The translations under genes were made by a program, and so were the position numbers. 35,367 bases of DNA from Methylobacter sp. GTDB taxonomy: Bacteria > Pseudomonadota > Gammaproteobacteria > Methylococcales > Methylomonadaceae. Location of the stretch: assembly GCF_004322395.1 (NCBI RefSeq), contig NZ_SCTW01000141.1:1-35367 (forward strand). The letters run 5' to 3'. Shown here in pieces: positions 1 through 35,367 of the stretch; position 1 is the stretch's first letter; the number at the start of each line of letters is the position of its first letter. The notes beneath the pieces are model-generated. The model had not been told where the DNA came from. It saw only the letters and a list, made by a program, of their open reading frames with translations, and made no database searches.

Positions 1-1624
1 AGCCCTTTCCGTCCATGCGTTCATGGTGACCGCCCGCAATTTCAACGACGTTTTGTAAGTGTTTGGGGAATTTAATGGCTTGCAGCATGGAAATAGTAAC
101 GTTGATATGATTGTTGATAATTTTACGTTCCTCTGCGGTCAACGTGCCTCGGAATATGCTTAAATTGTAGACTTCTTCATCACTTAATAAGGGGGTATCG
201 ACATCGTTTAACGACCACGTAAGATGTTTTAAGGACTGAATACGGGCAATATCTTCGTCCGACATTATCTCTCCGCCGGTATTGCAGCAACGGATAAAAG
301 CCAAATCATCGTTTAATTGTCTAATGCTGGCCTGAAAAGTTTGTTCCAGTTGTCGCGATTGCTTCTCGGCAACTGCTCCCTGCGTTGCTCTACCTCCTGC
401 ATCCATGCAGTCGTCGGCAATTGCTCCTGCGTCGTCTAAAGCGCCTACTGTTGGTGCTCTCAGCAATTGCTCCCTGCATTGCTCTACCTCGGCAACCGCT
501 CCTTGCGTTGCTCTCGATTGCTGTTCCAGACGCAATTCTACCTCCCCCGTCCTTGGGGTCGTACCTCCTGCATCCATGCAATCGTCGGCAACTGCCCCAT
601 CCAGGTAAATCGCAGACGAGGTCTTGCTCTTTTGTTGGTCAGCAAGCTGCCGTCTGAGATATGCAATTTCTTGATCGCGTTTTAGTATTTCAAAACGCGT
701 TTCCACCAAATGAATGCGGTCGAAAATAGCTTCCAGCTTGGTTGCTTTGTCAATGACATATTCGGGAGTAATGATTTTGCCGCAATCATGCAACCAACTG
801 GCGATGGAAAGCTCGTAACGATCAGCGTCATTAAGTCTGAAATTCTGCAAATATCCATGATCAGTATCATGTGCCGCCTCCGTCAACATTGAGACCAATT
901 CCGGGACACGACGACAATGTCCGCCGGTATACGGCGATTTTTCATCAACCGCAGTCGCTATTAATTTGACCAGCGACTCAAACATATTTTCCAGTTCGAT
1001 AATGAGCTGTTGTTTTGTTAGAACAGTTGCTGCTTGCGAAGCCAATGCCTCAGCAAAACGTTGTGAGACTGCATCGAACTCGATAATTTTTTGGGTTTCG
1101 GGGTCAATTGCGTTAATTAGTTGCAGAATGCCGATGATTTCACCTTGGTGATTAGTCAAGGGAATGGAAAGAAAAGATTTTGAGCGGTAATTATTTTTCT
1201 TGTCGAATGCCTTAGTACCGGAAAAGTCGAAATGAACCGCATCATAAGCATCATCAATATTGATGGTTTTGTTGTTGTGGTAGGAATAACAGACGACATT
1301 TTTAAGGTTAGGTTCGCCATTTTCATCGTATAAAGGGATATTCGGAATGTTGATGACGTTGCCCCCGCCTCCCAAGGAAATACCCAGGCTATCGGAATGA
1401 ATGATTTCTATCTTAATAGTGTTGTCCACAACTTGGTATATTGTTCCTCCATCGGAGTTAGTAATGGATTTTGCTCCGATCAGGATTTTTTCCAATAATT
1501 TCGTCGTATCCTTTTCGGCGGAGAGCGCAATACCGATCTCGGTCAACTTTTCAACTTGGCAGATGATTTTTTGTAACTCGGAGGAAAGTTCTTTGCCTGT
1601 GGTAGTGATCTTTTGCGTGGTCAT
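1..1624 (-). CDS. GAF and HD-GYP cyclic-di-GMP phosphodiesterase, C-terminus off window
   Basis: Reading back from an ATG at 1624 gives 541 uninterrupted codons that run off the left edge, so the C-terminus is missing. Residues about 20-200 look like a GAF sensor domain. HD-GYP signatures follow: DEKSPYTGGHCRRV, then the metal-binding WLHDCGK near residue 280, and HHERMDGKG at the window edge. HD-GYP proteins hydrolyse c-di-GMP in the cytoplasm. The GYP proline and the end are not visible. A linker separates the HD part from the GYP part, and about residues 342-419 of it are built from DNA repeats (ADDCMDAGG occurs twice). No good Shine-Dalgarno precedes the ATG, so the start is less certain than the family. 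The gene appears monocistronic here. Confidence 0.88.
   Translation of the reverse strand, partial: MTTQKITTTGKELSSELQKIICQVEKLTEIGIALSAEKDTTKLLEKILIGAKSITNSDGGTIYQVVDNTIKIEIIHSDSLGISLGGGGNVINIPNIPLYDENGEPNLKNVVCYSYHNNKTINIDDAYDAVHFDFSGTKAFDKKNNYRSKSFLSIPLTNHQGEIIGILQLINAIDPETQKIIEFDAVSQRFAEALASQAATVLTKQQLIIELENMFESLVKLIATAVDEKSPYTGGHCRRVPELVSMLTEAAHDTDHGYLQNFRLNDADRYELSIASWLHDCGKIITPEYVIDKATKLEAIFDRIHLVETRFEILKRDQEIAYLRRQLADQQKSKTSSAIYLDGAVADDCMDAGGTTPRTGEVELRLEQQSRATQGAVAEVEQCREQLLRAPTVGALDDAGAIADDCMDAGGRATQGAVAEKQSRQLEQTFQASIRQLNDDLAFIRCCNTGGEIMSDEDIARIQSLKHLTWSLNDVDTPLLSDEEVYNLSIFRGTLTAEERKIINNHINVTISMLQAIKFPKHLQNVVEIAGGHHERMDGKG
368..597 (-). repeat. Cluster of short direct repeats inside the HD-GYP gene
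   Basis: On the plus strand, 391-424 and 562-595 are near-identical copies (TACCTCCTGCATCCATGCA, then TCGTCGGCAA), differing at about two positions. A second unit of about 29 bases, starting GGCAACTGCTCCCTGCG, recurs at 368-396, 462-490 and 491-519 with few changes. Small hairpins are present, for example CCCC and GGGG arms around 543-558. The reading frame stays open through all copies, adding roughly 75 residues between the HD and GYP halves. Confidence 0.85.
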
Positions 1625-1749
1625 ATACTAAGTTTTTCAATATTGAAAATAGTCTTGAACTATAATCCAAGTGAGTTGACGACGCAAAAAATAGATTGCC
1701 GTTTATTCGCTATTCATCAAGTCTATTTAATATATCCGGACATTATTTT

Positions 1750-2673
1750 TTAGCTCATTAAAGCTTTAACGTGAATAGCGACACAAGCAGCTAATGCCTT
1801 GAGATTATAACCACCTTCCAACGCTGAAATAATCCGGCCTTTGCAGTAACTGTCAGCGATGGTCATTAATTCTTGAGTTACCCATTTATAATCATCTTCA
1901 ACCAGCATGATAGAAGCTAAAGGATCATCTTTATGGGCATCAAAGCCAGCTGAAATCAGTACTAAATCAGGCCTGAACTTTTTTAGTGCCGGCAAAATGA
2001 TGCTGCTGTATTTTTGCCTGAATTCAACGCCTGAGTCACCCGAAGCCAACGGTACATTGATAATATTGCCGACGCCGGTTTCTTCAGGATGACCTGTGCC
2101 GGGGTAATGCGGCATCTCATGGCTGGATATGTAGAGTATATTGGGCTGGTTGTAAAAAGCAGCCTGCGTGCCATTACCGTGGTGGACATCAAAATCGACA
2201 ATGGCGATGCGTTCGAGTTGATAATGTTGACGCGCATAATTGGCTGCAATCGCTATATTATTAAACAGGCAAAAACCCATTGCGATATCAGGCTCAGCAT
2301 GATGACCCGGTGGGCGTACTGCGCAAAAGGCATTGTCGGCTTTGCCGGTCAGGACGTTATCGACGGCGTCGCAAACAGCTCCAACCGCACGAAAAGCAGC
2401 TTTTTTCGACCCAGGCGACAGCACAGTATCGTGATCCAAATAATGCTCGCCTTGTTTCGGTATGGCTTCAATAATGGCGTCAATATGAGATTGGGGATGA
2501 ATCAGCCTAATTTGTTGTTCTGTCCCAAGTGGCGCAGATTGCCGGATTAAACTTGAGAACTCTGGCACTGCCAATGCTTTTTCTATGCTTCTAAGCCGGT
2601 CGGCGCATTCAGGATGCCCGGCACCTGTTTCGTGAAGAAGAAAGTCGGGATGGCTGTAATAAAGTGTTTTCAC
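1750..2673 (-). CDS. Histone deacetylase / acetylpolyamine amidohydrolase family protein
   Basis: This is a zinc hydrolase of the arginase/deacetylase fold, expected to remove acetyl groups from acetyl-lysine or acetylpolyamines in the cytoplasm. Visible signatures are RPPGHHAEPD (catalytic His pair), DFDVHHGNGT (zinc Asp and His), SAGFDAH (second zinc Asp) and the ALEGGYN tail. The open frame begins at 2733, but similarity to the family starts at VKTLYYSHPDFLLHETG. I therefore choose the GTG at 2673, preceded by a purine-rich AGCGAGA, which gives 308 residues. The longer start would overlap the upstream regulator. The regulator gene ends 44 bases upstream on the same strand, suggesting one operon. 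The true substrate cannot be read from sequence. Confidence 0.9.
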   Translation of the reverse strand: MKTLYYSHPDFLLHETGAGHPECADRLRSIEKALAVPEFSSLIRQSAPLGTEQQIRLIHPQSHIDAIIEAIPKQGEHYLDHDTVLSPGSKKAAFRAVGAVCDAVDNVLTGKADNAFCAVRPPGHHAEPDIAMGFCLFNNIAIAANYARQHYQLERIAIVDFDVHHGNGTQAAFYNQPNILYISSHEMPHYPGTGHPEETGVGNIINVPLASGDSGVEFRQKYSSIILPALKKFRPDLVLISAGFDAHKDDPLASIMLVEDDYKWVTQELMTIADSYCKGRIISALEGGYNLKALAACVAIHVKALMS

Positions 2674-2717
2674 AAAGTCTCGCTTTAACCAAGTGGGTAC
2701 GCATTCAGTATCTTTTT

Positions 2718-3590
2718 TTAAACACCACCCCAAATTGAACCGCAGCCTTCATTCGCTTCTATATCTGGCGAATTTGCTTGAGCAGACAGAGGCGCATTTA
2801 ACTTATATCCGAAACCTTTCACAGTCAAAATCCATTGTGGATTATTCGGATTATTTTCAATCTTTTTTCTTAATAAATGCATATATTGATAAAGATCTGA
2901 CTTGGTTACCCGGTTATTTTCAGGCCAGACATGATTAATGATTTCATCGGTCATAAACACGCGATCGACATCCTGCGTCAGCAACTCGAAAAGCTCAAAT
3001 TCTTTACGTGTCAGATTCAGCGATTTTCCATTAAACATGACAGATTTAGAACGTTTATCAATTTGAAAAAAAGGTTCAACCATAAAACAACGGCTATCAC
3101 CATTTCCTGGTGTGTTGTTTGTTAATTGACTATGGCGGGCAACCGCATTTTGCTGCTCAAACATTAGCCGTCTCCGATCATTAGCAATCCGTCTCGCACG
3201 CTTCCGATTTTCTTTAATAAGACGATGGTGATGCTTGAATCTGAAGCGCAAATAATTATCCAGTTGATTAATATCAGAGGACGCATCTAAAACAGCATCA
3301 ACCCAGCAAGTCACTTCTTCTTCCAAAGCGGAAGCGTTATTGCTATGTAAATAACATACTGGAATTTCATGATTATTACTCACTTCACGTATCAATTTAT
3401 TTATCTGATACTGTACCGGATAAGTAGCCAAAATAACTATGTTTGGCTGCATTTTGAAAGTTACATTAATTGATTCCATGTCAACTGTTGCTTCAAAAAG
3501 TTTATAGCCATGTGCATGACAATACCCTTTTAATAAGCCCTGATGAAAGAGGTTGTTACTAATTAGCGCAATCCGAAAATCTGTATTCAT
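2718..3590 (-). CDS. OmpR-type winged-helix regulator with degenerate receiver domain
   Basis: The C-terminal roughly 95 residues form an OmpR/PhoB DNA-binding domain: LTRKEFELFELL, the recognition region around RVTKSDLYQYMHLLRKKIE, and the wing TVKGFGYKL. The N-terminal 120 residues resemble a receiver fold (RIALISNNLFHQGLL, then NIVILATYPVQ) but lack the acidic pocket and the phospho-acceptor Asp. An Arg/Lys-rich helix links the two. The start at 3590 is chosen because AGGA lies just upstream of the ATG; an upstream extension to 3647 has no such site. No histidine kinase is adjacent. The protein probably acts as a phosphorylation-independent transcription factor, perhaps of the deacetylase-like gene behind it. 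Confidence 0.85.
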   Translation of the reverse strand: MNTDFRIALISNNLFHQGLLKGYCHAHGYKLFEATVDMESINVTFKMQPNIVILATYPVQYQINKLIREVSNNHEIPVCYLHSNNASALEEEVTCWVDAVLDASSDINQLDNYLRFRFKHHHRLIKENRKRARRIANDRRRLMFEQQNAVARHSQLTNNTPGNGDSRCFMVEPFFQIDKRSKSVMFNGKSLNLTRKEFELFELLTQDVDRVFMTDEIINHVWPENNRVTKSDLYQYMHLLRKKIENNPNNPQWILTVKGFGYKLNAPLSAQANSPDIEANEGCGSIWGGV

Positions 3591-4054
3591 ATGAGTCCTC
3601 GTAAAATCCGTTAAAGCGAATAGACACAGGGTCTGATGGGACAACAAAGAAAAATGATTTGTCTGTCTTAAAAAAACTAAAAGTTTTAATAAATTAATTA
3701 GTTATAACGAACATTATCACAATTATAGAGTAATGCACAACATTCCTACTTTCGAAGAATCCGGTAAGCAATAAAGCCGGATTATTTCGGCGATTGATAA
3801 GTATTGACACGTATTTTATTTATGAATTTGCTTTGTTAAGTTAAGACACATCAATTTAAACTTAAAAAATACTTTATTTCTTTAATTTGGAATGTAATTG
3901 ATTCTCTACAGATCTTTTCTTAAATATAACGCAAAAATAAACAGTTATAACCAGCTAATTAAGTAATTGAGGATTCGGCTTTAAAAATTGGATGATTTTA
4001 ATTGCGCAACATATTTTTGCCCTACATATTCGATAAACTCATAATAGGTGCCTA
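3591..4054. other. AT-rich divergent intergenic region
   Basis: This region separates the minus-strand regulator from the plus-strand PAS gene and must hold both promoters. It is strongly AT-rich. A small inverted repeat (ATCCGG and CCGGAT arms) spans 3759-3782. I see no convincing RNA gene or open frame. Confidence 0.5.
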
Positions 4055-5041
4055 ATGAGAAAGGAAACTATTAAAAAGAACCCGCTCAGGGTAGAAACTG
4101 GGGGGAAACGTTATCATGTTCTTGCAGAGAAATGTCGCACAGAAGATTCGCTGTATGAACTTCCGGGACACCAGATTGAGCTGGGGATACAGAATGAGGA
4201 GTTACTGCGCGCTGATGCTGCTTTGGCGAAATCCCAGGATCGTTATGCAGAGCTTCATGATTTTGCGCCGGTCGGCTACTTTGTTCTCACGCACGATGGT
4301 CTGATCGACGAAATTAATTCTAGCGCTCTCGAACTGATCGGAGGGGAACGCAAAAAATTATTGCATCATCATTTTTCAGTTTTCGTTGCCGCCGCCGACA
4401 TCGACCATTGGCATCTTTTTTTCTCAGGTGTAATGAAGCATTACCAGCGGCAAAATACTTGGCTAACGCTGAAACGTGGCGACGATACCGAATTTTCAGT
4501 TCAGCTAGACTGCCGGCGTGTAATAAATGGTGATAAGAATCCCGTACTCTATGTTTCCATTACCCAAATTACCGAAGGTCAACTGGCAGAGAGAGTTTTT
4601 CCTGAAGTTGAGGCGCACACCCCGTCCATGGTTCTGGTTAGGGCCGAGATGATGGGGTCATGGGACTGGGATATCTCTACGGGACGTGTCGTCTTTAATG
4701 AACGCTGGGCCAAACTGCGCGGCTATCGGCTGGAAGAAATAGAGCCTCATGTCGATACTTGGGAAAATGGCATTCATCCTAATGACTTTTCTGTTTATCA
4801 TGCTGCTTTAACAGCGCATTTAGAAAATCGTTTACCATTTTTTCAGGTTGAATACCGCATTCGAACCTTATCGGGACCATTGATTTGGGTATTGAATCGC
4901 GGCATCGTAATCAAGCGCGATATCGCGGGAAACCCTTTACGCATGGCGGGTATCGAGATAGACATCACCGAGCGTAGGAGGCGTAATGATGAAGAGTTGC
5001 ACATCGTCGCTTACAATCACCACTCGAATGTCGTAAATTGA
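4055..5041 (+). CDS. PAS-PAS protein lacking an output domain
   Basis: Two PAS domains can be seen. The first lies at about residues 65-175 (FAPVGYFVLTHDGLIDEIN). The second is a PAS_3-type domain at about 200-310 (MGSWDWDISTGRVVFNERW, IHPNDF, ending in the usual GIEIDITERRR). After ITERRRRNDEELHIVA one expects a GGDEF or kinase domain. The protein instead stops 8-9 codons later, and those codons are antisense to the end of the neighbouring PilZ gene. It may be a truncated diguanylate cyclase or sensor kinase, or a stand-alone sensor. The ATG at 4055 has no strong ribosome site. Ligand unknown. Confidence 0.8.
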   Translation: MRKETIKKNPLRVETGGKRYHVLAEKCRTEDSLYELPGHQIELGIQNEELLRADAALAKSQDRYAELHDFAPVGYFVLTHDGLIDEINSSALELIGGERKKLLHHHFSVFVAAADIDHWHLFFSGVMKHYQRQNTWLTLKRGDDTEFSVQLDCRRVINGDKNPVLYVSITQITEGQLAERVFPEVEAHTPSMVLVRAEMMGSWDWDISTGRVVFNERWAKLRGYRLEEIEPHVDTWENGIHPNDFSVYHAALTAHLENRLPFFQVEYRIRTLSGPLIWVLNRGIVIKRDIAGNPLRMAGIEIDITERRRRNDEELHIVAYNHHSNVVN

Positions 5042-5298
5042 ATGGCAACTTCACAACCATTTGCAAATTTATGCGTGCGCACTACCCGGCCTTCACAGCG
5101 AAGACGGATCATATTTCTTCCCTTTTTTTGCATCGAAATAAAGAAGCGAAGCATTAAGTTCGGCTCAATAATCTTATCCGTAGTAAAGCAGACCCCAGTA
5201 GTGCTCAGATTGCGTGTTACGCCGGTACCTGTATCAAGTTCAACAGTACAAAAGGTAGGATACCGTCCGGCTAACCGGTTTTCTTTAATATTGTTCAT
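5017..5298 (-). CDS. PilZ domain protein
   Basis: This is a single-domain PilZ protein of about 93 residues, a c-di-GMP receptor family. The arginines in ENRLAGRYP fit the RxxxR motif and NLSTTGVCF fits the (D/N)xSxxG motif; both contact c-di-GMP in characterised members. I choose the ATG at 5298 because GGAG sits 8 bases upstream; in-frame ATGs at 5310 and 5328 are possible. Its 3' end overlaps the 3' end of the convergent PAS gene by 25 bases. The partner it controls cannot be inferred. Confidence 0.82.
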   Translation of the reverse strand: MNNIKENRLAGRYPTFCTVELDTGTGVTRNLSTTGVCFTTDKIIEPNLMLRFFISMQKKGRNMIRLRCEGRVVRTHKFANGCEVAIQFTTFEW

Positions 5299-5539
5299 TT
5301 CTTGCTCCATTTGATGATTAGGTGGCACGGTAGCGGACTGTCAATATAAGCGAAAGTGGTAAATTTGCTCTACTTGCAGCTTAATCGCGCAAGAACACAA
5401 TCTTTCTATTTTTTGGGAATAATAGACTCTTTTTATTTATAAAACAATCAACTATTTACTATCTAGGATTTGTTAAGGGCTGCACTTCATCGCAGACACC
5501 CGAACAGTCAACGATTAGCTGATTCTTCATAACAAATCG

Positions 5540-5680
5540 CGTCTCGGCCGCTTCTTCCGCGAAGGTGTCCATACTTACTCAGTCTTCAATGCCGTTTAAT
5601 ACGGTGCAGAAGATAATCATGATGCCGGTCAGCATTTTCACTTTCCTGGCGTGGATTGTTTAGCTCGGCAAAGTAAAGGC
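5540..5680 (-). pseudogene. ISAs1-family transposase N-terminal relic
   Basis: Reading the minus strand, LYFAELNNPRQESE (from about 5679) is followed in another frame by LTGIMIIFCTVLNGIED, a stop TGA at 5579-5581 where the family has Trp, then VSMDTFAEEAAE. This matches the N-terminal pattern of ISAs1/H-repeat transposases (F-x-DPR, then A-V-x-x-G-x-x-D-W-x-x-x-x-x-F-A). One frameshift and one nonsense change break it, and no DDE core or terminal inverted repeats are visible. The rest of the roughly 730-base gap between the PilZ gene and prfC is AT-rich and shows nothing else. Confidence 0.55.
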
Positions 5681-6031
5681 GTGGGCCAGGTAATATAAAA
5701 TCTCTTGTTAAAAATTATTTCAACAAATTTTAGTTATTAAGGAATAGATATTGTAAAAAAATAATCTCATTCTGTATTGAAAGAGACTGAAGCTTACTTA
5801 TTTTATATGAATTGGGTAAAATTAATCAGCTGAAGCTACTTTTTGTATTTTGAAAAACCTGATTTACTGTTATTTAAAAATAGCTTTAGGTATATCGGTA
5901 GTAGTGTTATTCCAACAGAATTTTTATATCATCAACAAAGAAAGTCTTTAATCCAAGCATTCGTCCCCATCAACAAATGGGTACTCTTTATTATTATGTA
6001 CCATATGCGTACTTATTTTTTGCATTAAAAC

Positions 6032-7618
6032 ATGTCGATTACTGAAATAAGCTCTGAAACCAAGCGTCGTAGAACTTTTGCCATCATATCTCATCCCGAC
6101 GCGGGAAAGACCACACTGACCGAAAAACTATTGTTGTTCGGAGGCGCAATCCAGCTGGCAGGCTCGGTAAAAGGCCGTAAAGCGGCACGTCATGCGACTT
6201 CCGACTGGATGGAGATGGAAAAGGAACGGGGTATTTCGGTGACCACTTCGGTGATGCAGTTCGAGCATAAAGACAGCATTATCAACCTGCTCGATACCCC
6301 AGGCCATGAAGACTTTTCCGAAGATACTTACCGTACCTTGACAGCGGTCGATTCCGCACTGATGGTGATAGACGTTGCCAAAGGCGTTGAAGAAAGAACC
6401 ATTAACCTGATGGAAGTGTGCCGTCTACGCACTACGCCGATTTTGACCTTCATTAACAAGCTGGACAGGGAAGGGCGGGAACCCATTGAATTGATGGACG
6501 AGGTTGAAAACGTCTTGAAGATCAAGTGTGCCCCGATGACTTGGCCTATCGGCATGGGTAAACGCTTTAAGGGAGTTTATCATCTGTATAAGGATGAAAT
6601 TCATTTGTTCAGTGCCCAGCATGGCGGCAAGATTGCCCAGGCTGAAATCATCAAAGGTTTGGATAATCCAAAGCTGGATGAGCTGCTGGACGATCAGGCC
6701 CAAGAACTCAGGGATGAAATCGATTTGGTTAAAGGCGCCAGCCATGAATTCGATCTTGAAGACTATCTGGCAGGTAACCTGACGCCGGTTTTTTTCGGTT
6801 CAGCTATCAATAATTTCGGGATCATCGAGCTACTTGATGCGTTCGCTGAATATGCGCCATCGCCCAGGCCCAGAGAAGCTGAGCAGCGCAAGGTATTACC
6901 CGATGAGCCGGCGTTTACCGGCTTTGTGTTTAAAGTGCAGGCCAACATGGATCCGTCCCATCGAGACCGGATTGCCTTTTTAAGAGTGTGTTCCGGTAAA
7001 TTCGATAAGGGCATGAAAATCCATCATGTGCGTATAGGTAAAAATGTCCAGGTTGCCAACGCGATCACTTTTCAGGCCGACAGCCGAAAAAGCGTCGAAG
7101 AAGCGTATCCCGGCGACATCATTGGCCTGCATAACCACGGTACTATTCAAGTCGGCGATACCTTTACCCAAGGCGAAACGCTTAAATACGGAGGCATTCC
7201 TTATTTTGCGCCGGAGTTGTTTCGCCGCGTAGTGTTAAAGGATCCGTTAAGAGCCAAAGCCCTGCAAAAAGGACTGGTACAATTAACCGAAGAAGGCGCG
7301 ACTCAGTTATTTAGGCCGTTAAAAAACAACGATCTTATTTTAGGTGCGGTCGGTGTTTTGCAGTTTGACGTCACTGCGTTCAGGCTTAAGAGCGAATACA
7401 ATGTCGAATGCGTTTATGATGCCGTACCCATTTCAGCCGTGCGCTGGGTAAGCTCAGACAAGCCGGCCAAGCTGGAAGAGTTCAAGAACAAAGCCTTTGA
7501 TAATCTGGCCGAAGACGGTGGCGGTTACTTGGTTTATGTCGCCAACAGCCGAGTCAATCTGCAATTGACTGAAGAGCGCTGGCCGGATATAAAATTCAGT
7601 GCGACGCGGGAATTATAG
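6032..7618 (+). CDS. prfC: Peptide chain release factor 3
   Basis: RF3 is the GTPase that recycles RF1 and RF2 from the ribosome after peptide release. The G motifs are clear: HPDAGKTTL (G1, residues 21-29), DTPGHEDF (G3) and NKLDREGRE (G4). The protein is 528 residues, essentially the length of E. coli RF3, and ends in the usual FSATREL-like tail. The ATG at 6032 gives the expected N-terminus ([16 protein letters not shown]). No strong Shine-Dalgarno is visible, and the upstream region is very AT-rich. The gene stands alone, with about 170 bases to the convergent EAL gene. Confidence 0.98.
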
Positions 7619-7790
7619 GGTTTTTCATTTCATCAACATGCGGCGGAACGTTTCCATCGCGTAGGTGCTAATTACCCGTATGTTGTGAACTTAAAAATAA
7701 GATGGTGCGATGAATAGTTACAGATTAAATTCACGCGAGAGATTTGTTTGTATTCTTGTGGTAATGTAACTTACTTGATCTGTCGAGAGC

Positions 7791-9635
7791 CTATGACCAA
7801 CGGACTTCATGCAAACCATTTATATCGACTCTTTGCAATACGTCATTAATTTGAAAGGTATTTTGCTTAAGAAACTGTTCACTTGGTTTGCCAAAAATAT
7901 AACCCTGCCCATAATTGACGCCTATTTCTCTTAAAATTTTTATCGTTTTTGGGCAATCGACAAATTCGGCTATGGTTTTTTTACCTAATTTTTTTGCAAT
8001 CTGGTGCATTGACTGCACCAACACTTGGTCTGTTTCATCATTCGTCAGATTCTGAATAAACTGGCCATCGATTTTCACATAATCAACAGGAAATTTTTTT
8101 AGATAATTAAAAGAGCAAAAGCCGGCGCCAAAATCATCCAAAGCAAAATGGCAGCCCAACGCGCGAATTTGATAAATCATCGATCTTGATTGTTTAAAAT
8201 TATCTATCGCTGCCGTCTCAGTAATTTCAAAAGTAATGCGTTCGGCTCTAACAGAGGTCATTTCAAGTTTTTGTTTAATCATCGGCAATAAAGATTCATC
8301 TTGAAAAGCAACACTGGAAAGATTGATCGCTAAAGCAATATGCGATAATTCAACGGGCAATGCAGCAAGATAATCAATAGCATTTTCGACTACCCAGGAA
8401 TCAATTCCATGAATCAAACCCATTCTTTCAGCTGCTGGAATAAATTCCCCAGGACAAATCACCGCACCATTTTCGCCTCTTAATCGGATTAAGACTTCAT
8501 AATGAGAAATATTACCATCGGTAAGATTTATAACCGGTTGAAATAATAAAAAGAAACTTTTGTTTAGAAAAGCCTCTCTTATGATGGGAACCCAATAAAT
8601 ATCACGATGCCTCTCTCTAATAGCAGTATCTTCATTGTCATATTTCCAGATCATATTTCGTCCATTTGTCTTAGCCATACAACAAGCTTGATGAGCCTGA
8701 AAGATTAGTTCACGAGGATGTACGATTGATTTTGCAGAGTTTAACGAACTTAACCCTATTGAAGCAGTAATATTGTAAGCAACCGTTCCAATTACAAAAC
8801 GGAAATTATCTAAAGCTGTTCTGATATTTTTCGACCAGTTCTCAGCCTGAGAAACCGTGCAGTTCTCCAGATAAAGACCGAATTTATCAGAGTCAATTCT
8901 GGCTAACAGCCCAACATTGTTTAACGCGTTTCTTATTAAACCGATGACGTCTATCAGTAAGCGATCTCCAACATCAAAACCTTCGAGTTCATTAAGCAAA
9001 CTGAACCGGTCGAGATCGATGAACAACAACACACTGTCTTGAGAAAAGTTTCTGCTGCTATTTCTGTTCAATGTCAGCTGGATATGTTGCTCTAAACTGC
9101 TCCTGTTAAGCAGACCTGTAAGTTCATCATGTCCAACTAAGTATTTAAGCTTTGCATCTACAAGTTTTCGTTCAGATAATTCTGTTAACAGTCTTTCTTG
9201 CTGTTTGTAGCGCAGATATTTTTCACTCTTCAAACAAATGAGAAAATTAACCGCCATTTGCAACTCAATCGAGCTGTAGTCTCTCTTTAATTGATAAACC
9301 AGATCCTGACTATCCAGTTGCCAATCATCACTATCAGGAGCTAAATCTTTTTTTAAAATAAGCAGAGGAATAAATACTCCGCCATCCCATTGGGAAAAAG
9401 ATTTATATAAATCCTTAATCTGACAATCGGGCAAGTCATTACTGATAATAATCAGCCCTATCGCTTCCGGGTTTTCATAATATTCTCTGATAATCTTATA
9501 GATTTCAGCGCCATTAACGCCAAATTTAAAATTACAAAAACCTTTACTCTGTAATTCCTCAGTAATTCTTGCTATTGAAGACGCATTAGTCTCGGCAATA
9601 ATGATAATTTCTTGTTTTCGCGAATTAAATAACAC
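7791..9635 (-). CDS. Receiver-like / degenerate GGDEF / EAL phosphodiesterase
   Basis: A protein of about 614 residues with three regions. Residues 1-110 resemble a receiver domain (QEIIIIAET, IGLIIISNDLPD). The next domain begins HDELTGLLNRSSLE but its signature GGDEF is DSDKF, so cyclase activity is unlikely. The C-terminal EAL domain keeps its catalytic set: YEVLIRL (Glu), INLSS, FEITET, DDFGAG, VKIDG, IAEFV and GYIFGKP. The likely role is c-di-GMP hydrolysis, with the degenerate GGDEF perhaps sensing GTP. The open frame can start with TTG at 9647, but I favour GTG at 9635 because GGAG lies 6 bases upstream. Base composition is markedly AT-rich relative to neighbours. Confidence 0.9.
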   Translation of the reverse strand: MLFNSRKQEIIIIAETNASSIARITEELQSKGFCNFKFGVNGAEIYKIIREYYENPEAIGLIIISNDLPDCQIKDLYKSFSQWDGGVFIPLLILKKDLAPDSDDWQLDSQDLVYQLKRDYSSIELQMAVNFLICLKSEKYLRYKQQERLLTELSERKLVDAKLKYLVGHDELTGLLNRSSLEQHIQLTLNRNSSRNFSQDSVLLFIDLDRFSLLNELEGFDVGDRLLIDVIGLIRNALNNVGLLARIDSDKFGLYLENCTVSQAENWSKNIRTALDNFRFVIGTVAYNITASIGLSSLNSAKSIVHPRELIFQAHQACCMAKTNGRNMIWKYDNEDTAIRERHRDIYWVPIIREAFLNKSFFLLFQPVINLTDGNISHYEVLIRLRGENGAVICPGEFIPAAERMGLIHGIDSWVVENAIDYLAALPVELSHIALAINLSSVAFQDESLLPMIKQKLEMTSVRAERITFEITETAAIDNFKQSRSMIYQIRALGCHFALDDFGAGFCSFNYLKKFPVDYVKIDGQFIQNLTNDETDQVLVQSMHQIAKKLGKKTIAEFVDCPKTIKILREIGVNYGQGYIFGKPSEQFLKQNTFQINDVLQRVDINGLHEVRWS

Positions 9636-9964
9636 ATTAATCTCCAAACAGAATTGTAAGACATAATAATCAAATTTCAGAAAGCTTCAAAAAATTCCGC
9701 CTGCCAACAAGTCCAGTGTTAATGAACTTTTTATTATCAATTAGTTACATTTGCGGGTGAGCGCCAGAACAGTCGAACCATGAACGCAACCAGCTTTTAG
9801 TAGTCTTCTTTGTATCTTTATTGCTTACAAAACTCAAACTATCTAAATTAACGCTAGTTTTAATAATTTTTCTTGTATTCCTTCAAATTCTAACTAGTCT
9901 TTATTACATTAGTTCGTTTGTGTGTCTTATTTAAAAATTATATACAATAAAATTTGATTTTCCC
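9636..9964. other. AT-rich divergent intergenic region
   Basis: This gap separates the EAL and HDOD genes, which are divergent. It is AT-rich with several A/T runs. A TATACAAT-like box lies near 9940, upstream of the HDOD gene, but no matching -35 box is clear. No RNA gene or coding relic seen. Confidence 0.4.
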
Positions 9965-10807
9965 ATGTTAGCCGCCATTTTATCTAATTTAAAAATATCA
10001 GATTTGTTCAAAGGGGACTTACAACTGACGTCGCCACCGAATATTTATTTTGAACTGCAACAAATCATTGCAAATCCTGATAAGTCAATTACGGATATCG
10101 GCTTTATCATTGAACAAGATCCTGCATTATCTATCCGGTTGCTTAAAATAGTTAATAGCGCTTTTTTTGGCCTTCCTGGACAAATCACAACAATTAAGCA
10201 CGCCATAGCTATTATTGGAGTAAAGGAATTACAAAATCTGGTACTGGCTACTGTTATTATTGACAAGTTTTCGTCGCTGCCGAGTGGCCTCCTCTCCATG
10301 CAAGATTTTTGGGCAAGAAGTTTGCGCTGCGCACTTATTAGTAAAGAGCTCTGCATATACAAAATAAATAAAAGCGACCTTGATTCAATATTTATTTGCG
10401 GATTACTGCACGATATTGGCCAACTGGTTTTCTACCGCAGAATTCCTGAACTAGCGCGTCAAATCGGTCTTTTAGTTGAATCGAGCGGTGCTAATGAAAT
10501 TCAGGCAGAAAATAATATACTCGGTTTTAATCATTATCAGACGGGTGCTGAATTAGTCCGGTTATGGAAACTGCCTGAAATCATAATTGAAACCATTGGC
10601 CAACATAATAATCCTGATTACGCGGGCGTTTTTGCAGATGCCGCATCAACTATAAGAGCTGCTAGTTACTTGTGTAGAATGGAGCACGTTGACGCTCATC
10701 TAAACACTTTTTGCAATATACCTGTGGAAGATTTAAGTGATATTATTGATAGAGTCCACGTCCAATTTGAATCTGTTTTTAAAATTTTCTATCCAACATT
10801 TAATTAG
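9965..10807 (+). CDS. HDOD domain protein
   Basis: A 280-residue stand-alone HDOD protein. The domain fills most of it: SPPNIYFELQQIIANPDKSI, then IIEQDPALSIRLLKIVNSAFFG, then IKHAIAIIGVKELQNLVL, and an HD-like CGLLHDIGQLVFYR. HDOD proteins are regulatory relatives of HD hydrolases and often act in chemotaxis, c-di-GMP or stress signalling; most are not shown to be enzymes. The ATG at 9965 lacks a clear Shine-Dalgarno. Base composition is AT-rich, like the divergent EAL gene. The function here cannot be narrowed further. Confidence 0.88.
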   Translation: MLAAILSNLKISDLFKGDLQLTSPPNIYFELQQIIANPDKSITDIGFIIEQDPALSIRLLKIVNSAFFGLPGQITTIKHAIAIIGVKELQNLVLATVIIDKFSSLPSGLLSMQDFWARSLRCALISKELCIYKINKSDLDSIFICGLLHDIGQLVFYRRIPELARQIGLLVESSGANEIQAENNILGFNHYQTGAELVRLWKLPEIIIETIGQHNNPDYAGVFADAASTIRAASYLCRMEHVDAHLNTFCNIPVEDLSDIIDRVHVQFESVFKIFYPTFN

Positions 10808-10971
10808 CTATACGCTGATGCATCATGGAAACGGAGCGTTACCGTAGTGAAAGGCATGGTTGAAACCGGCTAGGTTAATAAAAACGACATAGAAATTGCA
10901 GCCGCTATTGTGGCGTAGGGCTTACATACCTTAGGTTTTAAAGTGCTTTTAGAACAGCAGGTGACATGTTT
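10808..10971 (+). pseudogene. Unidentified coding relic
   Basis: In one plus-strand frame the translation looks protein-like: YADASWKRSVTVVKGMVETG, a TAG, VNKNDIEIAAAIVA, a second TAG, then GLHTLGFKVLLEQQ. Two amber codons interrupt it and I do not recognise the family. It runs directly into the CRISPR-like repeat. It may be the edge of a gene cut by whatever rearrangement collapsed the CRISPR locus, or chance. Confidence 0.3.
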
Positions 10972-10972
10972 A

Positions 10973-11000
10973 GGTTCATCCCCACAGGTGTGGGAAACAC
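10973..11000 (-). CRISPR. Solitary type I-E-like CRISPR repeat
   Basis: Read on the minus strand, this 28-base unit begins GTGTTTCCCACACC and ends GTGGGGATGAACC. That is the layout of a type I-E repeat: GTGTTCCCC-like start, central palindrome, GATGAACC 5'-handle end. Only one copy exists in the window, so this is a remnant and not an array. Its sense orientation matches the cas3 relic beside it. Confidence 0.65.
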
Positions 11001-11498
11001 CTTTAAGATTTCCTTTGGGTAGCATGCCATGATGACCAGTGACTATTTCCAGCCAAGGTTCAAAGTTTCTTAGTCATGATCGATGTCTGAACGATCCAGC
11101 TCATCTAACGGGAATTTCTCAGCCAGAAAAGCCGATTGAAGAACTTCGCGCCAAAGACAAAACCCTAAACTATCGTGCCGTTCCGAATAATGCATATTGG
11201 GGTTGTCTTTTACCAAATCAGGCGACAAACCCGGTTTCAATCCTTGAAAAGTACGGGAAAACTTACCCAAATCATGTAAAGCCAAACACAAAACAAATAA
11301 TGTTCTTAGCCATTCCGGCTCGACTTCCAGTTATTTTGCTAACTGCTTGCAAAGCGGTTTGGTGGGCACCAATAATTGCCATCCTACTGCTGCCATATCC
11401 AAACAATGGTAAGGCAACAGATGATACTTCGCCCCATTTTCATTATCTGAACCGGCCTTGCCCCAATATTTGTAATACAGACTTTCCTTTACACTCAT
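11001..11498 (-). pseudogene. cas3: cas3 (type I-E) 5'-end fragment, broken
   Basis: From an ATG at 11498 the frame reads MSVKESLYYKYWGKA, then YHLLPYHCLDMAAVG, then LCKQLAK. A TAA stop at 11331-11333 interrupts, after which the same frame continues LEVEPEWLRTLFV, ALHDLGKFSRTFQ and so on to a stop at 11070-11072. After one frameshift comes FEPWLEIVTGHHGMLPKG (about 11064-11011). YHLLPYHCLDVAAVG-, HDLGKFS- and TGHHG-type motifs in this order are the N-terminal HD nuclease domain of Cas3 in type I CRISPR systems, best matching the I-E style. The helicase half and all other cas genes are absent. The CRISPR-like repeat starts about 25 bases beyond the TGHHG codons. Confidence 0.8.
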
Positions 11499-11561
11499 CA
11501 CCTAGCGATCAACTTAAGCCCCATTATCCACACTCACGACCTCAATCGGTGAGGTTGAACT

Positions 11562-11785
11562 TTATTTTTTATAAATTTTTTGCATGGCCTCTATTTGTTC
11601 CCTGACGCCATCTAACAAAAACTGCGGCGATTTAACCTCCACTTTCGAGCCATGCTTGAGGATGATCCATGATCAATTCTCGACTGTCGTTAAACGGGAT
11701 GCTCAACTGGTAGTTGCCGTTGATGTTTAATTTGTAGTGTCGGTTCCAATCCAGACCGTTACCCGATAAAGCACGGTTATTAAAT
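11562..11785 (-). pseudogene. WYL-domain regulator C-terminal fragment, frameshifted
   Basis: The minus strand reads RALSGNGLDWNRHYKLNI, then YQLSIPFNDSRELIMD. After a one-base shift it continues ILKHGSKVEVKSPQFL, then LDGVREQIEAMQKIYKK and a stop at 11562-11564. The PFNDSRELIMDILKHG-VEV pattern is typical of the C-terminus of WYL-domain transcription regulators of the YafY kind. Such regulators are often encoded immediately upstream of type I cas operons, and here the fragment sits 63 bases before the cas3 relic on the same strand. The DNA-binding half is missing. Confidence 0.65.
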
Positions 11786-11793
11786 TTTACGCA

Positions 11794-11828
11794 TAAAAAA
11801 AGCCCTACACTTGCATGTAGGGCTTTGT
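11794..11828 (-). terminator. Rho-independent terminator of the tRNA operon
   Basis: On the minus strand a perfect stem of AGCCCTACA and TGTAGGGCT with a short TGCAAG-type loop is followed by a run of seven T. It begins about 7 bases after the tRNA-Asn gene, in the correct orientation to end the two-tRNA transcript. Confidence 0.92.
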
Positions 11829-11834
11829 TTTATT

Positions 11835-11910
11835 TGGCTCCCCCGGACGGGCTCGAACCGCCGACCTAATGATTAACAGTCATCCGCTCTACCGACTGAG
11901 CTACAGGGGA
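11835..11910 (-). tRNA. tRNA-Asn (GTT)
   Basis: 76 bases on the minus strand starting TCCCCTGTAGCTCAGTCGG. The D arm, the anticodon loop CTGTTAA (anticodon GTT), the T arm with GGTTCGAGCC, the acceptor pairing TCCCCTG/CGGGGGA (one wobble) and an encoded CCA end are all present. It lies 17 bases downstream of tRNA-Arg and is followed by a terminator. Confidence 0.97.
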
Positions 11911-11927
11911 TTAAAACTTTTTCAGTA

Positions 11928-12004
11928 TGGCGCGCCCGGAGAGATTCGAACTCCCGACCGCACGGTTCGTAGCCGTGTACTCTATCCAGCTGAGCTACGG
12001 GCGC
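11928..12004 (-). tRNA. tRNA-Arg (ACG)
   Basis: 77 bases on the minus strand starting GCGCCCGTAGCTCAGCTGG. The anticodon loop CTACGAA gives ACG, which becomes ICG after deamination and reads CGN codons. The T arm (AGTTCGAAT), the acceptor stem GCGCCCG/CGGGCGC and the encoded CCA are intact. It is the first gene of a two-tRNA operon. Confidence 0.97.
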
Positions 12005-12240
12005 CGTACTGAGACGCGTATTATGCTTTCTAAGCCTTCTTCTGTCAACTGTAAATTTGGCCACTTTCATGCCGGAACTGAAATGAAAGGTTGATGTTAT
12101 GTCAGAGAGTTTTATCGTCCGGCAAAATCAAAAGATTTATTTGATGCTCTCAGCTTATCGAAAAAAGAATTTTTCCTATAGCTAATAAATCTTCATACAT
12201 GAATAATGTAACAATCTTTTGAATTTCAATATCTCCACCG

Positions 12241-13569
12241 ATGAGCCTACGTTACCGAATTAACATAAGAATACTGTTCTCCTCCCTGTGTATTCTGATA
12301 CTGGGTAGTTCAATAGCCATCTGGCAGGCGCGCGGTGCGGTAAATAAGGAAATCGATTCCTCCATTAATATGGTTGTGCAATTGATAACATTCGGCCTTT
12401 CTCAAACTCTGTTTAATGAAACCGAGTGGTTGCCGAAACTTAATTCAATGAATCAAACCCGGCATTTAAGCATTCAATTGAAAGAACCTTCAGGGCAAAT
12501 CATCAGTTTTGCCGATAAAAAACAACAGATCAATAATGATGAGAAGCCGCCGCAATGGTTTATCACTCTGGTTAGTGTTGACTATCCTAAGGTTGAGCGT
12601 CAAATTACCAGTTTCAACGGCGAACAAATCACTTTGATTATTCAGGCCAATCCGTTGGATGAAATTACCGAAGTCTGGCAGGAAAGCCTAGGTTTTTTCA
12701 GTTCACTTTTTTTGTTGACCTTGTTTACCTTTTTGGCTGTCAATTTGGCTTTTGATAAAGCGCTTAAATCCATTGCCGTCATTGTTGATGCGCTAAAAGT
12801 CATTGAAACAGGACATTACCAACAAAAGTTGCCCGACTTTTCCATTCAGGAATATGACAGTATCGCCAAAGCCATCAATCATATGACTGATAAGCTGAAT
12901 GCCAGTCAGCTGGAAAACCGGGCATTAGCTCAACATACTTTGGAAATACAGGAAGACGAACGACAACGGCTCTCGCAGGAATTGCATGACGAACTGGGGC
13001 AATCTCTGACTGCTATTAAAGTGATGGCGGTGACTGCAGGGCGTTCCCAAGCTGGAACAGGGGAGGACATTAAACAAACGACCGACTCGATTGTCACTAT
13101 CTGCGATCATTTAATGACTGTGGTGCGTTCCATGATGCACCAACTGCACCCGTTGGTATTAACCGAGCTGGGGCTGAAAGCTACTATGGAAGACTTGTTA
13201 AACCACTGGTCGAGTAGAAATCCGGAATTAAAACTTACCATTATCTGTCCTGACGAAGTCGATCAGCTTGAGCAAAAAATCACCATTCAAATATTCAGAG
13301 TTGTTCAGGAATGCTTAACCAATATTGTTCGTCATGCACAGGCAAATCAAGCCGCTATCAGCCTGGAAATAGAGCATCAAGCTAAAACCGGAACAGCGTT
13401 ACGGCTCAAAGTAGCCGACAATGGACAAGGCTGTGCAATTGATAATATTAAAACCGGTTTTGGATTGTTAGGTATGAGAGAAAGAATCAGCAGCTTGGGC
13501 GGCGAATTCACTATACAGACTCAGCCGCAACAAGGCATGAGCATCATAGCGACCATTCCATTATCATGA
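12241..13569 (+). CDS. NarX/UhpB-type sensor histidine kinase
   Basis: Membrane histidine kinase of the HisKA_3 family, 442 residues. A first membrane segment lies at about residues 10-27 and a second at about 152-170. Between them is a periplasmic sensor of about 120 residues that I do not recognise. A HAMP-like linker follows to about 225, then the H-box QEDERQRLSQELHDELGQ with the phosphorylated His at residue 249. The ATPase motifs are VVQECLTNIVRHAQA, VADNGQGC and GFGLLGMRERI. The stop overlaps the start of the response regulator by four bases (ATGA), so the two are translationally coupled. The signal is unknown; nitrate-type P-box sequence is not evident. Confidence 0.93.
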   Translation: MSLRYRINIRILFSSLCILILGSSIAIWQARGAVNKEIDSSINMVVQLITFGLSQTLFNETEWLPKLNSMNQTRHLSIQLKEPSGQIISFADKKQQINNDEKPPQWFITLVSVDYPKVERQITSFNGEQITLIIQANPLDEITEVWQESLGFFSSLFLLTLFTFLAVNLAFDKALKSIAVIVDALKVIETGHYQQKLPDFSIQEYDSIAKAINHMTDKLNASQLENRALAQHTLEIQEDERQRLSQELHDELGQSLTAIKVMAVTAGRSQAGTGEDIKQTTDSIVTICDHLMTVVRSMMHQLHPLVLTELGLKATMEDLLNHWSSRNPELKLTIICPDEVDQLEQKITIQIFRVVQECLTNIVRHAQANQAAISLEIEHQAKTGTALRLKVADNGQGCAIDNIKTGFGLLGMRERISSLGGEFTIQTQPQQGMSIIATIPLS

Positions 13570-14210
13570 AAGACAAAATAAAAGTCATACTGGTTGACGA
13601 CCATGCCGTGGTACGCGCAGGCTTCAGGATGCTGTTATCGACCGAAGCCGATATTGACGTAATTGCTGAAGCTGAACGGGGTGAAGTGGCCTGTCAGCTG
13701 TACCTGGAACAACAACCGGATGTGATGGTGCTGGACTTATCGATGCCCGGTATCGGTGGGTTGGAAAGCATACGCCGCATCTGCAATCGCGACAGTAACG
13801 CCAAGATACTGGTCTTTAGCGTTCACGACGAAATGGTTTATGTCGATAGGGCCATGAAAGCCGGAGCAAAAGGCTATATCACCAAAAACAGCGCGCCCGG
13901 AATTCTGGTCGCAGCGATACAGAAAATAGCCCAAGGCGAAATTTATATCGAACAGGGTTTGATGAAAAATATATCGCTGCAAAATAGCGAACCCGATTAC
14001 CAAACTCTTGTAGATACCTTGTCGGCCAGGGAATTCGATATTTTTCTGCTGCTGGCAAAAGGTCTAACCGCCCACAAAATCGCCGACGAACTTTGTCTGG
14101 GTTATAAAACCGTCGCCAACTACGGTACGCAAATAAAAAGTAAACTTAAGGTTTCAACCGTCGCCGAGCTGGCGCATATTGCGATGGTTTTGAGTGTAAT
14201 GAAGAATTGA
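13566..14210 (+). CDS. NarL/FixJ-family response regulator
   Basis: 214 residues. The receiver domain has DD at 11-12, the phospho-acceptor Asp at 57 (VMVLDLSMPG) and the conserved Lys in GYITKNSAPG. The C-terminal LuxR-type helix-turn-helix is LSAREFDIFLLLAKGLTAHKIADEL followed by GYKTVANYGTQIKSKL. One oddity is YGTQIKSKL where most members have HxxxIxxKL. It is the partner of the upstream kinase, and its targets are not visible. Confidence 0.95.
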   Translation: MKDKIKVILVDDHAVVRAGFRMLLSTEADIDVIAEAERGEVACQLYLEQQPDVMVLDLSMPGIGGLESIRRICNRDSNAKILVFSVHDEMVYVDRAMKAGAKGYITKNSAPGILVAAIQKIAQGEIYIEQGLMKNISLQNSEPDYQTLVDTLSAREFDIFLLLAKGLTAHKIADELCLGYKTVANYGTQIKSKLKVSTVAELAHIAMVLSVMKN

Positions 14211-14266
14211 AATGATCGTCAACTCGCATAGAGCGGCATTGCATAACCTTATGGCTTTGTTCGACT

Positions 14267-14695
14267 CTACTCCAGCCATTCGATAATATGGTCTTCCAAG
14301 TCATCAATTTCAGATTCTCTCATTGCATAACTGCTAATTGAAACGCCTGCGTCATGAACGCTATCAGGGTTTTTTGATATTAGCGGATGCCAAGCCGGAA
14401 GTTTTTCTCCATCGCTTAACAGCCGATAAGCGCAGGTTGCCGGTAACCAGTTGTATTCAGAAAAGTCATGCTGTTTTAAGTCCAAACATTCAGGGACTAA
14501 TTGGGCGCGTTCGGGATAGCGAGTACAGCGGCAAGTATCCAGGTCGATCAGGTTACAGACGACGCTGGTAAAGTAGATGTCGCCGGTATCTTCGTCTTCC
14601 AGTTTATGCAGACAGCACTTGCCGCAGTTGTCGCATAATGACTCCCACTCTTCGGTAGTCATTTCAGATAGTTTCTTAGTTTCCCAAAAGTTCAT
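14267..14695 (-). CDS. UPF0260 family protein YcgN-like
   Basis: 142 residues with a Cys-rich N-terminal half: CDNCGKCCLHKLED, then VVCNLIDLDTCRCTRYPER, then PECLDL and LPATCAYRLL. This is the zinc/iron-sulfur cluster binding CxxCxxCC pattern of the YkgJ superfamily, and the full length and tail fit the YcgN (UPF0260) branch. The function is not established. The gene is convergent with the response regulator and lies about 40 bases from the end of the PHP gene, so the two may share a transcript. Confidence 0.9.
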   Translation of the reverse strand: MNFWETKKLSEMTTEEWESLCDNCGKCCLHKLEDEDTGDIYFTSVVCNLIDLDTCRCTRYPERAQLVPECLDLKQHDFSEYNWLPATCAYRLLSDGEKLPAWHPLISKNPDSVHDAGVSISSYAMRESEIDDLEDHIIEWLE

Positions 14696-14734
14696 GTGGC
14701 AGTTCTCATTAACAGGCTGAAGTTATGTTGAACA

Positions 14735-15568
14735 TTAATTAAGCAGTTCCCAGACCGGTTTGATGTTTGGAGGTAACGGCGCAAGTCTGCCTAATTCCAC
14801 CCATTGGTTATCTGGGCTGTGAAAGTCGGAACCGACTGAACCGGCCAGCTCAAAGCGCGTTGCGTAACCGGCAACCAATTTTATTTCGTCGCTATTATAT
14901 CGGCCTGTTACGACTTCTATGCCGAGTCCTCCGGCTTCTTTAAATGCTGCTAATAAGCGTTTCATCCAACTGGCGGTTAATTTGTAGCGCAAAGGATGCG
15001 CTAATACCGCAACACCGCCGGATTGAATGATCCAACTTACCGCTAGTTCCATCTCCGCCCATATCGTCGGAACATAAGCGGCTTTTCCGGTGCCAAGATA
15101 GCGGTCGAAAGCTTCCTGTTGAGTGGAAACATGGAATTGCGATAGTAAAAAGTCGGCGAAATGGGTACGGGTGATCATACCTTCGCCCGCGGCTTTTTTG
15201 ACGGCTTCCAACGCTCCGGGAATGTGTTTTTTCTCCAGTTTATACGCGATTTTTTCAGCGCGCTCGGTGCGCATGATTTGTAGGTTGCGGGTGGCTTCGC
15301 GTAGCGGCGGATACGCTGGATCAATACCCAGTCCGACAATGTGAAAACACTTGTTTTGCCAACTGGTTGATAATTCAATGCCGGGTATTAATTTAATGCC
15401 TGTTGCGGTTGCTGCGGCTTGTGCCTCGCTAATGCCTGAGACCGTATCGTGATCGGTTAGAGCTAGCGAAGTAACGCCGTGCTCATAGGCGCGCCGCACT
15501 AATTCCGTCGGCGATAATGTGCCGTCGGAAGCGGTAGAGTGGCAGTGTAGATCGTAATTTTCAGTCAT
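14735..15568 (-). CDS. rnm: PHP-domain phosphoesterase (YciV / RNase AM family)
   Basis: 277 residues with the PHP metal-binding motifs in order: YDLHCHSTASDGT, ALTDHDTVSG, IPGIELST, AHPLRY and GSDFH. The family (YciV/TrpH) includes the 5'-3' exonuclease RNase AM, which also acts as 3',5'-nucleotide bisphosphate phosphatase. I place the start at the ATG at 15568 (MTENYDLHCHS). The open frame extends to 15622, but that part runs through a repeat and encodes unrelated residues. Gene symbol by family resemblance only. Confidence 0.87.
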   Translation of the reverse strand: MTENYDLHCHSTASDGTLSPTELVRRAYEHGVTSLALTDHDTVSGISEAQAAATATGIKLIPGIELSTSWQNKCFHIVGLGIDPAYPPLREATRNLQIMRTERAEKIAYKLEKKHIPGALEAVKKAAGEGMITRTHFADFLLSQFHVSTQQEAFDRYLGTGKAAYVPTIWAEMELAVSWIIQSGGVAVLAHPLRYKLTASWMKRLLAAFKEAGGLGIEVVTGRYNSDEIKLVAGYATRFELAGSVGSDFHSPDNQWVELGRLAPLPPNIKPVWELLN

Positions 15569-15590
15569 AGGTATTAGGTTAAAGATGCAA

Positions 15591-15642
15591 GGTGAAAGGC
15601 GCAAGGCGCAAGGCAGGTGCAACGTGTTTTTTGCCTTTCACC
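15591..15642. repeat. Inverted repeat between ABC exporter and PHP genes
   Basis: GGTGAAAGGC at 15591-15600 pairs with GCCTTTCACC at 15633-15642, a perfect 10-base stem. The interior has tandem GCAAGGC units, and further AAGGCAGG/CCTGCCTT complementarity extends to about 15661. It fills most of the 92-base gap and could be a dispersed repeat or an mRNA-stabilising hairpin. Confidence 0.6.
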
Positions 15643-15660
15643 TTATGCCCTTCGCCTGCC

Positions 15661-17451
15661 TTATTGATACTCGCCATAAAGTTTTGCATAAAGGCCATTT
15701 TGACTGAGTAACGTTTCGTGTTGTCCATGCTCGCAGATTTTACCTTGTTCGAAAACATAAACATGGTTGGCCTGTTTCACTGCGCTCAAGCGATGGGCAA
15801 TGATGATAGTAGTGCGGCCTGTTAAAAACTCCGCCAGCGCCTGATGCAGTTTGTGTTCTGTCTCGCTGTCCAGCGCTGAGGTGGCTTCATCCAGTATCAC
15901 CATTTTGGGATCGGCGACGATCATTCTGGCGATAGCCATTCGTTGCCGCTGTCCGCCGGAAAGTCTCATGCCAAGCCGGCCGACGATGGTGTCCAGTCCC
16001 ATGTCCAGATCCTGCACGACGTCACTTAATTGCGAAATGGTCAGTGCATTCCACAATGCTGCATCGGTGGCCGGTTTACCCAAGGTCAGGTTGGCGCGGA
16101 TGGTGTCGTTAAACAGGACAGGGTGTTGCAGTACGGTAACGACATTTTCCCTGACCACTTCTAGGCCGATACGGTCGATGGGTACTTCATCGAAATAGAT
16201 TTGGCCGTGGTCGGGAGGATATAGGCCGATCAAGGTTTGTATCAATGTAGACTTGCCGCCGCCGCTCGCGCCAACCAGCGCAACTTTTTCGCCGGATTTG
16301 ATTCTTAAATAAATACCGTCGAGTACTTTTTCATCGCTGTAGCTAAAATGCAGGTTTTCTACCCGTAAAGAAACGGTTTTTTTATTTAAAAACGGGTTTT
16401 CGAGGTGAGGGTAGTGCGGTTCCTGTTTCAGCGCATTCAGGCGATTGATGCGAAACAATGCGGCTTTGGCAGCATAAAAAGCGTATTGAATGCTCAGGAT
16501 TTCCTGCACCGGAGCCATCATAAACCACAGGTAACCAAACACTGCCAGCATTTGCCCGATGCTGAGGTCCGAATAAAACACCATCAGCATTGCACAGGCG
16601 CGGAATATGTCGAAGCCGAACAGGAATACCAGAAAACTTAAACGCGTTGCGGCATCGCTTTTCCAGGCGAACGCAGTGGAAAAATCTTTAACAGATCGAG
16701 CCGATTCAATCAGCTGCTGGCAATAATGCTTCTCGCGGTTGCTGGCGCGTATTTGATGGATGGCTTCCAGGGTTTCGGTCAAGGATTGCTGAAAAACTTC
16801 AAAAGCGGAGTTTTCTTTGGACTTTAGATCTTTAACGCGGGAGCCGATAACGCGGGTGAAATAAATGACTACCGGATTCAGCAACAGAATAAATAAACCC
16901 AATTGCCAGTTCATCCATAATAAAATGAGCGCAGTGCCGAAAACGGTTAATGCCGCAACCAGCAGTTTGCTGACGGTAGAACCGATAAATGTGTCAATCG
17001 TATCGAGGTCTTTGACTAGATGGGTTACCACAGTGCCGGTGCCGAGACTCTCGTATTCGGACATTGAAATATTTTGTAAATGCCCAATCAGGTTGGCGCG
17101 GATGCGGAACACTATATCCTTGGCAATGCAGGAAAATTGCCTGGATTGAATGATGTTGAAAATGATCGCAATGATGCGCAAGATAAGGCTGATCAGTAAA
17201 ATAACGCTGATATAGAGAATGGGGACTTGCCAATCTACAGGAAAAAATAGGTTAATGGTTTGAATGATAATGCCGGGTTTATGCAACAGCACTTCATCGA
17301 CCAACAGCGGCATCAGTAATGGCACAGGAACGCTGGCTATGGTTGCCAAAATCGCGATAAAATGAGAGACAATCAGTTCTTTTTTATGTTCTAACGCAAT
17401 TTGATAGATAGTGTTCCAGCTGTAAGCTTGGGTAGCTTGTTTCGATTGCAC
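15661..17451 (-). CDS. ABC exporter, fused membrane and ATPase domains
   Basis: A 596-residue half-transporter of the MsbA/lipid-peptide exporter type that would work as a homodimer in the inner membrane. About six membrane segments fill residues 25-310. The nucleotide-binding domain follows with Walker A GASGGGKST, Q-loop VLQHPVLF, signature LSGGQRQRMAIARM, Walker B MVILDEATSALD and the switch His in IIAHRLSAVK. The substrate is undetermined: lipid, peptide or drug. No leader-peptidase or lipid A motif is present. It is divergent from slt across about 73 bases. Confidence 0.92.
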   Translation of the reverse strand: MQSKQATQAYSWNTIYQIALEHKKELIVSHFIAILATIASVPVPLLMPLLVDEVLLHKPGIIIQTINLFFPVDWQVPILYISVILLISLILRIIAIIFNIIQSRQFSCIAKDIVFRIRANLIGHLQNISMSEYESLGTGTVVTHLVKDLDTIDTFIGSTVSKLLVAALTVFGTALILLWMNWQLGLFILLLNPVVIYFTRVIGSRVKDLKSKENSAFEVFQQSLTETLEAIHQIRASNREKHYCQQLIESARSVKDFSTAFAWKSDAATRLSFLVFLFGFDIFRACAMLMVFYSDLSIGQMLAVFGYLWFMMAPVQEILSIQYAFYAAKAALFRINRLNALKQEPHYPHLENPFLNKKTVSLRVENLHFSYSDEKVLDGIYLRIKSGEKVALVGASGGGKSTLIQTLIGLYPPDHGQIYFDEVPIDRIGLEVVRENVVTVLQHPVLFNDTIRANLTLGKPATDAALWNALTISQLSDVVQDLDMGLDTIVGRLGMRLSGGQRQRMAIARMIVADPKMVILDEATSALDSETEHKLHQALAEFLTGRTTIIIAHRLSAVKQANHVYVFEQGKICEHGQHETLLSQNGLYAKLYGEYQ

Positions 17452-17524
17452 GGGATTTGATCAGAGAGGTTTTTGAAGCGCTTGATTATAACATCTTTAA
17501 GAATATATTTACTGTGAGTGAGAT

Positions 17525-19471
17525 ATGAAACACCTGCGAGGAAAATTGTTGTTGTGTCTGGTTGTTTTTTCCGGTGCAGTTTTTGGTAATGCGCTCGACC
17601 AGCAAAGAAATAATTTTTTGCAGGCGGAAAAGCTGCTTGCACAAGGCAATACTGATGCTTTTATGCGCATCAGCGATACTTTGATCGACTATCCTCTCTA
17701 TCCCTACCTGCAATACCTGTGGTTAAAAGACAATTTACAGCAAACCAATCAGGTTCTCTCCTACTTAGAGTCATATAAAAATACCCGTTATGCCGAATTA
17801 TTGAGGTCGAAATGGCTGGATTATTTGGCTAAAAATGATCAGTGGAGTGATTTTGTCCGATACTATGAAGCGTCCGAGGATACTGCGCTTGAATGCCAGT
17901 ACAACCTAGCTATCTATAAAACAGGCAATCAGCAGCAGGCATTAAACGAGGCTAAACGTTTGTGGGTAACCGGGGATTCGCTGCCGCAAGAATGCGATCC
18001 GCTGATGTTGCTATTGACGATGTCCGCTGATTTTACGCCGGAATTGATATGGCATCGTTTTGAGCTGGCCTTGGATAAAGATAATGTCTCCGTGGCTGAA
18101 TATGTTCGCCGCTCTATGAGCATAACCGATCAGGATGTTGCCGATATTTGGTTGCGGGTTCACCAAAAGCCTGAGTTAATCGAAAATAGCGGTTTATTGC
18201 CAGGGATGGTGTGTATGCCGCAAGCCTGCCGGGAGCAGGCGCGGCGTTTGAGCCCGCAAATGGGAAGGCTATTTGCTCATGGCATAGATCGGTTGGCAAA
18301 ATCCGATTTAAGTCTGGCAGTTAAGCTCTGGGACGATAAAAAACACAATTTCCAGACAGATGACCAAACTATCCGGCAACTAGAGCGCAGTCTTGCGATG
18401 GGCTTGGCGCGCAGTCGAAGTCCGGATGCCTATTTCCGTCTTAGTCAATTGCCGGTTGGTGATGCGGAAGTTAATGAATGGAAAGTCAGGGCTGCTTTAC
18501 TCGAACAAAACTGGCAACATGTCGGCGAGGCGCTGGCGGGGTTGACGGCGCAGGAACGGCTTGATCCTAAATGGCAATACTGGCAAGCCAGATTGCTGGA
18601 TAAAACCGGTAATTCTTTACAGGCTCAGGATGCTTACGCCAAGCTTGCGGAAGATCGTAGCTTTTATGGTTTTCTTGCTGCTGACACTGTCAATAAACCC
18701 TACCGGTTTGCCAATAGACCGGTGCTATTGGTCGCAAATGAGCTGGATAATCTGGCTAATGAAACCGATTTTAAAATGGTTAGGGAGTTTAAAGCTCTGA
18801 ACAGGGATGTGGAGGCCGAACGACAATGGTGGTATGCAATAAAAATGTTGAGTAAAGAGCGACGCATGATTGCCGCTAAATTGGCTCAGCAATGGCATTG
18901 GGATCAAGTTGCTATAGCAACGCTGGTCAAAGCCGATTATTGGGATGATCTAGGGTTGCGTTTTCCGGTTTATTATTCGAATCAGATTCATAATAATGCA
19001 CTGCGGCAGGATCTTGATCCGGCCATTGTTTTGGGTTTGATTCGGCAGGAAAGCATTTTTAATAAAGATGCGGAATCCTCTGTTGGGGCTCGAGGCTTAA
19101 TGCAAATTATGCCTAGAACGGGTATGCAGATAGCCCGTGAATTAAAGGAAAAATGGCTGTCGGACAACAGTCTGTTTAATCCTGATGTTAATGTCAGATA
19201 CGGGGCTTTTTATTATAAGAAATTGTTAAAGCAGTTTCATGGCCATTTTGCATTGGCAATTGCCGCGTATAATGCGGGATCAGGAAGGGTCTTAAAATGG
19301 TTGCCCAATGTCCAGTCTGTGCCCGCCGATATTTGGATAGAAACCATCCCTTTTAAAGAAACCAGAAAATATGTAACTTCAGTGCTTTCTTACAGTATTA
19401 TCTATCAGCAACTTATGCAAAGACAGGGATTGAAAATAAAGGAGTTGATGCTTGATGTGCTGCCCGGCTAA
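17525..19471 (+). CDS. slt: Soluble lytic murein transglycosylase
   Basis: 648 residues. A signal peptide (Lys-rich start, LLLCLVVFSGAVFGNA) sends it to the periplasm. A long alpha-superhelical region, residues 25-470, precedes the catalytic SLT domain. That domain has VLGLIRQESIFNKDAESS, in which the Glu is the catalytic acid, GARGLMQIMPRTG and AIAAYNAGSGRVLKWL. The enzyme cleaves the MurNAc-GlcNAc bond and leaves 1,6-anhydro ends. Length and architecture match E. coli Slt70. A short GTGAGTGAG stretch precedes the start. Confidence 0.95.
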   Translation: MKHLRGKLLLCLVVFSGAVFGNALDQQRNNFLQAEKLLAQGNTDAFMRISDTLIDYPLYPYLQYLWLKDNLQQTNQVLSYLESYKNTRYAELLRSKWLDYLAKNDQWSDFVRYYEASEDTALECQYNLAIYKTGNQQQALNEAKRLWVTGDSLPQECDPLMLLLTMSADFTPELIWHRFELALDKDNVSVAEYVRRSMSITDQDVADIWLRVHQKPELIENSGLLPGMVCMPQACREQARRLSPQMGRLFAHGIDRLAKSDLSLAVKLWDDKKHNFQTDDQTIRQLERSLAMGLARSRSPDAYFRLSQLPVGDAEVNEWKVRAALLEQNWQHVGEALAGLTAQERLDPKWQYWQARLLDKTGNSLQAQDAYAKLAEDRSFYGFLAADTVNKPYRFANRPVLLVANELDNLANETDFKMVREFKALNRDVEAERQWWYAIKMLSKERRMIAAKLAQQWHWDQVAIATLVKADYWDDLGLRFPVYYSNQIHNNALRQDLDPAIVLGLIRQESIFNKDAESSVGARGLMQIMPRTGMQIARELKEKWLSDNSLFNPDVNVRYGAFYYKKLLKQFHGHFALAIAAYNAGSGRVLKWLPNVQSVPADIWIETIPFKETRKYVTSVLSYSIIYQQLMQRQGLKIKELMLDVLPG

Positions 19472-19544
19472 AAATAGAGCTGATTTTTTTTGAGGTCTGT
19501 TAGATAATGCACAATTTAGAATAATAATAATTACGTTAAGGTAT

Positions 19545-20069
19545 ATGAAGAGTATGGGTAAACAGCACAGTTTTACGCGCGAAGAATTGTTGAAGTCCGG
19601 CAGGGGTGAACTGTACGGGCCGAAAAATGCGCAATTGCCTCTACCAAATATGTTAATGATGGATCGCATTACCCTTATTACGGATGAAGGCGGTACATAC
19701 GGAAAAGGCGAGATCATTGCTGAGCTGGATATAACGCCTGATTTATGGTTCTTTGATTGCCATTTTCAGGGTGACCCTGTGATGCCCGGTTGTTTGGGCT
19801 TAGATGCGATGTGGCAATTGGTCGGCTTCTTTTTATGCTGGATGGGTGGCCCCGGAAAAGGGCGTGCTTTAGGTGTAGGAGAAGTTAAGTTTACCGGGCA
19901 AGTGCTGCCCACTGCTAAAAAAGTGATTTACCGGGTTAATTTAAAAAGATTGATAATGCGAAAGTTGGTTATGGGTATCGCTGATGCCACCATGGAAGTC
20001 GATGGCAAAGTGATTTATGAAGCTACCGATTTACGGGTCGGTTTATTCACTTCCACAGAAGATTTTTAG
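19545..20069 (+). CDS. fabA: 3-hydroxydecanoyl-ACP dehydratase/isomerase
   Basis: 174 residues, nearly colinear with E. coli FabA. The catalytic His73 and Asp87 sit in [38 protein letters not shown] is conserved. The enzyme dehydrates 3-hydroxydecanoyl-ACP and isomerises the double bond, the branch point to unsaturated fatty acids. AAGG lies 3 bases before the ATG at 19545. fabB follows after 11 bases, so the two form an operon. Confidence 0.98.
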
Positions 20070-20080
20070 AGGCATTAGCA

Positions 20081-21304
20081 ATGAAAAGAGTCGTAGTTAC
20101 CGGGCTAGGCATTGTTTCCAGTATCGGGAATAACAGAACAGAGGTTGTCGATTCCTTAAAAGAAGGCCGATCAGGGATTACTTTTGCCGGCGTTTATCAG
20201 GAAATGGGTTTTCGCAGCCATGTTCACGGGCCTATCAACATTGATTTAGATGAGTTTATCGATCGCAAAATAAAACGTTTTATGGGCGATGGCGCTGCGT
20301 TCAATTATATTGCGATGCAGCAAGCAATTGAAGATTCCAGCTTGGATGAATCGGATGTATCGAATTTCAGAACCGGTCTGGTAATGGGGTCCGGTGGTCC
20401 ATCAACTTCAAACATTGTTGATGCGGCTGATATTTTACGCGATAAAGGCATTAAAAAAGTGGGCCCCTATATGGTGCCCAGAAGCATGTCCAGCACCAAT
20501 ACCGCTTGTTTGGCAACGCCTTATAAAATTAAAGGCGTCAATTACACGATTAGTTCAGCCTGTGCAACCAGCGCGCACTGTATCGGCCATGCGATGGAAT
20601 TGATCCAGATGGGCAAGCAGGATGTTGTGTTTGCCGGCGGCGGTGAAGAAGTGCATTGGACGATGTCGATGTTATTTGACGCGATGGGCGCTTTGTCTTC
20701 CAAATATAATGACACGCCGGCCACAGCATCAAGACCTTACGATGAAACCCGTGACGGTTTTGTTATTTCCGGTGGCGGCGGTGTTTTAGTCATTGAAGAA
20801 CTGGAACATGCCAAAGCGCGTGGCGCGAAAATCTACGCTGAGCTAACCGGTTATGGCGCAACTTCCGATGGTTACGACATGGTTCAACCGTCAGGCGAAG
20901 GTGCGGTACGTTGCATGCAGCAAGCAATGGCAACTATCGGCAGCAGCAAGATCGATTATATCAATGCTCACGGCACCAGTACGCCGGTCGGCGATACCAA
21001 GGAACTTGAAGCTTTGCGTACCGTATTCGGTCAGGATAACGTGCCTATGGTCAGTTCGACAAAATCGTTGACTGGTCACGCATTAGGTGCGGCGGGTGTT
21101 AACGAGGCTATTTATTCGCTGTTAATGATGGAAGAAAACTTCCTCAGCGCATCGGCCAACATCACCCAGCTTGATCCGGGCGCGGCAGGCATTCCGATAG
21201 TGCGTGAGCGTAAAGACAATATTACGTTAAATACGATCATGTCGAACAGCTTCGGCTTCGGCGGCACCAACGCTACATTGATTTTTCAGCGTTACAACGG
21301 CTAA
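20081..21304 (+). CDS. fabB: 3-oxoacyl-ACP synthase I
   Basis: 407 residues, the length of E. coli FabB. The catalytic Cys161 is in [14 protein letters not shown], and the two His are in [11 protein letters not shown] and [14 protein letters not shown]. The glycine-rich [11 protein letters not shown] closes the protein. It elongates the cis-3-decenoyl-ACP made by FabA. A GAGG-containing site precedes the ATG. An inverted repeat lies just downstream. Confidence 0.98.
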
Positions 21305-21324
21305 CGCATTCTAGCTATATGATG

Positions 21325-21420
21325 GAACACGGATGACGCAGATTAGACAGATTTAAACAGATTAAAACCTTTGTTACACGCTATCAGCGTTAATCAGTCC
21401 AATCCGCGTCATCCGTGTTC
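21325..21420. repeat. Large inverted repeat between fabB and ttcA
   Basis: 21325-21344 (GAACACGGATGACGCAGATT) pairs with 21401-21420, with one mismatch in 20. The 56-base interior includes repeated AGATTxxACAGATT units. Sequences of this ACGGATGACGC type recur in many bacterial genomes as dispersed repeats. It has no T-run, so it is not a standard terminator, although the folded RNA could shield the fabAB message. Confidence 0.8.
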
Positions 21421-21443
21421 TATTTTTACGACTTCTACTGACC

Positions 21444-22349
21444 ATGTCAGATCCAAACCAAAAATCCAGAACCCAATTCAACAAGCTGCAAAAGAAATTG
21501 CGGCATACGGTCGGCGATGCAATTGCCGACTACAATATGATCGAAAACGGCGACAAGGTCATGGTGTGCTTATCCGGCGGTAAGGATTCGTTTACTTTGT
21601 TGGACGTCCTGATGCATTTGCAAAAAACCGCGCCGGTTGAGTTTGAACTGATCGCGGTCAACCTAGACCAAAAGCAGCCCGGTTTTCCGGAACACGTATT
21701 ACCGGAATATTTGGCATCGCTAGGTGTGCCGTATCATATTATCGAAAGAGACACTTACAGCGTGGTAAAGCGGGTTATTCCCGAGGGCAACACCACCTGT
21801 GGGTTGTGTTCACGCTTGCGGCGCGGCACCCTGTACGGTTATGCCGAGGCGAATAACGTCACCAAAATTGCCTTAGGCCATCATCGCGACGACATACTCG
21901 AAACTTTTTTCCTGAATATTTTTTACGGCGGCAAATTAAAAGCCATGCCGCCCAAGCTGTTAAGCGACGATAAGAAGAACATTATCATCAGGCCCTTGGC
22001 ATACACGCGCGAAAAAGATATAGAACGTCTTGCAGTATTTAAGAACTACCCGATTATTCCGTGCAATTTGTGCGGTTCCCAAGAAAATATGCAGCGCCAG
22101 GCTATGAAAGCTATGCTAAGAACTTGGGATAAACAGTTTCCGGGGCGTTTGGAAACCATTTTCGCTAGCCTGCAGAACGTCGCGCCTTCACAGTTAGCCG
22201 ATACCCAATTATTCGATTTTGCCGGGCTAACGCGCAGCCAACAAACCGAAGAGCAAGTTATGACATTTATCGCCAGGGATGGTGTGTATGCCGCTAGCCA
22301 GTCGGGAACTGGTGTGGCGAATGCCGGTTTAGACGTATTGGCTCAGTGA
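21444..22349 (+). CDS. ttcA: tRNA 2-thiocytidine(32) synthetase
   Basis: 301 residues. The PP-loop SGGKDS (residues 44-49) binds ATP. Two CxxC pairs, Cys119/Cys122 (TTCGLCSR) and Cys207/Cys210 (PCNLCGS), hold the iron-sulfur cluster required for thiolation. The conserved [12 protein letters not shown] is present. It makes s2C32 in tRNA. The stop overlaps the GTG start of the next gene (GTGA), which implies translational coupling. Confidence 0.96.
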
Positions 22350-23071
22350 CTTGTATTGTTCTCTTTACCGATTTTGGGCCGTCCGGGCCTTATATCGGGC
22401 AAATGGAATCGGTGTTACGGCTGACAGCGCCGCATGTGCCTGTTATTAATCTGCTGAGCAATGCACCGACAGCTAATCCTCGTTTAAGCTCTTATTTATT
22501 GGCCGCATTGCGGTACAGCTTTCCGGTCAGTAGTATTTTTCTGGCTGTGGTTGACCCAGGCGTTGGCGGTAAACGGCGAGCTGTAGTTTTACAGGCTGAC
22601 GGGCAAATCTTTGTCGGCCCGGATAATGGTTTGCTGAACACTGTTGCTGTTCAGTCTCAAAATACGAAATGGTCGGAAATCGTCTGGAGACCTGAGCATT
22701 GCTCGATGAGTTTTCACGGCAGGGATATATTCGCTCCGATTGCCGCAAAGTTGGCTATCAATACGGCAGCCAAATTATTACAACCATTTGACCGAAATGA
22801 TTTAAACGATTGGCCTCAAGATTTGGCGGAAGTGATTTATTTCGATCATTACGGCAATGCCATGACCGGATTGCGCTACAGTGACGTTTATTCCGGCAAG
22901 ACTTTAACTGTTAATGGTATTCAGATTAAACAAGCCGATACATTCGGTGCTGTCGAAGAGCAACAAGCTTTTTGGTATAAAAACTCCAGCGGTTTGGTCG
23001 AGGTTGCCGTCAATAAAGGCCATGCAGACCAGCAATTGGCTTTGAAATTGGGAATGCGGGTCGGTTTTTGA
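22346..23071 (+). CDS. SAM hydroxide adenosyltransferase family protein (DUF62)
   Basis: 241 residues. The N-terminal [39 protein letters not shown] and [15 protein letters not shown] are signatures of the SAM-dependent chlorinase/fluorinase superfamily. Members without the halide features use water or hydroxide to cleave SAM into adenosine and methionine. The later [10 protein letters not shown] motif is also typical. The start is GTG at 22346, inside the end of ttcA. The physiological purpose of SAM cleavage here is unknown. Confidence 0.88.
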
Positions 23072-23240
23072 TTTGATGAAGTAGTTAAAATTGTCGCTAT
23101 TTCCTTAACTTAATGCCATTAAGCTGCCAACTTGGGATGAACAGGCCCGGCTTATGGTTTATAATCACCCCTCTAAAATTTTCATTTCCCGGCGTTCACC
23201 TATGCGCTTGGTCTCGACTGTCATTGGTTAAATACACCTC

Positions 23241-24339
23241 ATGCAAGAAATAAACCCGATCAAAAACAAAATAGCCGACTTACAAAGCCGTGGCGATGCC
23301 CTTAGGAGGTATCTTTGACTTTGACGTTAAGAGCGAACGTTTAGTCGAAGTTTTAAGAGAGCTGGAAAACCCGAAAATATGGGATAACCCGGAAGAAGCG
23401 CAAGCCCTAGGCAAAGAGCGCGGCCAACTGGAAGTTATCGTTAACACTATCAACGATTTGGAACGCGGCCTGTCCGACGCAGAAGAACTACTGCTGATGG
23501 CGGTTGAAGAAAACGATGAAGAAACGGTTCAAACAGTCGTCGATGATTTGGAGCACTTTGAAAAAAGGGTCGCAGACCTGGAGTTTCGCCGCATGTTCTC
23601 CGGGCAAATGGACGCCAATAATGCGTTTTTGGACATTCAGTCCGGTTCCGGCGGCACTGAAGCCCAGGATTGGGCATCGATGATCGAGCGCATGTATTTG
23701 CGCTGGGGCGAGCAGAAAGGTTTTAAAACCGAATTGATCGAAGAATCGCAAGGCGACGTGGCCGGCATTAAAAGCGCCACGATTAAATTCGAAGGAGAAT
23801 ATGCGTTCGGCTGGCTACGCACCGAAACCGGCGTGCATCGCTTGGTCCGAAAATCGCCGTTCGATTCCGGCAATCGCCGCCATACCTCGTTTGCATCGGT
23901 ATTCGTATCGCCGGAAATCGACGATGACATTGATATCGACATCAATCCCGCTGATATCCGTATCGACGTGTACCGTGCCAGCGGCGCGGGCGGTCAGCAT
24001 ATTAACAAAACCGAATCGGCCGTGCGTATGACCCACAATCCAACCGGGATTGTCGTGCAATGCCAAAGCGACCGCTCTCAGCATAAAAACCGCGACACGG
24101 CGATGAAGCAATTGAAAGCGAAATTATACGAGCTGGAAATGCGCAAGCGCAGCGAAACGGCACAGGCATTGGAAGATACCAAGTCGGATATAGGCTGGGG
24201 TAGCCAGATTCGTTCTTATGTTCTGGATCAGTCGCGAATCAAGGACTTACGCACCAGTGTCGAAACGGGCAACACCCAAGCGGTTCTGGATGGCGATTTG
24301 GATCAGTTTATCGAAGCCAGCTTGAAGAGCGGCTTATAA
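23241..24339 (+). CDS. prfB: Peptide chain release factor 2 (programmed +1 frameshift)
   Basis: RF2 reads UGA and UAA. The first 25 codons begin at ATG 23241 ([19 protein letters not shown]) and end at CTT TGA. A +1 shift joins them to the main frame from GAC at 23317, giving 365 residues, the E. coli length. Domain signatures are the anticodon-like SPF tripeptide in [11 protein letters not shown] and the catalytic GGQ in [15 protein letters not shown]. The gene lies 30 bases upstream of lysS, the usual prfB-lysS arrangement. An open frame beginning at 23290 is only the downstream part. Confidence 0.98.
23304..23319 (+). promoter_or_regulatory. prfB: prfB programmed frameshift site
   Basis: An internal Shine-Dalgarno AGGAGGT (23304-23310) stands three bases before the slippery CTT TGA C (23313-23319). 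The ribosome either terminates at the UGA, using RF2, or slips +1 on CUU to UUU and continues at GAC. This is the known RF2 autoregulation. The SD here is a full AGGAGG. Confidence 0.97.
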
Positions 24340-24369
24340 AATTATTAAAACAAAGAGTTAATAAATAAA

Positions 24370-25869
24370 ATGTCAGAAATCGAGCACGACGAACAGGAAC
24401 AAATCAGACAACGCCGCAGCAAATTAAATGAGTTGCGCGAAAACGGCGGCATTGCTTTTCCTACCGATTTTCGCCGCAATGTAGTCGCAGGCGAATTGCT
24501 GGCCGAATACAGCGAAAAATCCAAGGAAGAACTCGAAGAACAACCATTGCGAGTAAAACTGGCCGGTCGCATGATGACCCGCCGAGTGATGGGCAAAGCC
24601 AGTTTCTGCCATATTCAGGATATGTCCGGCAAAATTCAATTGTATGTGACACGTGATGCGTTGCCTGAAAGCTTTTACAACGAGCAGTTTAAAAAGTGGG
24701 ATATTGGCGATATCGTCGGCGCAGAAGGCGTACTGTTTAAAACTCAGACCGGCGAGCTGAGTGTCAAAGTTGACGATATTCGTTTGTTGACCAAAGCCTT
24801 GCGCCCATTGCCTGAAAAGTTCCACGGCATTGCCGATCAGGAAATCAAATACCGCCAGCGCTATCTGGATTTGATCATGAGCGAGCAATCGCGCAATACC
24901 TTTTTGATCCGTTCCAAGGTCGTCGCTTATATTCGTCAATTCCTGATCGAGCGCAATTTCCTTGAAGTTGAAACGCCGATGATGCAAATGATTCCCGGCG
25001 GAGCAACGGCACGTCCTTTTACGACTTTTCATAACGCGCTGGACATGGAACTCTATTTGCGTATCGCGCCGGAGTTGTATTTAAAGCGCCTGGTCGTCGG
25101 CGGTTTTGAGCGGGTATTTGAAATCAACCGCAACTTCCGTAATGAAGGTTTATCGACCCGCCATAACCCTGAATTTACGATGCTGGAGTTTTATCAGGCT
25201 TATGCGGAATACCACGAATTAATGGATTTAACCGAGGCCATGTTGCGTGGCGTTGCAATTGAAGTGTTAGGGCAAACCATGATTACCTATCAAGGCGAGC
25301 AATACGATTTCGGCAAGCCGTTCGACCGTATGACCGTGGTTGAGTCGATACTGCACTTTAACCCGGATTTAACGGCTGAAAATATCGCCACGCGCGAAGC
25401 TGCTGTTAAAGTGGCTAAAAAACTGAATATCCCGGTTAAAGACGGTTACGGTCTGGGCAAAATCCAGATTGAGATATTTGAAAAAACCGTCGAAAGCCGT
25501 TTGATGAATCCGACTTTTATCACTGCTTATCCGGTTGAAGTATCGCCATTGGCAAGACGCAATGACGACGACCCGCATGTGACTGATCGTTTTGAGTTCT
25601 TTGTCGGCGGACGGGAAATTGCCAACGGTTTTACCGAACTTAACGATGCTGAAGACCAGGCCGCACGTTTTCAAAAACAAGTCGAAGAAAAAGAAGCCGG
25701 AGATATTGAAGCGATGCACTTTGATGCCGACTATATCGTCGCGCTGGAACACGGTATGCCGCCAACGGCAGGCGAGGGCATAGGTATAGATCGTCTGGTC
25801 ATGCTATTTGCAGATGCGCCGTCAATACGCGATGTGTTGTTGTTTCCGCATATGCGGCCTAAGAGCTAA
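24370..25869 (+). CDS. lysS: Lysyl-tRNA synthetase, class II
   Basis: 499 residues. An N-terminal OB-fold anticodon-binding domain ([19 protein letters not shown]) is followed by the class II catalytic core. Motif 1 is in [18 protein letters not shown], motif 2 is [20 protein letters not shown] and motif 3 is [12 protein letters not shown]. The protein ends [10 protein letters not shown], the usual LysRS C-terminus. It charges tRNA-Lys. It is probably co-transcribed with prfB. Confidence 0.98.
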
Positions 25870-26190
25870 CAAGAATAGTTATTTTCGACACGTAGCTGCT
25901 TTATATCGATGGAATCGACAAGAGCCGCTAATCAAAGTCGGGTAGTAGGCTAACAGCTTTTCGTTGCCCGACATTTTAGCTGGTAATGGAGACGGTGGGC
26001 AAAATCGAAAGTCGGTCGCTATATTAAAACTGGGAAGTGCCGGGCATAAAAAGCATGCCCGATTTAAAGAGCTATAAATACCGCTTAAAAAAGTCTGAGC
26101 GATAGTCAGATCAGCTCATTAGGACTATTGCAGACTTACAGGGTCGCGCCTTACCGCATTGACAGCTTCTATCTCCATTTAGCAAGTCGA
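25870..26190. other. Repeat-bearing intergenic region after lysS
   Basis: No gene seen. It contains repeat copy A (25956-26053) and, at its right end (26042-26060), a CGGGCAT/ATGCCCG hairpin without a T-run. A GCGCCTTACCG string near 26146 recurs around 27251, suggesting more dispersed-repeat material. Confidence 0.5.
25956..26053 (+). repeat. Dispersed repeat, copy A
   Basis: Starts GCTTTTCGTTGCCCGACATT and aligns with 26658-26755 over about 100 bases with many substitutions: shared GCTTTTCGTTGCC, ATTTTA, CTGG, AGACGGTGG and ATATT. It looks like an old duplicated non-coding element. Confidence 0.6.
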
Positions 26191-26373
26191 TTAAGCACCT
26201 TTCGGTCCTGCAAACCACCAAATTATCAGACCGACAATGGGCAGCAGTAAAATCAAAAGCACCCATAAAACTTGTGATCCAGTTGTAGCACCACTTTTTA
26301 CGATGCTAATAATGGCCCAGATGTCCAGGACAAGCACGATAAAACCTAGAAAACCGCCAACTTGAATATCCAT
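26191..26373 (-). CDS. Small PLDc_N-like membrane protein
   Basis: 60 residues with two hydrophobic helices (FLGFIVLVLDIWAIISIV and VLWVLLILLLPIVGLIIWW) and a short FAGPKGA tail. The pattern D-I-W, S-G-A-T-T, L-W-x-L-L-I-L-x-x-P, G-P fits the phospholipase D N-terminal (PLDc_N) domain, which in this free form is just a tiny inner-membrane protein of unknown role. A strong AGGAGG lies four bases before the ATG, which supports real translation. Confidence 0.8.
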   Translation of the reverse strand: MDIQVGGFLGFIVLVLDIWAIISIVKSGATTGSQVLWVLLILLLPIVGLIIWWFAGPKGA

Positions 26374-26530
26374 ACGTCCTCCTAACAGGTTCTTATTTAA
26401 TAGATAAACTATTCTGTCTCATCAGTTTCAGACTTTACGCTTAAGAATAGATGAGTTCTGTACGGTAACGCACGTTAATCAGCTTGCATCATTCTTTAAA
26501 TAATTTGTTATGCCAATTATTATCGAGACA

Positions 26531-26645
26531 TTAACAAGCCAGCGGGAATGATTCAAATATTTCTTCGATGTTGAATGCGTAGACATCAACCGCTTTGACC
26601 GACAAACCCTTGTCTGTAAAAGTATTGTAATAGTCGTGTAGGTGA
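26531..26645 (-). pseudogene. Possible thioredoxin-like C-terminal relic
   Basis: One minus-strand frame reads PPHLHDYYNTFTDKGLSVKA, then VDVYAFNIEEIFESF and a stop at 26531-26533. The order P-x-L-H-x-x-Y-x-x-x-x-x-K-G-L-x-V-x-A-V resembles the helix and strand after the active site of TlpA-like thioredoxin folds. No CxxC is in frame and it abuts repeat copy B, so it is at most a fragment. Confidence 0.25.
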
Positions 26646-26657
26646 GGTGGGACAACC

Positions 26658-26755
26658 GCTTTTCGTTGCCGGATATTTTAACTGGCGATGTAAGACGGTG
26701 GATAAACCTGAAATTCGCCACCATATTGAAGTTTGGAAATATCGTTCATAAACAG
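26658..26755 (+). repeat. Dispersed repeat, copy B
   Basis: Starts GCTTTTCGTTGCCGGATATT; related to copy A along its length (see 25956-26053). Several minus-strand frames cross it but none is convincing. Confidence 0.6.
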
Positions 26756-26927
26756 CAGTCCAATCTACAAAACTGCATCGCAAAATCGAGCATAACAGTA
26801 ATTTAGATCATTGCTCGTTTGTTATTGGTAAATATTTGGCATAGTTATCGACGAAAAGTATGATTAGCGTACAGCGTATAATGTTAATTTTTGTCTTCGT
26901 CCACTTTTTATTGCAATGGTGAACCTT

Positions 26928-27152
26928 ATGAATTCAAAAAAAATAGACTTAAAAGAGCCTGATTTATCTAAAGCCTGTAACTACATCGTCAAACAGTTTG
27001 CAGCGCATAGCTGGTGGCCATCCGAACAACCGGGTAAAGCAAAGCGGGAGTTTGAATTAATGAAAGGCAGCGCAACTGCTTTGAATATATGGTGCGAGCG
27101 ATGGCTGGATGCCGGGCAATGTAAAAAATTGGAAAAAGAGCTTCGGTCCTAG
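26928..27152 (+). CDS. Small hypothetical protein
   Basis: 74 residues from the ATG at 26928, or 78 from 26916. I do not recognise it. It is hydrophilic and charged, with Trp-rich spots (SWWPSEQP, NIWCERWLDAG) and a Lys-rich C-terminus (QCKKLEKELRS). The HSWWPSEQPGKAKREFEL segment looks like real protein, and codon use resembles that of neighbours. No signal peptide or membrane segment is present. GGTGA lies before the 26928 ATG. It may be a short DNA- or RNA-related protein, but nothing shows that. Confidence 0.6.
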   Translation: MNSKKIDLKEPDLSKACNYIVKQFAAHSWWPSEQPGKAKREFELMKGSATALNIWCERWLDAGQCKKLEKELRS

Positions 27153-27162
27153 TTGGTCAAAA

Positions 27163-27186
27163 GCTTTTCGTTGTCTGACGTTTTTA
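27163..27186 (+). repeat. Dispersed repeat, partial copy C
   Basis: AGCTTTTCGTTGTCTGACGT-type start matching the first 25 or so bases of copies A and B, immediately after the stop of the small gene. Similarity ends quickly. Confidence 0.45.
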
Positions 27187-27206
27187 CTCGCACTTTGAGA
27201 GTCCAC

Positions 27207-27246
27207 CATAGGGTGCACATACGGCTAACGCCTATTGTACCCTATG
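27207..27246. repeat. Palindromic intergenic repeat
   Basis: CATAGGGTGCACATA and TATTGTACCCTATG are complementary arms with small mismatches around GGCTAACGC. The layout recalls the common proteobacterial palindrome family of the TAGGGTGCGCAATACGC kind. Confidence 0.65.
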
Positions 27247-27279
27247 AATTGCGCCTTACCGGGCTATTTGTAAATCTCT

Positions 27280-27392
27280 TTACGGTGCCAGGATAATTAA
27301 CTCGTTATCTTCAATGCGACATAACAACCGAAAGTCTCCTATTTTAAGTAGAGCGCCGCACTCTGAACTTACTGATGATGTCTGTTCCAATT
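27280..27392 (-). pseudogene. RelE/ParE-type toxin C-terminal relic
   Basis: The minus strand reads ELEQTSSVSSECGALLKIG, then DFRLLCRIEDNELIILAP and a stop at 27280-27282. The core LKIGDFRLLCRIEDNELIILA is the strand pair typical of RelE-family toxins (R-V-G-D-Y-R-x-x-x-x-I-x-D), normally followed by a GHRREVY-type end. That end, the N-terminal half and any antitoxin are missing. It directly abuts the 3' end of the SagB gene. Confidence 0.55.
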
Positions 27393-29084
27393 CTACACTA
27401 CGTCGTTCAAATGCCCATAAGCAGGTAACGTTTCCAGCCGTTTATCTTCCAGCGGTTTACCTACCGTAAAATGATACAAACTTTGAAACTTATCATCCTT
27501 GAACCCTAAAAGCTCATGCACGCTGTCATCAAAGTAACAGCCGATGCCGGTACCGCGTATGCCTGCCGCTTCGGCTTCCAGATATAGCGTTTGGCCTATC
27601 AGGCCGCATTCCCAGAACAAGCGGCGGTAAAGCCACGGTGCCGTTTGAACAGTTTCACCAAATTCCGCAACCATTCCCAGACTGAATGCGCTATCACTGG
27701 CGATGGGTTGATGACAGGACAGCGTTTTGGCAATCTGCCTGCAATCGCCGGAATACAAATGATAAAGCGGTATTGCTTCGGATACTTTTTGCCAGTCGAA
27801 ATCAGTCAGGGTTGCGGTCTGCAACGGTTCAAGAGCCTCGTTATGTCTCGGCAGCGCATAGATGCCGGGAGCTAAACCTTCAACACGATGCACAAAAATA
27901 AACAGGTGGATTTTCGGCGGCCAGCACCATAGTTCGAATGCGGCTGTGGTCGGTAAAATGGCGGCTAGTATTCGGTAAAAATCAGTCTGTGACAGTGGGG
28001 ACATTTTTCCGTCAAAGTGCTGCGCACTGCGGCGTTGGCGGATGATTTCAGTTGCCGTTTTGGTGCAGGATGAGTTTATTGTGCGCTGGTCGCATCGGTT
28101 CCCTATCGATTGCGACACTTCTGACCTCCATGGATGGAGGAAATGCCGAGGACTGTTGGGAGCAGTCTCGGCCTCCATCCTTGGCGGTCGCCGGACGGTT
28201 TGCCACTCAGGTTCTTCAGTTTGCGGCTTGCTTGCGGCAGTTGTGACTTCATCGATAATCGGCCATTTATACATATGATAAGCGCGAAGGCTGTCGGCTT
28301 TGCCGAACCATGTTCCTGATTGCGAGGTTTCCAGCAGGGCCTTGGCATCGAATGGCTTGTTGTCGGTATGCGTATTAATCCTGCAAATAATATCTGGGGA
28401 TTCATGTTCCGATTTTTTAAAATCGTCCCGATCAAGCCCCAATAGCTTGGCGATGTCGTTATCAGACCATTCGGCCTGCAATTCAACCGACCAGCCCAGC
28501 GTTGCTGCCGCGTATCGCAAGGCTCCCAACGCATGGCCTAGATCATGCTGGCAATAGCGGTAAGCTCTTTCACCGTATTTCCATGCCTCCCGCCAATGGA
28601 TCGAAGATAAGCCGATCAATATGCCGGAATCGGGCAAATTGTCGGAAAACCGACAACGCTGCTCAAGACTGTGATCGTGACTGACATAGTGGTAAACCCC
28701 AGGTTTGATAAAGCCGTTGCCGGCGCTGATCAGGTAAGCTTCAGTCGGGTGCAGGTTGCCGCTGGAGGGATTACAGCGCAATGCCCAGCGGCTTGGGCCG
28801 AATTGTTTCCATGCCGACAGACCGAAGGCTAATTCCAGTAATAAAGCGACATTAGCCATGTTTAACGGTTTTGCGGGGATTGTTTCCGGGTTATCCAGGT
28901 CCGCAAACAAAGGTTCGAGTTCGGCTCCCGGTAAGGGCAGCGAGATAATCTCGCAACCGGAAAAATGCCGGAATTGATCGGGTTGGTCTTCCCAGTCGAT
29001 TGATTCAGGGCCTTTGGCGTAGCGCTCAAGGTGGTGCTTGGTGCGGTTGTGGTAGTTCAGGACGGTTTCGGCTTTTCGGTTCAT
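27393..29084 (-). CDS. SagB/ThcOx-type double nitroreductase-domain oxidoreductase
   Basis: About 563 residues carrying two nitroreductase-like halves. The N-terminal half includes RCNPSSGNLHPTEAYLIS and GVYHYVSHDHSLEQRC. The C-terminal half starts IIRQRRSAQHFDGK and includes PGIYALPRH, WLYRRLFWECGLIGQTLYLE and GIRGTGIGCYFDD. This family contains the FMN-dependent dehydrogenases of azol(in)e peptide synthesis, but no YcaO cyclodehydratase or precursor peptide lies nearby, so the role here is unknown. ATG at 29084 is chosen because AGGTG precedes it. A palindromic repeat is inserted in frame in the linker (about residues 300-319). Confidence 0.87.
   Translation of the reverse strand: MNRKAETVLNYHNRTKHHLERYAKGPESIDWEDQPDQFRHFSGCEIISLPLPGAELEPLFADLDNPETIPAKPLNMANVALLLELAFGLSAWKQFGPSRWALRCNPSSGNLHPTEAYLISAGNGFIKPGVYHYVSHDHSLEQRCRFSDNLPDSGILIGLSSIHWREAWKYGERAYRYCQHDLGHALGALRYAAATLGWSVELQAEWSDNDIAKLLGLDRDDFKKSEHESPDIICRINTHTDNKPFDAKALLETSQSGTWFGKADSLRAYHMYKWPIIDEVTTAASKPQTEEPEWQTVRRPPRMEAETAPNSPRHFLHPWRSEVSQSIGNRCDQRTINSSCTKTATEIIRQRRSAQHFDGKMSPLSQTDFYRILAAILPTTAAFELWCWPPKIHLFIFVHRVEGLAPGIYALPRHNEALEPLQTATLTDFDWQKVSEAIPLYHLYSGDCRQIAKTLSCHQPIASDSAFSLGMVAEFGETVQTAPWLYRRLFWECGLIGQTLYLEAEAAGIRGTGIGCYFDDSVHELLGFKDDKFQSLYHFTVGKPLEDKRLETLPAYGHLNDVV
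28128..28184. repeat. In-frame hairpin repeat inside the SagB gene
   Basis: Outer arms CCATGGATGGAGG (28128-28140) and CCTCCATCCTTGG (28172-28184) pair at 12 of 13 positions. Inner arms GCCGAGGACTG (28145-28155) and CAGTCTCGGC (28163-28172) pair with one bulge, leaving a 7-base loop. The long nested hairpin is translated as an odd Pro/Arg-rich stretch (RMEAETAPNSPRHFLHPW) in the linker between the two nitroreductase halves. Confidence 0.85.
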
Positions 29085-29406
29085 AAGCACCTAAATTTAA
29101 AGAGAGAAAATAACCGCATAAAATGGCTTAAGTTTTCGTAAACGGGCTATGACAGCATGAAAATTCAAAAATTTGCCATGATGTTTAGGGTATAGAACTT
29201 AATATAAAAGCAAATTGCAGACCAATGGACCGTAAATTACAGCGATTGGATTGATAAAACAAATATTCGGTGAAAAGAAGATATAGGTCAGGAGAGCGAT
29301 CAGGAATTGATGACTGAAGTGCTTTATAAAACAACTGATGGCGAACGCAAACCTTGCTCTTTAAAAGTGCAAAAAAGATAAGCCGGACAACCGATACAAA
29401 AGATTC
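29085..29406. other. Intergenic region between SagB and transporter cluster
   Basis: AT-rich, no convincing gene. A 23-codon plus-strand frame from an ATG near 29310 is too short to support. The promoter for the SagB gene should lie here unless it is read through from the cluster to the right. Confidence 0.45.
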
Positions 29407-30195
29407 TCAGGTCACAACACCATTGGGTAACAGGTGTTCACCCGCCACATCCGACAATCGCTCCAAAATGTCCATGCGGATTTCAATCAATTCGTGCAGG
29501 TGCTTGGCGCGCGGTTGCGGCATCGGAATACGCCATTCATGAACAATATGCCCGGGCGAGCCTCCCATCAGTAAAATGCGATCGCTTAAGATCAGCGCTT
29601 CGTCTATGTCGTGCGTGACCAGCAATACCGCATTGCGGCGGTGGGCCAGCAGTTTCAACAACAATTGCTGCATATTGAACCGCGTGATCGCATCCAACGC
29701 GCTGAACGGTTCGTCCATCAACAACAGGTCGGGATTTTTGACCAGGGCTCTTGCCAATGCCGCTCGCTGCGCCATGCCGCCCGATAACCGGTCCGGATAA
29801 GCGTCGGCAAAACTCTGTAGCCCGACCCATTGCAATACCGTTTCCGTCCTGGCCTGGACTTCTGTTTGGCTGAGCTTGGTTTCGCATTGCAAGGTCAACG
29901 GAAAAGCGGCATTTTGCTGTACCGTCAGCCAGGGCAATAAACACGGATCTTGAAATACCAGGCCGATACGGGCATCCGGTTTATGCAGCGGCTTGCCCCT
30001 AAACAGGATTTCGCCATTATCAACCGGATGCAATCCGGCTACCGCTTTCAGCAATGACGATTTGCCGCAGCCGCTAGCGCCCAAAAGGCAAACGACCTCG
30101 TGCGCGTTGACGTCGAAATCGATGTCGGCGAAAACCGGCCGGCTGCCTTGGTAGGATTTGGCTAAGTTGTTGACTTGCAATAACGGCGTATTCAT
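29407..30195 (-). CDS. ABC transporter ATPase, SsuB/TauB/NrtD type
   Basis: About 262 residues. Walker A is GASGCGKSS, Q-loop GLVFQDPCLLPWLTV, signature LSGGMAQRAALARAL, Walker B LLLMDEPFSALD and the His switch LVTHDIDEAL. The PCLLPWLTV and DEPFSALDAITR wording is characteristic of nitrate/sulfonate/taurine importers. I choose ATG 30195 because GAGG lies 9 bases upstream; a TTG at 30210 overlaps the preceding gene's stop. It should power the permease encoded at 32036-32863, with the OsmC and flavoenzyme genes in between. Confidence 0.92.
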   Translation of the reverse strand: MNTPLLQVNNLAKSYQGSRPVFADIDFDVNAHEVVCLLGASGCGKSSLLKAVAGLHPVDNGEILFRGKPLHKPDARIGLVFQDPCLLPWLTVQQNAAFPLTLQCETKLSQTEVQARTETVLQWVGLQSFADAYPDRLSGGMAQRAALARALVKNPDLLLMDEPFSALDAITRFNMQQLLLKLLAHRRNAVLLVTHDIDEALILSDRILLMGGSPGHIVHEWRIPMPQPRAKHLHELIEIRMDILERLSDVAGEHLLPNGVVT

Positions 30196-30206
30196 CGCTT
30201 GCTGCC

Positions 30207-31361
30207 TCAATGCGTTGGTGGGTTCAGGCGCGCCAGTTCGCGGCGCAAATGCTTGATCGCCGGCGTGACAATCGCGACAAAATAGGCCTCGCGCAATTTA
30301 CGTTGCGCAGCCGAATGCGCCAGATAGCCTTTGGCGCCCTGATGCAGCATGGCTGCTTGCGCGGCGCGTAATGACAATTCGCCGCCGGCCAGGCGCACTT
30401 TTAGAACATTGGGCATGACCTGGGCATTCGGATCGTTATCTAATAGCGCCGCCAAACGGTAGGTTTCCCGATGGGCCGGCGCCAATACTTGCAGTAAATC
30501 ATCGGCTTGATCGTCAAGATATTGATTGATCGAAGCTTGCGTCGAGCTTACCGAGTCGATCAACTCAATGCAGCTGCTGATCAACCCCAGCCCCATGCCC
30601 ATTTGCGCCAGCATCATGCCCGGTTTGATTTTTGCCATGTAGGCTTCCGACTCTTCGGCGTGCGCCAATACGCGGTGATCGCTAATCAGGCAGTCCCGGA
30701 ACTGGCAGGCCAGCGTACCCGTGCCTTCGAGGGCGGTAAAATGCGCACCGTCCTGCAAACGAAAATCTGGCTGACTGCAATCGACGACGAAAAACACCAG
30801 GCGCCCGTCGTTTTCCAACGGGCAGCCGGTCACGAAATAATGGCCTTGGCCGAGATTCGATACCCACGGCAGATTGCCGTTAATCGCGTAGCCGCCGGCA
30901 ACGCGGCGGGCTTTCAGCAACGCGCGCTCAATGCCGGTGCTGGCTTTTAAGGTATTCGACAAGCCCGTTCCACCGAGCAGCCGGCCGCCGGCCAGATCGG
31001 CCAGCAATTCGCTTTTGACGGCATCATTGTCGGACAATTGCAGGTAGCGCAGGCAAGCGGTCTGGCACCAGATTAAAAAAGCCGTCGACAGGCAGACTTT
31101 AGCGGTACGTTCCATGACTTCTATGGTGTGGCTTAAGCCAAGGCCGTTGCCGCCATAAACCGGGGAAACCACGCCCGTAAACCCGCCGATGGCTCCCAAT
31201 GACTGCAAAAAATCCTGCGGGTATTCGCCGTCAAGATCGATTGCCGTCACCCGCGGTTTTAATCGGTCGGCGATCAACTGCTGAATGCCGTCCATGTCCG
31301 GCAGGCGCGGAAAATCGTTAGGGAGGGAACTCGCTGCATTCATAAGGTCATTGGTATTCAT
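30207..31361 (-). CDS. Acyl-CoA dehydrogenase-like flavoenzyme
   Basis: 384 residues of acyl-CoA dehydrogenase fold: an N-terminal helical part (FTGVVSPVYGGNGLGLSHT), a beta-domain with WVSNLGQGHYFVTG and ALEGTGTLACQFRDC, and a C-terminal helical bundle ending AYFVAIVTPAIKHLRREL. In sulfur-scavenging clusters such proteins (SfnB/DszC-like) act as FMNH2- or FAD-dependent monooxygenases rather than dehydrogenases; which applies here is inference from the transporter context. Start ATG 31361 (MNTNDLMNAAS) lies 10 bases after the OsmC stop. The frame open to 31478 overlaps OsmC and is not used. Confidence 0.85.
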   Translation of the reverse strand: MNTNDLMNAASSLPNDFPRLPDMDGIQQLIADRLKPRVTAIDLDGEYPQDFLQSLGAIGGFTGVVSPVYGGNGLGLSHTIEVMERTAKVCLSTAFLIWCQTACLRYLQLSDNDAVKSELLADLAGGRLLGGTGLSNTLKASTGIERALLKARRVAGGYAINGNLPWVSNLGQGHYFVTGCPLENDGRLVFFVVDCSQPDFRLQDGAHFTALEGTGTLACQFRDCLISDHRVLAHAEESEAYMAKIKPGMMLAQMGMGLGLISSCIELIDSVSSTQASINQYLDDQADDLLQVLAPAHRETYRLAALLDNDPNAQVMPNVLKVRLAGGELSLRAAQAAMLHQGAKGYLAHSAAQRKLREAYFVAIVTPAIKHLRRELARLNPPTH

Positions 31362-31371
31362 GATGATTTGA

Positions 31372-31917
31372 TCAGTTCGCCGACACGTCAACCGCGACCG
31401 CGTTGCGCAAGGTATTGGCAACCGGCGACCATTTGTCGGCATGGGCGATGATTTCCCGCAATACGTTGTCCGGCGCATCGCCTTCGACGCTGATGTTGAC
31501 GCGGATGGCGCTAAAGCCCAGGCGCTTTTGCTCCGACAAGTCGCCGACGCCCCAAACGGCGGTGACGTTAATGTCGCCTTCCAACGCCAGTTCCAGCTTG
31601 CTTAACGCGATATTGCGCGCAGTCGCATTGGCATGGATGCCGACCGATAGGCAGGCGCCCAGTGCGGCCAATAAAGCTTCGGAAGGATTAGGCGCGGTGT
31701 CTTCGCCCAGTAAATGCGGCGGCTCGTCAATGACGTAAGGCGTCAGGTTACGGATGTAAGTCAAATTACGGAACTGCCCTTCGCAGACCGTCTTGGCTTT
31801 TAACGTGACGACGGCATTGGGATTGGCTTTGCCTTTTTCGGATAAATCCGCCAAGCCTGATTTGTCGATAGGACGCAGTAAATCGGGATACAAGCAGCCG
31901 GTGTTTTGTTGAGTCAT
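31372..31917 (-). CDS. OsmC family protein
   Basis: 181 residues with the OsmC/Ohr-like fold: GQFRNLTYIRNL, EDTAPNPSEALLAALGACLSVGIHANA (the Cys is the usual reactive position of the family) and a C-terminal DKWSPVANTLRNAV. OsmC-like proteins reduce organic peroxides or handle thiol chemistry. Members of this branch occur in organosulfur utilisation clusters. The upstream permease ends 118 bases away and the flavoenzyme starts 10 bases downstream. Confidence 0.85.
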   Translation of the reverse strand: MTQQNTGCLYPDLLRPIDKSGLADLSEKGKANPNAVVTLKAKTVCEGQFRNLTYIRNLTPYVIDEPPHLLGEDTAPNPSEALLAALGACLSVGIHANATARNIALSKLELALEGDINVTAVWGVGDLSEQKRLGFSAIRVNISVEGDAPDNVLREIIAHADKWSPVANTLRNAVAVDVSAN

Positions 31918-32035
31918 AAAATATCTCGTGTTGAATGAATGATTGAATGAAGCGTTATTCTATTTTTGGTTTAAGGTCATTGAAATGCGCAGGCATCGCG
32001 ATATTCTGTTCATTCGTCTGTTTATTTTCGCCGGT

Positions 32036-32863
32036 TTAATTCGAGGCGTTTTTCCGGTGGTGAACGCGTTTTATTAAAAGACGCGCCAATGCATCGAGCA
32101 GATAGCCGATGAAGCCGATCACCAAAATGACCGCCATCAATTCCGAATAAGCCAAGCGGTCGCGGGTATCGAGAATGAAATAGCCGAGCCCGGCGCTGAC
32201 GCCCAGCATTTCGGCCGGCACCAGCACGATCCAGACGATGCCGATGGCCAGGCGTATGCCGGTCAGCGTGTGCGCCAAAATCGCGGGCACGATGATCCGC
32301 GTCACCGTTTCCCAGCGGGTTGCGCATAAGCTGTCGGCCAACGTCAGCCAGCGCGGATCGACGGCGTGCACGCCGGCCGATACGTTCAGCATGATCGGCC
32401 AAACCGCCGCGATAGTGAGCAGGAAATACACCGGGGCATCGCCTATGCCTAGCATCATGACCGCCAACGGCATCCAGGAAATCGGCGAAATCATCCGTAT
32501 AAACTGGAATAACGGGCTGGTCGCCTGTTCCAACACTTTCGATAAGCCCACGGCCACGCCGAGAGGCAGACCGACCGATAACGCAAACAGCAGGCTTAAC
32601 AGCACCCGTTGCAGACTGACTGCCGCATGGACGAATATTTCGCCGGACTGTAACAGCCGCCATAAAGCCTCTAGGCAGGCGCCGGGCGAAAAGCTGCCCA
32701 ATAGCGTGGCGTCAATTAACAACGGGCCGGTTGCCAACCACCATAACAGCACGGCGATGAAAATCCCCAGTAGCGCGACCGAAAGCGAATTGCCGAGCTT
32801 GATGAGGCGCGAATTAAAAGAGGGTAATTTTGCCTGCCGGACGGCAATAGGCAACGCGCTCAT
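32036..32863 (-). CDS. ABC transporter permease, SsuC/TauC/NrtB type
   Basis: About 275 residues with roughly six membrane helices. The EAA-type cytoplasmic loop lies near DSLCATRWETVTRIIVPAIL, followed by GIRLAIGIVWIVLVPAEML, typical of the sulfonate/nitrate/taurine permease family. I use ATG 32863 (MSALPIAVRQAK), which overlaps the stop of the binding-protein gene by four bases (ATGA) and has AGGGAGA upstream. The frame open to 33103 adds Arg-rich antisense-like sequence and is rejected. Confidence 0.92.
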   Translation of the reverse strand: MSALPIAVRQAKLPSFNSRLIKLGNSLSVALLGIFIAVLLWWLATGPLLIDATLLGSFSPGACLEALWRLLQSGEIFVHAAVSLQRVLLSLLFALSVGLPLGVAVGLSKVLEQATSPLFQFIRMISPISWMPLAVMMLGIGDAPVYFLLTIAAVWPIMLNVSAGVHAVDPRWLTLADSLCATRWETVTRIIVPAILAHTLTGIRLAIGIVWIVLVPAEMLGVSAGLGYFILDTRDRLAYSELMAVILVIGFIGYLLDALARLLIKRVHHRKNASN

Positions 32864-34095
32864 GCCAGTTTCTCCCTGCGCGACAATGAGGCCGGCAAGC
32901 CGAACACGCCGGGGCCGCCTACCTTTTCGATGGCTTTGCGTACGAAACGATCGTCGACCAGGTCCTTGGCGACGAACTCCGGATTCAGCGAGTTCAGAAA
33001 CTTCACATCGCCTTCGACATGCGTCTGTTTCAGCAAGCGCACCAGCTCCTCGGTATAAGAGGGATACGGATACGGTTGAAAATCGATGCGCCGTTGTTGC
33101 CAATCGGCATGCTGCACGGCGCCCTGCTTGCCGTAAGCGTCAGTATCGTAATGCGAAAGCGCGCGTTCGAGCACCGCTTGCGTGTGTGGCGTGTAATTGT
33201 TGCCGCTTTCTTTCGCCAGGACTTTTGCAGTTTCCTGACGATTTTCCCGTATCCACAACTGCGCTTTGACAATCGCATTGACGACCCCTTGCGACCATTC
33301 CGGCCGCAGTTCCAGGTCGGCCTCGCGCATGAACACCGCGCAGCAGGCATGCGCTTGCCAAACGTCGCCGGTAAACCTGAGAATTTTGCCGACGTTTAAG
33401 TTTTCCGCGGCCGCGTTGAACGGTTCGGCGACAATGTACCCGGCGATGCTGCCGTTCGCCAACGCCGACAACATGTCGGGCGGCGGCATAATGACCAATT
33501 TGACTTCGTTGGCTTTGCCCGACAGTTTGGATACCGGTACCAGGCCTTCCGTGCGCAGCAAATGTTGCAGAATGACATTATGGATCGAAAACCAGAACGG
33601 TACGGCAACGGTTTTGCCGGCCAAATCGCGCAAATTGTCGATATTCGGCGCGACCGTCAGCGCCGAACCGTTGACATGATTCCAGGCGACGATTTTAGCC
33701 GGGAACTTAGTGCCGTAACGGACCATCAACGCGGTCGGCGCCAGCAAATGAATTACGTCGATTTGTCCCGCCAGGAACGCTTCGACCAATTGCGGCCAGG
33801 CCCGGAAAAGTTTGGGTTGGTCTACGTCAAGGCCTTCTTCGGCATAGAATTTTTTCGCATGGGCAACCAATAACGGCGACGCATCGGTAATCGGCAAATA
33901 ACCGATCCGCAACGGATGCAACTGCTGTTGAATGGCGCCGCCGTCCGCCGCGTGCGCTAATTTATTGGGCAACAATGCCGCGGCGCTCAATACGGCCGTT
34001 AATTGCATGAAATCGCGCCTGGACATCGAGCAGCAAGAGCAATCGCCCAATTGTTGCAAATCCTGGGTAATAATTGGTAGGTGTTTTTTAGCCAT
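32860..34095 (-). CDS. Tat-exported ABC solute-binding protein, SsuA/NMT1-like
   Basis: 411 residues. A twin-arginine signal SRRDFMQLTAVLSAAALL, cleaved after about residue 49, directs export of the folded protein. The mature part resembles the NMT1/SsuA periplasmic-binding family: IGYLPITDASPLLVAHAKKF, GLDVDQPKLFRAWPQLVEAF, AGQIDVIHLLAPTALM and VAEPFNAAAENL. The signal is preceded by Cys-rich CSCCSMSRR, unusual before a Tat motif. AAGGAC precedes the ATG. It should deliver substrate to the permease; the ligand is unknown (sulfonate, sulfate ester or nitrile are possible). Confidence 0.9.
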   Translation of the reverse strand: MAKKHLPIITQDLQQLGDCSCCSMSRRDFMQLTAVLSAAALLPNKLAHAADGGAIQQQLHPLRIGYLPITDASPLLVAHAKKFYAEEGLDVDQPKLFRAWPQLVEAFLAGQIDVIHLLAPTALMVRYGTKFPAKIVAWNHVNGSALTVAPNIDNLRDLAGKTVAVPFWFSIHNVILQHLLRTEGLVPVSKLSGKANEVKLVIMPPPDMLSALANGSIAGYIVAEPFNAAAENLNVGKILRFTGDVWQAHACCAVFMREADLELRPEWSQGVVNAIVKAQLWIRENRQETAKVLAKESGNNYTPHTQAVLERALSHYDTDAYGKQGAVQHADWQQRRIDFQPYPYPSYTEELVRLLKQTHVEGDVKFLNSLNPEFVAKDLVDDRFVRKAIEKVGGPGVFGLPASLSRREKLA

Positions 34096-34106
34096 GGCTT
34101 TGTCCT

Positions 34107-35367
34107 TTAAAAATTTGCGTTAAATTCCACAAAAGCAAAATCGGCATCGCTCTTATTGCGGTAAAAGTTCTCCAGATAATTTCCGCCGAACGCATGGGCG
34201 TAGTAAGCGCTCCAAGACAGCTGTTTGCTGATGTTATGGGTAAAACTGATGTCGACCAGCTCGCCTATGGTGCTGTTGCCGGTCGACGGCCGGCCCAGGA
34301 AGCCGAAACTGTTGCTGCGCGAGCTGGCACCGGCCCCCGCATAGAACAGGTCGTTGGTTTCGGCTAACGACAGATGGTGAAAATCGATGCCGACTTTGGT
34401 CGTTGCTGTCGGCGCAACCAGGAACTGTGCGAACGTATCGTTCAAGTTCATCAGGTTGAAAAACGGAAACTTCGCATAAAGCCGTACGGTCGGCAGCACT
34501 TGAAAGAACGTGCCGTGTTTGCCGTCGTTGGCATTGCTGTCGCCGGAGCCTTCGAAATAGCCGCCTCGCAGCCAAGGCTTTAACGGCAAATCGGTGAATT
34601 GATAGCCCGCTTCCAGGTCAAACGCATAGGCTTGATGGCTTTGGTTGCCCCAATCGCCGAATTGATAAGCGCCCCAAAGCACGCCGTCCACTGCGCCCGA
34701 ACCGACTTTTTGCACGGTCAGCCAATGCGTACCGATAGTATGGATTTGCAGGCTTTGTTGGCTGAGCAACGGTATCTGGCCGGCTGGCCGGTTATCGACT
34801 GCCTGTACATTGCGGTTATCGCCGTAATATAAATAGAACAACCGGCTTTCGGTGCCCGGTAGCAGCGCGTCCTTTTTACCGGTCAGCGCGGCGTAGGCGA
34901 GGTCGATTTTGCTGATTTCGTCTTGAGCGTTTAAGTTAAAACCGCCTTGGGTCGGATGAGTCGCACTGAGGCTGACGTTATATTTCGGTTGATCGTAGCC
35001 GGCCGATACGCCGTCGAAATTACGCGTGGCATGGGCAAAATCGAACGTGCCCAGCAAGCGTTGCGAAACCCGCGTCAATTTGAGGGTATCGAATTTCGCA
35101 TCGCCGGTTTTGTATTCCATACCGTCTTGCAGTTCAAAACGCCCTATTTTCAGGTTTGCGCCATTAATGCCGAACGGAGTTAATTTGAAATTTAAATAAG
35201 CCTGTTTCAGATGTACGTCGCTCGGCGAATCGTTCAGATTGTTTTCGGTGTAATACAAAGCGCCCAAGCCCAAGGCGCCGCCGGGCCGAGCAAACGAATT
35301 ATTAGGCAAACCGTAAACGCCGCTGTATTCGCCTTGAACGTAGCCATCAACATATTGGCTCGTGGCT
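34107..35367 (-). CDS. Outer-membrane porin, alginate-export-like, N-terminus off window
   Basis: The frame is open to the right edge, so the start and signal peptide are outside. Over 420 residues alternate in beta-strand style: LKIGRFELQDGMEY, FDFAHATRNFDGVSAGY, YQFTDLPLKPWLRGGYFEG, ending in FAFVEFNANF, a terminal Phe as in outer-membrane barrels. The pattern fits the alginate export/OprE-like porin family. It ends 11 bases before the binding-protein gene, so the cluster likely starts with it: substrate crosses the outer membrane here, then the Tat-exported protein and ABC importer. Confidence 0.82.
   Translation of the reverse strand, partial: ATSQYVDGYVQGEYSGVYGLPNNSFARPGGALGLGALYYTENNLNDSPSDVHLKQAYLNFKLTPFGINGANLKIGRFELQDGMEYKTGDAKFDTLKLTRVSQRLLGTFDFAHATRNFDGVSAGYDQPKYNVSLSATHPTQGGFNLNAQDEISKIDLAYAALTGKKDALLPGTESRLFYLYYGDNRNVQAVDNRPAGQIPLLSQQSLQIHTIGTHWLTVQKVGSGAVDGVLWGAYQFGDWGNQSHQAYAFDLEAGYQFTDLPLKPWLRGGYFEGSGDSNANDGKHGTFFQVLPTVRLYAKFPFFNLMNLNDTFAQFLVAPTATTKVGIDFHHLSLAETNDLFYAGAGASSRSNSFGFLGRPSTGNSTIGELVDISFTHNISKQLSWSAYYAHAFGGNYLENFYRNKSDADFAFVEFNANF

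Follow-up and report, generated by a model that had tools for sequence, protein, structure and literature searches.

A degraded stretch between an HDOD-type gene and two tRNA genes is in all likelihood what remains of a type I-E CRISPR-Cas locus that no longer functions; a deletion would have fused the HD-coding part of cas3 with one of the array's repeats. It lies in a window of 35,367 nucleotides, by which we mean the whole stretch of DNA analysed; this window is an entire contig (C119) of a 4.59 Mb genome assembled in 157 contigs, with a completeness rating of 100%. The host belongs to the genus Methylobacter, whose members are methanotrophs (i.e., methane-eating bacteria), and its HDOD-type protein is 74-79% identical to counterparts in four Methylobacter metagenome assemblies. 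The reading is based on direct observations of homology, gene order, the position of the junction, disabling mutations, and the absence of Cas1 and of other locus pieces in our searches. The initial annotation had described three relics in the expected order and the same orientation, namely the tail of a WYL regulator, the start of cas3 and one repeat, and all three were found so. The features of the site are as follows.

9965-10807, plus strand: HDOD-type gene, on the other side of the relic from the tRNAs (name taken from the initial annotation)
10823-10852, no strand assigned: scrap of a dispersed repeat
10876-10947, plus strand: out-of-frame piece of a GGDEF/EAL-type gene, with 74-82% nucleotide matches in relatives
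10972-11000, minus strand: single type I-E-like CRISPR repeat, 29 nt, on the same strand as cas3
11001-11007, minus strand: deletion junction; BLAST homology to cas3 stops at 11008, the repeat at 11000
11001-11498, minus strand: 5' part of cas3, a pseudogene, from the HD domain to just past the TGHHG motif, with Cas3 family matches
11331-11333, minus strand: nonsense codon (TAA) in frame; the intact relatives read a sense codon here
11562-11722, minus strand: 3' end of a WYL-type regulator (WCX domain), with its stop codon at 11562-11564, from a WCX match and the alignment to relatives
11723-11785, minus strand: may be further WYL text
11780-11826, minus strand: edge of the conserved tRNA block; a hairpin resembling a terminator is seen there by eye
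11835-11910, minus strand: tRNA-Asn(gtt)
11928-12004, minus strand: tRNA-Arg(acg)

The cas3 text was searched against three profile collections. The Pfam family Cas3_HD matches the minus strand at 11334-11498 (9.9e-8), 11073-11330 (3.4e-12) and 10873-11073 (0.04, below the Pfam cut-off), and these three open pieces follow one another along the profile (positions 1-36, 48-115 and 119-139). NCBIfam puts the first two pieces with Cas3 and matches the third weakly (0.031), with all matches under the whole-protein cut-offs, as expected for fragments. PADLOC also puts the first two with Cas3, including Cas3e, and returned no match for the third. The identification of 11001-11498 as the 5' part of cas3 is thus borne out by profile searches. 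The gene was of the I-E kind: its pieces match PADLOC's Cas3e and the NCBIfam entry PRK09694, which we take to be the type I-E Cas3, and the piece at 11073-11330 has 72-74% amino acid identity to Cas3 proteins from loci in which cse1 and cse2 are also present (genomes G021, G009 and G001). In translation, the minus-strand text keeps one frame from 11498 to 11073 and then runs in another frame up to the repeat. Compared with intact cas3, it presents the nonsense codon, indels and a frameshift near 11073, so the nonsense codon and frameshift annotated earlier appear both in translation and against intact genes.

On the tRNA side of cas3, the segment at 11565-11672 matches Pfam WCX with 6.7e-4 and 20.4 bits, just under the 23.9-bit cut-off, and PADLOC's WYL weakly (0.0038); the NCBIfam search gave no match. 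Aligned to the intact copies of G009 (L054) and G021 (L053), the WYL text carries a one-base insertion, i.e., a frameshift. The tail had been annotated as extending to 11785. It is firm, albeit frameshifted, for 11562-11722, but 11723-11785 matched neither the WYL gene of relatives, where the nucleotide alignment stops at 11722, nor any family, the one open frame tested (11635-11829) giving no match in Pfam, NCBIfam or PADLOC.

When 61 genomes, the window's own included, were searched with an 86-residue piece of cas3, matches were obtained in 14. The best three besides the window come from G021, G009 and G001, all of the same genus, with 72-74% identity and frames of 899-900 residues. Their loci read, on one strand, cas3 - cse1 - cse2 - cas7 - cas5 - cas6e - cas1 - cas2 - repeats, where cas3, cse1, cse2 and cas1 were located by tblastn with these loci's own proteins and the remaining names come from sequence and order. 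A WYL gene precedes cas3 in G021 and G009, and not in G001, whose I-E locus has no WYL ORF (L056:8999-9146) and whose cas3 begins about 150 bases after a cyaA-like gene.

The window's positions 11008-11722 form one alignment through the WYL end, the intergenic gap and the start of cas3, with 78.3% nucleotide identity to G009 and 77.1% to G021 (about 717 bases); 11014-11537 aligns to G001 with 73.5% identity over 524 bases. Hence, the window has in common with the intact loci of G021 and G009 the WYL - cas3 order, the strand and similar repeats, and with that of G001 the strand, similar repeats and 73% nucleotide identity over those 524 bases. While these three genomes keep full cas3, cse1, cse2, cas7, cas5, cas6e, cas1, cas2 and repeats, no cas gene is whole in the window. 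The relic is collinear with intact loci of its genus up to the junction, in agreement with the collapsed type I-E locus proposed in the initial annotation.

These observations can be explained by the following sequence of events. The ancestral minus strand would have carried a WYL regulator, cas3, the Cascade genes, cas1, cas2 and the array, in this order. A deletion would have fused the HD-coding part of cas3 to an array repeat, with the helicase part of Cas3, Cascade, cas1, cas2 and the other repeats gone, and the 5' part of the WYL gene would have been lost on the tRNA side. The remains would then have collected the nonsense codon and the frameshifts.

The point homologous to 11008 precedes the first repeat found by 10.8 kb in G021, 10.5 kb in G009 and 9.8 kb in G001. 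The junction can therefore be explained by one deletion of roughly this length that also took most of the array. We infer a single event, from the HD-coding region to the array as first suggested, since it is the simplest account of the junction. The exact borders differ slightly from those first given: one I-E-like repeat is present, but it extends over 10972-11000 (29 nt) rather than 10973-11000, and although the TGHHG text lies 25 bases from it, as annotated, homology to cas3 continues to 11008, leaving a gap of seven unexplained bases.

Piecemeal decay, in which several smaller deletions, recombination or mobile elements gave the same end state, is possible, if doubtful. It would fit the separate loss of the WYL 5' part, the differing neighbours of relatives on both sides, and the scraps around the relic. 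The GGDEF/EAL-type fragment at 10876-10947 has its matches inside long ORFs that look like GGDEF/EAL genes in the four cases checked (L087-L090, domain name read from the sequence), and several EAL-type genes match it about equally well. The dispersed-repeat scrap has at least 13 matches in G032 (13 of 39 first-look candidates were scored) and one in G003; both scraps belong to the debris at 10808-10971, between the HDOD-type gene and the repeat. Against this, only seven bases separate the cas3 text from the repeat, and no scrap of another cas gene lies between them, for which one event is the simplest explanation.

The repeat itself was identified with a 29-nt query identical to the array repeats of G006 and G002, allowing up to three mismatches. 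This yielded one match in the window (10972-11000, minus strand), with three mismatches, whereas 100 shuffles gave no match at all. At its last base, the window's repeat differs from array repeats. In an array of G001 and in one array of G009, the terminal repeat has a degenerate 3' end, and in the other G009 array it does not; degenerate terminal repeats are described as usual in the available portion of Touchon and Rocha (2010, PMC2886076). The surviving repeat may be the array's terminal one, although this is a guess.

The same repeat could also be read as a former ectopic regulatory repeat from the gap between cas3 and cse1, left by a shorter deletion, with Cascade lost in another event. 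We consider this highly improbable. Thirteen loci were scanned with one repeat consensus and up to nine mismatches (the G020 locus is cut by the contig end in cas3, that of G008 gave no cse1 match, and the scan is less sensitive in G041, G052 and G055, whose array repeats are 5-6 mismatches from the consensus). Ectopic repeats do occur in the cas3-cse1 gap, as units in G009 and G012 and as one repeat in G006. Nevertheless, they are antisense to cas3, whereas the window's repeat is on the cas3 strand, like the arrays in the scanned loci, and no same-strand repeat was found just behind cas3 in the 13 loci, G020 being cut off inside that gene.

The gap repeats are an observation in their own right. 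The scan found two in G009, one in G012 and one in G006, all antisense to cas, and none in the other ten loci. G009 (L054:12728-12817) and G012 (L184:7293-7382) have degenerate repeat-spacer-repeat units, the second, more degenerate repeat of G012 being seen by eye 32 bases before the first. The G009 spacer matches a same-strand site 84 bases off at 17 of 19 seed positions, with an adjoining AAG, presumably the type I-E PAM; none of 300 shuffled spacers did as well, their best reaching 16. For the G012 spacer, a site 92 bases off matches at 14/19 with AAG, and a site in cas3 with AAA at 16/19; on its own, the G012 match is not beyond chance and not convincing. Towards cse1, each of the two AAG-flanked sites adjoins a small ORF (about 36 residues) in which a hydrophobic stretch is recognised by eye. 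In G009 a promoter-like sequence also stands beside the site, but such sequences are about as frequent as chance predicts (2 against 1.8 expected). In G006, the gap holds a single antisense degenerate repeat (L181:7085-7113), and hydrophobic text of a similar kind is, as judged by eye, broken up there, which would fit a joint decay of guide and ORF.

The units of G009 and G012 resemble Cre-type modules (CreR, CreTA or CrePA-like) and are candidates for such. As far as the available text of the sources describes these modules (PMC12737573, PMC9458426, PMC8501985), G009 shares with them a degenerate repeat-spacer-repeat outside the array and a spacer partly matching a nearby AAG-flanked site. 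In its available text, a review gives CreR as widely distributed in type I systems (PMC12737573), so a I-E guide of this kind is not new in itself. A tiny hydrophobic partner of an I-E Cre-type guide might be new, no description of one being found among the literature matches listed. It is very unlikely that the ancestral locus had a Cascade-repressed toxin module between cas3 and cse1, of the sort suggested by G009 and perhaps G012, losable only by one deletion taking toxin, guide and Cascade together. If it did, the window would be the fossil of an escape from CRISPR addiction, the module having gone with Cascade in the deletion; the window itself carries no trace of it.

Returning to the reading of a deletion between cas3 and the array, we considered what the rest of the genome retains. 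No second such repeat occurs in the genome within three mismatches of the pattern used. The family search for Cas1 gave zero matches in this genome, compared with matches in 45 of the 61 genomes overall and in 18 of the 22 other sampled members of the genus; the near-complete loss of the locus is of interest against this background. For cas3_core, the six matches in the genome are all under the cut-off, the best with 40.7 bits against 102.45. Furthermore, 10.9 kb of the G009 locus (L054), from WYL to the start of cas1, was searched in the genome. Among the 40 of 67 first-look candidates that were scored, pieces of this locus, including cse1, cse2, cas7, cas5 and cas6e, yielded only the relic and a dispersed intergenic repeat. 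The latter lies just before cas1 in G009 (L054:19492-19709) and has 39 match rows elsewhere in the window's genome, some of which fall on both strands of one place.

A search of the genome for the Cas10 palm domain produced two matches, one of them above the cut-off (30.9 bits, cut-off 27), in a frame of 352 aa at C118:4777-5082. Given that 352-aa frames score similarly in G021, G011, G019 and G017, that the E. coli control also passes the cut-off, and that clear Cas10 matches reach 101-125 bits, this match is taken as a probable GGDEF (diguanylate-cyclase) relative. The components of a working I-E locus, i.e., Cascade genes, cas1 and a multi-repeat array with spacers (sought by the I-E repeat pattern), were not found in these searches. 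From the family and repeat-pattern searches of the genome we infer that no CRISPR immunity is left in this lineage, in line with the loss of immunity assumed at the outset. These searches also bear on the junction being an assembly chimera, which is scarcely to be credited: although the assembly has 157 contigs and assembling repeats is difficult, the missing cas genes turned up on no other contig in the searches, and the nonsense codon, the frameshifts and the truncated WYL gene are independent of the junction.

The initial annotation expected relatives to have the locus intact in the interval from the HDOD gene to tRNA-Asn, but none was found there in any relative examined. In G021, G002 and G007, homology to the HDOD block breaks off at 10797-10817; in G019, G021, G011 and G018, homology to the tRNA block begins at 11780-11792. 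Beyond the tRNA-Asn terminator (about 11780), the sequence differs between the window and three of these relatives, and the contig of the fourth ends within about 1 kb (L108-L111). The next gene after the HDOD-type gene in G021 corresponds to the one at 1750-2733 in the window, which indicates that the gene order around the relic has changed. When 1755-10817 is compared with L058 of G021, the blocks 1755-7618 and 7826-10817 are swapped in order, without inversion.

The three intact loci adjoin other genes, at three different places. Neither the 36 stretches surrounding HDOD-type genes nor the 36 surrounding the histidine-kinase gene gave a match to cas3, cse1, cas1, WYL or the repeat; these stretches overlap in part, with several per genome, including paralogues, and mostly 1.5 kb flanks. 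Among the 20 relative loci scanned (24 were fetched), four have tRNA-Asn and tRNA-Arg beside the histidine-kinase gene, with no cas text beside those tRNAs. The breaks in homology on both sides, the intact loci elsewhere and the empty stretches suggest that the relic sits at a rearranged or variable site.

A former site between cyaA and a GGDEF/EAL gene was also considered, as cyaA directly precedes cas3 in G001 and is beside an EAL-type gene in G019; the EAL scrap at 10876-10947 would then have been a leftover of the former flank. It was rejected: the G001 contig that continues the same-repeat array enters lpxB-like and other genes, with no EAL gene, and in the present genome cyaA is on contig C12, before gapA- and pyk-like genes (names read from the sequence).

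Given such a site, the fragment might have come already broken, by horizontal transfer or rearrangement, next to tRNA-Asn, with no working copy ever present here. This is unlikely, yet several observations are compatible with it: the homology of four relatives that stops at the tRNA terminator, with the sequence beyond differing or the contig ending; the intact loci at three different places; and a third-position divergence from G021 of 0.38 in cas3, compared with only 0.28 in each of three neighbouring genes. On the other hand, a decayed fragment has no evident advantage by which to spread, and intact loci occupy several sites in the genus, although these points are not decisive.

Codon positions were also compared. 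Relative to G009, the relic presents 20.5, 15.6 and 36.1% differences at first, second and third positions (122 codons). When the divergence at first and second positions together is divided by that at third positions, the ratio is 0.91-1.05 between the relic and the three intact copies, and among intact cas3 genes 0.44-0.63 for the whole gene and 0.65-0.92 for the first 161-162 codons; in the neighbouring HDOD-type gene it is 0.87. The start of cas3 evolves fast even in intact copies, hence the ratio does not demonstrate relaxed constraint in the relic. That Cas3 families still recognise two of the pieces well suggests, as an impression, that the loss is not very old.

CRISPR loss is common and already described, and the window is a clean but ordinary example of it, from another genus. 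Its clean junction is useful for studying the origin of large I-E deletions. The available portion of Touchon and Rocha (2010, PMC2886076) reports that in Salmonella and Shigella, degraded loci of the E. coli subtype (I-E) have been whittled down to a cas3 pseudogene. As far as that portion describes them, they are the same kind of remnant as the one studied here, whereas the window keeps only the HD-coding end of cas3, set against a single repeat, in another genus and at another site.
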